Shown: positions 1 through 64,000 of the stretch, piece after piece
Numbering within the stretch: position 1 is the stretch's first letter
Layout: each line of letters starts with the position of its first letter
Assembly: GCA_945898275.1 (NCBI GenBank)
Contig: CAMDHZ010000012.1
Coordinates: forward strand, 29,338-93,337
Length of the DNA: 64,000 nt
From: Chitinophaga pinensis
Lineage (GTDB): Bacteria; Bacteroidota; Bacteroidia; UKL13-3
Direction of reading: 5' to 3'
The notes under the pieces: model-generated
Told to the model about the DNA's origin: nothing
What the model saw: the letters and a program-made list of their open reading frames with translations, nothing else
Databases searched by the model: none
Position numbers and translations under genes: made by a program

Positions 1-10
1 TTTTATTCAT

Positions 11-53
11 TGTAATTGTGGTGGCATTGTAAAACAATGTCGCCATAATTACA
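11..53. repeat. Imperfect 20-bp-arm hairpin
   Basis: Arms at 11-30 and 34-53 (TGTAATTGTGG... and ...CCATAATTACA) pair with a few mismatches around a 3-nt AAA loop. No T-tract follows, so it looks less like a terminator than the next hairpin. It may be the end of a transcript or a small repeat from the gene to the left of the window. Confidence 0.5.
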
Positions 54-63
54 GGGTTACCAT

Positions 64-105
64 AAAAACAGTAGGGAAAGGCAATTGCCTGTCCCTACTG
101 TTTTT
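64..105. terminator. Long palindromic terminator-like hairpin
   Basis: Two 21-nt arms (AAAAACAGTAGGGAAAGGCA... / ...CCTACTGTTTTT) meet at a central AATT with one mismatch and end in a run of T on the right and A on the left, so it could terminate from either side. The right arm is partly duplicated immediately downstream at 109-128 (TTGCCTGTCCCTATTG), which a simple terminator does not need. Confidence 0.6.
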
Positions 106-232
106 TTATTGCCTGTCCCTATTGTTTTATGGAATGGTTTTGGTTTAACTCCTCTTAAAAAACCGTTAAATCTGCTAATACTTGCAAGCAATCTATGTTT
201 TTATGTAATTTCACGGCGTTAAAGTGAACATT

Positions 233-1756
233 ATGCTTAAAAAAATTATATTTAGTTCCTTGCTAGTAGTAAGTTTTGGGTTGAACCTAAGCGCTCAAAA
301 AAAGGATCAAAAGGATACAAAGCCTGCAAAAAAAGAAGTGGTTGCCTCAAAACCTAAAGAAGCTTTTAACATTAGCGTTACCTTAAAAGGATTTCCAAAT
401 CAAAAATTCTATTTGGGATATTACTTTGGCGACAAACAATACCTGCGCGATAGTGGAAGCACAGATGCTAACGGAAAAATATCCTTTAAAGGAGACGAAC
501 CTTTAGAAGGTGGTATCTATTTAATTGCCACTGCCCAAAAATCATTGATGTTCGACTTTGTTGTCACTGAACAATTCTTCTCTTTGGAAACCGACTCTTC
601 AGACCTTATCAAAAATATGAAGGTCAAAGGTTCAACAGAAAACGAAGTCTTTTTTACCTACACACGTTATACCTCTATAAAAGGAAAACGTGCTTATGAA
701 TTAGATGAACAAATAAAAGCAGCTAAGGCAGCTAAAGATACCGCCACACAAAATAAACTCGAGGCAGAATATAGAAAAATCACTTCCGATTTAATGGAAT
801 ACCGCAAGGAATTGATGAAAGCTCACCCAAATGTGTTGTTAAGCAAAATCTTCAGAATCATGACGGATATCGATATTCCAGAAGCTCCTAGAAACGCAAA
901 AGGTGATATCATTGATTCAAATTTTCAATACCAATATTACTATAAACATTACTTCGACAACTTTGATTGGGCGGATGAGCGCATCGTTAGAACACCTGTT
1001 TTCCACGGAAAACTAGAAGGTTTTATGAAACGTTTAACCCCACAAATTCCAGATAGCATCATTAAATCTGCAGACATTGTTCTTGGCAAAGCAGCTGCTG
1101 GTAAAGAAAACTTCAAGTATTGCCTATTTTGGATTACGAACCATTATGAAACCTCTCAGTTTATGGGAATGGATAAGGTTTTTGTGCATATGGTAGATAA
1201 TTATTATGCAAAAGGCAGAGCATTTTGGGCAGACGAAACAGTCATTGCAAAAATGCAAGACCGAGCCAACAACTTAAGAAACAACCTGCTTGGAAATAAA
1301 GGTCCAAACTTAACTATGCTCGACTCTTCGTTTGTTTATCATAGCCTTTATAATCTTAGAGCCAAATATACTTTATTGGTGTTTTGGGATGCTGGTTGCG
1401 GGAAATGCAAAGAAGAACTTCCGAAGTTGAAAAAGATTTACAACGAGTACAATATTCAAGGCAAAGAAAAACCTACCAAACCAGGAACACTACCTGAGCC
1501 AAAATTTTTTGATATATACGGGGTGAGCCTAACGCCAAATGTTGAGGATTGGAAATCCTACCTTAGAGAAAATAAACTACCTTGGTTAAATGTATATGAT
1601 CCAAGCAATGAAACTGGCTTCAGAAGGCTTTATGATATTTATAGCACACCTGTTCTATATATCTTAGACGAAAACAAAAAAATTATTGCAAAACGCATTA
1701 GTGCAGACCAAATTCAGGAAATTATCAAAGATCACGAGCAACGTAAAACCAATTAA
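233..1756 (+). CDS. Secreted TlpA-like thioredoxin-fold protein with DUF4369/DUF5106-type N-terminal region
   Basis: Probably an exported thiol-disulfide oxidoreductase of the periplasm. The track starts at GTG 224, but ATG 233 gives a clean signal peptide (MLKKIIFSSLLVVSFGLNLSA), so I prefer it (507 aa). A Lys-rich linker is followed by a beta-rich segment like DUF4369, a helical middle like DUF5106, and a C-terminal thioredoxin/AhpC-TSA fold with the redox motif C389-G-K-C392 (LVFWDAGCGKCKEE) and the cis-Pro loop near IYSTPVLYIL. This architecture is common in Bacteroidota. The stop codon is two bases before bshB1, so the two are probably co-transcribed. The fold is clear; the substrate is unknown. 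Confidence 0.85.
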   Translation: MLKKIIFSSLLVVSFGLNLSAQKKDQKDTKPAKKEVVASKPKEAFNISVTLKGFPNQKFYLGYYFGDKQYLRDSGSTDANGKISFKGDEPLEGGIYLIATAQKSLMFDFVVTEQFFSLETDSSDLIKNMKVKGSTENEVFFTYTRYTSIKGKRAYELDEQIKAAKAAKDTATQNKLEAEYRKITSDLMEYRKELMKAHPNVLLSKIFRIMTDIDIPEAPRNAKGDIIDSNFQYQYYYKHYFDNFDWADERIVRTPVFHGKLEGFMKRLTPQIPDSIIKSADIVLGKAAAGKENFKYCLFWITNHYETSQFMGMDKVFVHMVDNYYAKGRAFWADETVIAKMQDRANNLRNNLLGNKGPNLTMLDSSFVYHSLYNLRAKYTLLVFWDAGCGKCKEELPKLKKIYNEYNIQGKEKPTKPGTLPEPKFFDIYGVSLTPNVEDWKSYLRENKLPWLNVYDPSNETGFRRLYDIYSTPVLYILDENKKIIAKRISADQIQEIIKDHEQRKTN

Positions 1757-1758
1757 TA

Positions 1759-2478
1759 ATGACGAAACTCGCTATTTTGGCTTTTGCAGCTCACCCAGAT
1801 GATGTAGAACTTTCTTGCAGTGGAACTTTGGTTACACACCTAAAAAAAGGATACAAAGTTGGTATAATCGACCTAACACGAGGAGAGCTTGGAACCAGAG
1901 GTTCTGCAGAATTAAGAAGTCAGGAGGCTGCGAAGGCTTCAGAAATCATGGGTTTAACCATTAGAGAAAACTTAGGGTTTAGAGATGGCTTTTTCACACA
2001 CGATGAAACGCACCTAAGGGAAGTAATTCGAATGATTAGAAAATACCAGCCAGAAATTGTGTTTGCCAATGCAGAAACAGACAGGCATATCGACCACGGC
2101 AGAGCAGCTGACTTGGTGCACGATGCCTGCTTCTTATCTGGATTGCGAAAAATAGAAACTACCGATAACGGCACAACCCAAGAAGCTTGGCGACCAAAGC
2201 AAGTGTATCATTATATCCAAGATAGAATTACTAAACCTAATATAATTGTTGACATCACTGATTCATTTGAGGAAAAAATGGCCTCCATTGCCGCTTATGG
2301 AAGTCAATTTTTTGACCCTAACTCTAATGAACCTATAACCCCAATTTCTACCAAAGAATTCATTGAAGCCATTAAAGGCCGTTGCATGGAATTTGGAAAA
2401 GAAATTGGAGTGCCATATGCAGAAGGCTTTACAGTAAGGAGAAATATTGGAAGCAAAAATTTGATGGAGCAGCTTTAG
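1759..2478 (+). CDS. bshB1: Bacillithiol biosynthesis deacetylase BshB1
   Basis: Removes the acetyl group from GlcNAc-malate, the second step of bacillithiol synthesis in the cytoplasm. The 239-aa length is normal for the LmbE/PIG-L family. The zinc-binding motif AHPDD lies at residues 11-15 and the second histidine motif HIDH at 110-113. The N-terminal block ILAFAAHPDDVELSCSGTL is close to known BshB1 proteins. It sits two bases after a TlpA-like thioredoxin gene, which places two thiol-redox functions in one transcript. The other bsh genes are not in the window. Confidence 0.92.
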   Translation: MTKLAILAFAAHPDDVELSCSGTLVTHLKKGYKVGIIDLTRGELGTRGSAELRSQEAAKASEIMGLTIRENLGFRDGFFTHDETHLREVIRMIRKYQPEIVFANAETDRHIDHGRAADLVHDACFLSGLRKIETTDNGTTQEAWRPKQVYHYIQDRITKPNIIVDITDSFEEKMASIAAYGSQFFDPNSNEPITPISTKEFIEAIKGRCMEFGKEIGVPYAEGFTVRRNIGSKNLMEQL

Positions 2479-2496
2479 AATAAGCTTAATCCTCAT

Positions 2497-3213
2497 TTAT
2501 AAGAAACGCTGTTTTCTAAGTAGCCTTATTTTAATGTTATCATAGACTAAGCCAAAAAGCAAGATTACCCCAACAATTGCCAATACTTTTAGCTCAATGA
2601 TGGTATAAAAAAAACCTCCAAACAATCCCCCAAAAAAGAAAAAACTTATAATAGTTACTCTAAGTTTAATCGACGAAAAAAGCTTTTCTCTTTGCTCTTT
2701 TAATTTGTAGAAAAACAACTGAGAAAGCTCTATACCTAAATCAGTAAACAATCCTGTTAAATGGGTAGTTCTAACTGTTGTATTAGAAATGGAGTTAACC
2801 AATGAATTTTGCAAGCCCATTGCAAAAAGTAGCAAGAAAGCCAAAACATTTGGTGCTGTCTTAATTATAAAATCACCCAAAAAAGCAGCGAAAATTAAGA
2901 TTGCGCTTTCTATCAAAAAAGGAATTCTATAAATAAATCTATCATTTATTTTAGAAACAAATTCTATTAAAAAATTGGAAAAGAATGAGCCAAAAAAAAA
3001 GAAGAATATATATAAGAAATAAATAAACCCTTGTAGAAAATTTAACTTAAAAACCTCATCTACAAAAAAGGCAAAATGTCCAGTTACATTGGTTGTAAGC
3101 TTTTGAACAGCCAAAAATCCAACAATATTAACCACACCTGCAACAAAAGACAAAAGCGAAGCTATTTTTAAGTTATGCTCAAGCGTTCTAGTTTTACCTT
3201 TATGCCTAAACAT
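2497..3213 (-). CDS. DUF1275 family membrane protein (YoaK-like)
   Basis: Integral membrane protein of 238 aa with about six hydrophobic segments. The family is recognisable from AGVVNIVGFLAV near residue 21, the TTNVTGH block, GLQNSLVN, and RTTHLTGLFTDLGIE. Its biochemical role is unknown; members are often simply called YoaK/DUF1275. It is convergent with bshB1 (18-bp gap) and begins 13 bp downstream of the LysM gene stop on the same strand, so it may be read through from that gene. Confidence 0.85.
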   Translation of the reverse strand: MFRHKGKTRTLEHNLKIASLLSFVAGVVNIVGFLAVQKLTTNVTGHFAFFVDEVFKLNFLQGFIYFLYIFFFFFGSFFSNFLIEFVSKINDRFIYRIPFLIESAILIFAAFLGDFIIKTAPNVLAFLLLFAMGLQNSLVNSISNTTVRTTHLTGLFTDLGIELSQLFFYKLKEQREKLFSSIKLRVTIISFFFFGGLFGGFFYTIIELKVLAIVGVILLFGLVYDNIKIRLLRKQRFL

Positions 3214-3226
3214 TTAAAATCACGTT

Positions 3227-4888
3227 TCAATTCGTTTCCTTTGAGGTTGTTTCTTCATCCTTGGTTACCCCATTAATCCAAATTTGAATGTTGATTTTCT
3301 CATTTTCAACTTTCAAATCTAGGGCGGTAGGTCCATCAATTAAAACAATAGTTCCTTTTGGTAAACCTGCTGGTAAAGGTCCAATAACCCTTGCAATAGT
3401 TTTTTCGTAATTATCCCTGTTTTGCAAAGTGATAAATTTACCTTTCTCTACATCATTCACGTAAACACCCTTAAAGGTTTTTGTTTTATCATAATAGGCA
3501 AAACCTTTTATGGTTCTTTCAAAAAAACTTGTAGTTGGGTTAACCGTTGCTTGAGTAACAACCGTGCGTTGGTATGGTGAAATACTTGCTCGCTCACTGT
3601 TAATGACAAGCTCTTGCCCCTCTCTTACTCTATAATTTAATAAACCATTCCAATTGATAATATCTGTTGCACTCACCTTATATTTCAATGCAATAGATTG
3701 TAGGGACTCCTCTCTTTTTACTATATGAATGGTTTTCTTATTTCCATGTCCCTTGGTTTGGTTTACTCCCTCCACCTCAATGGCATTTTCCTCTGCAATA
3801 CGCAAAATTCTGGTATCAAACTGATAATCCATCTGACGATAATCAAACAATTTATAGACAACACCATCTGGATGGATGTAAGTTGTGTCCAAATAATCTA
3901 TGTTAGCCAATGCGGCTTTCTTTTTGAGTTGTGCAGCTGTTAAAGGCTTTGATTCCTCAACAGGAGCCTTTTCAACTTGCTTTGGTGTTTCTTCCTTTTT
4001 TACAATTTTTGTTGCTAATACTTCTGGTAAGGGCTTAACTTTCCTTTCTACTATTTCTGTTGTATCTCTTTTTGGTTCATCAGGGTCCTTCTTTGCTAAT
4101 ACAGTTTTAGTTGGAGCAGGTTTTGGTGCATCTAAATCCTTTTTAACGGATACGGCTTTGGTTGGTGAAGGTTTTGGAGCATCTAAATCTGGTTTTGTCT
4201 GAATAGGTTTAGCGGCCACCACCGGTAATTCATTTGTAGTTGTTTCCTGTTCTTTTTTGGTTACGGTTTGAACCGATTTTTCAGTTGATTTAGCAATAGG
4301 TGCATCTGAATAAATGGGGATTTTTATCTTTTGTCCTACCTTAAGTTTATAGATTTGCAAGTCATTTTCTCTAATTATATCATTAGCGTCCACCGAAAAT
4401 GAATTGGCTACTTGCTGCACGGTTTGGGGCGAGGAAACTACATAGGTATTAAATGCTACTATTGGCCTTCCCGAGCTTTTCACTTCTGTCTTTGCTTCTG
4501 GTGTAGAGCTTAGAACAACTTTATCCTCCACTTTTTTGGTATCATTGGAAGTAGGCAATGTTGTTGCTATTGGTAAAGATGATTGCGCTAATGGCTTAAC
4601 CTCAGGAGCTTTTAGGTCTCCATATTTTTCTGAATTTAGTGGTATCTTAAGCAATTGACCAGGATATGGTTTTTCTGCAAGCAAAGGATTGCTGCTTAAG
4701 ATAGCAGATTCTGATACTCCATAACGCTTAGCCAATTGCGGCAATCCTTCATTTTTAATTACACGATGAATGATAAAAGTATTAGCATCCCTTTTTTCAA
4801 TCCTTAAAGAATCCTTTGGACCTCCAAAAGCTAATAAAACTAAACTAAACTGCGCAAATAAAATGAAAAGGCTTTTCCTCATGAACAT
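3227..4888 (-). CDS. Secreted protein with three LysM domains and a C-terminal RlpA-like region
   Basis: Probably binds peptidoglycan in the periplasm. A signal peptide (RKSLFILFAQFSLVLLAFG) is followed by LysM 1 at about residues 40-83, LysM 2 at about 150-190 and LysM 3 at about 386-430. Between LysM 2 and 3 is a Lys/Pro-rich linker with imperfect internal repeats of the form LDAPKP-PTK. The last about 100 residues (GFAYYDKTKTFKGVYVNDVE...) resemble a double-psi barrel of the RlpA type, but this is less certain. No catalytic residues can be assigned. The start could be codon 1 or 3 (MFM). Confidence 0.75.
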   Translation of the reverse strand: MFMRKSLFILFAQFSLVLLAFGGPKDSLRIEKRDANTFIIHRVIKNEGLPQLAKRYGVSESAILSSNPLLAEKPYPGQLLKIPLNSEKYGDLKAPEVKPLAQSSLPIATTLPTSNDTKKVEDKVVLSSTPEAKTEVKSSGRPIVAFNTYVVSSPQTVQQVANSFSVDANDIIRENDLQIYKLKVGQKIKIPIYSDAPIAKSTEKSVQTVTKKEQETTTNELPVVAAKPIQTKPDLDAPKPSPTKAVSVKKDLDAPKPAPTKTVLAKKDPDEPKRDTTEIVERKVKPLPEVLATKIVKKEETPKQVEKAPVEESKPLTAAQLKKKAALANIDYLDTTYIHPDGVVYKLFDYRQMDYQFDTRILRIAEENAIEVEGVNQTKGHGNKKTIHIVKREESLQSIALKYKVSATDIINWNGLLNYRVREGQELVINSERASISPYQRTVVTQATVNPTTSFFERTIKGFAYYDKTKTFKGVYVNDVEKGKFITLQNRDNYEKTIARVIGPLPAGLPKGTIVLIDGPTALDLKVENEKINIQIWINGVTKDEETTSKETN

Positions 4889-4976
4889 TACATTTTTTCA
4901 AATGTAAACTATTTTATTTAACATAAAATCATAGTTATCTGAAATTTATATGTTGGAAACCATATTTCTTATACAA

Positions 4977-5273
4977 CTACTTCACTTGTTGTTCAACCAA
5001 TAAGCTCCATGCAATAGGCTTATCATTAAATTTATTCTTGGTATTTTCCCAAGTATTTTTGAACAATTCACTAAAACGATATTTATTCAAATGCACTTCA
5101 GATTCCCATAAAGAATAGGTAAATAAGACATTGGGTTGATGTGCATCTCTCAATAGGGTCAAACCTCTACAACCTTCAAAACCAGCAATTTGCTCTTTCA
5201 CGGTTTCGAATAATTCCAAAAAAGCTGGCACTAAACTTGGTTCAAAACTCATTCTGACAATTCTGTTAATCAT
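4977..5273 (-). CDS. Antibiotic biosynthesis monooxygenase (ABM) domain protein
   Basis: A 98-aa single-domain protein of the dimeric alpha/beta-barrel ABM family. MINRIVRMSF starts the first strand, the middle has FEGCRGLTLLRD, and FTYSLWESEVHLNKY matches the WES.E.ln.Y pattern of the family. Members include small quinol monooxygenases and heme-degrading enzymes, and the exact reaction cannot be told from sequence. It stands alone and is transcribed away from the DinB gene next to it. Confidence 0.75.
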   Translation of the reverse strand: MINRIVRMSFEPSLVPAFLELFETVKEQIAGFEGCRGLTLLRDAHQPNVLFTYSLWESEVHLNKYRFSELFKNTWENTKNKFNDKPIAWSLLVEQQVK

Positions 5274-5350
5274 ATAAGCAAATATAAAACATTAAGCCTC
5301 CAATATAAATCTGAAATACTTACTTTAATTTGCACTTTATTTTAATTTTT

Positions 5351-5872
5351 ATGATACCTAAACCTCATTCAGGCGACATTGCCGAGTTCTATCAAAAATA
5401 CATCGATCTTGTGCCTCAAACTAATGATTTGCTAGATGAACTTTATCAGCAGCATTTAGACACAGTGGATTTGGTAACCTCTTTAGATGATGAAACCTTG
5501 CAATTTGCCTATGCTCCCGGAAAATGGACTATACAAGATATTCTAATGCATTTAATGGATTGTGAACGAATTTTCTGCTTTAGAGCTTTAGCAATTGCTA
5601 GAAACGACCAAACCCCTTTGCCTGGATTTGATGAAAACAGCTATGCCAAAAATACCAATGCCAATTCTCGTCGAATTTTAGATATTGTAAGAGAATTTTC
5701 TGTGTTAAGGAGCAGCACCATTGAATTGTTCAGGAGCTTGGACGCCGCACAACTTGCTAGAATAGGAAATGCTAATGGTAAACCAGTGAAGGCTTCTGCT
5801 TTGGCATGGGTAATATGCGGCCATGAAATCCATCATAGGAATATAATTGAAGAAAAGTATATTGGTAAATGA
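5351..5872 (+). CDS. DinB-family protein
   Basis: Four-helix-bundle, probably metal-binding protein of the DinB/YfiT superfamily, 173 aa from ATG 5351. The track begins at a TTG seven codons earlier, which adds only a hydrophobic stub. Candidate metal ligands are the histidine in ILMHLMDCER and the histidines in GHEIHHRNIIEE near the C-terminus. The family includes thiol-dependent transferases that use bacillithiol or mycothiol. With bshB1 nearby, a bacillithiol S-transferase role is possible but only inferred. Confidence 0.8.
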   Translation: MIPKPHSGDIAEFYQKYIDLVPQTNDLLDELYQQHLDTVDLVTSLDDETLQFAYAPGKWTIQDILMHLMDCERIFCFRALAIARNDQTPLPGFDENSYAKNTNANSRRILDIVREFSVLRSSTIELFRSLDAAQLARIGNANGKPVKASALAWVICGHEIHHRNIIEEKYIGK

Positions 5873-5960
5873 CCTAAAGCTTAACAATTAGTTATTGTAT
5901 TTTTCTTGCTACTCTTAGGAAAGTTGCCTAAGCTCGCCCGATATTTTTAAACTCAAAGAA

Positions 5961-6908
5961 ATGACTGAAATTATACTTTCGATTGTTGCAGGCCTTGTCC
6001 TATTTTTATTTGCAGTCAATAATTTATCTGATACGTTAAAGTTAGCCCTTGGCGATAACGCGCACTATTGGATTACAAAATTTACTTCAAATACTTTTAG
6101 TAGCTTATTGGTTGGTTTGGTAGCAACAACATTGTTAGATTCATCCTCTGCAGTTATTATTATTACAATTGTTTTGGTTAATACCAATTTTTTAACATTC
6201 AGGCAAGCGATGGGTATTGTGTTAGGCGCAAATATTGGAACAACCGTAAGCAGCCAGATTATTGCAATGAATGTTGGAAAATACTCACCTATTCTCCTGC
6301 TTTTGGGATTTGTATTGATAATAATTTCAAAATCGAGTAGGATTAATAATGTTGGTAAAGTAATTCTTTATTTTGGAGTGCTTTTCTTTGGGTTATATAC
6401 CATGGAGAATGCTGTAGAGCCGCTTAAAAACCATGAATTATTTTCTGAATGGATGAAGAAAACTGAACAACCAATAATTGGGGCCTTAATTGGCGCTGTT
6501 GTAACATTGATTATTCAGTCATCCTCTGCCACAGTTGGAATGGCTATCATTTTAGCCAAAAAGGGCGCATTAAGCCTTGCTGGTGGTGTTGCTGTTATGC
6601 TTGGCGCTGAGCTTGGAACTTGTAGCGATACATTAATAGCTACCATCAAAGGAAGCAAAGCTGCAATTAAAACAGGGCTTTTTCACCTTACCTTTAACTT
6701 AATATCAATTATTTTAGGCTTAATTTTATTTAAACCTTTTATAAATATTGTAGAACTGATTAGCGCTGGCGCTTCTATTGAAAGGTCATTGGCCAATGCA
6801 CATATGCTGTTTAACTTTTTTGGGGTCTTGGTTTTTGTATGGACCTTACCCCTGTTTGAAGCAGTTCTTAACAAACTACTTCCAGAAAAACCTAGTGTCT
6901 TATCTTAA
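5961..6908 (+). CDS. Na+/phosphate cotransporter family membrane protein (NptA-like)
   Basis: Likely sodium-coupled phosphate transporter of the inner membrane. It has the family's inverted duplication: DSSSA followed by GANIGTT in the first half and QSSSATVGM followed by GAELGTC in the second. The first repeat carries D in place of the usual Q before SSSA. It is 315 aa, shorter than members that carry a C-terminal PhoU domain, which is absent here. The last nine bases overlap the convergent coiled-coil gene. Confidence 0.85.
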   Translation: MTEIILSIVAGLVLFLFAVNNLSDTLKLALGDNAHYWITKFTSNTFSSLLVGLVATTLLDSSSAVIIITIVLVNTNFLTFRQAMGIVLGANIGTTVSSQIIAMNVGKYSPILLLLGFVLIIISKSSRINNVGKVILYFGVLFFGLYTMENAVEPLKNHELFSEWMKKTEQPIIGALIGAVVTLIIQSSSATVGMAIILAKKGALSLAGGVAVMLGAELGTCSDTLIATIKGSKAAIKTGLFHLTFNLISIILGLILFKPFINIVELISAGASIERSLANAHMLFNFFGVLVFVWTLPLFEAVLNKLLPEKPSVLS

Positions 6909-7796
6909 GATATAAGCACTTTGATGCACAAGCGTACCTTCCATATAAATTTCAATGGTGTAGGTACCCGACTCTAAAATGCGTTCATCGTTTTCATAAG
7001 CCAAACATAAATTTTGCTTTTCACCGCTATAGTTAACTTTTTGACTTGCAGTAGCAAAAATTGTTTCTCCCTTTGCATCCTTAAATTCAGCTTTAGTAAA
7101 TCCTAACAATGGCTTTCCATTAGGTGCAACAATTACCAAATAAGCCATTTTATCCCCAGATTTAGTAATCTTGTTATCCATTATTGTAAAGCAGGATTCT
7201 ATTTTATTTGTACGCTTTGCCAAAACACTCTCCGCAAACTTGCCATTTCCTCTTTTCTTAAATGAAGCCATTTTAACATACTCTACCTTAAGTTGAGAAG
7301 CGGTAAGAACCTTTTCCTCTAACAAATTCTTTTGCTCATTTAAATCTGTTACAGATTCATTTAATCCTGCATTTTCATTTTTCAAAGCTTGATTTTCAGC
7401 TAATAAAACATCAATTTTCTCTAAATACTCATCTCTCAATTTATACAATTCTGCCAACTTAACTTTCAATTCGGCACTCAACTTTTGCGAGTTTTTCTCT
7501 GAGCTGAGTAATTTTCTAATCTTAGCTTCTTGCATGGCTATCTTGCCAGTTGCATCATTTAACAAGGTATCTAAGTTTCCAGCAATGCCTCTATACTTCT
7601 CTAATTCCATAGACACACTTGTCAGCTCGCGCTCAACATTTGCTTGGTCATTTTTCAAACTATCTACCACATTGATATGAGAAACCACCGCAGAAGAATG
7701 ACTTTTATATTGATAAATATTTACCCCAATTGAGGCGATTAATAATAAAAGTAAAATTGTAAGGGTACTTTTATTTTTGTTAGGTTCTGTTGTCAT
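6900..7796 (-). CDS. Membrane-anchored coiled-coil protein of unknown function
   Basis: Not a family I can name. There is one N-terminal transmembrane helix (about residues 11-27, TILLLLLIASIGVNIYQY), then a long coiled coil to about residue 165 rich in Leu/Glu/Lys/Asn heptads, then a C-terminal beta-rich domain of about 120 residues (KIESCFTIMDNKI ... YTIEIYMEGTLVHQS). The topology suggests a periplasmic domain held off the membrane by the coil. It overlaps the 3' end of the Na/Pi gene by nine bases in convergent orientation. Confidence 0.7.
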   Translation of the reverse strand: MTTEPNKNKSTLTILLLLLIASIGVNIYQYKSHSSAVVSHINVVDSLKNDQANVERELTSVSMELEKYRGIAGNLDTLLNDATGKIAMQEAKIRKLLSSEKNSQKLSAELKVKLAELYKLRDEYLEKIDVLLAENQALKNENAGLNESVTDLNEQKNLLEEKVLTASQLKVEYVKMASFKKRGNGKFAESVLAKRTNKIESCFTIMDNKITKSGDKMAYLVIVAPNGKPLLGFTKAEFKDAKGETIFATASQKVNYSGEKQNLCLAYENDERILESGTYTIEIYMEGTLVHQSAYILR

Positions 7797-7899
7797 ATTG
7801 GTTTTTATTTAATTTTTGAATATTTATTATTCTCTTTAAAAAATGATTCTCAAAGTTATAAAAACCATTGGCTTTTCCCAGTATATTTCTTCACACAAT

Positions 7900-8787
7900 T
7901 TAATCGCCCTTTTCAAAAGTGGCATGCAGCATTTCTTCAGTTAATCCAGTTGCCGCTATAATCAAATTAATTGGCACACCGCTCAACTTCAAAGTTCTGG
8001 CAACTTCCATTTTACCTTCCAAAATTCCTTCTTTTATTCCTTCTAGCTTTCCCTCAAGTTTTCCTTCATCAAAAGCTGTATCTAATACATTTTTTAAATC
8101 ACGGTATATTTTTAAACTGTACTGGTAATTTGTCATTTCTGCAGCACCAAACTTTGCTAATTCGGCCTTTTCAAATGCTTTTTCAAATACTTCTTCCTTG
8201 AAAATAGACGGCACATTTTGAAAATCTTCTAGATGCTTAATAAAATATAACCATTTATCTAATCGAGATTGCAAATCATCTTCTGCCAATTTAAAATTGG
8301 GCATCTCTAGATAGATATAGGTAAGTTTATCATAAAATGTTTTACCATGCTGATTCTTAAGTTGAATAGTATGTAAAACCTCACCCTTTTCTAAATCTGA
8401 CTCATAATCGTCAAAAGTAAAATCTAAAATGCCAATACAATAAACAGCATTTAGTTTAAACGACCATTCGCCTCTTTCGGCTTGCTCCTGAATTGGGAAT
8501 GTTGAATAGAAAATGGTGCGTTCTTTAAAGTAATTTTGCTTGGCCTTTTGCAACTCCACTATGAACTTTTCTCCCCTTTCGTTTTCACAGTAGATATCAT
8601 AAATAGCCTTTCTATCGGCTTGTGTTAAACCCAATTGCTCAGCATTTTTAAATGCTATATTCACTATTGGGCTAGCCTCTGGTAGCAAGGCATTAAGAAA
8701 ATCTATTAGCAAAGGCTTACTTGCTTCTTCACCAAACATTTTTTTAAAACCAAAATCGGTAAACGGATTGATATATTTTGCTTTCAT
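7900..8787 (-). CDS. Rpn family / PD-(D/E)XK nuclease-type putative transposase
   Basis: Homologous to the recombination-promoting nucleases (Rpn, PDDEXK_2) often annotated as putative transposases. The N-terminus MKAKYINPFTDFGFKKMFGE is diagnostic. The catalytic core is the D in IYDIYCENERGEKF followed by the E-x-Q of FIVELQKAK. The C-terminal segment has short GKLEG/GKMEG repeats. At 295 aa it is full length, so it may be active. There are no terminal inverted repeats around it, which fits the view that Rpn proteins are not part of classical IS elements. Confidence 0.88.
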   Translation of the reverse strand: MKAKYINPFTDFGFKKMFGEEASKPLLIDFLNALLPEASPIVNIAFKNAEQLGLTQADRKAIYDIYCENERGEKFIVELQKAKQNYFKERTIFYSTFPIQEQAERGEWSFKLNAVYCIGILDFTFDDYESDLEKGEVLHTIQLKNQHGKTFYDKLTYIYLEMPNFKLAEDDLQSRLDKWLYFIKHLEDFQNVPSIFKEEVFEKAFEKAELAKFGAAEMTNYQYSLKIYRDLKNVLDTAFDEGKLEGKLEGIKEGILEGKMEVARTLKLSGVPINLIIAATGLTEEMLHATFEKGD

Positions 8788-8866
8788 GTACTTTATAAAA
8801 ATCTACTTACAAAGTTAAATTTTGCTTCAACATGAAAAACAATATTTCGTATTGAACCTATTTTAA

Positions 8867-8882
8867 ATCCTAATTATAGGAT
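8867..8882. terminator. Short hairpin downstream of glgC
   Basis: ATCCTA-ATTA-TAGGAT, a perfect 6-bp stem. On the minus strand it lies about 30 bases after the glgC stop and is followed by TTAAAA rather than a T-tract, so it is at best a weak terminator for the glycogen operon. Confidence 0.3.
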
Positions 8883-8910
8883 ACACATCTTTGTTCAAAC
8901 CGAAAAACAC

Positions 8911-10188
8911 CTAAACCACTGTACCAGCAGGAATAATTGCACCTTTCTTAATAATCACAATACCTTCCTTAATGCAATATTGCTCTGTTTCTGAATCTTC
9001 CAAATGCAATCCACCTACAATGGAAACATTATCCCCAATTCTAACATCTTTATCTATAATGCAATTTTCGAATCTACTGTTACTGCCATATCCCATAACA
9101 ATGCCATGTTTTGGAGCCCTTAATTCTTCCATTGTTTCATAGGTGTCATTGCCAAAGGTTACACAGTTTTTCATCACCGTGCCCGCTCCTATTCTTGCCC
9201 TATTACCTATGATGCAGTTTTCTATTTCTTTACCTTGCACAATACAACCTTCTGAGATTACAGCATTTTTTATTTTAGTGTCTTCACCAAACTTGCTTGG
9301 GGGCAACATCCTTGCTCGGGTATAAATAAATCGGGTATTGTCATATAAATTAAAACTTGGTAAGCCTTTGGCCAAATCTAAATTTGCCTCAAAATAACTG
9401 CTAATAGTTCCAATGTCTGTCCAATACCCATTATAAGAATAACCCTTTACTTTAAGGTTGTTTAATATGGCAGTTGGAATGATTTCTTTTCCAAAATCTG
9501 TATGATGCGGATGCTCTTCAAACAAACGATGTAAGGTGGCTTTGTTAAAAACATAAATGCCCATAGAAGCCAAATATTCATTGCCTTTTTCTTTTTGTTC
9601 TTGGCTTACAGGGCTAATCCAACTTGACAATTCTTCACTCTTTGGCTTCTCTATAAACTTATCTATAAAGCCATTTTCATTTACCTTCATGATGCCAAAA
9701 CCCGGTGCATCTTCCTTATTCACAGGAATGGTTGCAATGCTTATTTCTGCGCCAGAGGTCACATGTTGATTCACAAACTCGCGCAAGTCCATTTGGTATA
9801 GCTGATCCCCACTTAAAATAAGGATGTAATCATGGTCATGGTCTTCCATGTGCGTAAAAGATTGCTTAACCGCATCTGCTGTTCCTTGAAACCATTGCTC
9901 GCTTCCAGGCCTTTGTTCTGCCGCCAAAATATCAACAAAGCTGTGGCTGAACATATCAAAGTGATAGGTGTTTTTGATATGCGCATTTAAAGACCTTGAA
10001 TTATATTGGGTCAACACAAAAATCCTTCTAATGCCCGAATGCAAACAGTTAGATATTGGAATATCAATTAACCTGTACTTACCTGCAATGGGTACTGCAG
10101 GCTTACTTCTAATAGAAGTTAATGGGTACAACCTAGAACCCGCACCTCCACCTAGAATTAGGCATACTACTTTAATTATTTTTTCCAT
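8911..10188 (-). CDS. glgC: Glucose-1-phosphate adenylyltransferase (ADP-glucose pyrophosphorylase)
   Basis: Makes ADP-glucose from glucose-1-phosphate and ATP, the committed step of bacterial glycogen synthesis. The nucleotidyltransferase domain begins with LILGGGAGSRLYPLT, followed by SKPAVPIAGKYRLIDIPISNC. The GDQLYQMD block and the sugar-binding FIEKP follow. The C-terminal third is a left-handed beta-helix with hexapeptide repeats (GCIVQG, NCIIGNRARIGAG). The 425-aa length is standard. The start is three bases after the glgA stop, so the two are co-translated in one operon. Confidence 0.95.
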   Translation of the reverse strand: MEKIIKVVCLILGGGAGSRLYPLTSIRSKPAVPIAGKYRLIDIPISNCLHSGIRRIFVLTQYNSRSLNAHIKNTYHFDMFSHSFVDILAAEQRPGSEQWFQGTADAVKQSFTHMEDHDHDYILILSGDQLYQMDLREFVNQHVTSGAEISIATIPVNKEDAPGFGIMKVNENGFIDKFIEKPKSEELSSWISPVSQEQKEKGNEYLASMGIYVFNKATLHRLFEEHPHHTDFGKEIIPTAILNNLKVKGYSYNGYWTDIGTISSYFEANLDLAKGLPSFNLYDNTRFIYTRARMLPPSKFGEDTKIKNAVISEGCIVQGKEIENCIIGNRARIGAGTVMKNCVTFGNDTYETMEELRAPKHGIVMGYGSNSRFENCIIDKDVRIGDNVSIVGGLHLEDSETEQYCIKEGIVIIKKGAIIPAGTVV

Positions 10189-10191
10189 AGT

Positions 10192-11601
10192 CTATTGATA
10201 GTATAATGAAATGTATTTTTTTACAGCCGTTTCCCACGAGAAATCTAATTTAATTCCCAATGCTCGCACATGATTGAAAGTATAACTTGAATAATATAAA
10301 TCTTTGGCTCTGTAAAGACTATAAAGAATATCCTGCACAGTGCCTTGATCAAATCTAATTCCGTATCCTTCGAAGTCGCCAAAATCCTTTACAGAATCCT
10401 TTAATCCACCTACACTTCTAACAATAGGAATGGTTCCATATCGCAAGGCATACATTTGGTTTAAACCACATGGTTCTACAAAAGACGGCATTATTAAAAA
10501 ATCTGCAGCTGCATACATTTCATGCGCCAAGGTCTCATTATAGCCAATATAATTGGCAACATTCTCTGGAAATACACCAGAAATATGCCTTAATGCATCT
10601 TCTAAATTTGGAGAACCAGACCCCAATAAGAAAAAGTTCATTCCCTTAGTTTGATGCACAAATTCCCCAACCGATGGCGCGATTAAGTCTCCCCCCTTTT
10701 CGCCCGTTAGCCTGCCAATAAATACACATAATGGTAAGTTAGGGTCAAACCTAAACCTCTTGCAAATTTCTTCTTTGTTTTTCTGTTTGAACCCAAGCCA
10801 ATTTTGCTCGCTCAATTTATGGGTTAAATAGGCATCTGTATTTGGATCCCACACTTGTGTATCTATCCCATTTAAGATACCAAAACTTTTATAGGCATAT
10901 TCTTGATACAACCAAGAATAGGAACTTTGTTGTTGCTGCAGTTCTTGCAAATATCCTTGGCTAACCGTGGTAACCTTTTGACTACATTTTATAGCTGTTG
11001 CCAATGGGTCAATTCGGTTATCCCATTCTAATAAACCTCCAACCTCCCTAGGAAAATGTGGAAAGAATCGGGCATAATCATGCGGCACTGGGGCTGTATA
11101 AAGGCCATTATGAATTGTGAAAACAGTTTTTATATTTCTTAAGGGATGGAAATCATAACAATGCGCCGCCATAAAGGCTGCATACCCGCAATGATGATCA
11201 TGTGCATGCAATACACTTGGCTTTTGCTCCCAACTGCAAAGCCAATGCAAAACCGCTTGCTGGAAAAAAATAAATCTAAAGGCATCGTCATCATATCCAT
11301 AAACCTGGTCTCTAAACAATATTCCAGGGATATCTACCATGTATAAATCAAAGCCCAAGGTATCTTGTGCTGCCTTTACAATATGAAATGGGATATTGAA
11401 ATGTTCAGTGCTGCAAACCCCTTCAAAAACCGAATGAGAAACGTGCGCAGCATTCCATTTTAAGTTATACCTAGGCATTACCAAACAAGAAGGCACACCT
11501 GCTTGATTAAGGTATTTAGGTAAGGCACCCGCCACATCTCCTAAGCCACCAACCTTGGCAACCGGAAAACATTCTGCACTTAAATGGATTACTTGGTACA
11601 T
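10192..11601 (-). CDS. glgA: Glycogen synthase (GT5)
   Basis: Transfers glucose from ADP-glucose to the growing alpha-1,4-glucan. The N-terminal ADP-glucose motif KVGGLGDVAGALP is at about residues 16-28. The C-terminal GT-B domain has FIGRLTGEKGGDL and the PSFVEPCGLNQMYALRYGTIP block with the conserved E-x7-E type pattern. The 469-aa length matches GT5 glycogen synthases. It lies between the class V PLP enzyme and glgC with gaps of 9 and 3 bases, so the operon order is PLP enzyme, glgA, glgC. Confidence 0.95.
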   Translation of the reverse strand: MYQVIHLSAECFPVAKVGGLGDVAGALPKYLNQAGVPSCLVMPRYNLKWNAAHVSHSVFEGVCSTEHFNIPFHIVKAAQDTLGFDLYMVDIPGILFRDQVYGYDDDAFRFIFFQQAVLHWLCSWEQKPSVLHAHDHHCGYAAFMAAHCYDFHPLRNIKTVFTIHNGLYTAPVPHDYARFFPHFPREVGGLLEWDNRIDPLATAIKCSQKVTTVSQGYLQELQQQQSSYSWLYQEYAYKSFGILNGIDTQVWDPNTDAYLTHKLSEQNWLGFKQKNKEEICKRFRFDPNLPLCVFIGRLTGEKGGDLIAPSVGEFVHQTKGMNFFLLGSGSPNLEDALRHISGVFPENVANYIGYNETLAHEMYAAADFLIMPSFVEPCGLNQMYALRYGTIPIVRSVGGLKDSVKDFGDFEGYGIRFDQGTVQDILYSLYRAKDLYYSSYTFNHVRALGIKLDFSWETAVKKYISLYYQ

Positions 11602-11610
11602 AATTTTGAA

Positions 11611-13086
11611 TTACAACTTAAACATTTCCTGAATATTTTCAAATATTTCTGCTTTATGTAGAAAGTTATTTCCAGATTTAACATATTCATAATCATTCGC
11701 CCAAATTTTATGGTTGGCTGCTAAATCAGCCAAAGCATTCAAAATATAATCTAATTCGGCATCCGTGGTGGTTGGGTGAACCGACATGCGAATCCAACCT
11801 GGTTTTTCTGTAAAATCGCCTTGGTGAATTTTATGAGTAATGCGGTGACTGAATTCTTTCTCTACCCCTAATAAGTAATGGCCATAAGTTCCAGCGCAAG
11901 AGCATCCACCACGCATTTGAATGCCAAACCTATCATTGAGCATTTTAACTCCAAGATTATAATGCATTTCATCAATATAAAAGGATATCACAGGCAACCT
12001 ATCCTGGATGTTTTCAGCTAAAATATGCAGGTTTTTTATAGGCTTAAGTTGTTCAAAAATTCTACCCACCAATTGATGTTCCCTTTCGCGAATGGCCTCC
12101 ACTCCCATTTGCTCTTTTAACTTGATACATAAAGCCGTTTTGATGGTTTGTAAAAAGGCTGGCGTTCCACCATCTTCTCTTTGCTCTATGTCTTCTAAAT
12201 ATTCATGCTCGCCCCAAGGGTTTGTCCAAAGAACAGTGCCACCACCTGGTTGATCCGGAATTTGCTTTGCGCCATAAAGTTTTTTATTAAAGATTAAAAC
12301 GCCACTGCTTGCTGGGCCGCCTAAAAATTTATGCGGCGAAAAAAAGATGGCATCCAAAGATTCTGCTTCATTTGCAGGATGCATGTCTATTGCAACATAA
12401 GGAGCAGAGCAAGCAAAATCTGCAAAACATAAGCCACCTGCAGCGTGCATTAAAGCTGCAATTTTGTGATAAGGCGTTTGAATACCTATTACATTTGAAC
12501 AACTGGTTACCGAGGCTATCTTATACTTTCTATCTTTATACTTTTCAAGCAATTGAGATAGGCTATTTAAATCCACCAAACCCTCTGAGGTAGGCGCAAT
12601 AATCTCAACGTCTGCTAAGGTTTCAAACCAAGAAGTTTGATTGGAATGATGCTCCATATGGGTTACAAATACAACCGGTTTTTCACTTTCAGGGAAGTTG
12701 AGATAAGGCAAAACTTGGGAAGGAACTTTTAATCCTAAAATCCGTTGCAATTTGGCCAAAGCTCCTGTCATTCCTGAGCCAACATTTATCAAGACATCCT
12801 CATTGCTAGCATTAACATGTCTTTTAATGATTTGCATGGCCTCATGATAGGCATGCGTCATAAAGGTTCCGGTATAATTGGTTTCTGTATGGGTATTGGC
12901 AACCAATGGACCAAATGTTTTGATAAGCTTATCTTCTATGGGTTTATACAACCTTCCGCTCGCTGTCCAATCGGCATACACCAAAGGCACTTGCCCATAA
13001 GGTGTTTTAAAGCTATGGTTTGAACCAATGGTTAAATTTCTATAAGGAAGAAAGTAGTTTTCATTGTAGGTGGAATGCTTAGTCAT
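11611..13086 (-). CDS. Class V aminotransferase-fold PLP enzyme (cysteine desulfurase-like)
   Basis: Fold-type I PLP enzyme related to cysteine desulfurases and isopenicillin N epimerase-like proteins. Visible are the N-terminal VYADWTASGRLY, the ETNYTG segment, DFACSAPYVAIDMHP (PLP Asp region), the Schiff-base lysine in FFSPHKFLGGP, and RGGCSCAGTYGHY in the C-terminal domain, where a desulfurase would carry its catalytic Cys. At 491 aa it is longer than SufS (about 400). It leads the glgA-glgC operon, an unusual partner; the substrate is unknown. Confidence 0.85.
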   Translation of the reverse strand: MTKHSTYNENYFLPYRNLTIGSNHSFKTPYGQVPLVYADWTASGRLYKPIEDKLIKTFGPLVANTHTETNYTGTFMTHAYHEAMQIIKRHVNASNEDVLINVGSGMTGALAKLQRILGLKVPSQVLPYLNFPESEKPVVFVTHMEHHSNQTSWFETLADVEIIAPTSEGLVDLNSLSQLLEKYKDRKYKIASVTSCSNVIGIQTPYHKIAALMHAAGGLCFADFACSAPYVAIDMHPANEAESLDAIFFSPHKFLGGPASSGVLIFNKKLYGAKQIPDQPGGGTVLWTNPWGEHEYLEDIEQREDGGTPAFLQTIKTALCIKLKEQMGVEAIREREHQLVGRIFEQLKPIKNLHILAENIQDRLPVISFYIDEMHYNLGVKMLNDRFGIQMRGGCSCAGTYGHYLLGVEKEFSHRITHKIHQGDFTEKPGWIRMSVHPTTTDAELDYILNALADLAANHKIWANDYEYVKSGNNFLHKAEIFENIQEMFKL

Positions 13087-13089
13087 AAA

Positions 13090-13330
13090 AGCGAATTAAG
13101 TAAAGCGAATTTAAGGTAATTTTCAAAAAAGCGTTAAGCATTTAGGTTTCGGTTTGAACCAAACAATAGACCATTCAATTTAGAAGTGAAATAACCCCAG
13201 TTGTTTCAGACCTCAGAGAATTTGGCGAAGGTGTAAGTGAGGCAGGAATGTTTTTAAGTTTATTTAAACCCAGTAGACGCCTGAAGGCTCAAAATAAACT
13301 TCAATTTGCATTTTTTGAATACATTAACTC
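13090..13330. other. Intergenic stretch before the mrr promoter, with an ORF-like remnant and an inverted repeat
   Basis: No complete gene is seen. One copy of GGTTTGAACC lies at 13151-13160. An open frame on the plus strand (13170-13340, 56 codons, no ATG near its beginning) reads like a protein fragment (SDLREFGEGVSEAGMFLSLF) and could be the tail of a lost gene. Perfect 10-bp arms AAGTTTATTT / AAATAAACTT at 13256-13265 and 13292-13301 form a hairpin with a 26-nt loop. Confidence 0.4.
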
Positions 13331-13377
13331 TACCCACTAATGGGTATTTTTTGGATGTTGTGGAATGGGTATATTTG
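13331..13377 (+). promoter_or_regulatory. Hairpin plus TATATTTG promoter module upstream of mrr
   Basis: TACCCA-CTAA-TGGGTA with a following T-run (13331-13352) is spaced 24 bases from a Bacteroidota -7 box TATATTTG at 13370-13377. The hairpin could end incoming transcription and insulate the cassette, while the box drives mrr 106 bases downstream. The same layout with identical spacing recurs at 62099-62144. Confidence 0.6.
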
Positions 13378-13483
13378 TTGTAGGGCGAATAAATACTTGG
13401 GGGATTTATGAGTTACCTGTAAGCCTATCATACAACAACCAACTTCAAGAACTCTATTAAAAAAAATAAACACACAATAATAA

Positions 13484-14329
13484 ATGAAAGGTCCAGAATT
13501 TTTGAAATATGTTAATCCAGTTTTGACCGCACTTCAATTGAATGGAGGAGCAGGCGATTCATCTGATATCATAGAACAAGTTATCGACAAATTAGGAATT
13601 ACAGAAACAGACTTAGAAGAAACTACCTCTAATGGACAATCAAGAATAAGAAACCAAATTCAATGGGCTAGGTTTTATCTGTTTAAGGCTGGACTTATTG
13701 ACAATGCACAACGTGGCATTTGGAGACTTACAAATGAAGGACTTGATAGAAAATTAAATGATGAAGGTGTTTATAATCTTTTTAAAGGTGTTCAAGACAG
13801 CGTTAAGAAAACGCCTGCATCAAAATCTAAAAAAACAGATCCAGTATTTGAAAATATACCAACAGAGGACGAAGAACATTCTATTGGTTTAATCAATATC
13901 ATTCAGAACCTAATCCCTTCAGGCTTTGAAAAGTTATGTAAACGACTACTAACGGAAATCGGTATAAATGAAATAGTCATAACTGGTGGTTCTGGTGACC
14001 AAGGAATAGATGGTAAAGGAATTGTGAAGTTAAATGATGTTGTAAGTTTAAACATAGTTTTCCAATGTAAGCGATACAAAGAAACAGTCTCGCCTCATCA
14101 TGTGCGCGACTTTCGCGGTGCAATGCAAGGACGAGGTGAGAAAGGCTTAATTATAACTACTGGACGCTTTACTAAGGAAGCGAAAAGCGAAGCAAATCGT
14201 GACGGTGTTACTCCTATTGAATTAATTGATGGAGATAGACTAATTGAACTTTTTGAAAAATATCGATTAGGACTTAAACCAGTTACAGTTTATGAAATTG
14301 ACCAAGATTTCTTCAAAGGATTTAACTAG
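13484..14329 (+). CDS. mrr: Mrr-like type IV restriction endonuclease
   Basis: Cuts foreign, typically methylated, DNA. The N-terminal about 90 residues are the Mrr winged-helix domain (WARFYLFKAGLIDNAQRGIWRLTNEG). The C-terminal nuclease is of the PD-(D/E)XK Mrr_cat type: FEKLCKRLLTEIG, then GGSGDQGIDG with the catalytic Asp, then FQCKRYK with Q-x-K, then IITTGRFTKEA. The 281-aa length is close to typical Mrr (about 300). It stands alone between a promoter module and an attC-like palindrome, consistent with a mobile gene cassette. No methyltransferase partner is present, as expected for type IV enzymes. Confidence 0.9.
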   Translation: MKGPEFLKYVNPVLTALQLNGGAGDSSDIIEQVIDKLGITETDLEETTSNGQSRIRNQIQWARFYLFKAGLIDNAQRGIWRLTNEGLDRKLNDEGVYNLFKGVQDSVKKTPASKSKKTDPVFENIPTEDEEHSIGLINIIQNLIPSGFEKLCKRLLTEIGINEIVITGGSGDQGIDGKGIVKLNDVVSLNIVFQCKRYKETVSPHHVRDFRGAMQGRGEKGLIITTGRFTKEAKSEANRDGVTPIELIDGDRLIELFEKYRLGLKPVTVYEIDQDFFKGFN

Positions 14330-14332
14330 AAG

Positions 14333-14468
14333 GCCAGCAGGTAACAGCACCTACAAGAAATTGGCGGTTTTGTGGTTAAATAAGACTTTGCGCTTCGTAT
14401 CAAGTTCAGTGTTGGCAGACAATTTTCGTCTCCGAAATCGCCACCTTTGTGTAGGCAAACCGTTGAGG
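14333..14468. repeat. attC-like imperfect palindrome after mrr
   Basis: The left end GCCAGCAGGTAACAGCACC and the right end TGTAGGCAAACCGTTGAGG are mutually inverted: AAC (14343-14345) with GTT (14462-14464), CCTACA (14350-14355) with TGTAGG (14450-14455), and GGCG (14363-14366) with CGCC (14439-14442), with bulges on one side. The overall layout of about 136 bp, with AAC/GTT boundaries and extrahelical bases, resembles integron attC sites. The fit to the RYYYAAC/GTTRRRY core sites is imperfect. It begins just after the mrr stop codon. Confidence 0.55.
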
Positions 14469-14597
14469 TTTTGTATTGTGCAATTGTTATTCTCAGATGA
14501 AAATGTAAATGATTGAATTTAAAAAATAAATTCAATATATAAGAATTGGTTTTAGTTCTATTTCTTACCTAAAACCTACAACTTAGAACTTAATAAT

Positions 14598-15428
14598 TTA
14601 CAAATCCATCCTTTCAACTTTCTTTCCAAATAATACTCTCTTTAGTCTTGGAAACAGTGCTTTCCAAAGCCCACCATCTATGTGTATGCGCCTATCGCTA
14701 GTCCAAACAAGGGCCTTATTATTGGTTACTTGATGTAAAACACCATAGCCTTTTTCTCTAAGCTTTACTGCTAACCAACCATCTTCATTTTTGCCTTTAG
14801 GATGGTCATAGCCATTTACAGCTATTCCTTGCACTCTTCTATAACCCGAATTAAAGCCATAAACATTTACCGCTTCATCTTTTTTATGCATTCTAATAAA
14901 CCGCGAAAAATCAGCTATGTATTCATAAAAAAAATAAATCATTCTAAAAGTATTCCCGGTAGGAATAAATGCAAATCGACCATAAACAAGTGTTACCTTT
15001 TCATCCAAATCTAAAGGCTTGGTCATTTCCGCTACCCATTCCTTTGGATAAATAGAATCGGCATCTGCATTTAAAATATAATTACCTTCTGCAACGGCAA
15101 GACCTGCATTTCTAGCTGCGGTAATTCCTTGTTTTGTTTCAAGAATACATTTTACACCCATAGATTTTACAAGTGCTTCTGTATTATCTTTTGAATTGTT
15201 GTTAACTACAACTATTTCAACAACTTTATCTGTTTCATTATGGCATAAAGAATAGAGGGTTTGAACGATATTTTCTTCTTCATTATATGCTGGGATTACA
15301 ATACTCACATTGGGCACACCTGTTTTACGTAAACGCAAATAGGCTTCCTTTACTTTTTCTACAGCATTTTGCTGCTGATGAGCTGTCCAACATTCTTTTA
15401 CATAAGACGAAACAAAAATAGGGCGCAT
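14598..15428 (-). CDS. Glycosyltransferase family 2 protein
   Basis: Inverting GT-A glycosyltransferase, probably acting on surface or lipid-linked saccharides at the inner membrane. After about 40 N-terminal residues the fold starts with VSIVIPAYNEEENIVQTL, followed by EIVVVNNNSKDNT. The nucleotide-sugar/metal motif is ILNADADSIYP (D-x-D). It has 276 aa and no obvious transmembrane segment. It stands alone, with no polysaccharide genes immediately adjacent, and sits between two accessory remnants (mrr cassette and truncated integrase), so it may itself be accessory. Confidence 0.85.
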   Translation of the reverse strand: MRPIFVSSYVKECWTAHQQQNAVEKVKEAYLRLRKTGVPNVSIVIPAYNEEENIVQTLYSLCHNETDKVVEIVVVNNNSKDNTEALVKSMGVKCILETKQGITAARNAGLAVAEGNYILNADADSIYPKEWVAEMTKPLDLDEKVTLVYGRFAFIPTGNTFRMIYFFYEYIADFSRFIRMHKKDEAVNVYGFNSGYRRVQGIAVNGYDHPKGKNEDGWLAVKLREKGYGVLHQVTNNKALVWTSDRRIHIDGGLWKALFPRLKRVLFGKKVERMDL

Positions 15429-15465
15429 ATTATTAAAAATTAATTGTTGTACTTTTACTTTTCAC

Positions 15466-15708
15466 TCAAATATCTGCCACATGCACTTCGGTATCTGCAA
15501 TTTTTTGAAGTGGTGAAGCGCTCACTTTGGCACTATCGGGATGGCTCTTTTTTACTTGTTGCTTTTCTTCGGCCCATTCGGAAGCTTTTGGCTTTACTCC
15601 TGTGGTTTGAAATTTAGTTCTATTGTCCTTTATTATCCTGATATAAAAAGGGCTGTGTCCAGTTGCATCTTCTAGATGTGTTCCGAGGATTAATTTAACT
15701 GATGCCAT
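15466..15708 (-). pseudogene. Truncated tyrosine recombinase (N-terminal arm-binding domain only)
   Basis: The 114-aa track ORF is better read from the internal ATG at 15708. From there MASVKLILGTHLEDATGHSP and FYIRIIKDNRTKFQTTGVK, then WAEEKQQVKKSHPDSAKV, match the N-terminal arm DNA-binding domain of Bacteroidota phage/transposon integrases (from family knowledge). The open frame stops after about 80 codons, whereas a full integrase is about 400 aa with a catalytic R-H-x-x-R...Y domain, which is not seen downstream. It lies about 370 bases from tRNA-Ala, a usual integration target. I infer a decayed integrated element. Confidence 0.7.
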
Positions 15709-16038
15709 TTGTATCTGACATAAAGAATGTTGTACTATATCTGAAATCTGAAGCAAACGAACGAAACCATCACCAACATTGCCTTTTACAATGAGGGCAA
15801 TAAGATACAATAAAACAACATTTAGTACAACAAAACAAAATTTACCATGCTTTTTTAAGTATAATTTTTAAACATCAAAAATCATAAACAGAATAAATAT
15901 AGACACTACAAAGCATTTTGTAACAATGAATAAAAAAGGGAGCATTAGGCTCTTTCTCTTCACTCAAGCTCCATACTGTTTATGGAGTAGCAACGCACCT
16001 TGTTTAAGTAATTCCCAATTAAAGCACCCACCTAAAAC
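15709..16038. other. Gene-free stretch between integrase remnant and tRNA-Ala
   Basis: No supportable gene. The ORF-track extension 15709-15810 of the integrase fragment is included here. A perfect 7-bp hairpin CTCCATA-CTGTT-TATGGAG lies at 15969-15987, and a weak GAGC/GCTC stem with a T-run on the minus strand sits around 15935-15955. Both may be remnants of the element's end or weak terminators. Confidence 0.35.
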
Positions 16039-16066
16039 AAAAAAGACCTCCAGTTGCCTGAAAGTC
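16039..16066 (-). terminator. Rho-independent terminator of tRNA-Ala
   Basis: On the minus strand GACTTTCAG-GCAA-CTGGAGGTC forms a 9-bp stem with two G-U wobbles and a stable 4-base loop, followed by TTTTTTG. It lies 14 bases after the tRNA 3' end and probably ends the rplU-rpmA-tRNA transcript. Confidence 0.8.
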
Positions 16067-16080
16067 TAATCCAATATGGG

Positions 16081-16154
<74 letters not shown>

Positions 16155-16171
16155 TAGTCTGCCTTTAAAAC

Positions 16172-16230
16172 AAACAAACTTCATTAATTTAAAAGCTTAA
16201 CTGTAAGCAAATAACTAATGAAGTTTGTTT
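16172..16230. repeat. 15-bp perfect inverted repeat between rpmA and tRNA-Ala
   Basis: Arms AAACAAACTTCATTA (16172-16186) and TAATGAAGTTTGTTT (16216-16230) are perfectly complementary around a 29-base loop that itself contains GCTTA/TAAGC. On the minus strand it lies 8 bases after the rpmA stop. It may be a processing or attenuation stem separating the mRNA from the tRNA, or a terminator without a strong U-run. Confidence 0.6.
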
Positions 16231-16238
16231 AATATTAA

Positions 16239-16520
16239 CTATGCTTCTGCAATTACAGCTTGCGCTGCAACTGGCTCAATAGAAACAAATGAACGGTCGT
16301 TTGCTTTCTTTCTGAAAACAACCTTTCCATTCACAAGTGCAAATAAGGTATGGTCTTTACCAATTCCTACATTCTCACCTGGGTGATGTTTTGTGCCTCT
16401 TTGACGTACGATAATGTTACCAGCAGTAGCATATTGTCCACCAAATATTTTTACACCTAATCTCTTACTATGGGATTCACGACCATTCTTCGAACTACCT
16501 ACCCCTTTTTTGTGTGCCAT
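16239..16520 (-). CDS. rpmA: Large ribosomal subunit protein bL27
   Basis: Ribosomal protein whose N-terminal tail reaches the peptidyl-transferase centre. It starts [16 protein letters not shown], the typical processed-less bL27 beginning, with [22 protein letters not shown] in the middle and [14 protein letters not shown] after it. It is 93 aa with a short Ala-rich extension (AAQAVIAEA). It follows rplU with a 19-base gap, the universal rplU-rpmA pair. Confidence 0.97.
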
Positions 16521-16539
16521 GTTTTTTCTCTCCTTTTAA

Positions 16540-16851
16540 TTAAGCGTTGATTGTGTCAATTTTAATTTTGGTAAAAGATTGACGGTGACCGTTTTTCTTT
16601 TCGTAACCTTTTCTGCGCTTTTTCTTGAAGATAATCACTTTATCTCCTTTTAGGTGAGATAAAACGGTTGCCTTAATATTAGCACCAGATACTGTAGGTA
16701 AACCTACTTTAACATTTCCGTTGTTGTTAATCAACAACACTTTTTCGAGTTCAATGCTGGCGCCTTCGGCATGTGGCAATCTATGCACATATACCGTTTG
16801 GTCTTTTTCAACTTTAAATTGTTGGCCAGCAATTTCAACTATTGCAAACAT
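16540..16851 (-). CDS. rplU: Large ribosomal subunit protein bL21
   Basis: A 103-aa ribosomal protein that binds 23S rRNA. The beginning MFAIVEIAGQQFKVEKDQTV is typical of bL21, and the C-terminal motif KGYEKKNGHRQSFTKIKI is the conserved RNA-binding signature (GHRQ). It is first in the rplU-rpmA-tRNA-Ala unit, and its mRNA leader (16852-16926) shows no clear regulatory structure. Confidence 0.97.
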   Translation of the reverse strand: MFAIVEIAGQQFKVEKDQTVYVHRLPHAEGASIELEKVLLINNNGNVKVGLPTVSGANIKATVLSHLKGDKVIIFKKKRRKGYEKKNGHRQSFTKIKIDTINA

Positions 16852-16926
16852 TTATTTATTATTTAAGGACCGCAAATATAAGGAAGCGCTTTTAAAATAC
16901 AAATAGTTGTAAGAAATATAATTAAG

Positions 16927-18360
16927 CTAGCGTCCGCTTCCCTGCAAAACAGTTAAAACTGTGTATATCAATATTCTAAAATCAACAGCAAGGGAGCGAT
17001 TCTCAATATATAAGATGTCAAACTTTAATCTATCCACCATTTGCTCCACATTTTCGGCATATCCATATTTAACCTGCCCCCAACTTGTAATGCCAGGTTT
17101 TACGCGCAACAAATGTTTGTAATGGGGTGCAATCCTAACAATTTGGTCAATGAAAAATTTTCGTTCTGGCCTAGGTCCAACTAAACTCATTTCACCAATT
17201 AGCACATTATAAAACTGAGGCAATTCATCAATTCTATATTTTCTTAACCACTTTCCTACCCTAGTGATTCTATTGTCATTCTCTTTTGATAATTGTGGTC
17301 CAGCAGCTTCTGAATCTACAATCATGGTTCTAAACTTGAAAATATTGAAGGGTTTACCTTTTAGTCCAATTCGCTCTTGTTTATAGAATATAGGGCCGTT
17401 TGAACCTAAACTAACAATGATTGCCACAAATAAAAACAAGGGAAAAAAGGAAACCAAAACAAAAACGGAAACAAGCACATCAATCATTCTTTTTAGAATT
17501 TTTTGCCATTCGGGCATAAAGTCGTGGTTAATTTCAATGAGCGCAGTACCAATTACATTGTTAATTCTAACCTGACCACTCATTAAATCATACAAATCAG
17601 GAATGATTTTTATAACTACCTTCTGGTTTTCTAGAATATTGCTTACTTCATTGATTTCATTGTGCCTAGAGCTTTCAATTCCTAGTATAACTTCTTCTAT
17701 ATCATACTTTCTTATTAACTCAGGCAAGTCGGTATAACTTCCAAGATCTGGCAATATGTTTTGTAAAATATGAGCTCCATTGTCATTTATTTCCCTAACA
17801 TAACCCACAAAGAGATTGCCTTGCATAGACAAAGGGTTCATTAACTCCTCCACAACGGTTAAACTTTTTTGATTGTTTCCCACCACTACTGTCTTGAACC
17901 CCAATTTTCCACTTTTAATATAAGACTTAATAATGGTTGCTTCGAGCAGCCTAAAGAATAGGGTCAAACCGAAATTTAAAACAAATAGTACCAAAATACT
18001 GCTGTAGTAAGACTGATAAGAACTTACTTCATCATCAAGCAGCAAAATAAAAAACAATAAAACAACGCCAATAACAGTAATTCCAAATGTTTTAGAAATC
18101 TCATTAATCCTAGATTTCCGCCAAACATCTTTATAATGTCCAGCTAAATAATATAAGCTAATCCAATAAATTGGGATCAATACCAAAGCATAAAAAAAAT
18201 TAGTATCTAACTCTACTGGAATCTTGTATCCAAATTTATATGACTCAATGATTTGTTTTCTGTAGGCAAAAAAAATGGACCAAGCCAATCCTGCGGAAAA
18301 CGCATCCATAAACACAAACAACTGGGTATGTGCTCTTCTTTTTTTAATCAAGGTAAACAA
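16927..18360 (-). CDS. Undecaprenyl-phosphate sugar phosphotransferase (WbaP/WcaJ-like)
   Basis: Starts a surface polysaccharide by placing a sugar-1-phosphate on undecaprenyl phosphate at the inner membrane. It has four N-terminal transmembrane helices, a CoA-binding-like/Rossmann middle domain (TVVVGNNQKSLTVVEEL) and a C-terminal bacterial sugar transferase domain: KRMIDVLVSVFVLVSFFPLF, then FNIFKFRTM, then RIDELPQFYNVL and GEMSLVGPRPE. The 477-aa length is normal. Its start overlaps the lipoprotein gene by 17 bases, so the two are translationally coupled. Confidence 0.92.
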   Translation of the reverse strand: MFTLIKKRRAHTQLFVFMDAFSAGLAWSIFFAYRKQIIESYKFGYKIPVELDTNFFYALVLIPIYWISLYYLAGHYKDVWRKSRINEISKTFGITVIGVVLLFFILLLDDEVSSYQSYYSSILVLFVLNFGLTLFFRLLEATIIKSYIKSGKLGFKTVVVGNNQKSLTVVEELMNPLSMQGNLFVGYVREINDNGAHILQNILPDLGSYTDLPELIRKYDIEEVILGIESSRHNEINEVSNILENQKVVIKIIPDLYDLMSGQVRINNVIGTALIEINHDFMPEWQKILKRMIDVLVSVFVLVSFFPLFLFVAIIVSLGSNGPIFYKQERIGLKGKPFNIFKFRTMIVDSEAAGPQLSKENDNRITRVGKWLRKYRIDELPQFYNVLIGEMSLVGPRPERKFFIDQIVRIAPHYKHLLRVKPGITSWGQVKYGYAENVEQMVDRLKFDILYIENRSLAVDFRILIYTVLTVLQGSGR

Positions 18361-19216
18361 TCTTTAAATTGTCAATCCAGGCTTCGGGATTGGCAACTGA
18401 ACCTTTAGAAAACCTTAAAAACAATCGATATTGCATTCCTGATCCCCTTTTGTTGATTTCGGGCTCAAAATTTAAATAGAGTTTATTCCAATTACTGATA
18501 GGGTTAGTTATAAACATTGGAAATTGCTTGGTTTCTCCAGAGGAGCTTGTAGCGTACAAACCGACCGTAACTGGAATATTTCCTTTATAATCCATTTCAA
18601 AATAAAAAGGTGTAAACCTTGGCCAACTTGTATAAACTTGTGAGTAAACTTCAAGAATTCCCTTTGGGTCGGCACTTTTCAATTCAATTCTACCAGCGAA
18701 ATTCCCAGGTGTAAATGCGCCTTCTCCCTTATCTTTAATAATAGTATCACCAGCTTGTTTCAAAGCAGGGTTGTATTCAAACCTCGAGCCATTGCCATCA
18801 AAATCTTCAATAAAAGGGAAAACTGTATTGCTCAAATAGGAAAAGGTAGCCTCAACGGTATCGGTTTCGAGTTGAACCAAATCAACCTCTTTAGAGAATG
18901 AGTTAAACATTGGGTAAATAACTCTTTGTTCTAAATTTCCATCCGACTTTACTGCGGCGGTAAATCTAATTTTAGTTTTACCTAACTTCTGAATTGGAAC
19001 ATTTGCACCAATAAAGTGTAGGCCTCTAACAATCTCATTCTCAAAAACCCAGACATCATTGATGGCGGCAGAAGGAAACCCTTGAGAATTGTCGGATGGT
19101 GTTTTAAAAATCGGCTTTGCAACATGCACATAGGAAGGTAAAAACACCTCTCTGTCAGAAACTTTGCAGCCATACAACAATAATAATCCAATAAAAATGA
19201 TATTTCGAATTCGCAT
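18344..19216 (-). CDS. Predicted lipoprotein of unknown function
   Basis: I do not recognise a named family. The N-terminus RNIIFIGLLLLYGC is a lipoprotein signal with Cys at about residue 16. The remainder is beta-rich with a jelly-roll feel (FYFEMDYKGNIPVTVGLYA ... PEAWIDNLKIVYLD), similar to carbohydrate-binding or glycan-associated surface proteins. It lies between a Gfo/Idh-like gene and the polyprenyl sugar transferase, overlapping the latter, so it may serve the same polysaccharide or its export. Confidence 0.7.
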   Translation of the reverse strand: MRIRNIIFIGLLLLYGCKVSDREVFLPSYVHVAKPIFKTPSDNSQGFPSAAINDVWVFENEIVRGLHFIGANVPIQKLGKTKIRFTAAVKSDGNLEQRVIYPMFNSFSKEVDLVQLETDTVEATFSYLSNTVFPFIEDFDGNGSRFEYNPALKQAGDTIIKDKGEGAFTPGNFAGRIELKSADPKGILEVYSQVYTSWPRFTPFYFEMDYKGNIPVTVGLYATSSSGETKQFPMFITNPISNWNKLYLNFEPEINKRGSGMQYRLFLRFSKGSVANPEAWIDNLKIVYLD

Positions 19217-19246
19217 CCCTTGCCAAACTGTTATTTAACAAAAGTA

Positions 19247-20176
19247 TTATCTTTTATTGATATTTAGCTTATCAATAATTTCGTGGGCTACCTCCAAACT
19301 TTGAAAATTGTTATAGTGTGTTCTTAAATTTAAAGAATGATTAGAGATAGAACTAGCAAAATAGGATAATTCCCTTTTTATCATTTCAGACAGATTTTTA
19401 GTTTTTGCAATGTTTAATTCTTGTTCTGCTTGTTCGGGTACGGAAGCATTTAACATACTCACCTTAAAATTATCCAAATTAAGATTATAGGTGCGGTTCT
19501 TTTGAAAAAAGCGAACTACATTCTTTTGCTCCGATTTAAAATTACCGCATACCATGTTTAGCACACATCCATTATCAAATTCAATTCTGGCATTAATAAA
19601 GTCGATATGACTATGGTGCAAAGAAGCACCTGTGGCCCTAATACGTTTCACATTAGCCTTCACTAAACTCAAAATTAACTCCAGTTCATTTAGCAATAAA
19701 TCAAAAACCAAATTTTCGGTACTGTAATTAATAATGCTTTCGTCAAACCTAGCACATTCTATGTAAAACGGATTATCAAGCAATCGCTTCAGCATTTGAT
19801 AATTAGGATGAAACTTATCATGATGAGAAACATGTAGTTGAATATTTGCCTCATCAGCTAGTTCATTTAATTCCTTTGCTTCCTCCAGGTTTTCACTCAA
19901 AATCTGATTCACAAATACATGCTTGCACTTTCTAATAGCCTGACTTGCAAACTGGTAATGAGAACCTACGGGGGTTAAAATATCTACAGCTTCAACTTTG
20001 TTGATGAGATCCTCATAAGTGTCAAACCTCACCAATTTATATTTCTCCTCAATCAATTTAGCACTGGCACTATCATGGTCATAAAAGCCAACTAGGTCGA
20101 ACTCTTTCAGTTCAACCAGCTTCTCTATATGACGTTTACTAAAATCGTTGGCGCCTGCTATGCCAATTTGAATCAT
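19247..20176 (-). CDS. Gfo/Idh/MocA-family oxidoreductase lacking the EKP motif
   Basis: NAD(P)-binding Rossmann protein of the Gfo/Idh/MocA family, usually acting on sugars or sugar nucleotides. The N-terminal IGIAGANDFSKRHIEKL carries the dinucleotide loop, and VDILTPVGSHYQFASQAI matches the V.i.TP...H...a..al block. The hallmark EKP tripeptide is missing: the position after KHVFV reads NQI. This removes the catalytic/cofactor lysine, so the protein may be structural, regulatory or an altered enzyme. At 309 aa it is a little short. It is the first gene of the group with the lipoprotein and sugar transferase. Confidence 0.8.
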   Translation of the reverse strand: MIQIGIAGANDFSKRHIEKLVELKEFDLVGFYDHDSASAKLIEEKYKLVRFDTYEDLINKVEAVDILTPVGSHYQFASQAIRKCKHVFVNQILSENLEEAKELNELADEANIQLHVSHHDKFHPNYQMLKRLLDNPFYIECARFDESIINYSTENLVFDLLLNELELILSLVKANVKRIRATGASLHHSHIDFINARIEFDNGCVLNMVCGNFKSEQKNVVRFFQKNRTYNLNLDNFKVSMLNASVPEQAEQELNIAKTKNLSEMIKRELSYFASSISNHSLNLRTHYNNFQSLEVAHEIIDKLNINKR

Positions 20177-20411
20177 TTACTTTTTTGATTGGGTCAACAA
20201 ATGTATTTTTTGAAACCTATATTAATGCGACATCTAATTTTTAGATTTAAACAAGTTTACCTAAGCTTATCACAAAAAATATACACCATGCATCAAATAT
20301 TTACATAAACTTATTAAAAGTTGCCTTTTTGAGAATGTTTGCTGAATTCTGTTAATAAAATGGTTCTTTTAGGGTTGCGAATTCAATCGCTAATCAGTCA
20401 ATTTGCAAGTT

Positions 20412-21062
20412 ATGCTTCAACCAGATACTTACAAGGATAAAGGTGCCAGAAAACTTTTGGTTCAAGAATTAAAAGAAAAAGGAATAACCGATGAAAAGGT
20501 GCTGTATGCAATTGCCAATGTGCCACGCCATCAATTTATTCATAAAGATTTTAGGCATCATGCCTATTTGGATAAAGCTTTTCCAATTGGTGAAGGCCAA
20601 ACCATTTCACAGCCTTATACTGTTGCCTATCAAACCCAATTACTTCAGGTTGAACCGAATAATAAAGTTTTAGAAATAGGTACTGGTTCTGGCTACCAAG
20701 CGGCAATTTTAATTGAAATGGGAGCCAATCTTTTTAGTATAGAAAGGCAAGAAAAACTATACCTTAAAACCAAAAAACTATTCATTGAACTTGGCTATAA
20801 AGCCAACCTCTTATTGGGCGATGGTTCCATAGGATGTGAAAGCGAAGCACCCTTTGATAGAATCATTGTTACGGCAGGTGCCCCAAAAATGCCCAATTCC
20901 CTAATTCAACAACTTGCCATTGGTGGCATTATGATTATTCCTGTGGGTGATAACAACAAGCAAACCATGCATATTCTTATCAAGAAAACTGATGGTACTT
21001 TAGAAAATATAGCCTTGGATGAATTTAGATTTGTGCCGCTCATTGGCACCCAAGCTTGGTAA
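20412..21062 (+). CDS. pcm: Protein-L-isoaspartate O-methyltransferase
   Basis: SAM-dependent enzyme that methylates isoaspartyl residues in damaged proteins to start their repair. ATG 20412 is preferred over the track's TTG at 20403. NVPRHQFIH, then GQTISQPYTVAYQTQLL (substrate loop), then VLEIGTGSGYQAAIL (SAM motif I), then FDRIIVTAGAP are all present. The 216-aa length is standard. It converges on smpB with a four-base gap. A closer functional partner is not apparent. Confidence 0.95.
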   Translation: MLQPDTYKDKGARKLLVQELKEKGITDEKVLYAIANVPRHQFIHKDFRHHAYLDKAFPIGEGQTISQPYTVAYQTQLLQVEPNNKVLEIGTGSGYQAAILIEMGANLFSIERQEKLYLKTKKLFIELGYKANLLLGDGSIGCESEAPFDRIIVTAGAPKMPNSLIQQLAIGGIMIIPVGDNNKQTMHILIKKTDGTLENIALDEFRFVPLIGTQAW

Positions 21063-21066
21063 TAGC

Positions 21067-21516
21067 CTACTCTACACGTTGCATTGCCCTTTTTACGTCT
21101 CTTTCTTTTATGGTTTCTCGCTTGTCAAACGACTTTTTACCTTGCCCAATGGCAATTTCTAGTTTTAGAAAACCTCTTTCCGACTCATAAATTTTTATAG
21201 GAACTAAGGCAAATCCCTTTTCAGAACCTTTTACTTTTAATTTATGTAATTCACGTTTTTTCAAGAGTAATTTCCTAAGTCTGAAAGGCTCATGATTATT
21301 GTAACTTGCATGTTTCAAGGTGCCAATGTTCATGCCTTTGATGAACAATTCATCATCCTTAAAAAAACAATAGGACTCACTGATACTGCAATTTCCCATC
21401 CTAATGCTTTTCACTTCTGTGCCATGCAATTGCATTCCAGCCACAAATTTTTGAATTAGGTTAAATTCAAATGATGCACGTTTATTTAATATATTTACCT
21501 CTTTTGGTAGCGCCAT
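21067..21516 (-). CDS. smpB: SsrA-binding protein SmpB
   Basis: Binds tmRNA and brings it to stalled ribosomes in trans-translation. The sequence has INKRASFEFNL-type start (NILNKRASFEFNLIQKF), GMQLHGTEVKSIR, GMNIGTLKHASYNNHEP, RKLLLKKREL and a basic C-terminal tail with GQGKKSFDKRETIKERDVKR. It is 149 aa. It is the last gene of the mntR-mntH-thioesterase-smpB run; the tmRNA gene is not in the window. Confidence 0.97.
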   Translation of the reverse strand: MALPKEVNILNKRASFEFNLIQKFVAGMQLHGTEVKSIRMGNCSISESYCFFKDDELFIKGMNIGTLKHASYNNHEPFRLRKLLLKKRELHKLKVKGSEKGFALVPIKIYESERGFLKLEIAIGQGKKSFDKRETIKERDVKRAMQRVE

Positions 21517-21535
21517 TGGATTGCAAAAGTAGGCA

Positions 21536-21931
21536 TTATGAACCTAACTCCGCAAAAAGCCTTTCAAGTTTTGCCTTCTTCAATATCTTTTGGCCTTGCT
21601 CTCCGTGTGCTACCAATCTTTCGCCACACTTAACTTCATAACTGCAAACAATTTCATTTCTTTCTATGCTTTTTATCACCGAAGTAATCTTTATTTCTGA
21701 ACCAACCAATGCTGGAGAAACATGGTTAATGGTTAAAAAAGTGCCAATACCTTCTTCATCTTCTTCCTTCATGGCTAAAACAAATAACCGGCAACACCAT
21801 TCTGCATCTCTACCTAAAGCAAATGTGGCGTAAACAGGGTGAACTGTGCCTGTTTCAAAAGTTGCAGCATCACTGCTTTGAACAATAAGTTCAAAAGTCA
21901 TCTCATCCCCTACCTTAAATAAATTTATCAT
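21536..21931 (-). CDS. Hotdog-fold thioesterase (FlK-like)
   Basis: A 131-aa protein resembling fluoroacetyl-CoA thioesterase-like hotdog proteins. GTVHPVYATFALGRDAEWCCR is the start of the fold, and GIGTFLTINHVSPALVGSEIKITSVI contains the conserved THxxP-like segment, here NHVSP. The C-terminus EVKCGERLVAHGEQGQKIL matches the G.H.R-like end with Q. The substrate is probably an acyl-CoA but cannot be named. It lies one base after mntH and 19 bases before smpB. Confidence 0.75.
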   Translation of the reverse strand: MINLFKVGDEMTFELIVQSSDAATFETGTVHPVYATFALGRDAEWCCRLFVLAMKEEDEEGIGTFLTINHVSPALVGSEIKITSVIKSIERNEIVCSYEVKCGERLVAHGEQGQKILKKAKLERLFAELGS

Positions 21932-21932
21932 A

Positions 21933-23810
21933 TTATTTAACCACTAATACTGGAATATCCAATTTATGCCGCACTGCTTCAACAGTGCTTCCAAATAACA
22001 AGTCCTTTATTCCTTTATGTCCATGTGCCCCCAAAACAAGGAGCTGTGAATTGCTTTCAATAACAATCTTTGATATCCCTTTAGCTCTTGCTCCATACCC
22101 AAGCACATAATCCACCTTGTACCCACTTGCCTCTAATTGATTTGCATATTCTTTCATAACTCCAGCATCATATAAAGACTCTTCATCCATAACCTCTTCC
22201 CCATACTTAACAGCCGTAGCAGATTCTATAATATGAATTAATACATACGCTGTTTGCTTCCCCCCTAAACTTACTGCATGCTGAATACTTAATTTATCTT
22301 GCTTACTAAAATCAACAGCTATAGCAATCTTGTCAAATTTTGAAACCTTTTCAAATATGAGTTTATCTACGGGTAAATGCGGTGTCAATCGCATACTTCT
22401 GGCCTTTTTAAACCAAGGATGAAAGCTTATATATCCTAATAAACCGCCTACGTAAGTTAATACTATGAAAATTAGGTAGCTAAAAATTTGGTTTGACCCT
22501 ACCTCCGAACTTCTAAATCTCGTTACTTCATCAATTACTAAGCGAATGTTTAATCCAACAATAATTATGGCAGATGTCCATGCTAATATCTTTACCCAAG
22601 GCTTGTTCTTAAATTCACCCATTAACTCTGGATTATTCGTAAAGTGAATTAAAGGAATTACAGCAAATCCAAGTTGCAAACTCAAAATCACTTGGCTCAA
22701 AATGAGTAATTCTCCAAGCTCCCTATCTCCAAAAAATACGAGCGTAATTACGGCAGGTAAAACAGCAATTAAGCGTGTTAGCAATCGTCTAATCCACGGG
22801 CTGATTCTTAAATTTAAATAACCTTCCATTACGATTTGCCCAGCCAATGTTCCAGTAATGGTAGAACTTTGTCCGGCAGCAATTAAAGCAATAGCAAATA
22901 AGGTAGGTGCCATGTTTCCAAAAATTCCGTTTAACAACGTATGCGCATCGGTAATGTCTGCAACACTATAATGACCATTTTTGTAAAAAGCGGCTGCTGC
23001 CAAAATAAGAATGGCTGCATTCACAAAAAATGCTGCATTTAACGCTATTGCCGAATCTAAAAAATTGTACTTTAATGCACCTTTTATTCCCTCTTTGTTC
23101 TTTTTTATTTTTCTGGTTTGAACCAAAGAAGAATGAAGATATAAGTTATGAGGCATCACGGTTGCGCCAATTATGCCAATTGCAATGTAAAGCGACTCTC
23201 CATTTAATGCGCTAGGAATAAAACCACTAGCTATTTGGCTAAATTCAGGTTTAACAATAAGCATTTCGGCAAAAAATGAAAGTCCGATAATGCTCACCAG
23301 ACTCACAATAAATAACTCAATCTTTCTGATTCCTTTATTTATCAAAAACAACAGTAAAAAAGTATCCAAAACGGTAATAAGTACTCCATACAATAATGGC
23401 AAATCAAATAATAAATTTAACCCAATTGCCATTCCAATAATCTCGGCTAAATCTGTTGCGGCAATTGCAATTTCTGCAAGTCCATACAATGAATAGTTAA
23501 CCCATGATGGGTATTGCTGCCTGCTGGCTTGGGCCAAATCCCATCCTTTGACAATACCTAATTTCGCTGATAAGGTTTGCAATAAAAGTGCAATCCAATT
23601 ACTTAATAATAATACCCAAATTAAACTATAGCCAAACCTGCTACCCCCGGCAATGTCTGTGGCCCAATTACCTGGGTCCATATAGCCCACACTTACTAAA
23701 TAGGCGGGACCAATAAAGGCAAGAAATCGTCGCCAACTGCCCGAACTTTTAGTAGTATCTACACTTTCATGCACCTCACTTAATGACTTTTCCGACATTT
23801 CTTTTTTCAT
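21933..23810 (-). CDS. mntH: Nramp-family Mn2+/divalent metal transporter fused to a universal stress protein domain
   Basis: Proton-coupled importer of Mn2+ or other divalent metals in the inner membrane. Residues to about 450 are the Nramp domain: DPGNWAT in TM1 and the MPHNLYLHS block in TM6 supply the metal-binding residues. About residues 470-625 form a UspA domain (KIAIAVDFSKQDKLSIQHA ... GAHGHKGIKDLLFGST), with the ATP-binding G-2x-G-9x-G(S/T) pattern intact. Plain MntH is about 420 aa, so the fusion is real and not an ORF artefact. It overlaps mntR by four bases (23807-23810), indicating coupled translation. Confidence 0.92.
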   Translation of the reverse strand: MKKEMSEKSLSEVHESVDTTKSSGSWRRFLAFIGPAYLVSVGYMDPGNWATDIAGGSRFGYSLIWVLLLSNWIALLLQTLSAKLGIVKGWDLAQASRQQYPSWVNYSLYGLAEIAIAATDLAEIIGMAIGLNLLFDLPLLYGVLITVLDTFLLLFLINKGIRKIELFIVSLVSIIGLSFFAEMLIVKPEFSQIASGFIPSALNGESLYIAIGIIGATVMPHNLYLHSSLVQTRKIKKNKEGIKGALKYNFLDSAIALNAAFFVNAAILILAAAAFYKNGHYSVADITDAHTLLNGIFGNMAPTLFAIALIAAGQSSTITGTLAGQIVMEGYLNLRISPWIRRLLTRLIAVLPAVITLVFFGDRELGELLILSQVILSLQLGFAVIPLIHFTNNPELMGEFKNKPWVKILAWTSAIIIVGLNIRLVIDEVTRFRSSEVGSNQIFSYLIFIVLTYVGGLLGYISFHPWFKKARSMRLTPHLPVDKLIFEKVSKFDKIAIAVDFSKQDKLSIQHAVSLGGKQTAYVLIHIIESATAVKYGEEVMDEESLYDAGVMKEYANQLEASGYKVDYVLGYGARAKGISKIVIESNSQLLVLGAHGHKGIKDLLFGSTVEAVRHKLDIPVLVVK

Positions 23811-24469
23811 CTAGATTTTTTCAATAAAACGTTTCGAGCAACTTCATTGCTAATCATTATTGGAATTCCTCCCTCTATTTTTATTCTAAGTGATTGGTCA
23901 AAATCACTTTTAGAAACAATTTCAATTCCTTTCCCTAGAACCAGTTGGTTCTTTTCTAAATGTTGCAGAAACAAACTGCTATGATTTACCACTCCGCTGA
24001 TCACGCCAAATTCACCAATTCCCAATTCACTAACTTTATATAGTTCAATTCTTTGGATCAACCCATTCTTTCCAGGAATAGGATCTCCATGCGGGTCGTT
24101 TTCGGGAAAACCAAGAAATTCATCTAAGCAATCAATTAATTTGGTTGACTTTATGTGCTCTAGTTGTTCGGCAATATCATGCACTTCATCCCAAGAAAAG
24201 TTCAGCTTGTCGTATAAAAAAGTCTCCCATAACCTGTGCTTTCTAATCATTTCCAAAGCCATCTTTCTGCCTGTCTCTGTTAACTCTACTCCTTTGTATT
24301 TGGCATAACTGAGTAATTTTTTCTCAGATAACTTTTTAATCATGTCGGTAACAGATGCCGCTTTTGTTTGCATGATCTCTGCAATTGCATTGGTATTAAC
24401 GGAAATTCCTGACTTTTCTTGAAGTTTATAAATTGCTTTTATATAGTTCTCTTCTGTAAATGAATACAT
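23807..24469 (-). CDS. mntR: DtxR/MntR-family metal-dependent repressor
   Basis: Metal-sensing repressor. The N-terminal winged helix has EENYIKAIYKLQEKSG and TKAASVTDMIKKLSEKKLL (recognition helix). Then KHRLWETFLYDKLNFSWDEVH and AEQLEHIKS provide the metal-binding and dimerisation residues, and the C-terminal about 70 residues form an SH3-like FeoA domain. It is 220 aa. It leads the operon with the Nramp gene, and a 28-bp perfect palindrome lies 12 bases upstream of its start, so auto-repression with Mn or Fe is very likely. Confidence 0.93.
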   Translation of the reverse strand: MYSFTEENYIKAIYKLQEKSGISVNTNAIAEIMQTKAASVTDMIKKLSEKKLLSYAKYKGVELTETGRKMALEMIRKHRLWETFLYDKLNFSWDEVHDIAEQLEHIKSTKLIDCLDEFLGFPENDPHGDPIPGKNGLIQRIELYKVSELGIGEFGVISGVVNHSSLFLQHLEKNQLVLGKGIEIVSKSDFDQSLRIKIEGGIPIMISNEVARNVLLKKSR

Positions 24470-24480
24470 ATCGCAATAAT

Positions 24481-24508
24481 AATATTTTTAGACTAGTCTA
24501 AAAATATT
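24481..24508. promoter_or_regulatory. 28-bp perfect palindrome, likely MntR operator
   Basis: The left arm AATATTTTTAGACT (24481-24494) is followed directly by its exact complement AGTCTAAAAATATT (24495-24508). The core TTTAGACTAGTCTAAA has the form of DtxR-family operators (TTAGnnTAnnCTAA-like). It sits 12 bases upstream of mntR on the minus strand and 62 bases before the small plus-strand gene, so it may control both directions. Confidence 0.8.
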
Positions 24509-24570
24509 TTTTCATTTAATCTTAAAATCAATTTTTTATTTAAGCTGTTCATTCTTTAATATTGAATCAT

Positions 24571-24735
24571 ATGTGGAAAAAGTTTAGTTCTTATATCGCT
24601 TTCTGGAGAAAACCAGATCCTGACAGTCCGTCATCCTTTAATTTAAAAGTCATGCACGGAATCAATAGGATAAGTATATTTATGTTCATTTTTGCGCTAG
24701 TTGTCATAGTAATTCGGCTGGTACGGTCTTTGTAA
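24571..24735 (+). CDS. Small single-pass membrane protein (54 aa), DUF6728-like
   Basis: Too short for the ORF track but well supported: ATG 24571 to TAA 24735, a polar N-terminal half with FWRKPDPDSPSSFNLKVMHG, and one C-terminal transmembrane helix (ISIFMFIFALVVIVIRLV) ending in Arg. From memory it resembles the small Bacteroidota proteins called DUF6728; I could not verify that. It begins 62 bases from the mntR palindrome and ends 23 bases before the zinc protease gene, so it may be in the latter's transcript. The function is unknown. Confidence 0.7.
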   Translation: MWKKFSSYIAFWRKPDPDSPSSFNLKVMHGINRISIFMFIFALVVIVIRLVRSL

Positions 24736-24758
24736 ATTTTCATTTAAATTTTAATAGC

Positions 24759-25430
24759 ATGATTATATATATTATTATTCCATTGGCATTAAGTTTTTAT
24801 GTTAGTTGGAGGTTTAAGTCAAAGGTAAAAGAGTATTCGCAAGTAGGTCTTGCCAACCAAATGACTGGCGCTGAGATTGCTGCCATGATGTTAAGAGATA
24901 ATGGCATTTATGATGTAGAAATTTTGAGTTCTGAAGGAGAACTTACAGACCATTATAACCCAGAGAAAAAAACAGTTAATTTAAGTCATGATGTTTATTA
25001 TGGCAGAAGCGTAATTGCTGCTGCAGTTTCTGCGCACGAGGTTGGTCATGCCGTGCAACACGCAAAAGGTTATGCTTGGTTAAAGTTTAGATCTTCTGTA
25101 GTACCTGTGGTTAGCATTGCTTCAAAATATGTGCAATGGATTCTTTTAATTGGTGTTTTCACTGTTAATGCCTTTCCAGCCTTATTACTTTTAGGAATTG
25201 TTTTATTTGCCTTAACAACCATATTTTCAGTTATTACCTTACCAGTAGAATTTGATGCAAGTAAAAGAGCCTTGGCTTGGTTAGACACAAAAGGAATTGT
25301 GAGAAAAGAGGAATATCCAATGACCAAAGATGCCTTAAAATGGGCAGCTAGCACTTACATTGTTGCAGCAATTGCCTCAATAGCAACCTTACTATACTAC
25401 CTTCAAATATATATGGGAAGAAGAGATTAA
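24759..25430 (+). CDS. Membrane zinc metallopeptidase (YugP-like, Zn_peptidase_2)
   Basis: Integral membrane neutral zinc metalloprotease, 223 aa. One N-terminal helix is followed by ANQMTGAEIAAMMLRDNGI and LTDHYNPEKKTVNLS, then the zinc motif H93-E-V-G-H97 in AAAVSAHEVGHAVQHA, then hydrophobic hairpins and LPVEFDASKRAL, which holds the third ligand region. This order is characteristic of the YugP family. Its substrates are unknown. It lies 22 bases upstream of prmC and may be co-transcribed with it. Confidence 0.88.
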   Translation: MIIYIIIPLALSFYVSWRFKSKVKEYSQVGLANQMTGAEIAAMMLRDNGIYDVEILSSEGELTDHYNPEKKTVNLSHDVYYGRSVIAAAVSAHEVGHAVQHAKGYAWLKFRSSVVPVVSIASKYVQWILLIGVFTVNAFPALLLLGIVLFALTTIFSVITLPVEFDASKRALAWLDTKGIVRKEEYPMTKDALKWAASTYIVAAIASIATLLYYLQIYMGRRD

Positions 25431-25452
25431 TCTCCCTTAGTTATTATCCGCT

Positions 25453-26295
25453 TTGAATTCGACTGAATACTTTACCTTATTGGTTAAAGACTTATGCCAA
25501 CTTTATGATGAAAATGAGGCAAAAGCCCTCTCCTATTGGATATTTGAAGACATTCTCCTCATTAAAAGAGCGCACCTAAAACTCATAGAAAAGGAGTTAA
25601 ATTTAGGCGAAGAATTAAAGTTGAACCAAGTTAAAGTAAGACTGCTCAAAGGCGAACCTTTGCAATACATTCTAGGCTATGCATGGTTTAAAGACTTAGT
25701 ATTTAAGGTAAATCCAAGTGTGCTCATTCCTCGCCCAGAAACCGAAGAACTTGTAGATTGGGTGCTAATCGAACAGCGTAATTCAAATTCGTTTCTAGAC
25801 ATTGGCACAGGAAGCGGATGTATTGCCATAAGCTTAAAACAGGCCTTGCCTTTAAAAGAAGTTACGGCAGTTGACATTTCTGAGGAGGCGCTGGCAGTTG
25901 CGGCAAGCAATGCCAAACAAAACAATTGCAAAGTGAATTTTATTTTAGCCTCTGCATTAAGTTCAAGTGGACATCAAACCCTACAAAACTTAAATGCAGA
26001 GGTTTGGGTAAGCAATCCGCCCTATATTTTGGCCTCAGAAATGACGCAAATGCACCCTAATGTGCTAGAATTTGAACCTCATTTAGCACTGTTTGTAAAT
26101 GATACAGACCCCTTACTTTTCTATAAAGAAATCACTAACGCTTTCCTAGGTTCAAACCGAACCCATAGCCTTTACTTTGAAACAAGTGAGTTTTATGAGG
26201 AAGCCTTGAACCAATGGCTACCGTCGACGGGCTTAAAAAGCCATTTACGTAAAGACATGCAAGGGAAAACACGGATGCTTAAGTTGATGAAATAA
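25453..26295 (+). CDS. prmC: Release factor glutamine N5-methyltransferase
   Basis: Methylates the GGQ glutamine of peptide chain release factors. It has an N-terminal helical domain, GEPLQYILGYAWF, LIPRPETEELVDWVL, the SAM motif LDIGTGSGCIAISL and the catalytic NPPY in WVSNPPYI. It is 280 aa. The start is a TTG at 25453: an in-frame stop lies just upstream and no early ATG exists in frame, so the unusual start seems real. Confidence 0.92.
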   Translation: MNSTEYFTLLVKDLCQLYDENEAKALSYWIFEDILLIKRAHLKLIEKELNLGEELKLNQVKVRLLKGEPLQYILGYAWFKDLVFKVNPSVLIPRPETEELVDWVLIEQRNSNSFLDIGTGSGCIAISLKQALPLKEVTAVDISEEALAVAASNAKQNNCKVNFILASALSSSGHQTLQNLNAEVWVSNPPYILASEMTQMHPNVLEFEPHLALFVNDTDPLLFYKEITNAFLGSNRTHSLYFETSEFYEEALNQWLPSTGLKSHLRKDMQGKTRMLKLMK

Positions 26296-26331
26296 TTTTA
26301 TTATTTTGCCAGCTTAATATTCAAAATTTTA

Positions 26332-29268
26332 ATGAAGAGAATTTTACTGCTGGCTTTGCTTTGCATTCAATTACAAGCAAATGCCCAAACAAAAACTTTT
26401 GTTAACGAAACCAAGCAATCTCCAGATGGCAAATACACCTACACCATCGTTAGCAACGACCCTTTGAAAGCGCGCACCTATGTGCTAAAAAATGGGCTTA
26501 CGGTGATATTGGCCGAAAACCACAAGGAGCCACGCATTCAAACTTATATTGCAACAAAGGCTGGCAGTAAAAACGACCCAGCAGACAATACAGGATTGGC
26601 GCATTACCTTGAGCATATGTTGTTTAAGGGTACAGACAAGTATGGCACTAAAGATTGGGCAAAAGAAAAAGTGCAATTAGACATTATTGATGGCTTGTAT
26701 GAACAATACAATAAAACCACCGATGAGGCAAAGCGCAAGCAAATTTATAAGGCCATTGACTCTGTGAGTGGCGTGGCCAGCAAATTTGCCATTGCCAATG
26801 AATATGATAAGTTAATGCAAGGCATAGGCGCACAAGGAACCAATGCTTTTACCTCTTTGGAGCAAACTGTTTATGTGAATGATATTCCACAAAACAATAT
26901 CGAAAAATGGTTGCAAATAGAAGGTGAGCGCTTTAGAAATCCTATTCTTCGCTTGTTTCATACCGAGTTAGAAGCGGTGTATGAAGAGAAAAATATCTCC
27001 TTAGATAATGACGGCAGAAAGGTGTTTGAAGCCATGATGACTGCTTTGTTTAAAAACCATACTTACGGTACTCAAACTACCATTGGAACCGTAGAACATT
27101 TGAAAAACCCTTCGCTTATCAAAATAAGAAACTATTACAACACCTATTATGTGCCCAATAACATGGCCATCGTATTAGCAGGAGATTTCGACTCAGATAA
27201 AACCATCGCTTTAATAGATAAGTATTTTGCTTATATGCAGCCAAAAGAGGTACCAGCCTTTAGTTTTAAACCAGAGGTAGGAAGAAATGCTCCAGAAGAA
27301 ATTTCAATATTTGGTCCGGATGCTGAAAACATTATGATTGGTTATAGATTGCCAGGAGCTGGTACAAAAGAAGCCCGCATGTTGATGTTAGTTGACATGC
27401 TTTTATCCAATTCAAAATCGGGTTTAATAGATTTGAACCTAGTTAAAAAGCAAGCAGTATTGAGCGCAGGTTCTTCTTATTGGACCAATAAAGATTATAG
27501 CATAGCCTTTCTTCAAGGGAAACCTAAAAAAGACCAAAGCCTAGAAGAACTAAAAAATCTTTTGTTGGCTCAAGTTGAGAAAGTGAAAAATGGAGAATTT
27601 AATGAGGCAGAGGTAAAAGCAATAATTGATAATTTAAAAGTCTATAAAATCAAAGAAAGAGAAAGCAACGATGGTAGAGCCAGTGCGCTGTTGGATGCTT
27701 TTGTAACAGGCAGAAACTGGGCAGATGCCTCAGCTGATTTGTCGGAACTTGATAAAATCACCAAGGCAGAATTGGTTGCTTTTGCCAACACCTATTATAC
27801 CAATGATTTTGTAGTTATTTATAAACGTAGTGGTGAAGATAAAAGCACAGTTAAGATAGAAAAGCCACAAATTACTCCAGTTGATGTGAACAGAGATGAG
27901 GTATCACCATTTGTTAAAAATATGACTGAATCTCCATCGCCTAAAATTTCTCCAATTTTTGTTGACTTTAAGAAAGACATCAACTTTGGAAATTTGGGAT
28001 GGGCACAAGTGTTGCAAGTTCAAAATACCGATAACGAATTGTTTCAATTGTATTATGTTTTAGATATGGGCAAGTTTCATGATTTGAAACTACCAATGGC
28101 AATAAATTTGTTGCCTTATTTAGGAACTGATAAATATACAGCTGAGGAAATCAGTAAAGCCTTTTTCAACCTGGCTTGCGACTTTAATGTAAATGCTGGT
28201 AACGAGCAAGTGTATGTGTCGTTGAGTGGTTTATCTAAGAATTTTGAAGCAGCAGTAAGTTTGTTTGAGCATTTGCTAAAGAATGCAAAACCAGATCAAG
28301 CAGCTTTGCAATCTTTGGTAGAACGCACTTTAAAAGGTAGAGAAGATGCTAAGAAAAGTAAAGGAACTATTTTTAATGCTGCTTTGCAAAACTATGCCAT
28401 GTTTGGAGCAAACAATCCATACAAACACATGCTAAAAACTGATGAGTTAAAGGCATTAAAAGCTGAAGAGCTAGTTAAGTATTTGCATGATTTAACAGCT
28501 TACCAGCACAAGATCATGTATTATGGCCCACTCACTTTAGATGGACTAAATAAAAGTTTAAGTAAGCTTCATAAATTAGCTAAGACAGCAAAAACCTATC
28601 CAACACCTGTAAGTTTTACAAGAAACAATACCAATGAGAATCAGGTTTACTTTGTAGATTATAAAATGGTTCAGGCAGAAATCATGTGGATGAGAAGATC
28701 TGTTGATGGATATGATGCTAAAAGAGATTCAGAAATTAAATTGTTCAATGAATATTTTGGCGGAGGTATGTCTTCAATTGTATTTCAAACCATTCGTGAG
28801 TCTAAGGCATTAGCCTATTCAACTTATTCAAGGTATACCATTCCTACCAAACCGCAAGACCCTTATTATATCATTGCTTATATTGGTACACAAGCTGATA
28901 AGTTTAATGAGGCTGTTCCAGCAATGAACGAGTTATTAACTAACTTACCTAAATCAGAAAATGGTTTTGAATCGGCAAAAGCTTCAATGATGAACAGCAT
29001 AGAAACACAGCGGATAAATGATATGGATAAAATCTGGTACTATGAGACTTCAAGAAAAGTAGGTGTAACAGAAGATTTGCGCAAAAATTTGTATGATCAA
29101 CTACCGAGTATGAGTTTTGATGCCGTACAAAATTTTCACCAAACCTACTACAAAAACCAAGCTTTTTCTTTCTGTATCATGGGTTCAAAAGAGAAATTAG
29201 ACATGAAAGATTTAGAAAAATACGGAAAAGTTAAAGTGTTAAGTTTAGAGGATATTTTTGGATATTAA
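26332..29268 (+). CDS. Secreted M16-family (insulinase/pitrilysin) metallopeptidase
   Basis: Zinc protease, probably periplasmic. The signal peptide KRILLLALLCIQLQANAQ is followed by an active M16 domain with the inverted zinc motif H91-Y-L-E-H95 and the distal glutamate region ELEAVYEEKN at about residues 210-220. A second, inactive M16 repeat occupies about residues 540-978. The 978-aa length fits the two-repeat, four-subdomain clamshell in one chain. It stands alone downstream of prmC with a 36-base gap; the target peptides are unknown. Confidence 0.92.
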   Translation: MKRILLLALLCIQLQANAQTKTFVNETKQSPDGKYTYTIVSNDPLKARTYVLKNGLTVILAENHKEPRIQTYIATKAGSKNDPADNTGLAHYLEHMLFKGTDKYGTKDWAKEKVQLDIIDGLYEQYNKTTDEAKRKQIYKAIDSVSGVASKFAIANEYDKLMQGIGAQGTNAFTSLEQTVYVNDIPQNNIEKWLQIEGERFRNPILRLFHTELEAVYEEKNISLDNDGRKVFEAMMTALFKNHTYGTQTTIGTVEHLKNPSLIKIRNYYNTYYVPNNMAIVLAGDFDSDKTIALIDKYFAYMQPKEVPAFSFKPEVGRNAPEEISIFGPDAENIMIGYRLPGAGTKEARMLMLVDMLLSNSKSGLIDLNLVKKQAVLSAGSSYWTNKDYSIAFLQGKPKKDQSLEELKNLLLAQVEKVKNGEFNEAEVKAIIDNLKVYKIKERESNDGRASALLDAFVTGRNWADASADLSELDKITKAELVAFANTYYTNDFVVIYKRSGEDKSTVKIEKPQITPVDVNRDEVSPFVKNMTESPSPKISPIFVDFKKDINFGNLGWAQVLQVQNTDNELFQLYYVLDMGKFHDLKLPMAINLLPYLGTDKYTAEEISKAFFNLACDFNVNAGNEQVYVSLSGLSKNFEAAVSLFEHLLKNAKPDQAALQSLVERTLKGREDAKKSKGTIFNAALQNYAMFGANNPYKHMLKTDELKALKAEELVKYLHDLTAYQHKIMYYGPLTLDGLNKSLSKLHKLAKTAKTYPTPVSFTRNNTNENQVYFVDYKMVQAEIMWMRRSVDGYDAKRDSEIKLFNEYFGGGMSSIVFQTIRESKALAYSTYSRYTIPTKPQDPYYIIAYIGTQADKFNEAVPAMNELLTNLPKSENGFESAKASMMNSIETQRINDMDKIWYYETSRKVGVTEDLRKNLYDQLPSMSFDAVQNFHQTYYKNQAFSFCIMGSKEKLDMKDLEKYGKVKVLSLEDIFGY

Positions 29269-29289
29269 AATTTAGTTTTTTTTAACGAT

Positions 29290-29724
29290 TTATTGTTTGA
29301 GGTGGGCTTCGTTTATTTCGAGGCTCACCTCTATTTTTTGTAGACATTCTACAACTACTTCTTCGCTGGTTTCAACAGAAACCACATGAAAATTTTTGAT
29401 ATTTCCTTTACTTATTGGAATGGTGAACTTAACCATACCATTTAAAATTTGCGACTCCGCAATCTGCGTATATTCTTCATCAAACAACTTTGCCTTTAGG
29501 CCATTGCCACTAAAAGACTTATTACTAGCTATTACTTTAACAGGAATGCTAAAGGTAATATCGCCTTCTTTTGCGACGGCACTACTTACTTTTAGCTGCG
29601 CGCTTTTAATTGGTTCATCAATATGGGTAATTGATGCTAAGGTGTCTATTGATAGATCTCCTTTTACAAATAGTAAAAAGGGGACCAATACAAGAGACCA
29701 AAGATATTTTATCATGATTTTCAT
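29290..29724 (-). CDS. Hypothetical secreted protein
   Basis: No family recognised. I prefer ATG 29724 over the track start (29748), giving 144 aa with a signal-like beginning (KYLWSLVLVPFLLFVKG). The rest is predicted beta-sandwich: alternating hydrophobic strands such as ITFSIPVKVIA and MVKFTIPISKG. It may be a small periplasmic or surface protein. It is convergent with the M16 protease (21-base gap), and its upstream neighbour on the same strand is the rRNA methyltransferase. Confidence 0.55.
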   Translation of the reverse strand: MKIMIKYLWSLVLVPFLLFVKGDLSIDTLASITHIDEPIKSAQLKVSSAVAKEGDITFSIPVKVIASNKSFSGNGLKAKLFDEEYTQIAESQILNGMVKFTIPISKGNIKNFHVVSVETSEEVVVECLQKIEVSLEINEAHLKQ

Positions 29725-29833
29725 ACTCGGGTACCTAATTACTAACAACGTACCAAAAGCATAAATATCTGATTAAAAGCAACTTAAAAATACACAAGTC
29801 TTGGGAATCAATCCCATTTCGGGACAATATTCC

Positions 29834-31033
29834 CTAATCCACGTATAACATCAACCCTTTGAGGTATTCCCCTTCTGGGTGATAGATGTTTATAGGATGA
29901 TCGTCGGGCTGGCTCAATTGCCTGAGAATTCTCACATTTCTGCGAGTTTCTGCAGCAGCAGAAAATACAATTTTTCTAAATAAGTCTTTGTCGATATGCT
30001 GACTGCAACTATAGGTAAAGACCAAACCACCCTTTTTCACTCTATCTAATCCTAGAATGTTTAAGTTCTTATATCCCCTTGCTGCATTGTCTACGGAGCG
30101 GGCATTTTTTGCAAAGGCGGGTGGATCTAAAATAATAATATCGTAGAAATCGGTTGGTGCCTTTTTAAGAAATTCAAAACAATCCTCAATAAAAGACTCG
30201 TGTTTGCCTTTCCATTTGCCAAGGGCAACATTGTCTTCACAAAGTCCAATGGCATCTTTAGAAGAATCTACAGAATGAACCAAAGCTGCACCTGCCTCAA
30301 GCGCATATAAACTAAAGCCACCAGAGTAGCTAAAAGTGTTCAATACATTTTTACCATCAGACCATGCACCTACCAATTTTCTATTTTCACGTTGATCCAA
30401 GAAGAAGCCTGTTTTCTGACCAGTTTCTACATTCACCGAAAACAGTACACCATATTCTTTCACCACTATTGGCATTGGGCAAGTTTCGCCAATCCAGCGG
30501 CTACCCTCCTCTACTTGCTCTAATAGTTGCGTACTTTGTTTGGTTTTAACATAAATATATTTGAAACCTAATTCCTTAAGGCCTTCAAAAATAATTGGAG
30601 AGATTCGTTCGGTGCCTTTTATGAGCAATTGAATAACGGCTACTTCGCCATAAATATCGGTTATAATTCCTGGAAAAAAATCTCCTTCAGCATGCAGCAA
30701 ACGATAGCAATCTGTTTGAGCAGTAATTAGAAGCTTGCGAAGGGCAAATGCATTTTTAAGTTTAGATTTCCAATAATTTTCATCTAGTTCAATTTGGTCT
30801 GAACCAAACTCAAACAGGCGACAAGTGATTTGGCTGTTTGGAGAAAAGAATCCAAAACCCAGTAATTCGCCATGGTTGGTATGAACCGAAACGATATCGC
30901 CATTTTCTGCTTTGGGCAAGGTTTTAACAGCCCCGCTAAAAATCCAAGGATGTCTATTTAATATAGAGCGTTCTCTGCCGCTCTTTAATATGAGTTGTTT
31001 CAATGCGTATAGGTTTGAGCCAATTTGGCGCAA
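29834..31033 (-). CDS. rlmI: RlmI-like 23S rRNA (cytosine-C5) methyltransferase
   Basis: SAM-dependent RNA methyltransferase with an N-terminal PUA domain (RHPWIFSGAVKTLP ... NGDIVSVHTNHGELLGFG) at about residues 20-90, an EEHUD-like middle part (LHAEGDFFPGIITDIYG) and a Rossmann catalytic domain (GQKTGFFLDQRENR, NTFSYSGGFSLYALEAGA, IILDPPAFAKN, TYSCSQHI with the catalytic Cys). The 399-aa length fits RlmI/YccW. The C5-cytosine specificity is inferred from family; related enzymes may target other sites. Confidence 0.88.
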   Translation of the reverse strand: MRQIGSNLYALKQLILKSGRERSILNRHPWIFSGAVKTLPKAENGDIVSVHTNHGELLGFGFFSPNSQITCRLFEFGSDQIELDENYWKSKLKNAFALRKLLITAQTDCYRLLHAEGDFFPGIITDIYGEVAVIQLLIKGTERISPIIFEGLKELGFKYIYVKTKQSTQLLEQVEEGSRWIGETCPMPIVVKEYGVLFSVNVETGQKTGFFLDQRENRKLVGAWSDGKNVLNTFSYSGGFSLYALEAGAALVHSVDSSKDAIGLCEDNVALGKWKGKHESFIEDCFEFLKKAPTDFYDIIILDPPAFAKNARSVDNAARGYKNLNILGLDRVKKGGLVFTYSCSQHIDKDLFRKIVFSAAAETRRNVRILRQLSQPDDHPINIYHPEGEYLKGLMLYVD

Positions 31034-31145
31034 TATAGCTAATTTATTCGTATTGAACCTCTGCGAGGTTCTCGCAATTGGTCTAAAACCATATATAAAA
31101 ATCGATGAAGAATTAACACAACAGTATTACTTTAATCTGACTTAT

Positions 31146-31211
31146 AATCCCGAAGGGATTGAATATGAGTAAAAAGTAACAAATGAAAATGGGGCGACCC
31201 CGAAGGGGTCG
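31146..31211. repeat. Two REP-like hairpins with GAA loops
   Basis: AATCCC-GAA-GGGATT (31146-31160) and CGACCCC-GAA-GGGGTCG (31195-31211) share the same GAA loop and a following GAAT, separated by 34 bases. Similar CCC-GAA-GGG units are frequent in Bacteroidota intergenic DNA as REP/BIME-type repeats. No RAYT transposase is seen in the window. It lies in the divergent gap between rlmI and the GH53 gene. Confidence 0.6.
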
Positions 31212-31315
31212 AATGTTGTTGGTCTATAGGCACAAATGTTTATGCCAAAATACATTTGAATTAATACAATCTTTATTTTAGTTTTTATCAAAGGAATTTA
31301 GGTTAAAATTGTGTT

Positions 31316-32383
31316 ATGATAAACCTTGGGCTAAAATCAATTTTGTTAATTTCAATTTGCTATCTGGCTGCCTGCAAAAAACCAGCGCCATCGCCTTCGG
31401 TTCAAACCGAAACCATACAAATAATTGGAACCGACTTCTCTTTTTACCCAGAAGTTCTTAGCAGTGGGCTAAGCTTTAGCAATGAACAAGGTGCAGAAGA
31501 AGACATGTTGCTTACCTTAAAAAAAGCAGGTTTCAATACAATTCGATTACGTATTTGGAATCAACCAGAAACGCCAACATCCTCTTTGGAAAGTGTAGGT
31601 AAGCTGGCGGCCAAATGCCAAACAATGGGCTTTAAAATTTGGCTTACCATACACTATTCTGATACTTGGGCAGACCCTGGCAAGCAGCAAAAGCCTAAAA
31701 CTTGGGATAATTTGGTTCAAACAGAATTAGAAGATAGTGTTTATGCCTTTACCTTTAAAGTTGTTAAAGACATGGCGCCAGCTTTTGTACAAATTGGCAA
31801 TGAGATAAACAATGGTATGCTTTGGCCTAATGGCAGCTTAGAAAACATGGGACAGCTTAAACTACTTATTAGTAAAGGAATTGCAGCAACTAGGGCTGCT
31901 AATAGCCAAACCAAAATTATGCTACATTGCGCGGGATATAAAGATGCGCCTTGGTTTTTTAATCAGATTGGTAATTTGGATTATGATATTGCCGCCTTAA
32001 GTTATTACCCTATATGGCATGGCAAATCCTTAGACTCTTTAAAACAAGCATTAATCGGTTTGAACCAACAGTTACAAAAACCAACCTTAATAGCTGAAAC
32101 GGCATACCCTTTTACTTTATCTTGGAACGATTGGACCAATAATATTGTTGGAACAAATAGTCAATTAATAGCTGGGTTTGACCCTACACCTGAAGGACAA
32201 AAGGATTATTGGCAGGCAATTTTACAAACTGCTAAGGAAAGTAAGCAATGCTTGGGCGTTTGTTATTGGGGAGCCGAATGGGTAAGCTATAAAGGAAACA
32301 CAGCCACCAATGGTTCTACCTGGGAAAACCAAGCCTTTTGGGATTTTGACAGAAAGGCATTACCCATTCTTGATGGAAAATGA
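31316..32383 (+). CDS. GH53 endo-beta-1,4-galactanase, lipoprotein
   Basis: Hydrolyses beta-1,4-galactan side chains of pectin, probably at the cell surface. The N-terminus LLISICYLAAC is a lipoprotein signal with Cys at about residue 20. The TIM-barrel has the acid/base in VQIGNEINNGMLWP (E163) and the nucleophile in LIAETAYPF (E261), the spacing expected for GH53. It has 355 aa and a single domain. It is not in a polysaccharide utilisation locus: no susCD pair is adjacent, so it appears as a stand-alone enzyme. Confidence 0.9.
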   Translation: MINLGLKSILLISICYLAACKKPAPSPSVQTETIQIIGTDFSFYPEVLSSGLSFSNEQGAEEDMLLTLKKAGFNTIRLRIWNQPETPTSSLESVGKLAAKCQTMGFKIWLTIHYSDTWADPGKQQKPKTWDNLVQTELEDSVYAFTFKVVKDMAPAFVQIGNEINNGMLWPNGSLENMGQLKLLISKGIAATRAANSQTKIMLHCAGYKDAPWFFNQIGNLDYDIAALSYYPIWHGKSLDSLKQALIGLNQQLQKPTLIAETAYPFTLSWNDWTNNIVGTNSQLIAGFDPTPEGQKDYWQAILQTAKESKQCLGVCYWGAEWVSYKGNTATNGSTWENQAFWDFDRKALPILDGK

Positions 32384-32437
32384 GAGAGATTTAAAATTAT
32401 CTTGTATTTTAGCGCACTAAATTAAAAATCATACCTA

Positions 32438-33826
32438 ATGCAATACGATGTTATAGTGATTGGCAGCGGACCTGGAGGTTATGTTGCCGCTATCAGAGCC
32501 AGCCAACTTGGATTAAAAACAGCAGTAGTAGAAAAAGCCGAATTAGGAGGCGTATGCCTTAATTGGGGGTGTATACCTACAAAAGCTTTATTAAAATCGG
32601 CTCAGGTATTTGAATATATTAAGCATGCAAAAGATTATGGCATTACTGTTAGCGATGCTTCACATGATTTTGGTGCAGTGGTTAAACGCAGCAGGGATGT
32701 TGCCAATGGTATGAGCAAAGGCATTGCCTTTTTAATGAAAAAAAATAAAATTGATGTAATTGCTGGTTATGGCAAATTGCTTAGTGCTTCTAAAGTTGAA
32801 GTTACGGATGCTGCTGGTGCAAAAGCCACACATGATGCCAAGCATATCATTTTGGCTACTGGCGCTAGAAGCAGAGAATTGCCTAACATAAAAATTGATG
32901 GCAAAAAGATTCTTGGCTATCGCGAGGCTATGGTGATGCCACAACAACCTAAAAGCATGGTGGTAATGGGAAGTGGCGCTATTGGTTGCGAGTTTGCATA
33001 TTTTTATAGCAGCATGGGAACTAAAGTTACCATCGTAGAATTTATGCCAAACATTTTGCCTATAGAAGATGAAGAGGTAAGTATAGAGGTAGCTAAATCT
33101 TTCAAGAAAGGTGGCATAGATATCATGACCAATGCCTCGGTAGAAAGTGTAGATACAGCTGGTGCTGGTTGTAAGATTAAAGTTAAAACTGCAGAAGGTA
33201 TTAAAGAACTAGAAGCAGATGTAGTATTGTCTGCGGTTGGTATCCAAACCAATTTAGAAAACCTAGGCTTAGAAGCATTAGGTATTAAAACAGACAAAGG
33301 CAAAGTATTGGTAGATGATTATTATGCTACCAACCTTAAGGGAGTTTATGCTATAGGAGATATTGTTAAAGGACCTGCTTTGGCACACGTTTCTAGTGCA
33401 GAAGGAATCATTTGTGTAGAGAAAATTGCAGGCCATCATCCTGAGCCCTTAAATTACAATAATATCCCAGGTTGTACTTATTGTTCTCCAGAAGTTGCAT
33501 CTGTTGGCTATACAGAAAAGGCAGCTAAGGAAGCGGGATATGAAATTAAGGTTGGTAAATTTCCTTTCTCTGCTAGCGGAAAAGCAAGTGCAGGCGGTGT
33601 AAAAGAAGGATTTGTGAAAGTAATTTTTGATGCCAAGTACGGTGAGTTTTTAGGTGCACACATGGTAGGCGCAAATGTTACAGAAATGATAGCTGAAATT
33701 GTAGTGGCAAGAAAATTAGAAACCACTGGCATGGAAATCATCAAATCTGTTCATCCACATCCAACCATGAGCGAAGCTATTATGGAAGCAGCGGCGCAAG
33801 CTTACGGAGAGTGTATTCACTTATAA
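32438..33826 (+). CDS. lpdA: Dihydrolipoyl dehydrogenase (E3)
   Basis: FAD flavoprotein that re-oxidises lipoamide in the pyruvate, 2-oxoglutarate and related complexes. GSGPGGYVAAIRASQLG binds FAD, the redox-active disulfide is C40-LNWG-C45, VVMGSGAIGCEFAYFY binds NAD, and the C-terminal active-site base pair lies in HPHPTMSEAIMEAA. The 462-aa length is standard. It is not next to E1/E2 genes, so it may be shared by several complexes. Confidence 0.96.
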   Translation: MQYDVIVIGSGPGGYVAAIRASQLGLKTAVVEKAELGGVCLNWGCIPTKALLKSAQVFEYIKHAKDYGITVSDASHDFGAVVKRSRDVANGMSKGIAFLMKKNKIDVIAGYGKLLSASKVEVTDAAGAKATHDAKHIILATGARSRELPNIKIDGKKILGYREAMVMPQQPKSMVVMGSGAIGCEFAYFYSSMGTKVTIVEFMPNILPIEDEEVSIEVAKSFKKGGIDIMTNASVESVDTAGAGCKIKVKTAEGIKELEADVVLSAVGIQTNLENLGLEALGIKTDKGKVLVDDYYATNLKGVYAIGDIVKGPALAHVSSAEGIICVEKIAGHHPEPLNYNNIPGCTYCSPEVASVGYTEKAAKEAGYEIKVGKFPFSASGKASAGGVKEGFVKVIFDAKYGEFLGAHMVGANVTEMIAEIVVARKLETTGMEIIKSVHPHPTMSEAIMEAAAQAYGECIHL

Positions 33827-33841
33827 TAATTAAATGGATTG

Positions 33842-33867
33842 GCGGTATTAGAAAAGTCTAGTACCGC
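33842..33867. terminator. Bidirectional stem between lpdA and tolC-type gene
   Basis: GCGGTATTAGA-AAAG-TCTAGTACCGC, 11 bp with one G-U wobble on one strand. It starts 15 bases after the lpdA stop and covers the last codons of the convergent TolC-family gene, so it may protect both 3' ends. There is no strong T-run on either side. Confidence 0.5.
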
Positions 33868-35293
33868 TAGCCCATTGAAGTTGGTATTTAGCTTTTGCAT
33901 ATTTTGCCGTTAACTCAACCAATTTAGCTTTAGCCTCAATTAGACTTCTCTCCCTTTGGTTCACCAAAAACAGAGAACTTTCGCCACTTTCAAAACGTGT
34001 TTCTTCTGCAATTAGTAATAAATCCGCATTACGCACAAGTTCCTGTTGAATGCGCATCATTTGGTCGAAAGTATTTAGGTCGTTATAGGCTACTAAAATA
34101 TTATTGAGCACTTCTCTTTTACCTTGTTGCAAATAGAATTTCCCTTGTTGAATTTTGTAATTGGTGAGTTGTAATTTACCCCTTTCTTTTCTAAGGAAAA
34201 CGCTGCTATAAAAGGTGGCACCAAACTTATAATTCTTCATAAACAAGCCATCCACTTCATCTCTGCTGCCTGCAGTATAAGTTTGAAAGGGATAATACTC
34301 AAGATTTAGTTGTGGCTTTAAATTTTCAAGTGCTAATTTTCTTTCAAGCTCTGTTTGATTAAGTTTAAGTGCAAGTTTTTGAACCTCGGGATGCCATGCT
34401 TCTGCGCGTTTACTTAAAGCTTGAATTGAATCTAAATCCACTCTTTGAAATTCAGATCCTCTGGAAGAAGGAATTACCAAGGATGCTAATTGCATTGCGT
34501 TACCCTGTTCATCCCATAGATAATTACTCAACAATAAGGCAGCATTATTAAACTCAACCTTGGCCTCGGCTAGCAAAGATTCGCGTCTTTTGTATTCTAC
34601 CCAAGCTTCAACACTATCAATTGGTTTTTCTTCCCCTCCAAATATTCTACTTTTAATAAAATTAAGACGTGTGTCTGCTAACACAAAATTTTGCTGCATA
34701 AGCACATACTTTTGGTAGCTTTGTTGCCAATCCCAATAGTCTTTGGCCGAGGCTAGAAAAAGTTTATTGATAAGACTAACTTGTTCGGCTTCATTTAAGG
34801 TTTGCAACAGTTGCGCTTGGCGCAATGCGTTTCTCCTAGGGTCAGTCATTAATCCTCGCAAAACTGGCACACTAATTCCAGCATAAAACAATTGGTATTG
34901 CACTTGTTTGCTGCTTTGAGTAACTGGATCGTATTTAGACTTTTCTTCACTTACTTGTAAACCATCGCTTTGATCCATTCCAGCTTTGATATCAACCCCA
35001 ATTAGGGTAGGAATTTTAATTTGAGGTTCAACATATGTGTAGGAATTATCACCCTTGGTTTGTTTACCATATACCTGAGTACTAATTACAGGATCAAAGG
35101 CACCGCGGGCAGTACGAATTTCCATCTTAGCCATTTCAGGAAGTAGGTTTGCCGATTTTGCCAAAGGGTGATAACGCAATACTTGTTCATAAAACGTATC
35201 AAAAGAAAGGACAATTGAATCTTGTGCAACAAGGTGCTGTGAAAAAAAACTTAAGTACATTAAAGAAAAAAACAATCTTACTACTCTTTTCAT
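33848..35293 (-). CDS. TolC-family outer-membrane channel protein
   Basis: Outer-membrane efflux/secretion duct for the adjacent HlyD-ABC exporter. The signal peptide (RLFFSLMYLSFFSQHLVAQ) is followed by the OEP fold with two internal helix-hairpin repeats. NVLSFDTFYEQVLRYHPLAKSANLL-type beginnings and ETRFESGESSLFLVNQRERSLIEAKAKL near the C-terminus are typical. It has 481 aa. The ATGA overlap with the HlyD gene (35290-35293) shows translational coupling. It is clearly not the TolC of the RND operon at 56-57 kb. Confidence 0.87.
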   Translation of the reverse strand: MKRVVRLFFSLMYLSFFSQHLVAQDSIVLSFDTFYEQVLRYHPLAKSANLLPEMAKMEIRTARGAFDPVISTQVYGKQTKGDNSYTYVEPQIKIPTLIGVDIKAGMDQSDGLQVSEEKSKYDPVTQSSKQVQYQLFYAGISVPVLRGLMTDPRRNALRQAQLLQTLNEAEQVSLINKLFLASAKDYWDWQQSYQKYVLMQQNFVLADTRLNFIKSRIFGGEEKPIDSVEAWVEYKRRESLLAEAKVEFNNAALLLSNYLWDEQGNAMQLASLVIPSSRGSEFQRVDLDSIQALSKRAEAWHPEVQKLALKLNQTELERKLALENLKPQLNLEYYPFQTYTAGSRDEVDGLFMKNYKFGATFYSSVFLRKERGKLQLTNYKIQQGKFYLQQGKREVLNNILVAYNDLNTFDQMMRIQQELVRNADLLLIAEETRFESGESSLFLVNQRERSLIEAKAKLVELTAKYAKAKYQLQWASGTRLF

Positions 35294-36645
35294 TTTTCTT
35301 TGTTTTTTTCCTTGTTCTTAACTTCATTAGTGGCTTCTAATCCAGTTACATAATCAGGAGGAAAACCATTAAATTGACGCCATAACTCATACCAAACACG
35401 CACTGTTTTAAGCATAGCCCAACCATAAACACCACCGCCTGCTCTTACTAATTCGGGCCAAGCCTCATCTTCTGGATCTGGGATTACCAAAACTCGGAAC
35501 ATTCCATTGGTACTATTAACTTTATCAACTGCTTGAACAATGCCTCCAAAAGTCCCAACATTGGCATTAGGCCAACCGCTAAAAACCAAAGCTGGCCAAC
35601 CGTCGAATTGAATCCTCACCCTTCCACCTAATTGCATAAGGGGTAAATCCATAGCTCTTACATAAAGCTCAACAGCCATTCTAGCATTGGCAGGAACTAT
35701 TGAAATCAAATCCTCCCCTTCTTTGATATTTTCACCAAGACCAGATTTGAAGGCTTTAACTATATAACCATCCTGTGGGGCACGTATAACATAAAATCCA
35801 GATCTTAATTCAAGGTTAGACAATTCAATTTGCATTTTAGAAACTTCGGCTTGGCTTTCAAAAAGCTCTCCAGTGGTTTCATTGATAACTGATTCTGCTT
35901 TTGAAATTTTATCGATGTAATCAGCCTCAACAGAATTCAATTCAATTTCAGCATTTATGAGTTCGTTTTGAACCGAGTTATATTTATTCTCTGCCTCTAC
36001 AAGTTTAGCCGTTGCTTCTTGTGTTTTATTGTTTCTATTTTGCAGTTCAGTTAAGCTTGCAAGTCCTTTGTTATACAAGGCTTCTAAGCGAGAGTATTGG
36101 TCTTGAACCAATTTTAAATTCACTTGGGCTGCCTCAAAACCTGCCTTTTCAGCAGAAACTTTGAAACGCATTTGCTTTACCTTGTTGCGAGTCTGTTCCA
36201 GTTTAAATTTTAGTCCATCCTGAAGCGCATCCACTTGCCTTCTAGTTGCCTCAATTTTTTGTCTTTTTGCAATAATAGCATCTTGCTTATTGGCAATTTG
36301 ATCAGAAGTTCTAGACAATAATTTAGGATCAAAAAACTTTTCTTTAACCTCAGAAATGACACAAATGGTGTCTCCTTTTTTTACCAATTGTCCTTCTTGA
36401 ACCAACCATCGTTCTATCCTACCTGCGATGACAGAAGGAATAGTTTGTGGCCTATCTGCTGGGCTATAGGGCGAAACTTTTCCTTTACCTTGCACATTTT
36501 GTTGCCATGGTAAAAACAATATTGCAATTAGAATGGTAAAGGCTCCAAGGAGATAATTTCTAACAATTTTAAACTTTTTAGGTGTATTTACAAGACTTAG
36601 TGCATGTAAACCAACTTCTTCATATTGATAATTATTCTGAGCCAT
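35290..36645 (-). CDS. HlyD-family membrane fusion protein
   Basis: Periplasmic adaptor linking the inner-membrane ABC protein to TolC. One N-terminal transmembrane helix (NYLLGAFTILIAILFLPW) is followed by a biotinyl-lipoyl half motif (VIAGRIERWLVQEGQLVKKGDTIC), a long coiled coil of about residues 110-270, the second lipoyl half (VIRAPQDGYIVKAFKSGLGENIKEGE), and a beta-barrel. The 451-aa length is normal. It starts two bases after the ABC gene stop and overlaps the TolC gene by four bases, forming a three-gene operon. Confidence 0.9.
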   Translation of the reverse strand: MAQNNYQYEEVGLHALSLVNTPKKFKIVRNYLLGAFTILIAILFLPWQQNVQGKGKVSPYSPADRPQTIPSVIAGRIERWLVQEGQLVKKGDTICVISEVKEKFFDPKLLSRTSDQIANKQDAIIAKRQKIEATRRQVDALQDGLKFKLEQTRNKVKQMRFKVSAEKAGFEAAQVNLKLVQDQYSRLEALYNKGLASLTELQNRNNKTQEATAKLVEAENKYNSVQNELINAEIELNSVEADYIDKISKAESVINETTGELFESQAEVSKMQIELSNLELRSGFYVIRAPQDGYIVKAFKSGLGENIKEGEDLISIVPANARMAVELYVRAMDLPLMQLGGRVRIQFDGWPALVFSGWPNANVGTFGGIVQAVDKVNSTNGMFRVLVIPDPEDEAWPELVRAGGGVYGWAMLKTVRVWYELWRQFNGFPPDYVTGLEATNEVKNKEKNKEK

Positions 36646-36647
36646 TC

Positions 36648-38885
36648 TTATTCAGTAATTAAGGATTCCATTGGAAGTGAACGTCTATCTTTTAGCTCAT
36701 TAAAAGTCCCAGCATCTGTAATTAAACCATCTTTCATTACATAGATTAAATCACTTCGGCGCATAACTTCAGGAATTGAGCTTACAATTAGCATAGCATA
36801 ATTCCCATTAAATAAACCATCTATTAATGCAATTTTTTCAGAGGATTGAACATTATGAAAAAACTCATCAATAAGCATAAGTTTTGGAGGTTTTACTAAA
36901 GACCTAGCCAATAAGATTTTCTTAACCACATTTGAAGGAAAATTACCCCCAGATGGCAATACCTCAGATTGCAAACCATCTTCTAATGAGGCTATAAATT
37001 GGTTCAAACCGACAGATTCACAAGCTTTTAAAATATCTTTAAGGAGAATACCATTTCTTCCTAACGTGATATTTTCTTCAATGGTTCCTTCAAAAACATC
37101 AGATAAACTTAAATTATCACCAATGATATCGCGGTAACTATTAGGGTTAAGTTCTTTGATAGACATACCATTTAGGCTAACAACACCTTCATAATTTTGA
37201 AATAGACCTGCTACTGTTTTCACCAAAGTAGTTTTACCAGAATCATTAAATCCAGCTATACAAATTTTCTGGGTACCAATAATGTTTAGATTGATGTGTT
37301 TAATGCTGTAATTTTTGGCCCCAGGGAACTTGTAGGACACATTATCAAGCTTTAGCTCGAACCTATTTTGAATATCCAAATCTGTAACATCTCTGCCTGC
37401 ATTGGCTTCAATTTCTAAATCTGTGACATGTCCGATTTTATCAAGTGCAGTAAGCATGTCATATACTACCGAAATACTGCCTACCAATTTTTCAACAGAA
37501 GATATTACCAGTACTATAATAATTTCAGAAGCCACAAATTGCCCAAGGTTTATTTGTCTATCGAATACCAAGGCTCCACCTAATATGAGTAAACCTGCTG
37601 TTATCAGTGTTTTGAAAGCAATAATGGCAGTAAACTGCTTAACTAAAATTGAAAAATGCTTTTTCCTATACCCAATATATTTATTTAGTAATCGGTCTGT
37701 TTTATGCATCGGCAAATTTGCAAAACCAGCTAATTTAAATGATTGCACTGCTCTGCCTAACTCTTCTAACCAGTATACTACTTTGTATTTATATTTGGAT
37801 TCATAAATGCTTGTTTCTAAACCTTTTTTACTAGTAAAATAAAATACTAGAAAGATGATTAAGATAACTAGCACTCCAAACACAATAAAATAAGGATGGT
37901 ATAATGAAAGTAAGAGTAATCCAAAAATGATTTGAATGATTGCAGAAGTAAAATCAATTAAAATTTTTGGAAGAGATTTTTGAACATTTAACACATCAAA
38001 AAATCTATTTACGAGTTCTGGCGTATAAGTATGTTTAAGTTTTTCTAGTTTGAGCCTAGGAATTCTAAAAGCAAAGTCGAATGCAGTTTTCGCAAAAACT
38101 CTTTGTTGCAAAACCTCAACTAGGCTTAACTGTTGCACTTGCAACCACCCAGCAATTACAGTAGCAAATACTACCAATATCATCAGAATAAAAACACTTT
38201 CTAGCATTAATCCTCCGCTCATTAAACCTATGATTGCTTGAATTCCTAATGGTAAGGTTAGGTTTACCAAAGCTATCATAATGGCAAAAAAGTAAATATT
38301 GATTATATCTTTCTTTTCTGTACTTAATAATTGAAAAAATCTTTTTAATGGCGTTAAATGACCCTTTCCTGATTTAGCGTTTATGCCGGAATCAACCCTA
38401 TATCCACTAATAAATAATATATCATTTTCGGCGCAACTTTTTAACTGAATGTATTGGTCTGCTGAAAAACTATGATTTAACTTTAATTGATTAACAGTTT
38501 GTATGACTTCAATAAGTTTATCCTCATTTTCAAAAGAACCTTCAATACAGCCACTTTTGGTATCTTCAATAAAGTTAATTTTTCTTCCTTCCTTGTGTTT
38601 TACAATAATCGGAATTAGTCCCAGCTCACTATTTTTGAATACAATTATGGGGAAACTCTGTATTTTTAAAAATTCCTTAAAATCTGATACACTTTTATGG
38701 TGCATGTCAAAATTAAAATGAACATATTCACCAACATCTAAAAGTTGTGTATAAAAGTTTTCAAAAGTATCATCATATTCATCTGCATACCTAAACTTTT
38801 GGTCGTGAAGATCGAAGTGGTCTAATTGATGTCCAGACAGGTGTGCATATTTTTCTATTAGGTCGATGATTTGTTTTCGTAGCAT
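36648..38885 (-). CDS. ABC exporter with atypical ATPase domain (type I secretion-like)
   Basis: Fused permease-ATPase. About residues 1-160 resemble a degenerate N-terminal domain without an evident C39 peptidase Cys. A membrane domain runs from about 195 to 470 and the ATPase from about 520 on. Walker A is present (GFNDSGKTTL, about 540) and Walker B retains LMLIDE (about 670). The Q-loop Gln is replaced (IIGDN), the signature LSGGQ reads PSGGN (about 643), and the switch His is absent (LIVSSIPE, about 700). ATP use may be slow or altered. It is first gene of the operon with HlyD and TolC. The substrate is not identifiable from neighbours. Confidence 0.85.
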   Translation of the reverse strand: MLRKQIIDLIEKYAHLSGHQLDHFDLHDQKFRYADEYDDTFENFYTQLLDVGEYVHFNFDMHHKSVSDFKEFLKIQSFPIIVFKNSELGLIPIIVKHKEGRKINFIEDTKSGCIEGSFENEDKLIEVIQTVNQLKLNHSFSADQYIQLKSCAENDILFISGYRVDSGINAKSGKGHLTPLKRFFQLLSTEKKDIINIYFFAIMIALVNLTLPLGIQAIIGLMSGGLMLESVFILMILVVFATVIAGWLQVQQLSLVEVLQQRVFAKTAFDFAFRIPRLKLEKLKHTYTPELVNRFFDVLNVQKSLPKILIDFTSAIIQIIFGLLLLSLYHPYFIVFGVLVILIIFLVFYFTSKKGLETSIYESKYKYKVVYWLEELGRAVQSFKLAGFANLPMHKTDRLLNKYIGYRKKHFSILVKQFTAIIAFKTLITAGLLILGGALVFDRQINLGQFVASEIIIVLVISSVEKLVGSISVVYDMLTALDKIGHVTDLEIEANAGRDVTDLDIQNRFELKLDNVSYKFPGAKNYSIKHINLNIIGTQKICIAGFNDSGKTTLVKTVAGLFQNYEGVVSLNGMSIKELNPNSYRDIIGDNLSLSDVFEGTIEENITLGRNGILLKDILKACESVGLNQFIASLEDGLQSEVLPSGGNFPSNVVKKILLARSLVKPPKLMLIDEFFHNVQSSEKIALIDGLFNGNYAMLIVSSIPEVMRRSDLIYVMKDGLITDAGTFNELKDRRSLPMESLITE

Positions 38886-39017
38886 ACGTTTTCCTTAACA
38901 ATATTAAGTATTTAAAAGTTTTAAAAAATTAGAATTTAACAATCCAATACTAGCAATGATTTTCATCATTTTAATATAGGGTTTGTCATTCCATTTTTGC
39001 TAGCAAATTTAAACTAT

Positions 39018-39047
39018 TTTGTTAACCGAAAGGAAAGTTTAACTTTG
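39018..39047 (+). promoter_or_regulatory. Putative Bacteroidota promoter of pckA
   Basis: TTTG (39018-39021) and TAACTTTG (39040-39047) match the -33 TTTG and -7 TAnnTTTG boxes with an 18-base gap, 29 bases upstream of the pckA ATG. The spacing is at the short end of what is usual for the phylum. Confidence 0.5.
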
Positions 39048-39076
39048 CCAACGTTAAATCCGATAATCACCTGATT

Positions 39077-40672
39077 ATGACAAATAAAGAAATCTCAGAA
39101 AAAGTAATGCAAAGTGCTTCAGCAGCACATCTGAATCTTACACCTGCCGAATTGGTGCAACATGCGCTAAAAAACGGAGAAGGTGTATTAAATGACACCG
39201 GCGCTTTAATGGCGGATACAGGTGAATTTACAGGCAGATCTCCCAAAGACAAATTTTCTGTAGCAGATGCTAAAACAGAAAATACCGTTTGGTGGGGTGA
39301 TGTAAATCAAAAATTTGATCCAGCAAAATTTGAAACTTTGATGAACAAAGTTATCAATCATTATGCTGGAAAACCTGTTTATGTGCGTGATGCATACGCT
39401 TGTGCAGATCCTAATTTTAAACTTCGTTTAAGAGTAGTTAACGAAACAGCCTACCACAACTTGTTTTGTTACAACTTGTTTTTAAGACCGGAGCAAGCTG
39501 AATTAAGCAATTATGAGCCAGAGTGGTTAATATTAAACGCTCCAAGCTTTAAAGCTATTGCTGCAGAAGATGGAACACGTCAACATAACTTCTCTATCAT
39601 CGATTTCACTCGCAAAGTAATTTTGGTTGGAGGATCTGGCTATACAGGCGAAATGAAGAAAGGAATTTTCACTGTATTAAACTATATTTTACCTGAAGAG
39701 CGAAATACCTTATCAATGCATTGCTCTGCCAATATTGGCAAAAATGGTGATACGGCAATTTTCTTTGGATTATCAGGAACTGGTAAAACAACCTTAAGTG
39801 CAGACCCAGAGCGCAATCTAATTGGGGATGATGAACATGGTTGGGCAGATGATTCTGTATTTAACTTTGAAGGCGGATGTTACGCAAAATGTGTAGACCT
39901 TACACAAGAAAAAGAACCAGAAATTTTCAATGCTATTAAAGAAGGTGCATTATTAGAAAATACACGTTTTATACCTGGGACAAATTCCGTTGATTATACT
40001 AATATTAGTGTTACAGAAAACACACGTTGTGCTTACCCTATCAATCATATTCCTAATGTTGCAGTGCCTTCAATCGGAAAGGCACCTGAAAATATTTTCT
40101 TCCTAACAGCAGATGCATTTGGGGTATTGCCTCCAATTTCTAAGCTGAGTGTTGGTCAAGCTATGTATAGTTTTATAAGCGGATATACTGCAAAAGTTGC
40201 TGGTACAGAGGCTGGAGTTACTGAACCTCAAGCTACTTTTTCGGCATGTTTCGGAAAAGCTTTCCTTCCATTGCACCCAGGAAAATATGCCAAATTATTA
40301 GGGGAGAAATTGAAAGCCAATCCAAATATCAATGTTTGGTTAATTAATACAGGATGGACTGGCGGACCTTACGGTGTTGGTTCAAGAATGAAATTACCTT
40401 TAACCCGTGCTATGATTACTGCAGCTTTGCATGGTGAATTAAATAATGTAGCTTATGAACAACACCCAGTATTTGGGTATATGATGCCAACATCTTGTAC
40501 AAATGTTCCTAGCGAATTATTAAATCCACGTAATACATGGGAAGACAAATCTGCTTATGATGCTCAAGCAAACAAATTAGCAAATATGTTTGTAAAGAAT
40601 TTTGAGCAATATGCTTCAGGAGTTGATGCTGAAATTTTAGCCGCTGCACCAAAAGCAACACAACAAGCGTAA
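39077..40672 (+). CDS. pckA: Phosphoenolpyruvate carboxykinase (ATP)
   Basis: Converts oxaloacetate and ATP to phosphoenolpyruvate, CO2 and ADP at the start of gluconeogenesis. LTGRSPKDKF-like GEFTGRSPKDKFSV is near residue 50, and the P-loop GLSGTGKTTLSADP is at about 231. LIGDDEHGWADDSVFNFEGGCYAKCV is the metal/kinase-2 block, and NTGWTGGPYGVGSRM the adenine region. The 531-aa length fits the ATP-type enzyme. It is transcribed divergently from the exporter operon and ends in a strong terminator. Confidence 0.97.
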   Translation: MTNKEISEKVMQSASAAHLNLTPAELVQHALKNGEGVLNDTGALMADTGEFTGRSPKDKFSVADAKTENTVWWGDVNQKFDPAKFETLMNKVINHYAGKPVYVRDAYACADPNFKLRLRVVNETAYHNLFCYNLFLRPEQAELSNYEPEWLILNAPSFKAIAAEDGTRQHNFSIIDFTRKVILVGGSGYTGEMKKGIFTVLNYILPEERNTLSMHCSANIGKNGDTAIFFGLSGTGKTTLSADPERNLIGDDEHGWADDSVFNFEGGCYAKCVDLTQEKEPEIFNAIKEGALLENTRFIPGTNSVDYTNISVTENTRCAYPINHIPNVAVPSIGKAPENIFFLTADAFGVLPPISKLSVGQAMYSFISGYTAKVAGTEAGVTEPQATFSACFGKAFLPLHPGKYAKLLGEKLKANPNINVWLINTGWTGGPYGVGSRMKLPLTRAMITAALHGELNNVAYEQHPVFGYMMPTSCTNVPSELLNPRNTWEDKSAYDAQANKLANMFVKNFEQYASGVDAEILAAAPKATQQA

Positions 40673-40694
40673 TTAGCAATTTCTAAGAATACTC

Positions 40695-40729
40695 AAACCG
40701 CCTTGATTCATTTCAAGGCGGTTTTTTTT
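40695..40729 (+). terminator. Rho-independent terminator of pckA
   Basis: AAACCGCCTTGA-TTCATT-TCAAGGCGGTTT is a perfect 12-bp stem running straight into a run of T. It lies 23 bases after the pckA stop. A copy of the dispersed GGTTCAAACC word abuts its T-run at 40730. Confidence 0.92.
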
Positions 40730-40866
40730 GGTTCAAACCGAACCATATTAAAACATTATTCCCAAAAAGAAACATAATACCATTTCCAAACAAAATTTAA
40801 ATTGCTGATTTTCTGCATTTTAAAAGTGTGGCAACGCTATTGTAACAAACTAGCAAAACACACATC

Positions 40867-42882
40867 ATGAAAAGGTATTTAGTTATTTTATTATTTTCTT
40901 TGGCATTTGCTTCTTGCAAAAAGGAGATAATCTCTTATACAGAGATTGCGGAGGTTCCAAATGGAGATATTACCGATATCAACCAAATGAAAACTCCTGC
41001 TGGCTTTAATTATGAAACATCAAAGATTGTAGAATTTTCTGTGACCTTGTTAAACAATAACGACCAACCTTTGAGGGGAGTTAGAGTAGACATCATGGAT
41101 AATGCACCAGAAGAAGGTGGCAATATTTATTTCACAGGAAGCACCAATGCTGAAGGTAAGTTAATCATAGAAAGAGAAATGCCTTTGGCAGTGGAGCAAG
41201 TTGTGGTAAATACCGACTATATCGGTTTGCCAAACAACATATACATGAACATTGAAAACTTGAAGGCTTCGGTGGTAATTGGTGGCAAAAACCCTCAATT
41301 CTTATTAAATCGTGGAGATAAATTACCAATAGCAAATGCTCCTTTAGGAAAAAACAGCAATAAATATTCTTTCAGATTAGGAACCTTTACACTTGGTTTA
41401 AATGCAGGCGTACCAAATTACTTATTGCCTACCAATGATATATTAACTCCAACTTTTTTAGCTGATGTTAATGCTAGCTTACCTGAGAGAAAACCAGTAC
41501 CTGTTAACAAACCACAATATTTAGCAAGTAGTGCAGAGAAAAACTTGGTTTTAAGCGAGCAATGTGATGTGTGGATTACCTTTGTGCATGAAGGAGCAGG
41601 ACAACGCAATACCCTTTTCTACTTTGTTTACAATAAAAACAATAAACCAACCACAATCGCTCAAGTAGATTCATTTATAACTATTTTACCTAATGCTTCA
41701 TTTATGAATAGCGGAGGTGGTTTAGTAGCAGGTAACAAAGTGTATATAGGTAGATTTGGAGCGGATACTGCGATTGGTTTTGCCATTGCTGCCAATGGTT
41801 GGAGTGGAACCAATAATATTTTGAGTGCTCCTTTCTTTACTTCTATAAGTTCTATGAATCCTGAAACAAATGCAGCGAATCGTGAACATACCGTATTATT
41901 ATATGACAACCCTACTCAAAGATTTTTAATAGGATTTGAAGACGTAAACAGAAATCCTAGTGGATCTTCTGACAACGACTTTAACGATTTGATTTTCTAT
42001 GCAACTGCCAATCCTACCAAAGCTATTCAAACTACTACTATTCCTCCAGTAACTCCTGCAACTGATTCAGATAATGATGGAGTTAATGATAATTATGATG
42101 AATATCCTAATGATGCTGCAAGAGCTTTTAATATTTACTATCCTTCTGCTACTGGCATGGCTTCCGTTGCCTTTGAAGATCTTTGGCCAAGCAAAGGAGA
42201 TTATGACATCAATGATGTTGTAGTAGATTATCGCTATCATGCTGTGACTAATGCTAATAATCAAATCAAAGATCTTAATGCTAAATATTTGTTAAGAGCA
42301 GCTGGCGGAGTTTTCAAAAATGGATTTTCGGTAATCCTTCCTTTTAACAAAAGCAATATCACTTTAAATGGAGGCTCAACAGTGGTTGGATTTGAATCTG
42401 CTGCAAGCGAAGCCATCCTAAAAGTATTTAATAATTCCAAAGAGCTAATTCCAACTTTTAACACCATGTTTGGAGAAACTTATATTGGAACTGATACCTT
42501 GTTTGCTAAAATGACTTTAACAACTCCTATATCTGGAAGCTTAGGAACCTTTAATCCATTTATTTATGTAGATGAGATGGGTAAAGGAAGAGGTCATGAA
42601 GTACATTTACCGGGTAAAGCCCCAAGTTCTTTAGTAAATGTAAGCGTATTAGGAACAGATGCAGATGCAAGCAATGGAAACGTGTTCTATAAAACTGAAA
42701 ACGGTTTGCCTTTTGCTATTTCAATTCCAGAAAAATTTGAATACCCTCTTGAAAAAGAGCAAATTATTCATGCACACTTAAAATTTGTTCAATGGGTTCA
42801 AAGCGGTGGAGTGCTATTTGAAGACTGGTATAAAAATCAATCGGGTTATAGAGATAATTCAAAATTATACAGTAAGCCATAA
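40867..42882 (+). CDS. LruC-domain lipoprotein with calcium-binding repeat
   Basis: Probable surface or periplasmic structural protein; the molecular role of LruC proteins is not settled. The N-terminus YLVILLFSLAFASC is a lipoprotein signal. A DUF4114-like block (FLIGFEDVNRNPSGSSDNDFND) near residue 365 precedes one thrombospondin type-3-like calcium repeat DSDNDGVNDNYDEYP near 400. The LruC/DUF4842 domain (AFEDLWPSKGDYDINDVVVD) fills the C-terminal third. It has 671 aa. It stands alone between the pckA terminator and the methyltransferase gene. Confidence 0.85.
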   Translation: MKRYLVILLFSLAFASCKKEIISYTEIAEVPNGDITDINQMKTPAGFNYETSKIVEFSVTLLNNNDQPLRGVRVDIMDNAPEEGGNIYFTGSTNAEGKLIIEREMPLAVEQVVVNTDYIGLPNNIYMNIENLKASVVIGGKNPQFLLNRGDKLPIANAPLGKNSNKYSFRLGTFTLGLNAGVPNYLLPTNDILTPTFLADVNASLPERKPVPVNKPQYLASSAEKNLVLSEQCDVWITFVHEGAGQRNTLFYFVYNKNNKPTTIAQVDSFITILPNASFMNSGGGLVAGNKVYIGRFGADTAIGFAIAANGWSGTNNILSAPFFTSISSMNPETNAANREHTVLLYDNPTQRFLIGFEDVNRNPSGSSDNDFNDLIFYATANPTKAIQTTTIPPVTPATDSDNDGVNDNYDEYPNDAARAFNIYYPSATGMASVAFEDLWPSKGDYDINDVVVDYRYHAVTNANNQIKDLNAKYLLRAAGGVFKNGFSVILPFNKSNITLNGGSTVVGFESAASEAILKVFNNSKELIPTFNTMFGETYIGTDTLFAKMTLTTPISGSLGTFNPFIYVDEMGKGRGHEVHLPGKAPSSLVNVSVLGTDADASNGNVFYKTENGLPFAISIPEKFEYPLEKEQIIHAHLKFVQWVQSGGVLFEDWYKNQSGYRDNSKLYSKP

Positions 42883-43005
42883 GCATTTAATAAAATTCTT
42901 GATTCGTGTTTTATAGCATTAGCTGCCTTTGGGTGGCTTTTGCTATTTTTAAGCATTTTTAGAATTGATAAGAAATGGTTTATTTGAAGGATTAACTAAA
43001 ATAAA

Positions 43006-43815
43006 ATGATTTCAGAAAAGAACTATTTGGAAGTAAATAGAAATTCTTGGAACAACCGAGTTGACGCGCATGTAAAATCAGAATTTTATGACATGGAAGG
43101 ATTTATGAATGGCAACTCATCCTTAAATGAAATTGAATTAAACCTACTTGGCGACATCAAAGGTAAAACAATTCTGCATTTACAATGTCATTTTGGGCAA
43201 GATAGTATTTCATTGAGCCGAATGGGTGCAAGTGTGACGGGAATAGACATATCGGATAAGGCTATCTCCAAAGCAGAAGAAATTGCAAAAACGCTTGAAT
43301 CTTCAGCAAAATTTATTTGTTGTGACCTTTACGAACTACCAGAAAACCTAGCCGAAAAGTTTGATATTATATTTACCAGTTATGGCACCATTGGTTGGCT
43401 TCCAGATATGGAGAAATGGGCTAAAATAGTTTCACACTTTTTAAAACCTAAAGGTCAATTTGTATTTGTAGAATTTCATCCAGTGGTTTGGATGTTCGAC
43501 GACAATTTTGAAAAAATAACCTATTCGTATTTCAATGTAGCCCCAATTATTGAAACAGAAACTGGAACCTATGCCAATAAGGAAGCCGATATCACCCAAT
43601 CTAATATTACCTGGAACCATAGCATGAGTGAAGTAATAAACAGCCTTATTAAAAACGGCCTTGAGATTCTTAGTTTGGAAGAGTTTGATTATTCTCCTTA
43701 CAATTGTTTTAATAAGGCAGAAGCTGTTGGCCCAAAAAAATTCCGCATCCCACAATTTAACAATACTTTGCCAATGGTTTATGCGATAAAGGCTAGGTCA
43801 AAAAGTAGCAAATAA
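43006..43815 (+). CDS. Class I SAM-dependent methyltransferase
   Basis: Small-molecule type methyltransferase, 269 aa. The SAM motif is KGKTILHLQCHFGQDSISL, followed by GASVTGIDISDKAI; motif II DIIFTSYGTIGWL and FHPVVWMFDDN follow. The substrate cannot be predicted. The start at 43006 is preceded by AAAATAAA with no strong Shine-Dalgarno, as is usual in the phylum. It converges on secG with a shared terminator. Confidence 0.85.
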   Translation: MISEKNYLEVNRNSWNNRVDAHVKSEFYDMEGFMNGNSSLNEIELNLLGDIKGKTILHLQCHFGQDSISLSRMGASVTGIDISDKAISKAEEIAKTLESSAKFICCDLYELPENLAEKFDIIFTSYGTIGWLPDMEKWAKIVSHFLKPKGQFVFVEFHPVVWMFDDNFEKITYSYFNVAPIIETETGTYANKEADITQSNITWNHSMSEVINSLIKNGLEILSLEEFDYSPYNCFNKAEAVGPKKFRIPQFNNTLPMVYAIKARSKSSK

Positions 43816-43854
43816 AAAAAGCTGCTTCAAAATTACTTTTGAAGCAGCTTTTTT
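43815..43854. terminator. Bidirectional terminator between methyltransferase gene and secG
   Basis: AAAAAAGCTGCTTCAAAA-TTAC-TTTTGAAGCAGCTTTTTT: an 18-bp perfect stem with A-run and T-run on opposite sides, so it can stop transcription from both convergent genes. Confidence 0.93.
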
Positions 43855-43871
43855 ATGCAGAATTATTTTAA

Positions 43872-44240
43872 TTACGGAGCAGGTTGTTGCGCTGGTTGTT
43901 GTGCAGGTTGCTCACCAGTAGCGCCTGCGCCAGGTGTTGGTTGCATTGGAGCAGCAGGTACATTTTGTTGTTCGATATTTTCTTTAATTCTCGACTCAGA
44001 ACCTATTTCTACGCCATCTTTGCTTGGACGTACAAAATTGCTGGCTAAGGATAATACTATCAAAGCTACAGCTAAATACCAAGTAGCTTTTTCTACAACG
44101 TCTGTGCTGCGTTTTACACCCATGATTTGACTAGGTGCAACAAAATTTGCAGCTATTCCACCTTTAGGATTTTGGATCAAAACCAATAAGGTTAATAATA
44201 AACAAGCTACAATAATTAGAATCAAAAGAATGGTTAACAT
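43872..44240 (-). CDS. secG: Preprotein translocase subunit SecG
   Basis: Accessory subunit of the SecYEG channel. There are two transmembrane helices (LTILLILIIVACLLLTLLVLIQ and ATWYLAVALIVLSLASNFV) flanking the conserved NPKGGIAANF...GVKRSTDVVEKATW loop. The C-terminal tail is Pro/Gln/Ala-rich (GEQPAQQPAQQ), common in Bacteroidota SecG. The 122-aa length is normal. Its start is one base from the upstream gene's stop. Confidence 0.95.
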   Translation of the reverse strand: MLTILLILIIVACLLLTLLVLIQNPKGGIAANFVAPSQIMGVKRSTDVVEKATWYLAVALIVLSLASNFVRPSKDGVEIGSESRIKENIEQQNVPAAPMQPTPGAGATGEQPAQQPAQQPAP

Positions 44241-44241
44241 A

Positions 44242-46215
44242 TTAGTTTAAATTATTTTCGTTTTTAATTTTTTCTATAAGGCCTGCGAAATACGCTAATT
44301 TATCGGGATAAAGCAACCCTAATTTTTCATACATGTTTATTGCCTTCTTATAAAAGCCTTGACGCAAATAAATTGCGGCCAAAGTCTCGCTTACCAACTC
44401 CTCATCACTTTCTACACTCTGCTTTGCCATGTTCACTGGGTTATAAAACTCGCTCTTTGGCCTTGCTATAGTTGGATTCTCGCGGATAAACTTATCCAAA
44501 ATAGATTCCACACTTTTTACCTCTCGCTTAGGTTTAAATTCAGGTTTCGCTTCAACAATTGGCGAAATTTCTTTAACCTCAGCTACTTTAGCTAATGATT
44601 CAACTTCAAAAGGAACAAATTTCGGAATGTGAATTTCGGTTTCTTCAGCTTTTTTCTGTTTTGGAGGTACCTGCACTTCAACTTTTGGCGAAGTTAGGAT
44701 AGGCTCTGTCTTGGGTAAAGTAACCTCAATTGGCGCATAAACCGGCTTTTCTATTTGTGGAAAATAAGTAGAGAATTGTTGATCAAAAAGGTGACCATCA
44801 AACTTGACGCTTTTGTAGACCTGAGCCAGAAAAATATCAATTTCGTAAGATGCTAAACTTGCTAATAAATCTGTTTCAGCATTTTCTTCTTTAACATTTT
44901 CTGAAACTACTTCTATTTCCTGTTTCGCAACTTCTTGCTTTTCAAAATCAAAGATAAACTCAAATTCAGGTAATGCCTTTTTCTCTACAATAGGTGAAAT
45001 TGTTTCAGCCTCTGTAATATCCTCAACCTTTGGCAAATGGGAGTTGATTTCATTTACTAGCGCATTATTGGATTGATCTGAAAATGCTTGTGTGAAATTC
45101 TCAACAAAATTTACATCCTCCTCAATTTTTACCGCTTCTTTTTTAAGCAGCCAATTTAAAAAGTCATTGTCTGTGGCTTCAGTTTTTCCATCAAAATCCT
45201 TTATAACTGATGAAGGAACAATCACATCTGGCTCAATGCTAGGCGCAGAAAAATGAACAATTTCTGGGATAACAATTGGTTCAATGGATGCAATTGGACT
45301 TGTAACTATTTCAGTTTCTATAATAGTTGTTGTCTCAACTTGAGTTGTTTCAATTTCTACAATAGAAGCTGGTATTACTTTTTCTGGCTCTGCTTCAACT
45401 GGTTTTAATACTTCTACAGTCGGCTCAGGAGTATCTACATATAATGGTTTAGAAGGCTGCCAATTGCCTATAGTATTTAAACTACTGATATCGAATTCAT
45501 TTAAAACCTCTTCTTCCTTTTTTGTCTGAATCAAAGAACTTGATGGAGCAGTCTTAGTTTCTTTTGCAGGTTTTTTAGGAATGAACTTAACAAATTTTCC
45601 TGTAGGCTTTACCAGTTGTTCTTCTTCAGTAATTTCAGTGCTTCTTGGTTTAGCAACAATAGGAGGAATTTCTTCTTCATCTGGCATTTCAAAACGCTCA
45701 ACCTTTGAAACTATTGGTTCAACTTCTTTAACAACTGGATTAGTTTCAGTTTCTATTTTGAACACATCCGCTTCATTAGGCGTTTGGTTCAAACCAACTG
45801 ATGGAATGCTTTCTAAGCGTTCAACTGCAGGTGTAGGTGCAATTTTTTCTTCAATTATGGTTTCGGTTTGAACCAAATTCTCCTCAGCAATATCATTATT
45901 TCGAGAAATTTCTAACTCTTCAATTACTTGTTCACCGAATACCAAAGAATCAGTATTTAGCGGTAAATCATGCACCAAATTATATAAAACCGTGCGGTTA
46001 CCCGTTTGCAGTGCTGCTTGTTTTAAAGCGCTATCATATTCGTAATGACTGCTCTTGTATAAAGATTTAACCAACAAGTTTCTAGCCACAGAAAAGTAAG
46101 GGTAGGTTTGAACCAAGTCCCTTAGCTTCTCAGTTTCTATCTCACCAATATTACTGGGATTTTTTACTAATGCTGTAAAATCGTATTTATTCAAAGCTTT
46201 TGAATTATTAGGCAA
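44242..46215 (-). CDS. Pro/Glu-rich protein with C-terminal TPR-like end
   Basis: No named family. The N-terminal about 100 residues form an ordered helical domain (KYDFTALVKNPSNIGEIETEKLRDL ends split here for brevity). About residues 130-590 are low-complexity, rich in Pro, Glu, Val, Lys and Ile with many PIV/PEV motifs. The last about 50 residues form a TPR-like hairpin: ETLAAIYLRQGFYKKAIN then YEKLGLLYPD. Position between lptE and secG is typical, in my recollection, of a Bacteroidota envelope cluster. It probably serves the envelope but the role is unknown. It contains three copies of the dispersed word (45786, 45865, 46105). Confidence 0.65.
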   Translation of the reverse strand: MPNNSKALNKYDFTALVKNPSNIGEIETEKLRDLVQTYPYFSVARNLLVKSLYKSSHYEYDSALKQAALQTGNRTVLYNLVHDLPLNTDSLVFGEQVIEELEISRNNDIAEENLVQTETIIEEKIAPTPAVERLESIPSVGLNQTPNEADVFKIETETNPVVKEVEPIVSKVERFEMPDEEEIPPIVAKPRSTEITEEEQLVKPTGKFVKFIPKKPAKETKTAPSSSLIQTKKEEEVLNEFDISSLNTIGNWQPSKPLYVDTPEPTVEVLKPVEAEPEKVIPASIVEIETTQVETTTIIETEIVTSPIASIEPIVIPEIVHFSAPSIEPDVIVPSSVIKDFDGKTEATDNDFLNWLLKKEAVKIEEDVNFVENFTQAFSDQSNNALVNEINSHLPKVEDITEAETISPIVEKKALPEFEFIFDFEKQEVAKQEIEVVSENVKEENAETDLLASLASYEIDIFLAQVYKSVKFDGHLFDQQFSTYFPQIEKPVYAPIEVTLPKTEPILTSPKVEVQVPPKQKKAEETEIHIPKFVPFEVESLAKVAEVKEISPIVEAKPEFKPKREVKSVESILDKFIRENPTIARPKSEFYNPVNMAKQSVESDEELVSETLAAIYLRQGFYKKAINMYEKLGLLYPDKLAYFAGLIEKIKNENNLN

Positions 46216-46244
46216 TATAAAAAAAATGCCTCATAGGAGCAATT

Positions 46245-46769
46245 TTACCAATTAATAAACGCTTTATTGAAAATATCTTGAACCAAACCTTCCGAGATTC
46301 TAGTAATAAAACCGCTTTCTGCGCTTGCAAAATCTTGTTGGGCGTCAAAATCAACGAAGTTGGAAAACGATTGAGTAAAACTCTTATCTGGCTCTATTAA
46401 ATTTTCGCAGGTGATTTCTACTACAACGGTTAATCTATTAATAGCATTGGTTTGAGAACCAGTTATAGCAGCTGGTGCTGTTGTATAACTGGTTATCTTG
46501 CCACTAAAATGCAAATCTCCTATTGCTGTTGTTAGCTTTAGTGGCGTTTCATTTATAAACTTAGTTTTTATGCGTTCTGTAAGCACCTGACTTAAAGTAG
46601 GGGCCACAATTGTTGCATTGTTTGCAATGTAGCCAACACTAAAAGTTTTAGCATCCGGATGAATGGAAGCACCGTTTTGGGTGTAAACGCCACATCCACT
46701 TATCAATAAGATGCTCCCTAAAAAGAATAAAAACCCCTGTAGCTTTTGCACTACAATAATTTTATGCAT
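46245..46769 (-). CDS. lptE: LPS assembly lipoprotein LptE
   Basis: Outer-membrane lipoprotein that plugs the LptD barrel for LPS export. ATG 46769 is chosen because it overlaps the gltA stop by eight bases and begins directly with the signal ([20 protein letters not shown]) up to the lipobox ISGC. The track start adds 13 non-signal residues. [22 protein letters not shown] and [18 protein letters not shown] are typical of Bacteroidota LptE. 174 aa. It belongs to the gltA-lptE-TPR-secG run. Confidence 0.85.
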
Positions 46770-48078
46770 TTCCTTTACGAGCGGCAACTGTTTTTTGCAA
46801 CCACTCAAAAGTTACTGATTTTGGTCTTTCAATTGGTAATCCTAAGGCTCTATCCCATAATAATGAAGCCATTACACCTAACGCTCTTGATACACCAAAC
46901 AAAACGGTATAGAAATCATATTCATTGAATCCATAATGCAATAAAAGTGCACCTGAGTGGGCATCTACATTTGGCCAAGGATTTTTGATTTTACCAGTTG
47001 ATTCTAATATTGGAGGAGCTACTTCATAAATGTTCCAAACGATATTTACAAGTTCATCATCAGGCATGTAGGTCTTTGCAAATTCTTGTTGTGCCACAAA
47101 TCTAGGATCTGTTTTACGAAGTACGGCATGACCGTAACCTGGAACAACTTTACCGTCTTTCAAGGTTTTATTAATATAATCTGCAATATCTTCCTTGCTT
47201 GGATTTTTGCCAATGTTTTCTTGCAATTCAAAAATCCATCTAACTACCTCTTGATTTGCCAAACCATGCAATGGACCTGCTAAGCCATTCATAGCAGCAG
47301 AAAAAGCAAGATATGGATCACTTAAGGCTGAACCAACTAAATGTGTTGTGTGGGCTGATACGTTTCCGCCTTCATGATCTGCATGAATGGTTAAGTACAA
47401 ACGCATTAACTTATAAAATTCATTCTGATCATATCCTAACATATGGGCAAAATTTGCAGCCCAATCCAATTTTGGATCAGAAGCAATATGCTCATTGTTC
47501 TTATAAGTTCTTCTATAAATATAAGCAGCTACAATTGGAAGTCTAGCCAATAAATTACAAACATCTTCGTAGGTTGGATCCCAATAATCCTTCTTGTTAA
47601 TACCATCTCTATAAGCCTTAGCAAAATGAGAATCTGTTTGCATTGCCATGATACCAATGCTAAATTGTGTCATTGGATGGGTTGTAATTGGCAAAGCATC
47701 TATGGTTGCATAAACATGCGCCGGTACTTCTTCACGAGATTTCCAATCTACCTGAATGGCAAGCACATCCTCATAGGTTGGTAATTCACCTAAAACCATT
47801 AGGTAAAATAAACCTTCTGGAAGAGGTTCTGTACCTCCTGGAACTTTTGGCAATTTAGCACGTAACTCAGGAATTGTATAACCTCTAAAACGAATTCCTT
47901 CATTTGCATCAAGTAAAGAGGTTTCTGTTAATAATCCAATTATGCCTTTCATACCAGCATAAACATCTTCTACAGTAAAGACTCCTAATGCAAAATCTGC
48001 ATGCTCCTTTACAAATGACTTGATTTCTCCTGAAAGCGGTTGCGCTTTATCGTTAAACTTTTGCTTAAATTGACTCAT
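46762..48078 (-). CDS. gltA: Citrate synthase
   Basis: Condenses acetyl-CoA and oxaloacetate into citrate. The 438-aa sequence looks like the eukaryote-type Si-citrate synthase: [46 protein letters not shown] with the active-site His, [15 protein letters not shown] with the second His, and [15 protein letters not shown]. The catalytic Asp lies in [13 protein letters not shown]. It is the first gene of the gltA-lptE-TPR-secG run and overlaps lptE. Confidence 0.96.
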
Positions 48079-48118
48079 TACAAATCTCTAAATTATGATG
48101 TACTACTAAATAACCGCG

Positions 48119-48151
48119 CTAAAATACTATTTGTTTTTAGACATATACAAA
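48119..48151 (-). promoter_or_regulatory. Putative promoter of gltA operon
   Basis: On the minus strand TTTG (48148-48151) is 21 bases upstream of TATTTTAG (48119-48126), a variant of the -7 TAnnTTTG box, 40 bases before the gltA ATG. Confidence 0.45.
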
Positions 48152-48284
48152 TTGTTAGGGATTTTTATCCTAGGTATTTATAAAATAATCTTGCTACACC
48201 TATCAGTTTGCAGTTTTTTTACACCAATTGTCCGCCCTATCTCAAATTTTATTTACTTGCAAGTTGTTAGAATTCGAGACTGCT

Positions 48285-50603
48285 ATGTTAAAACTAAAAC
48301 TACCATTTCTGATTTTTGTATTGATGATTGGCCAATTAACGATGGCCCAACAACTTAAAATCAAAGGCCTCATTCAAGATGAAAACACCTTGAAGCCACT
48401 TTCAGACGTAAGTGTACGCCTCAATGGGAAGGAAGTTGCAAAATCGGACAGCATAGGCTTTTTTAGTATTAACAGTAAACCTGGTAAACAATTAGTGATT
48501 TTTAGCAGGGTTGGCTATAAAAATGAAGAAATTTCTTTTGAGGAACAACTGGAAGGAACCAGAGAATTCACCATATTTTTAGTTCCATTTGTGAACCAAC
48601 TCAATCAAGTAGTAATAGCAGCTTCAAAAAATGCTAAGGAAATCGCAAGAGAGGTGAGTAGTGTAAATGTTATTCAACCCTATTTGATAAGCAACACCAA
48701 TGCAACAGATTTATCAGAAGTGCTAAATAAAATTCCAGGTATTAATGTAGTAGATGGTCAACCCACCATCAGAGGTGGGGTTGGATTTTCATATAACACG
48801 GGTAGCAGAGTTGCAATTCTTTTGGATGATATGCCTTTGCTAGGGGCCGACTTAGGCGATGTTCGTTGGAATTTCTTGCCTATTGAATCTGCCGCCCAAG
48901 TAGAAGTTATCAAGGGTTCGGCATCCGTTTTATATGGTTCTTCGGCCCTTAATGGCACTGTTAATGTTAGAACAGGCTGGGCTGGAACTAAACCTGAAAC
49001 TAAAATTACTTTTTATTCTGGCATAAATTCTAACCCTCAAAGAAAGGAAACCATCTGGTGGGGACCTTCTGAACGTCCTTTTAGCAATGGCATGTTTTTT
49101 AGCCACAAACAAAAATTTGGAAAGTTTGACTTGGTTTGGTCGGGGCAAGCACAATCCGTAAGAAGCCATTTGCAAGGAGCAGACAATCAAAGGGCAAGAA
49201 CTTATATTAAAACCAGATATAATGTAAGCAAAAATTTCTCTTATGGTGTAAATTTCAATGGCATGTACGAGCGCAGTGGAAGATTCTTTTTATGGAAAGA
49301 TGCCGACTCTGGCGCGCTTAGGCCTCTCAATGATTATGTGGTAGACGACTTATACCGAATCATTTCAATTGACCCACATGCAGAATGGAAACGCGGAAAA
49401 AGCACACACCAATTCAAAGCAAGACTTTATCAAATTCATCGCTTTGTAGATACCAGCTTGCCTAATAAAGGCAATGAAAATGATGCCATAGCTAATCTAT
49501 ATGCCTTTGATTACAACTTTCAAAGGAAGTTAGGTAAGTACTTTTATGTAACGGCCGGTTCTTATATCACAGCACTTTGGGCGGTTGGTAATGTATATAA
49601 AGGAACTTTCGCAGGATTTAGCCGAGCAGCATTCTCACAAATCGAATACCGCCATAAGCGCTGGAGCGCAGTGGTAGGCGGAAGATATGAAATCAATGGA
49701 TTATCAGATTTTGAAGAACCAACTGGGTTGTTAAAACGGTTTGGACTTAATTACCAAGCAGGGGAAAAAACATTCTTTAGGGCGAATTATTCAGAAGGAT
49801 ACAGATTCCCTACCATTGGTGAAAAGTTTGTTGAAGACAAAGCCGCGGGTGTTAGGATTTTCCCAAACCAAGACTTGGTTTCAGAAAAAGGTTGGACCGC
49901 AGAAGTGGGCATGCAACAAGGCTTTAAAATTGGGAACTTTAATGGAGCCCTAGATTTTGCCTTCTTTAACCAAGAATATGATAGCATGATTGAATTTCAA
50001 TTTGGACAATGGATTCCTTCTTCTACTGGGTTGCCTATTGAAGAACGAATTGGGTTCAAGGCCAATAATATTGGACAAACGCGCATTGCTGGTTTTGAAG
50101 TAAGCCTAACAGGTGAAGGAAGAATAGGAAATGTTTTGATTAGAACTCTCGGAGGATATACTTATTCTATGCCAGTTAATCTAAGCACTAACCCCGAAAT
50201 GAAGGATTGGAACACCTACCTCGATGCCCTTGTAAATTCAGTAGAAAGACTAGACAGTGCTAAATATTATGCGCCACTCCTAGCCTACCGAAACAGAAGT
50301 ACTGCCAAATGGGATATTGAAGCCAGTTATCGCATGTTAAGCTTTGGTTATACTTTAAATTATTATAGCATATATGAAAAGGTTGATGAATTCATTTTAG
50401 TATTTTTGCCTGGTGCTTCTGAATTCTTTGACCGCGCTGGAAAAGGCGATTTAGTTCAGAATTTTAGAATTGCATGTAATGTTAACCCCAACACAAGAGT
50501 TTCTTTTATTGTCAATAATTTCACAAACACAGAATACGCTACCAGACCCACTAAAGTTGATCCCCCAAGAAGTTTCAATCTTCAACTTAGGGTAATGTTC
50601 TAA
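48285..50603 (+). CDS. TonB-dependent outer-membrane receptor
   Basis: Ligand-gated porin powered by TonB. ATG 48285 gives a signal peptide (MLKLKLPFLIFVLMIGQLTM then AQQ); the track's earlier start lacks one. A carboxypeptidase-regulatory-like domain occupies about residues 25-105 (IKGLIQDENTLKPLSDVSV), followed by the plug (SEVLNKIPGINVVDGQPTIRGG and VEVIKGSASVLYGSSALNGTV) and a 22-strand barrel ending in FNLQLRVMF. It has no adjacent SusD. The substrate is unknown. Confidence 0.93.
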   Translation: MLKLKLPFLIFVLMIGQLTMAQQLKIKGLIQDENTLKPLSDVSVRLNGKEVAKSDSIGFFSINSKPGKQLVIFSRVGYKNEEISFEEQLEGTREFTIFLVPFVNQLNQVVIAASKNAKEIAREVSSVNVIQPYLISNTNATDLSEVLNKIPGINVVDGQPTIRGGVGFSYNTGSRVAILLDDMPLLGADLGDVRWNFLPIESAAQVEVIKGSASVLYGSSALNGTVNVRTGWAGTKPETKITFYSGINSNPQRKETIWWGPSERPFSNGMFFSHKQKFGKFDLVWSGQAQSVRSHLQGADNQRARTYIKTRYNVSKNFSYGVNFNGMYERSGRFFLWKDADSGALRPLNDYVVDDLYRIISIDPHAEWKRGKSTHQFKARLYQIHRFVDTSLPNKGNENDAIANLYAFDYNFQRKLGKYFYVTAGSYITALWAVGNVYKGTFAGFSRAAFSQIEYRHKRWSAVVGGRYEINGLSDFEEPTGLLKRFGLNYQAGEKTFFRANYSEGYRFPTIGEKFVEDKAAGVRIFPNQDLVSEKGWTAEVGMQQGFKIGNFNGALDFAFFNQEYDSMIEFQFGQWIPSSTGLPIEERIGFKANNIGQTRIAGFEVSLTGEGRIGNVLIRTLGGYTYSMPVNLSTNPEMKDWNTYLDALVNSVERLDSAKYYAPLLAYRNRSTAKWDIEASYRMLSFGYTLNYYSIYEKVDEFILVFLPGASEFFDRAGKGDLVQNFRIACNVNPNTRVSFIVNNFTNTEYATRPTKVDPPRSFNLQLRVMF

Positions 50604-50613
50604 CCTATAAATA

Positions 50614-51795
50614 ATGAAAAACAAACCACTCTTCGTTCTTTTTATAACTATATTTATTGATCTATTAGGCTTTGGAATTGTCATTCCAATTTTGCCAGTA
50701 TTCTCAAAAGAACTGCATGCAACAGCCTTAGAAATTGGTCTTATTGCCGGACTTTATTCTTTAATGAATTTCTTCTTTGCTCCTGTTTGGGGAACTTTAA
50801 GTGATAAAATTGGCAGACGCCCAGTGATGCTTATCAGCATTACCATTACTACCCTCGCCTATTTGTTTTTTGCCTTTACCAGCAACCTTGCCATGTTGGT
50901 TATCGCCCGCATATTTGCTGGGGTTGGCTCTGCAAACATCAGTGCCGCACAAGCCTATATTTCTGATATTACCGAACCTAAAGACAGAGCTAAAAATATG
51001 GGCTTACTAGGAGCTGCTTTTGGCTTAGGATTCATCTTCGGACCGCCAGCTGGTGGCTATCTAAAAGCTTTAAGTGGCAATGGCAGTGTTGCATTAGTAG
51101 GTTATTTTTCTGCTGCGCTTTGTGCTATCAATCTAATCATGGCCTACTTCATGTTGCCAGAATCCTTAAAAGTAAAACAACCCGAAAAATCATTTAGGTT
51201 CAAACCGATAACTGATGTTTTTACTGCCCTAAAACAACCTGTGTTAAGCGAGTTATTTACTTTAAATTTTATTTATATTTCTGCCTTTGCCATGATGCAA
51301 ATTACTGCAGCCTTGCTTTGGATTGACCGCTATGCCCTGAACGAAAAAGAAGTAGGTTTTGTGTTTATGTTCATCGGACTGGTATCAGCAATTTTGCAAG
51401 GTGGTTTTGTAGGAAAACTTAACAAAGCCTTTGGGGAAGCTCAATTACTACTCATGGGTTGTATATTTATGATTGTTGGCTTACTCATCATTCCTTATGT
51501 ACCGCAAAGTCAATTTTGGCTAATGTTGGTGAGCATGGCTTTCATATCTTTTGCCAATGCATGTATCACTCCTGCAATTATTTCACTCATTACGTTTTCG
51601 GCTCCAAAAGAAGAACAAGGTCAGGCTTTAGGAATGAACCAAAGCTTTGGCTCCCTCTCCAGAGTAGCTGGTCCGGCTTTTGGTGGACTTTTATACCAGA
51701 TGCATTATTCGCTGCCTTATATTTGTGGTGCATCCTTAATGTTGGTTTGTGTTTGGCTTTCAAGAAAAGTTTCAAAACAAAAACCGACCCTTTGA
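50614..51795 (+). CDS. MFS transporter, Tet/TCR-like efflux pump
   Basis: Proton-driven exporter with 12 predicted membrane helices. FIDLLGFGIVIPILP is the start of TM1, GTLSDKIGRRPVML is MFS motif A between TM2 and TM3, ARIFAGVGSANISAAQAYISD is TM4 motif B-like, and GLGFIFGPPAGG is motif C of antiporters. It is 393 aa, the length of class TetA pumps. The drug is unknown. It begins 10 bases after the TonB receptor and 26 bases before the RND operon. Confidence 0.88.
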   Translation: MKNKPLFVLFITIFIDLLGFGIVIPILPVFSKELHATALEIGLIAGLYSLMNFFFAPVWGTLSDKIGRRPVMLISITITTLAYLFFAFTSNLAMLVIARIFAGVGSANISAAQAYISDITEPKDRAKNMGLLGAAFGLGFIFGPPAGGYLKALSGNGSVALVGYFSAALCAINLIMAYFMLPESLKVKQPEKSFRFKPITDVFTALKQPVLSELFTLNFIYISAFAMMQITAALLWIDRYALNEKEVGFVFMFIGLVSAILQGGFVGKLNKAFGEAQLLLMGCIFMIVGLLIIPYVPQSQFWLMLVSMAFISFANACITPAIISLITFSAPKEEQGQALGMNQSFGSLSRVAGPAFGGLLYQMHYSLPYICGASLMLVCVWLSRKVSKQKPTL

Positions 51796-51821
51796 TATTA
51801 AAATAACATAAAAACTTATTC

Positions 51822-52877
51822 ATGAAAGTACTTAGAACCCTTCTTATTGTATTAGGTATATTGGCAGTTATACTTATTCCCAAGTTTTTTTGTGGTGAAC
51901 CAAAAGCTGGAGATGCCCAAAAAACGGGACCAAAAGGACCTATCAACGTGGGCGTGTTTGAAGTTAGTGGTGAGGAGCTTTTCCAAGATTATCAATTGAG
52001 CGGATCTTTACTGGCCAACGAACAAATAGATTTAAAGGCCGAAACACAAGGTTTGATTCAAAAAATTTACTTTACCGAAGGCGGTAAGGTTTCCAATGGT
52101 CAACTTTTACTTAAACTCAACGATACCGACTTTAAAACCCAATTGGCAAAAGCGCTTGCAAACAAAAGATTGCTTGAAGACAATGCAAAACGCAACGAAA
52201 TCCTGCTAAAAAAAGAAGCCATTGCCCAAGCCGATTATGATTTAGCTTTAACTGAGCTAAGCGCCATGGAGGCTGATGTGGCTTATTTGCAAGAACAGAT
52301 TAGAAAAACAGAGTTAAAAGCGCCTTTTAGTGGAACTATAGGGTTAAGACAAGTAAGTCAAGGTGCTTTTATTACGCCTGCCACTGCCATAGCCACCTTG
52401 CAAGATGCGGCTAAAATTAAAGTAGAATTCTCTGTACCTGAGAAATATTCTAGTAAAATAAAGGTGGGTGACCAAATTCAATTTACGGTAAACAATAGCA
52501 GCAAAACCTACAGCGCAAAAGTATATGCAAGGGATGCTGCATTATCGGCTCAAACCAGGGCCATTGGCATGCGAGCTATATGTGAGAATACAAATGGAGA
52601 GTTAATTCCAGGTTTGTTTGCAAACATTAAGCTAAACTTTCCTTCTCAAAAAAATGCCCATTTAATTCCTACACAAGCTGTGATTCCTATTTTAAAGGGA
52701 CAAAAAGTATTTGTGGTTAGAGGAGATTCTGCTGTTGAGGTAAAGGTAAATACTGGATTTAGGTCGGAAGACAAAATTGAAATTACAGAAGGTTTGCAAA
52801 CTGGAGACCAAGTAATTGTGGATGGTATCATGTATGTTAAAAATGGTGCTAAGATTAAAATTAACAAAAGGAATTAA
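51822..52877 (+). CDS. RND efflux periplasmic adaptor (MFP) subunit
   Basis: Periplasmic adaptor of a tripartite RND pump. There is an N-terminal membrane anchor (LRTLLIVLGILAVILIPKFF), the lipoyl halves IDLKAETQGLIQKIYFTEGGKVSNGQ and IRKTELKAPFSGTIGLRQVSQG, a helical hairpin between them, and the beta-barrel and membrane-proximal regions. It has 351 aa. It is followed after three bases by the RND pump gene. Confidence 0.92.
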   Translation: MKVLRTLLIVLGILAVILIPKFFCGEPKAGDAQKTGPKGPINVGVFEVSGEELFQDYQLSGSLLANEQIDLKAETQGLIQKIYFTEGGKVSNGQLLLKLNDTDFKTQLAKALANKRLLEDNAKRNEILLKKEAIAQADYDLALTELSAMEADVAYLQEQIRKTELKAPFSGTIGLRQVSQGAFITPATAIATLQDAAKIKVEFSVPEKYSSKIKVGDQIQFTVNNSSKTYSAKVYARDAALSAQTRAIGMRAICENTNGELIPGLFANIKLNFPSQKNAHLIPTQAVIPILKGQKVFVVRGDSAVEVKVNTGFRSEDKIEITEGLQTGDQVIVDGIMYVKNGAKIKINKRN

Positions 52878-52880
52878 CGC

Positions 52881-55800
52881 ATGAGCATAGCAAGTACAAG
52901 TATTAACAGGCCAGTTTTGGCCATAGTATTGTCTATTCTCATTCTATTATTTGGAGCCATTTCATTTAATTTTCTTGGGGTTAGGGAATTTCCAAGCATA
53001 GACCCTCCTATTATTACGGTACGAACCAATTATACTGGTGCAAACCCTGATATCATTGAATCCCAAATCACGGAACCCTTAGAGAAAGCGATTAACGGGA
53101 TAGCAGGTATTCGCTCTATTTCTTCGAGTAGCAACCAAGGAAGTAGTATTATTACGGTAGAGTTTACTTTAGGTTCGAACCTAGAAGAAGCTGCAAATGA
53201 TGTGAGGGATAAAGTTTCGCAAAGCATTAGGCAATTGCCACAAGACATTGATGCCCCGCCTGTTGTTTCTAAAGCAGATGCTAACTCTGATGCAATTGTT
53301 TCTCTTACTTTACAAAGCGATACGCGCTCTAAATTAGAATTGAATGATTATGCTGAGAATGTGGTAATGGAGCGCCTGCAAACCATTCCGGGTGTAAGTA
53401 GCATTCAGATTTGGGGTCAGAAACGTTATGCCATGCGCCTTTGGCTTGACCCAATTAAATTAAGTGCGTATGGATTAACACCTTTAGATGTTAGAACCAT
53501 ATTAGAGCGAGAAAACGTCGAATTGCCAGGTGGTAAATTATCTGGAGACAATACAGAATTGAGCATTAAAACTTTAGGTAGATTTTCTACCGAAGAGGAG
53601 TTTAATCAAATTATTCTAAAGGCAGAAGGCGACCAAACAGTTAGACTTGGCGATGTGGGCATGGCAGTTCTAGGCGCAGAGAATGAAGAAACCATTTTAA
53701 AATCTTCTGGTGTTACTATGATTGGACTAGGTTTGGTGCCACAACCGGGTGCAAACTATATTGAAATTGCTGATGAGTTTTATAAACGCTACGATCAATT
53801 TAAAAATGAAGTTCCGGCCGACATTAAACTAGATATTGCCCTAGACAATACAAGGTTTGTAAGAACTTCAATTACTGAAGTAACTGAAACGCTTTTGATT
53901 GCTTTTATTCTGGTGGTGTTAATCATTTTCATCTTTTTTAGGGATTGGCTTATTGCTTTTAGACCTTTGGTTGACATTCCAGTTTCTTTGATTGGTGCAT
54001 TTTTCATCATGTACCTAGCAGGATTTTCTATTAATATTTTAACCCTTTTAGCCATTGTATTGGCAACAGGTTTGGTAGTGGATGATGGCATTGTGGTTAC
54101 CGAAAATATCTTTAAAAAGATAGAACAAGGCATGAAACCTAGGCAAGCTGCCATTGAAGGAACCAATGAAATTTTCTTTGCTGTTATTGCTACCTCTATC
54201 ACCTTAGCTGTAGTTTTCTTACCCATCATATTTATAGAAGGATTTGTGGGCAGGTTGTTCCGAGAGTTTGGGGTGGTTGTGGCTGGGGCCGTATTAATTT
54301 CGGCCTTTGTATCACTAACGCTTACACCCGTTTTAAATGTTTATTTGCAAAGAAAAGACAGCAAGCATACCAAATTATATACGCGCACAGAACCTTATTT
54401 TCAAAAGTTAAATGATTCCTATGCAGCAAGCCTAAATAGTTTTTTTGACAACAAATGGTTGGCTTGGTTAATGATTGGATTAAGTGTGGTGATTATTTTT
54501 CTTGTAGGCGGCGCTCTGCCTTCTGAGCTTTCGCCCTTAGACGACAGAGGCTGGATGCGCTTGAGTGTTACCGCTCCCGAAGGTGCCTCATTTGAATATA
54601 CTGATAGATACATGGGTCAGATTTCTAAAGTGCTGGATGATTCTGTGCCAGAAAAACGCTTGACCTTAGAAGTAACCGCTCCAGGCTTTATTGGCAGTGG
54701 TGCTGCTAATACCGGTTTTGTTAGGATTATTCTAAAAGACCAAGAAGACAGAAAACGCTCTCAGCAGCAAATTGCCAACCAATTAGGCAAACAATTAAGT
54801 GGCATTAATGCCGTAAAAACTTTTGTAATCCAAGACCAAACCATCAGTGGCAGCGGTGGTTCTCGCTCTGGTTTGCCTGTGCAGTTTATCTTGCAAAACC
54901 AAGATTTCTCCAAAATACAAAGTTACCTGCCCAAGTTTTTAGAAGAAGCTAATAAAAGTAACATCTTCATGGGAGTTGATGTGAACCTAAAGTTTAACCG
55001 TCCTGAATTAGAAATAAGAATAGACAGGGAAAAAGCTAGGAACCTTGGGGTCTCGGTTCAAACCATTGCCCAAACTTTACAATTAACATATGGTGGTGTA
55101 AGGTATGGCTACTTTAATATGAACGGAAAGCAATACCAAGTGATTGGCCAAGTAGACCGTGCCAACCGTGATGCGCCAGTTGATTTAAAATCTTTATATG
55201 TGCGCAACGACAAAGGCCAGTTAATTCAGCTAGACAATATTGTTACTGCAGGAGAGCAAAGCAGTCCGCCTCAACTGTACCATTACAATCGTTACAAGGC
55301 AGCAACCGTATCTGCTGGCTTAGCACCTGGCCGTACCTTAGGAGAAGGCATAGATGAAATGAAACGCATTGGCAAAGTAGTTTTAGATGATAGCTTTACC
55401 ACAGATTTAAGTGGACCCTCAAGAGATTTTTCTGAAAGTTCTTCCAATACTTTGTTTGCTTTTCTCTTGGCTTTGGTACTTATCTACCTAGTATTGGCCG
55501 CCCAATTTGAAAGTTTTGTAGATCCAATTATCATTATGTTTACAGTGCCTTTGGCCTTGGCAGGAGCTTTGTTAACCTTGTGGTACTTCGACCAAAGCAT
55601 GAATATTTTCAGTCAGATTGGAATTATCGTCTTGTTGGGCTTGGTTACCAAAAATGGTATTTTGATTGTAGAATTTGCCAACCAAAAACGAGAACAAGGA
55701 TTGCCAAAATTGCAAGCCGTTAAAGAGGCTGCAGTATCAAGGTTAAGGCCTATTATGATGACCAGTTTGGCTACTATGTTGGGCGCATTACCCATTGCTT

Positions 55801-55967
55801 TGGCCTTGGGAGCTGGCGCAAAAAGTAGGGTAAGCATGGGAATGGTAATTATTGGCGGCTTGCTGTTCTCTGGATTTTTGACGCTTTATGTTATACCTGT
55901 GGTGTATCAATTTTTCTCTGGAAAAAGAAAGCATGCCCACGATGAAATAGAAGAAAATAACGCATGA
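52881..55967 (+). CDS. RND multidrug efflux pump (HAE1 family)
   Basis: Inner-membrane trimeric proton/drug antiporter. RPVLAIVLSILILLFGAISF is TM1, FPSIDPPIITVRTNYTGANP follows, GLVVDDGIVVTENIFKKIEQG is TM4 with the two proton-relay aspartates (VDD), and SRLRPIMMTSLATMLGALPIAL is the late conserved block. It has 1028 aa, full length. It overlaps the downstream TolC gene by four bases (55964-55967, ATGA), forming a complete pump operon. Confidence 0.96.
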   Translation: MSIASTSINRPVLAIVLSILILLFGAISFNFLGVREFPSIDPPIITVRTNYTGANPDIIESQITEPLEKAINGIAGIRSISSSSNQGSSIITVEFTLGSNLEEAANDVRDKVSQSIRQLPQDIDAPPVVSKADANSDAIVSLTLQSDTRSKLELNDYAENVVMERLQTIPGVSSIQIWGQKRYAMRLWLDPIKLSAYGLTPLDVRTILERENVELPGGKLSGDNTELSIKTLGRFSTEEEFNQIILKAEGDQTVRLGDVGMAVLGAENEETILKSSGVTMIGLGLVPQPGANYIEIADEFYKRYDQFKNEVPADIKLDIALDNTRFVRTSITEVTETLLIAFILVVLIIFIFFRDWLIAFRPLVDIPVSLIGAFFIMYLAGFSINILTLLAIVLATGLVVDDGIVVTENIFKKIEQGMKPRQAAIEGTNEIFFAVIATSITLAVVFLPIIFIEGFVGRLFREFGVVVAGAVLISAFVSLTLTPVLNVYLQRKDSKHTKLYTRTEPYFQKLNDSYAASLNSFFDNKWLAWLMIGLSVVIIFLVGGALPSELSPLDDRGWMRLSVTAPEGASFEYTDRYMGQISKVLDDSVPEKRLTLEVTAPGFIGSGAANTGFVRIILKDQEDRKRSQQQIANQLGKQLSGINAVKTFVIQDQTISGSGGSRSGLPVQFILQNQDFSKIQSYLPKFLEEANKSNIFMGVDVNLKFNRPELEIRIDREKARNLGVSVQTIAQTLQLTYGGVRYGYFNMNGKQYQVIGQVDRANRDAPVDLKSLYVRNDKGQLIQLDNIVTAGEQSSPPQLYHYNRYKAATVSAGLAPGRTLGEGIDEMKRIGKVVLDDSFTTDLSGPSRDFSESSSNTLFAFLLALVLIYLVLAAQFESFVDPIIIMFTVPLALAGALLTLWYFDQSMNIFSQIGIIVLLGLVTKNGILIVEFANQKREQGLPKLQAVKEAAVSRLRPIMMTSLATMLGALPIALALGAGAKSRVSMGMVIIGGLLFSGFLTLYVIPVVYQFFSGKRKHAHDEIEENNA

Positions 55968-57262
55968 AAAAAAGTTTGATATTCTTAAGCTTATGCTTAC
56001 TCAGCGGCTTGGGTCAAACCCAAACTATATTGAGCTTGAAAGATGCTTTAACCTTAGCCATTGAGAATAACTTTTCCATAGCCTTGGTGAAAAACGAACG
56101 CGATGCTGCCCATATCAGCAATAGTATTGGTGCAGCAGGCATGCTACCCTCTTTAAATGGAACGGTTAACCAAGACAACCAAGTTACCAATACCAAACAA
56201 ACCTTTTTAAATGGCAATGAGAACAACAGAGATGGGGCAAAATCTCGCTCATTGAATGCAGGGGTTGAAATGAGTTGGACCATTTTTAATGGCATGAAAA
56301 TGTTTGCCACCAAAACTAAGCTGGCCGAGTTTGAGACCATGGGCGACCTAAAAGTGCGCATGCAAATGGAGCAAGTTTTGGCCAGGGTTTCAAAGGCTTA
56401 TTATGATGCTGTGTTAAGTAAAGCACAAGTTAAATCTGCCGAAAAGTTTTTAGCCATTAGTAAGAAGAGAATTGATGTGGCCAAGGCAAAAGTTGAAACT
56501 GGCAAAAGTGCAAAATCTGAATGGCTAAAGGCACAAGTTTATTATAATGCAGATTTTGCCAACTACAGACGTTTGTTAACCCAATACGAAAACAGTAAGC
56601 TCGGTTTGAACCAACTGATGACGCAAGATTTAAACTATAGGTTTGAAGTAACAGATAGTATTGAACCAAAGGAATCGATGCAATTAGATGCCTTAAAGAA
56701 AGCTGGGTTAGAAAATAATAATGGACTTCAAATGGCGAAGCGTAATTTGGAAATTAACCATTTATTGATCAAAGAAATTAATGCAGAACGCTTGCCAAGT
56801 TTGCAACTGAGGAGTGGTTACAATTATAATACATCCAATTCGGAAGCCGGCTTTTTACAAAGTGCACGTAACAATGGTTATCATTATGGTGCTGGATTAA
56901 GTTGGAACTTGTTTAATGGCAATGACGTAAACAGAAGAACAAGCCTTGCGAAAATTGGGGAGAAAACGGGAGAATACATTTATAAAGACTCTTTGTTAAG
57001 GTTTGAGTTGAACTTGCAGCAAGCCTTCAACATGTATCAAACCAATTTGGAGTTATGGCATTTTGAAGAAAGCAATTTAGAGATAGCCAAACAAAATTAT
57101 GAAATTGCGCAAGACCAATATGGCCAAGGCATCATCAGCATGAATGATTTGAGGGAAGCAGAGGTAATATACCTACAAAACGTAGATAGGTTATTGGTAG
57201 CAAAATATAATGCTAAGGTAAGTGAGTTGGAGTTATTGAGACTGAGCGGTAGTTTGGGGTAG
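55964..57262 (+). CDS. TolC-family outer-membrane efflux protein
   Basis: Outer-membrane channel for the RND pump. The signal peptide SLIFLSLCLLSGLGQTQ is followed by LSLKDALTLAIENNFSIALVKNERDAA and the second OEP repeat (ALKKAGLENNNGLQMAKRNLEIN). The end has YGQGIISMNDLREAEVIYLQNVDRLL. It is 432 aa. The operon of adaptor, pump and TolC is complete, so this is probably the dedicated partner rather than the type I channel at 34-35 kb. Confidence 0.92.
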   Translation: MKKSLIFLSLCLLSGLGQTQTILSLKDALTLAIENNFSIALVKNERDAAHISNSIGAAGMLPSLNGTVNQDNQVTNTKQTFLNGNENNRDGAKSRSLNAGVEMSWTIFNGMKMFATKTKLAEFETMGDLKVRMQMEQVLARVSKAYYDAVLSKAQVKSAEKFLAISKKRIDVAKAKVETGKSAKSEWLKAQVYYNADFANYRRLLTQYENSKLGLNQLMTQDLNYRFEVTDSIEPKESMQLDALKKAGLENNNGLQMAKRNLEINHLLIKEINAERLPSLQLRSGYNYNTSNSEAGFLQSARNNGYHYGAGLSWNLFNGNDVNRRTSLAKIGEKTGEYIYKDSLLRFELNLQQAFNMYQTNLELWHFEESNLEIAKQNYEIAQDQYGQGIISMNDLREAEVIYLQNVDRLLVAKYNAKVSELELLRLSGSLG

Positions 57263-57275
57263 GATTACGAAAGAG

Positions 57276-57785
57276 TTAATTTGTTGTAAAAAGAAGTAAT
57301 TCCTTTGCTAAATGCTTTTGTTTTTTTCGGTCTAAACTAAAAAGTGCTTTTTCATCATAATACATGGTTCTAAGGTTCAAGTAAATTTTACCATCCATTG
57401 GTATCATCACTATTTTTTCAATTCTACCCCAAGTTCCTTCACTTCTAAAAATCACCCAATCAGAATGATTGGTATTTCTCAACCACTCCTTTTGCGTCCC
57501 AAAAGACATGATAAGAGCATGATTTTCTTCTTTGCTTTTACTTATCTCAACTGGAAATAAATTACGGCCATTCAGTCTAAAATAAATCAATAAAAGCAAA
57601 AGGAAGCTAAGTAAACCAAAAATCAAATATGCCCAAAAGGTATTTAACTTAAAGCCCAACTGAACAAATAAAATTAGCGTGGCAAGAGCACCAACATAAC
57701 TTCTGAAATTTGGCCACCAATGATCCAACTCATCTTTATCTATTTTTTTACGTGATACCATTTTTAGAATCTGCGTTTGGTCCAT
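57276..57785 (-). CDS. Hypothetical two-helix membrane protein
   Basis: No family recognised. Two close transmembrane helices (SYVGALATLILFVQLGF and FWAYLIFGLLSFLLLLLIYF) lie at about residues 30-70. The remaining about 95 residues form a cytoplasmic beta-rich domain (NHALIMSFGTQKEWL, VIFRSEGTWGRIEKIVMIP, KIYLNLRTMYYDE) resembling the PH-like C-terminal domain of YcxB-type proteins. 169 aa. It is convergent with the RND operon; the gap upstream (57786-58028) holds no clear gene. Confidence 0.6.
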   Translation of the reverse strand: MDQTQILKMVSRKKIDKDELDHWWPNFRSYVGALATLILFVQLGFKLNTFWAYLIFGLLSFLLLLLIYFRLNGRNLFPVEISKSKEENHALIMSFGTQKEWLRNTNHSDWVIFRSEGTWGRIEKIVMIPMDGKIYLNLRTMYYDEKALFSLDRKKQKHLAKELLLFTTN

Positions 57786-58028
57786 AAGTTTTTTATTATT
57801 GCTTGATTCAATGGCAATTTACGATCGTTTAATGTTACTACAAACTCAGGAGTTTTAAATGATGATTTCGCTTAGGTTGTTGTTACTCTATCACTTCACT
57901 TAAAATGGATATAGGTTGGATTAGTTGAATTAATAGTTTTTCACCGGCATCATATAATACCTGAAAATCTATAATGCACTCCCAACAACCACTGGGTAGC
58001 ACTATGTTTAATCACTCCATCATTCATT

Positions 58029-58490
58029 TTATCCCCTAAAAATGCGCTTATCAAAAGGGAACTTCACAATTTCAACAACTGATAGTCTTTTAAAATCTTG
58101 ATGATTTGGATTAATTAAAGCATTATAATCACCTTGGGTTACAACAGAAGGAATTTTAAGAACACAGTATTCATTTTCTATTACAAACCGGTCGCCAATT
58201 TTTTGAGTATAACTTGGATGTGGAAATAGATTCCAATCTTCTGGCAAATCACTTTTAGATAGGGTTTTAATTGAAACACCATCTGGTACATTTATAGTCA
58301 TCATTACATAATCGTCTGGAAGGGTTGCCAATGTAAAATGGACTGCAACTTCTGCCATTGCCAAAGACCTATTTAAAGCTGTATATATGAGCTCAACACC
58401 AATTGAATTCCATCTCGCACCTCGAATTGCCGCTCCCTTTCCTGAGAGCGGTTCCGCAAATTTTTCTCTTACAAGCCTAAAGACTTCCAT
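58029..58490 (-). CDS. RES-domain toxin (NAD+-degrading)
   Basis: RES domain, found in type II toxins that act on NAD+. MEVFRLVREKFAEPLSGKGA, then GARWNSIGVELIYTALNRSLAMAEVAVH hold the R-x-W and E residues expected of the active site, and FPFDKRIF ends the domain. It is 153 aa. It is preceded on the same strand by its cognate antitoxin with a one-base gap, the standard antitoxin-first order for this family. Confidence 0.88.
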   Translation of the reverse strand: MEVFRLVREKFAEPLSGKGAAIRGARWNSIGVELIYTALNRSLAMAEVAVHFTLATLPDDYVMMTINVPDGVSIKTLSKSDLPEDWNLFPHPSYTQKIGDRFVIENEYCVLKIPSVVTQGDYNALINPNHQDFKRLSVVEIVKFPFDKRIFRG

Positions 58491-58491
58491 C

Positions 58492-58995
58492 CTAAACTAA
58501 TATACCATGGTTTATTCGGGTGAATTCTGCAATCACCATTTCTTTTCCATAAGAATCTTTAAGAAGTTCTTTGGGCATTAAATTACCAAACGCGTAATTT
58601 GGGGTGTTTAGCCAAAGCAACAATTTCTCTGAATTTCCAAATACTTCAAGACCAAGTTTGGTTACTTCGGCCATTTCAATAATTTTTTCTGAATGAATTG
58701 GTTTAAAGTGGTGATTGTTGTTTAACTTATATCGCTGCAAAGATTTGGTTGAAACATTGAGAAAGTCCGCCCAATCGCCTTCAGTAAAAGGAGCATAAAG
58801 TTGTATTAAATCAAAAATTTTGTATGGAAATCCAGCTCTAATGGCTCCAATAATCAACATCTTATTGTCTAAAAAATCGTTAAAAGTCGTTTCTTTCTTT
58901 GCACCTTTTTGATAAACAACTAAATCAGAATGCTTAAGAAACATTGAAATTTCTTTATTTAACTGGGTTTCTAAATTTACTTTTAAAGCTGTCAT
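58492..58995 (-). CDS. Xre/ParS-type antitoxin of the RES toxin
   Basis: DNA-binding antitoxin with an Xre-like helix-turn-helix (FTEGDWADFLNVSTKSLQRYKL) and the C-terminal ParS toxin-binding region (EVFGNSEKLLLWLNTPNYAFGNLMPKELL), the latter being a DUF2384-like segment. The track starts at ATG 59013; I chose ATG 58995 (MTALKVNLE) because the likely -7 box at 59021-59028 would leave almost no leader for the earlier start. Either may be used. It lies one base before the toxin gene. Confidence 0.8.
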   Translation of the reverse strand: MTALKVNLETQLNKEISMFLKHSDLVVYQKGAKKETTFNDFLDNKMLIIGAIRAGFPYKIFDLIQLYAPFTEGDWADFLNVSTKSLQRYKLNNNHHFKPIHSEKIIEMAEVTKLGLEVFGNSEKLLLWLNTPNYAFGNLMPKELLKDSYGKEMVIAEFTRINHGILV

Positions 58996-59011
58996 AACTT
59001 CGTTATTATAC

Positions 59012-59036
59012 ATTTGTCCTCAAAAATAAGACAAAT
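59012..59036 (-). promoter_or_regulatory. Inverted repeat overlapping promoter of the TA operon
   Basis: ATTTGTC/GACAAAT arms (59012-59018 and 59030-59036) flank TATTTTTG read on the minus strand, which fits the -7 TAnnTTTG box. An antitoxin bound to this repeat would block the promoter, the usual autoregulation of TA operons. The -33 box is weak (TTG about 23 bases upstream). Confidence 0.5.
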
Positions 59037-59074
59037 TTCTTTATGTTTCTACAATTAATCATATCCTTCAAAAC

Positions 59075-59362
59075 CTACCGATACTTAAGCCTTGTTTCTG
59101 CCTTTTGCCTCATTCTGTCTATAATTAGTTTTGCCAATTCTGGTGCAATGTCTTTGGCTGAACCAAATGCAAATACAGCTTTCACTTTTTGCTCGTTTAC
59201 ATCAATTTTGTACAGCAGTTGTAAAAGCGTTTCCATTTCGTTTAACAGCAAATAAACCAATCGCGCTTCGAGTTCCTCTTGTATTTGTGTAGCATCTAAC
59301 GCTAGGTTCAAACCGAATTCTTTTGAAAGTAACTCCCCTGTAATTTTTTCTACTTCACTCAC
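59075..59362 (-). CDS. Conserved-looking small helical protein of unknown function
   Basis: A 95-aa acidic protein with long amphipathic helices (QEELEARLVYLLLNEMETLLQLLYKID and DIAPELAKLIIDRMRQKAETRL). It reads as a soluble cytoplasmic protein. Codon use looks coding. I do not recognise the family. It is divergent from aconitase and downstream of it, on the same strand, are the TA genes. A GGTTCAAACC copy lies inside it (59305). Confidence 0.6.
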   Translation of the reverse strand: MSEVEKITGELLSKEFGLNLALDATQIQEELEARLVYLLLNEMETLLQLLYKIDVNEQKVKAVFAFGSAKDIAPELAKLIIDRMRQKAETRLKYR

Positions 59363-59508
59363 ACTCAGCTATATTTTTTTAACAAATATACCCAAATTGC
59401 TACAGCCTTTTGACAAAGATTTCCTTATTTTGCGCCGTGTTTAAAATCCTTGGTTCAAACCAACTTTTAAATCTCTCTTTTGTTTATTTATTAAACCAAA
59501 ATAAGAAT

Positions 59509-61776
59509 ATGGTATTTGATTTAGAAATGATTAAGGCAGTGTACGATCGCATGCCTTCGCGCATTGCAGCCGCTCGTAAAGCTGTTAACAAGCCTTTAAC
59601 CCTTTCAGAAAAGATTTTGTACAGCCACCTTACCCAAGGCGATGCTGCTGAGGCTTATGGCCGTGGTAAAAGCTACGTAGATTTTAATCCAGACCGCGTG
59701 GCCATGCAAGATGCTACTGCCCAAATGGCTTTGCTTCAGTTTATGCAAGCTGGGCGCCCTAAAGTAGCGGTGCCTTCTACTGTGCATTGCGATCACTTAA
59801 TTACAGCCAAAGTTGGTGCAGCGCAAGACTTAGCAACTGCTAATAGTGAAAGCAAAGAAGTATATGATTTCCTAGCTTCTGTTTCTAACAAATACGGTAT
59901 TGGATTTTGGAAACCAGGCGCAGGTATCATTCACCAAGTGGTTTTAGAAAATTACGCCTTCCCAGGAGGCATGATGATTGGTACAGACTCGCATACCGTT
60001 AACGCAGGCGGACTAGGAATGGTTGCCATTGGTGTGGGTGGTGCAGATGCTTGTGATGTGATGGCTGGCCTACCTTGGGAACTAAAATTCCCTAAACTTA
60101 TTGGGGTTAAACTTACCGGTAAGTTAAATGGTTGGACTGCTCCTAAAGATGTAATTTTAAAAGTGGCAGGTATCCTTACCGTAAAAGGTGGAACTGGTGC
60201 TATTGTTGAATATTTTGGTGAAGGTGCCACCAGCATGAGCTGCACAGGTAAAGGTACCATTTGTAACATGGGCGCAGAAATTGGTGCTACCACTTCTACC
60301 TTTGGTTATGACGATAGCATGGAACGCTACCTACGTGCTACTGGAAGAAATGAAGTGGCTGATTTAGCTAACGGCATTAGAGAACATTTAACTGGTGACC
60401 CAGAAGTATATGCAAATCCAAATGACTATTTCGACCAAGTAATTGAAATTAACTTAGACGAATTAACCCCACACTTAAACGGACCGTTTACACCAGATTT
60501 AGCTACGCCTGTGGCTGAAATGAAAGAAGCGGCAGCTAAAAACGGCTGGCCTTTAAAAGTAGAATGGGGCTTGATTGGTTCTTGTACTAACTCTTCTTAC
60601 GAAGACTTATCAAGAGCGGCTTCTATCGCACGCCAAGCCATTGAAAAAGGTTTGAGCACTAAAGCTGAATTTGGTATTAACCCGGGCTCTGAGCAGGTAA
60701 GATTTACTGCGGATAGAGATGGTTTGTTAAAAACCTTTACCGACCTTAATGCGAGCATTTTTACCAATGCTTGTGGACCTTGCATTGGCATGTGGGACCG
60801 CGTAGGTGCTGAGAAAGCTGAGAAAAACACAATTGTTCATTCTTTCAATAGAAACTTTGCCAAGCGTGCAGATGGTAACCCAAATACCTATGCATTTGTG
60901 GCCTCGCCAGAAATGGTAGCTGCCATTGCCATTGCAGGTGATTTATCGTTTAACCCAATTACCGATACTTTAACCAATAACAAAGGTGAGCAAGTGAAAT
61001 TAGACGCTCCTTTTGGCGATGAATTGCCAACCAAAGGCTTTGATGTAGAAGATGCAGGTTACCTTGCACCTGCTGCTGATGGCAGTGGTGTGCAAGTGGC
61101 AGTCTCTCCTACTTCTGACCGTTTGCAATTACTAGACCCTTTTGCAGCTTGGGAAGGTACCGACTTAAAAGGCTTAAAGCTTTTGATAAAGGCAAAAGGT
61201 AAATGTACAACCGACCATATCTCAATGGCTGGACCTTGGTTAAAATACCGTGGACACTTAGACAATATCTCTAACAACATGTTGATTGGAGCTGTTAACT
61301 ATTTTAACGAGAAAACAGATAGTGTAAAAAATCAATTGAGTGGCGAATACCAATCGGTGCCAAAAGTACAACGCAGTTACAAAGCCCAAGGCATTGGCTC
61401 TATTGTAGTAGGTGATGAGAACTATGGCGAAGGATCGAGCCGCGAGCATGCAGCGATGGAGCCGCGTCATTTGGGTGTGCGTGCGGTATTGGTAAAATCA
61501 TTTGCCCGTATTCACGAAACCAACTTGAAAAAACAAGGTATGTTGGCTTTAACTTTTGCAGACAAAGCTGATTACGATAAATTCCAAGAGGATGATATCA
61601 TTGACATTATTGGTTTAACCTCATTTGCCCCAAATAAGAGCTTGCATTTAAGCCTTACCCATGCAGATGGTTCAACAGATACAATCGAAGTGAATCATAC
61701 GTACAATGAGCAACAAATTGAGTGGTTTAAAGCCGGTGGTGCTTTAAATATCATTCGCGCCCAAGTGGGAGCATAA
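59509..61776 (+). CDS. acn: Aconitate hydratase
   Basis: Iron-sulfur enzyme that isomerises citrate to isocitrate. ATG 59509 ([18 protein letters not shown]) is preferred; the track's 33-residue extension starts from TTG inside the promoter region. The mitochondrial-type 4Fe-4S ligands are visible: C359 in [12 protein letters not shown] and C422-G-P-C425 in [25 protein letters not shown] is the C-terminal swivel motif. The 755-aa length fits. It ends in a strong terminator. Confidence 0.96.
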
Positions 61777-61793
61777 GACTTTTTATATCTACT

Positions 61794-61822
61794 AAAAAAG
61801 CCCCGCGTTGCGGGGCTTTTTT
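61794..61822 (+). terminator. Rho-independent terminator of acn
   Basis: AAAAAA-GCCCCGC-GTT-GCGGGGC-TTTTTT: a 7-bp GC-only stem framed by A- and T-runs, 17 bases after the stop codon. Confidence 0.95.
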
Positions 61823-62098
61823 GTTTTATAACCAGCTATTGATTTTCCACTTTAAACTTTCTTAAATGGTAATTTGGAGCTACCGAAAACGAAGTGCTTC
61901 TGTGTATATCTGTGCGATCTGTGAGCCACATTTTTTCTCACAGATGCCACAGATGTTCATAGATTTTGTATGTGGAGGCTGTTGGCACCTAGCATATGGC
62001 GGAATATCGGTCACCGAGCGGCAGCCGAGGTGCCAGAGTGTTATCACTTCTACCCTCCCCTAGAGCTTCCTTTTGCATTCATGGGCAGTTTAAAACAA
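61823..62098. other. Gene-free stretch with inverted repeats
   Basis: No gene is supported. Arms ATCTGTGCGATCTGTGAG (61908-61925) and its near-complement (61937-61954) form an 18-bp stem with two mismatches around an 11-base loop. Further on, GGCACCT and AGGTGCC (about 61985 and 62028) face each other around a GC-rich loop with CCGAGCGG/GCCGAGG. The GC-rich patch 61980-62040 differs from its surroundings. Confidence 0.5.
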
Positions 62099-62144
62099 AC
62101 CCTCTTTTGGGTATTTTATTAATCAACAGGATTGGGTATGTTTG
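62099..62144 (+). promoter_or_regulatory. Hairpin plus TATGTTTG promoter module (sister of the mrr module)
   Basis: ACCC-TCTTTT-GGGT (62099-62112) followed by ATTTT, then 24 bases from the hairpin a -7 box TATGTTTG (62137-62144). The spacing from GGGT to the -7 box equals that at 13345-13370, and 15 of 24 spacer bases agree by my count, including ATTTT at one end and TGGG at the other. It is 71 bases before the next gene. Confidence 0.55.
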
Positions 62145-62215
62145 ATTTATAAACGATATAAAGATTGGTGTAATAAAACACCCAATTTTAGCTCGACACG
62201 TCAAAGTAACAAACA

Positions 62216-62830
62216 ATGGGACTTTTAGATTTATTTAAAAAGGGTAAGCAACCTCACAATTTGACAACGGATAATGGCGTGTTAGGGCCAACATTTCTTG
62301 ATGGTTTAACCGAACCTATTCAAAATCCAAAGGACTTGCATCCTCACGAATGGCGAAGGCGACTGAAAACTGCTTCGGGACAAACAAAATTTAAAATCAA
62401 GTTTTATGGACAGCTGCACGAAGAATATAAAAATTTAATTGTTGGGACAGCCTTTGCTCCTTCATTGGTTTTTGCAGTGGATACTTCAACTGGGCAAGAA
62501 ATTTTATTGTTTGACGGTTGCAAACACGGCTACAACGCTTTGTTCTGCGACACATTTACAGACGAACAAATTACAAGCAGATCAGCGAAAAATTTCTATA
62601 CAGACCAAGAGGGTAAAGACACGTTTGAAATTGTTATTTCGACTTATAACGGAGTTGACTATGAAGAAGAGTTTGCAGACGAAGTTAACGAAAATGGTTT
62701 GATAGAACTTATTGACGGAACAAAAATTGACTTTGAAAAAGTAAAGCGAAACGGATACGACACCTTACAAATTTGGGCGATTAATGATATCGGAAAAAAA
62801 ATTGAACTTGTTTCAGAAGAACTTGCTTAA
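62216..62830 (+). CDS. Hypothetical cytoplasmic protein behind the promoter module
   Basis: I do not recognise it. 204 aa, MGLLDLFKKGKQPHNLTTDN at the N-terminus (a short amphipathic helix), then beta-rich sequence (TKFKIKFYGQLHEEY, APSLVFAVDTSTGQEILLFDGC, FEIVISTYNGVDYEEEF) with many acidic residues. No signal peptide or membrane helix. The pattern resembles small immunity-like or cassette-borne proteins, but that is inference. Codon use looks coding. It is followed after 32 bases by the membrane-protein gene. Confidence 0.6.
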   Translation: MGLLDLFKKGKQPHNLTTDNGVLGPTFLDGLTEPIQNPKDLHPHEWRRRLKTASGQTKFKIKFYGQLHEEYKNLIVGTAFAPSLVFAVDTSTGQEILLFDGCKHGYNALFCDTFTDEQITSRSAKNFYTDQEGKDTFEIVISTYNGVDYEEEFADEVNENGLIELIDGTKIDFEKVKRNGYDTLQIWAINDIGKKIELVSEELA

Positions 62831-62862
62831 CGAAAAGAAAACTAGCTATAAGCTGTAACATT

Positions 62863-63426
62863 ATGAAGACACCGAAAAAGGATAAGTTAAATTGGTTCTA
62901 TATTGGATTAGGATTATTTTTCAGCTTAAGTTTTCTTTGGGCAGACAAAAAGGACGTGGTAGAAAGTGAGCTTGAAACCAAAACAATTGTTGTAAGTCAG
63001 GACATTCAAAAAACAGGTGGAAGAAGTAACTATGAATACCGACTTTGGCCAAAAGAATATGCATGTTCCTTTGTAATTAAAACAGCGGGTGGTATTGCTG
63101 CTCATTGGGTCAATCTAGACAACATAACCCAAAATGACACTTTAATTATTAAAATTCATAATAGCAGGCTGGCAGACTTGAATAAGAAGTCTGAAGACAT
63201 ACCTATTTATTCGCTAATGAAAAACAACAAATGGGTTTATGACCTTGACAGTTATAATAAATCTCAAAAAAACTATGACAAAAGATGGAATGTAATTCTC
63301 ATCATTATGAGTATTTTATTTGTCTTAAGGGGGATGACAATTATATCAAGCAAGACAACTTATATTTTAGCGGCAATAAGTGCATCAATTATTATAACAC
63401 TTCGACTACTGAACCTATGGTGGTAA
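62863..63426 (+). CDS. Hypothetical membrane protein with extracytoplasmic domain
   Basis: No family recognised. 187 aa: one N-terminal hydrophobic helix (LNWFYIGLGLFFSLSFLWAD), an about 100-residue polar domain rich in beta structure, and two C-terminal helices (WNVILIIMSILFVLRGM and TYILAAISASIIITLRLLNL). It may be in one transcript with the preceding gene. It stands directly before the 22-bp repeat array. Confidence 0.6.
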   Translation: MKTPKKDKLNWFYIGLGLFFSLSFLWADKKDVVESELETKTIVVSQDIQKTGGRSNYEYRLWPKEYACSFVIKTAGGIAAHWVNLDNITQNDTLIIKIHNSRLADLNKKSEDIPIYSLMKNNKWVYDLDSYNKSQKNYDKRWNVILIIMSILFVLRGMTIISSKTTYILAAISASIIITLRLLNLWW

Positions 63427-63464
63427 TAATAAGGCCATTTTATTGCGGTTTCGGGTTGAACCAA

Positions 63465-63749
63465 CATGTTGTACCAAGCAGGTACCTAAGCAGAATAAAG
63501 CAAGAGTGAGGAGAAAGAGGTAAGGTACCCATGTTAATCCAAGGGGGTACACATGTTACACCAAGCGGGTACCTATGTTGTACCAAGCAGGTACCCATGT
63601 TATACCAAGCAGGTACCCATGTTGTACCAAGCAGGTACCCATATTATACCAAGCAGGTAACCATGTTATACCAAGCGGGTACCCATGTTAATCCAAGTGG
63701 GTAACCATGTTAATCCAAGGGGGTAACCATGTTAATCCAAGGGGGTACC
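63465..63749. repeat. 22-bp tandem-repeat array
   Basis: Ten contiguous 22-base units at 63530-63749, with a strict period, of the form CATGTTATACCAAGCAGGTA plus CC. The first unit and last three read AATCCAAGGGGG or close to it in the middle; most of the others read AYACCAAGC. One more full unit lies apart at 63465-63486. Between them and again after the array is TAAGCAG...GCAAGAG..GAGGAG (63487 and 63750). No spacers, so it is not a CRISPR. GGTACC (KpnI) sites recur. Confidence 0.9.
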
Positions 63750-63803
63750 TAAGCAGTATAGCGCAAGAGGGAGGAGCAAGAGTTCATGGAGCGAATAGAG
63801 GTA

Positions 63804-63826
63804 GCGTCTCATTAAATGTGTCTCTT
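63804..63826. repeat. Solo copy of an IS-end-like sequence
   Basis: GCGTCTCATTAAATGTGT at 63804 agrees at 16 of 18 positions with GCGTCCCATTAAGTGTGT at 63851, the likely left end of the downstream IS. It is 47 bases away and may be a remnant of an earlier insertion or a duplicated end. Confidence 0.5.
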
Positions 63827-63850
63827 CTTTATCAACCAATTTGGGCGGAA

Positions 63851-64000
63851 GCGTCCCATTAAGTGTGTAAACTCAAAAAGTTGTTCTAGAAATTTTTAGA
63901 CCCCGTTAAGGAAAAGGTCGAAAAAATTTATGGAAACAACTTTTTGCTTAACTTTATATACTTAAAATGAAAAAAGAAGAATTGCTAAATGATGATTTCT
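63851..64000 (+). mobile_element. Left end of an IS256-family element (cut by the window edge)
   Basis: The terminal part begins near 63851 (GCGTCCCATTAAGTGTGTAA). Inside it AAAAAGTTGTT (about 63876) and AACAACTTTTT (about 63936) form a sub-terminal inverted repeat just before the transposase start. The exact boundary and target duplication cannot be set from one end. Confidence 0.65.
63967..64000 (+). CDS. IS256-family transposase, N-terminal fragment (truncated by window end)
   Basis: ATG 63967 opens MKKEELLNDDF and runs off the edge. This matches the start of Bacteroidota IS256 transposases (M-K-K-E-E-L-L-x-D-D-F-L-K-Q-F). Only 11 residues are visible, so the assignment rests on the terminus plus the terminal repeat context. 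Confidence 0.6.
   Translation, partial: MKKEELLNDDF

Follow-up and report, generated by a model that had tools for sequence, protein, structure and literature searches.

The mrr locus and its landing site

The stretch of Bacteroidota DNA analysed here (64,000 nt; hereafter the window) carries an mrr gene, a palindromic hairpin site behind it and a landing site ahead of it (Table 1).

Table 1. Features of the mrr cassette, its hairpin site and its landing site in the window
Feature	Position	Strand	Basis or remark
Landing site, attI-like platform	13317..13411	+	Repeated elsewhere in the genus; some copies lie against a cassette start
Landing-site palindrome TACCCACTAATGGGTA	13331-13346	+	
Promoter-like TTTG and TATATTTG	13350-13353 and 13370-13377	+	Spacing 16 nt
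Landing-site core GAATAAATACTTGGGGGATTTATGA, abutting GTT	within 13317..13411	+	
Left core GTTACCTGTA	13412..13421	+	Predicted cassette start after G13412; G008 collinearity ends at 13415
mrr cassette, putative mobile unit (1,050 bp)	13413..14462	+	Ends inferred from the R'/R'' rule of the arrays and two G008 breakpoints
mrr, type IV restriction endonuclease (Mrr_N + Mrr_cat), 281 aa, cassette gene	13484..14329	+	Pfam PF04471 (E 3e-29), PF14338 (E 3e-23); PADLOC mREase_IV
R''-like box AGCAGGTAAC	14336..14345	+	Cassette-specific 7 nt + AAC; pairs with own cassette start
attC-like hairpin site, TAACAGCACCTACAAGAAATTGGCGG ... CCGAAATCGCCACCTTTGTGTAGGCAAACCGTT	about 14342-14465	+	Covariance model R1, alignments, covariation
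Arms of the hairpin site, loop between	14347-14366 and 14440-14456	+	Alignments
R'-like core GTTGAGG	14462..14468	+	G008 right flank picks up again at GTT

The hairpin site begins 12 nt past the mrr stop codon, in agreement with the original prediction of a cassette-like element directly behind this gene, and copies elsewhere also follow genes. The cassette is bounded on both sides by G|TT. Its predicted start, GTTACCTG at 13412, agrees in 8 of 10 letters with the reverse complement of AGCAGGTAAC, and at the other end crossover would fall after G14462, with host sequence from 14463 on. In a genome of the same genus (G008) the same landing element is followed by a different cassette: the two sequences are collinear to 13415 (91%) and again from the 3' half of the site, the interval being filled by some 5 kb of other genes. 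The break point in G008 is the same GTT, between the same flanking genes and with other cassettes inside, so that the comparison points to one insertion site occupied by different cassettes in the two species.

Within the landing site, TTTG and TATATTTG form a putative promoter, judged by consensus, and their 16-nt spacing is shorter than usual. A second type of landing site, about 150 bp long and near-identical among its copies, is present five times in three genomes of the genus (L027 162-310, L216, L217, L221 and L071); it has no adjoining recombinase gene and, where checked, adjoins the start of a first cassette. The window itself, with a lone site and no nearby integrase, fits the pattern of a CALIN (or single attC), and the lack of an integron integrase in it had been noted correctly.

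Structural conservation of the hairpin site

The window site scored 107.4 bits (E 4e-25) with covariance model R1, which was built from an alignment that included the window copy itself, and is the sole match in the 64-kb window. It had been described from its letters as having AAC/GTT ends, three arm segments and one-sided bulges. The three arm segments are genuine but split by symmetric 1x1 mismatches, and the asymmetry consists of a 1-nt versus 5-nt spacer beside AAC/GTT (206 of 252 sites have the 5-nt spacer) together with a 2-nt deletion in the 3' arm, which is peculiar to the window copy when set against intact copies. Folded alone, the window copy behaves like shuffled sequence (z -0.03 and -0.17, as against -2.2 to -3.5 for intact copies), in keeping with the 2 nt missing from its 3' arm. 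This lone fold is uninformative, and the case for the palindrome therefore rests on the other copies.

Such copies are numerous. BLAST retrieved 11 from the window's own genome and the covariance model about 34; among 60 genomes, own included, the site was found in 47 by BLAST and in 55 by the model, so the further copies for which a covariance-model search had been suggested do exist. Some are 95-96% identical between families, and a scan for AACA plus arm and arm' plus GTT gave 60 matches as against 9 in a block shuffle. Compensatory change was seen at all 17 stem pairs in the 48-site alignment that served as training set. In 150 sites from independent loci chosen by protein alone, 93.2% of stem cells were paired, compared with 62% in shuffles and 28-41% in slid registers. 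Because fitting to the covariance model shaped this alignment, the absolute pairing leans high, but slid registers fall far below it. Both partners had changed in 851 cells of these sites and in 258 of shuffles, and what is conserved is accordingly the folded structure and not the sequence. Most sites have 119-124 nt from AAC to GTT, and 112 of 252 have exactly 121 nt. Canonical attC cores are rare (RYYYAAC in 14 of 252 sites, GTTRRRY in 11 of 252), which bears out the remark that attC core rules are imperfectly followed, whereas the shorter cores YAAC (248/252) and GTTR (247/252) are nearly universal. Rfam holds no family for the site. R1 also matched in 28 of the 98 IntI genomes that lack a strong hit to the recombinase described below, and the model may therefore reach some canonical attC sites. 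The palindrome is confirmed by these comparisons as real and as a putative cassette recombination site.

Organization of cassettes in arrays

Units cut at G|TT should each have a start complementary to their own end, in which case the letters after GTT of one site must pair with those before AAC of the next. Complementarity of at least 6 of 7 letters was observed in 82 of 100 neighbouring pairs, as against 4% for random pairs, 6% with the wrong neighbour or direction and 7% inside a single site; this is the anatomy of integron cassettes. Comparison of the arrays shows predicted cassettes that start at TT, end with the hairpin plus G and have complementary ends. Each has one gene and a 3' hairpin site, in one orientation and in tandem, with a median cassette length of 975 bp. 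Of 224 cassette ORFs, 213 run in the direction of the array and 11 against it, with the stop codon a median of 19 nt before AAC; copies behind variable genes, which the original prediction had proposed looking for, are thus present. Entire cassettes recur end to end across species and array positions, for example between Pelobium and F. denitrificans (93% over 1,436 bp) and between G000 and G013 (96%).

Dispersed palindromic repeats or MITEs that land behind genes by chance would also be present in numerous copies, and short contigs are indeed broken at copies of the site. Such an origin is contradicted by the neighbour complementarity, and neither exact-ended shared cassettes, nor one-sided ORF orientation, nor an adjoining recombinase would be expected of it; we regard it as scarcely credible.

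Near-identical cassette pairs were observed inside single arrays, at 11147 and 18894 of L150 (99%), 12872 and 14980 of L125 (99.6%) and 11141 and 11640 of L151 (87%).

A tyrosine recombinase adjoining the arrays

When coordinates were compared, a tyrosine recombinase gene of about 350 aa was found directly upstream of the array and in the same orientation in four of five genomes examined, G005 having only a fragment. A search with the recombinase alignment yielded 80 loci, including ones from Flavobacterium, Pedobacter and Chryseobacterium. These loci, picked by protein, contain 181 R1 matches, nearly all downstream of the recombinase and on its strand, and where at least 1.3 kb of downstream sequence was available, 40 of 45 loci had sites. 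An attI-like site lies about 105 bp past the recombinase; its core was recognized in 71 of 76 loci, and in 41 of 43 loci a distance of 87-134 bp separates the recombinase match from the first cassette, the exceptions being L171 (392) and L186 (940). An attI beside the recombinase gene, with the first cassette at G|TT, is therefore found here as in integrons. The attI sequences contain inverted repeats whose letters differ by locus (mean score 9.1 versus 3.9 for shuffled sequence). Comparison thus shows predicted cassettes that are either single or arrayed behind an attI-like site, with a seemingly dedicated tyrosine recombinase gene just upstream in the same orientation. Among genomes of the phylum, a strong recombinase hit (at least 450 bits, a threshold chosen after the scores had been seen) co-occurred with sites in 35 of 36 (p 2.5e-12 by a Fisher test that ignores genome kinship). 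To the earlier reading of this DNA the analysis adds the cassette's left end, its landing site, a dedicated recombinase together with attI, and array grammar.

The window's own genome (98% complete) contains no recombinase of the array family at E 1e-70, and phages yielded only distant relatives. The integrases G000:C72, C20 and C19 were considered as cassette enzyme and rejected, being of mobile-element type and XerC/XerD type. In L113-L192 the inverted repeats of attI, about 70 bp before the first GTT, carry a locus-specific word of 5-7 nt, which may co-vary with the N-terminal domain of the recombinase. The recombinase gene of G005 (L070) is split into two ORFs, and the N-terminal domain of the G008 recombinase (L066, about 9890-9963) is apparently frameshifted relative to it.

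Relationship of the recombinase to IntI and Xer

The IntI model TIGR02249 matched the array recombinase in two pieces with 203-223 bits, below its cut-off of 265, and gave only matches under the cut-off in the window's own genome. Some 40 residues between KGxKDR and HxLRH are missing in all 21 array enzymes aligned and present in all six IntI rows; the additional domain specific to IntI is thus lacking, and the array recombinase is, by its alignment, a relative of IntI without the IntI-specific insertion. In an enzyme tree, IntI formed one clade and 20 array enzymes another (weak support, 90/88). The tree included only two Xer rows, and the G008/G005 enzyme (L066) joined IntI on a long branch, so we read the tree as neither rooted nor ordered. 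An AlphaFold model of the recombinase had good local confidence and a pTM of 0.51, and its domain placement was for that reason left unused.

Canonical IntI was detected in 105 of 396 genomes of the phylum, and within the class only in G095 in that sample; it is almost absent from the class of the window's genome. These counts bear on the possibility that the sites descend from ordinary integrons, as CALIN or single attC remnants that canonical IntI from other bacteria moved. Such remnants would share the overall anatomy, canonical IntI does occur in the phylum, and a 3'-truncated copy is present in G013 of the same genus. We nevertheless consider this origin quite improbable, since the class has so little canonical IntI, the enzyme linked to the arrays is of another lineage without the IntI insertion and the canonical core rules are not followed. 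The truncated G013 gene, a canonical integron integrase ending at 273 aa, lies on contig C58 (L061 1388-2209).

Among solved structures, the nearest by sequence are those of archaeal XerA (5hxy, 4a8e), followed by IntI4 (2a3v); two of three recombinase queries passed the NF040815 cut-off, and XerC/XerD models score the enzyme well. Taken together with the position of the hairpins after stop codons, this could favour double-stranded, Xer-like recombination at short cores, the hairpin having another role such as transcription termination. Against this stand a stem of about 20 pairs kept by covariation, the near-fixed AAC-to-GTT length (121 nt the commonest value) and the few linear letters shared at the crossover (YAAC, GTTR), which point instead to recognition of shape, and we judge Xer-like recombination highly improbable. 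Chromosome dimer resolution is the known function of XerA (PMC8138268); here its relatives are linked to cassette arrays.

Comparison with known systems

Among known platforms for stockpiling single genes, integrons are the main one. Like mobile and sedentary chromosomal IntI integrons, the present system has tandem single-gene cassettes pointing one way and each ending in a hairpin, complementary R''/R' ends, a G|TT boundary and attI beside a tyrosine recombinase. It differs in that the recombinase lacks the IntI-specific insertion, has an extra N-terminal domain and has its gene pointing the same way as the array; in that the cores are not RYYYAAC/GTTRRRY, with symmetric 1x1 mismatches and a 1-versus-5-nt spacer; and in having extra landing sites with putative promoters elsewhere in the genome. 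Because the array enzymes lack the IntI domain and most sites lack canonical attC cores, we have not classed it as a canonical integron. The window cassette resembles a CALIN or single attC in having no local integrase, but belongs to a non-canonical system whose landing sites are recurrent sequences. By description, pdif dif/Xer modules are flanked by 28-bp XerC/XerD dif-like sites; the unit ends here are GTT and a hairpin.

Bacteroidetes have been reported as nearly free of integrons, with integrase-only elements found earlier and then one complete integron in Salinibacter ruber (PMC9024848). In the accessible sections of PMC8138268, the insertion is called essential for integron function in an integron-like subgroup of tyrosine recombinases, and no link is drawn there between insertion-free members and arrays, a link that is made here. 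Single-strand recombination has been tied to the acquisition of the I2 helix (PMC7790495). In Riemerella anatipestifer, homology-independent uptake of aph(3')-IVb involves a 27-bp 5' region and a 140-bp 3' region, the latter called attC-like; this unit, compared by description, is similar in having a gene with an attC-like 3' region and homology-free integration, and the section consulted mentions neither a recombinase nor an attI (PMC13148043). Within our literature coverage, which left out most subscription papers and all preprints, we found no description of the system.

Proposed mechanism

The palindrome is very probably the attC-like site of a single mrr cassette in an integron-like system of Bacteroidota, as the suggestion of a distinct Bacteroidota cassette element had anticipated. 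Counting against this reading are the damaged 3' arm of the window copy, a left core with only 8 of 10 letters matching and the failure to find a recombinase of the array family in the window's own genome. Building on the site structure, unit ends, array order, recombinase linkage and locus turnover shown by sequence comparison, we read the system as a new integron variant that would work like an integron, with an integrase acting in trans in the window's genome. In our working model, the array recombinase would catalyse the joining of two hairpin sites, excising a cassette as a circle, which would be inserted, with crossover at G|TT, either into attI or at one of the promoter-bearing landing sites elsewhere. 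The hairpin site would be recognized by its folded shape, as covariation suggests, probably on one extruded strand. The most recently inserted cassette would be expressed from the promoter ahead of the landing site. In the window's genome, the cassette may have been gained by horizontal transfer and inserted in trans, or the recombinase may have been lost afterwards.

We also put forward, as a tentative though plausible extension, that Bacteroidota may possess a second integron lineage whose integrase, acting on folded single-strand cassette sites, has lacked the IntI-specific helix from the outset. Cassette recombination on single strands would then predate that domain or have evolved independently of it, and many promoter-bearing landing sites along the chromosome could be served by a single integrase.

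Implications, cargo and plasmids

If the proposed mechanism is correct, single genes would be swapped in and out of chromosomes and plasmids, apparently by an integrase without a part thought essential; cassette exchange would be common in the class, and tools that seek the IntI domain and canonical attC may largely miss it. As the insertion-free enzyme is linked to hairpin cassettes, the I2-helix requirement becomes directly testable. The mechanism would also explain the blaOXA, blaMYO-1 and aadS array in Myroides and the uptake of aph(3')-IVb without homology in Riemerella (PMC13148043).

Cassette cargo is diverse, with 98 Pfam families matched among 149 proteins and defence genes a minority. 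A plasmid of Chryseobacterium sp. SNU WT5 carries the recombinase, an attI-like sequence and sites. On the Myroides odoratimimus plasmid p63039 (NZ_CP013691.1, L269 1762-5500), sites lie between GNAT, blaOXA, blaMYO-1 and aadS; the unit ends of GNAT and blaMYO-1 match, those of blaOXA do not, and the end of aadS is degenerate.
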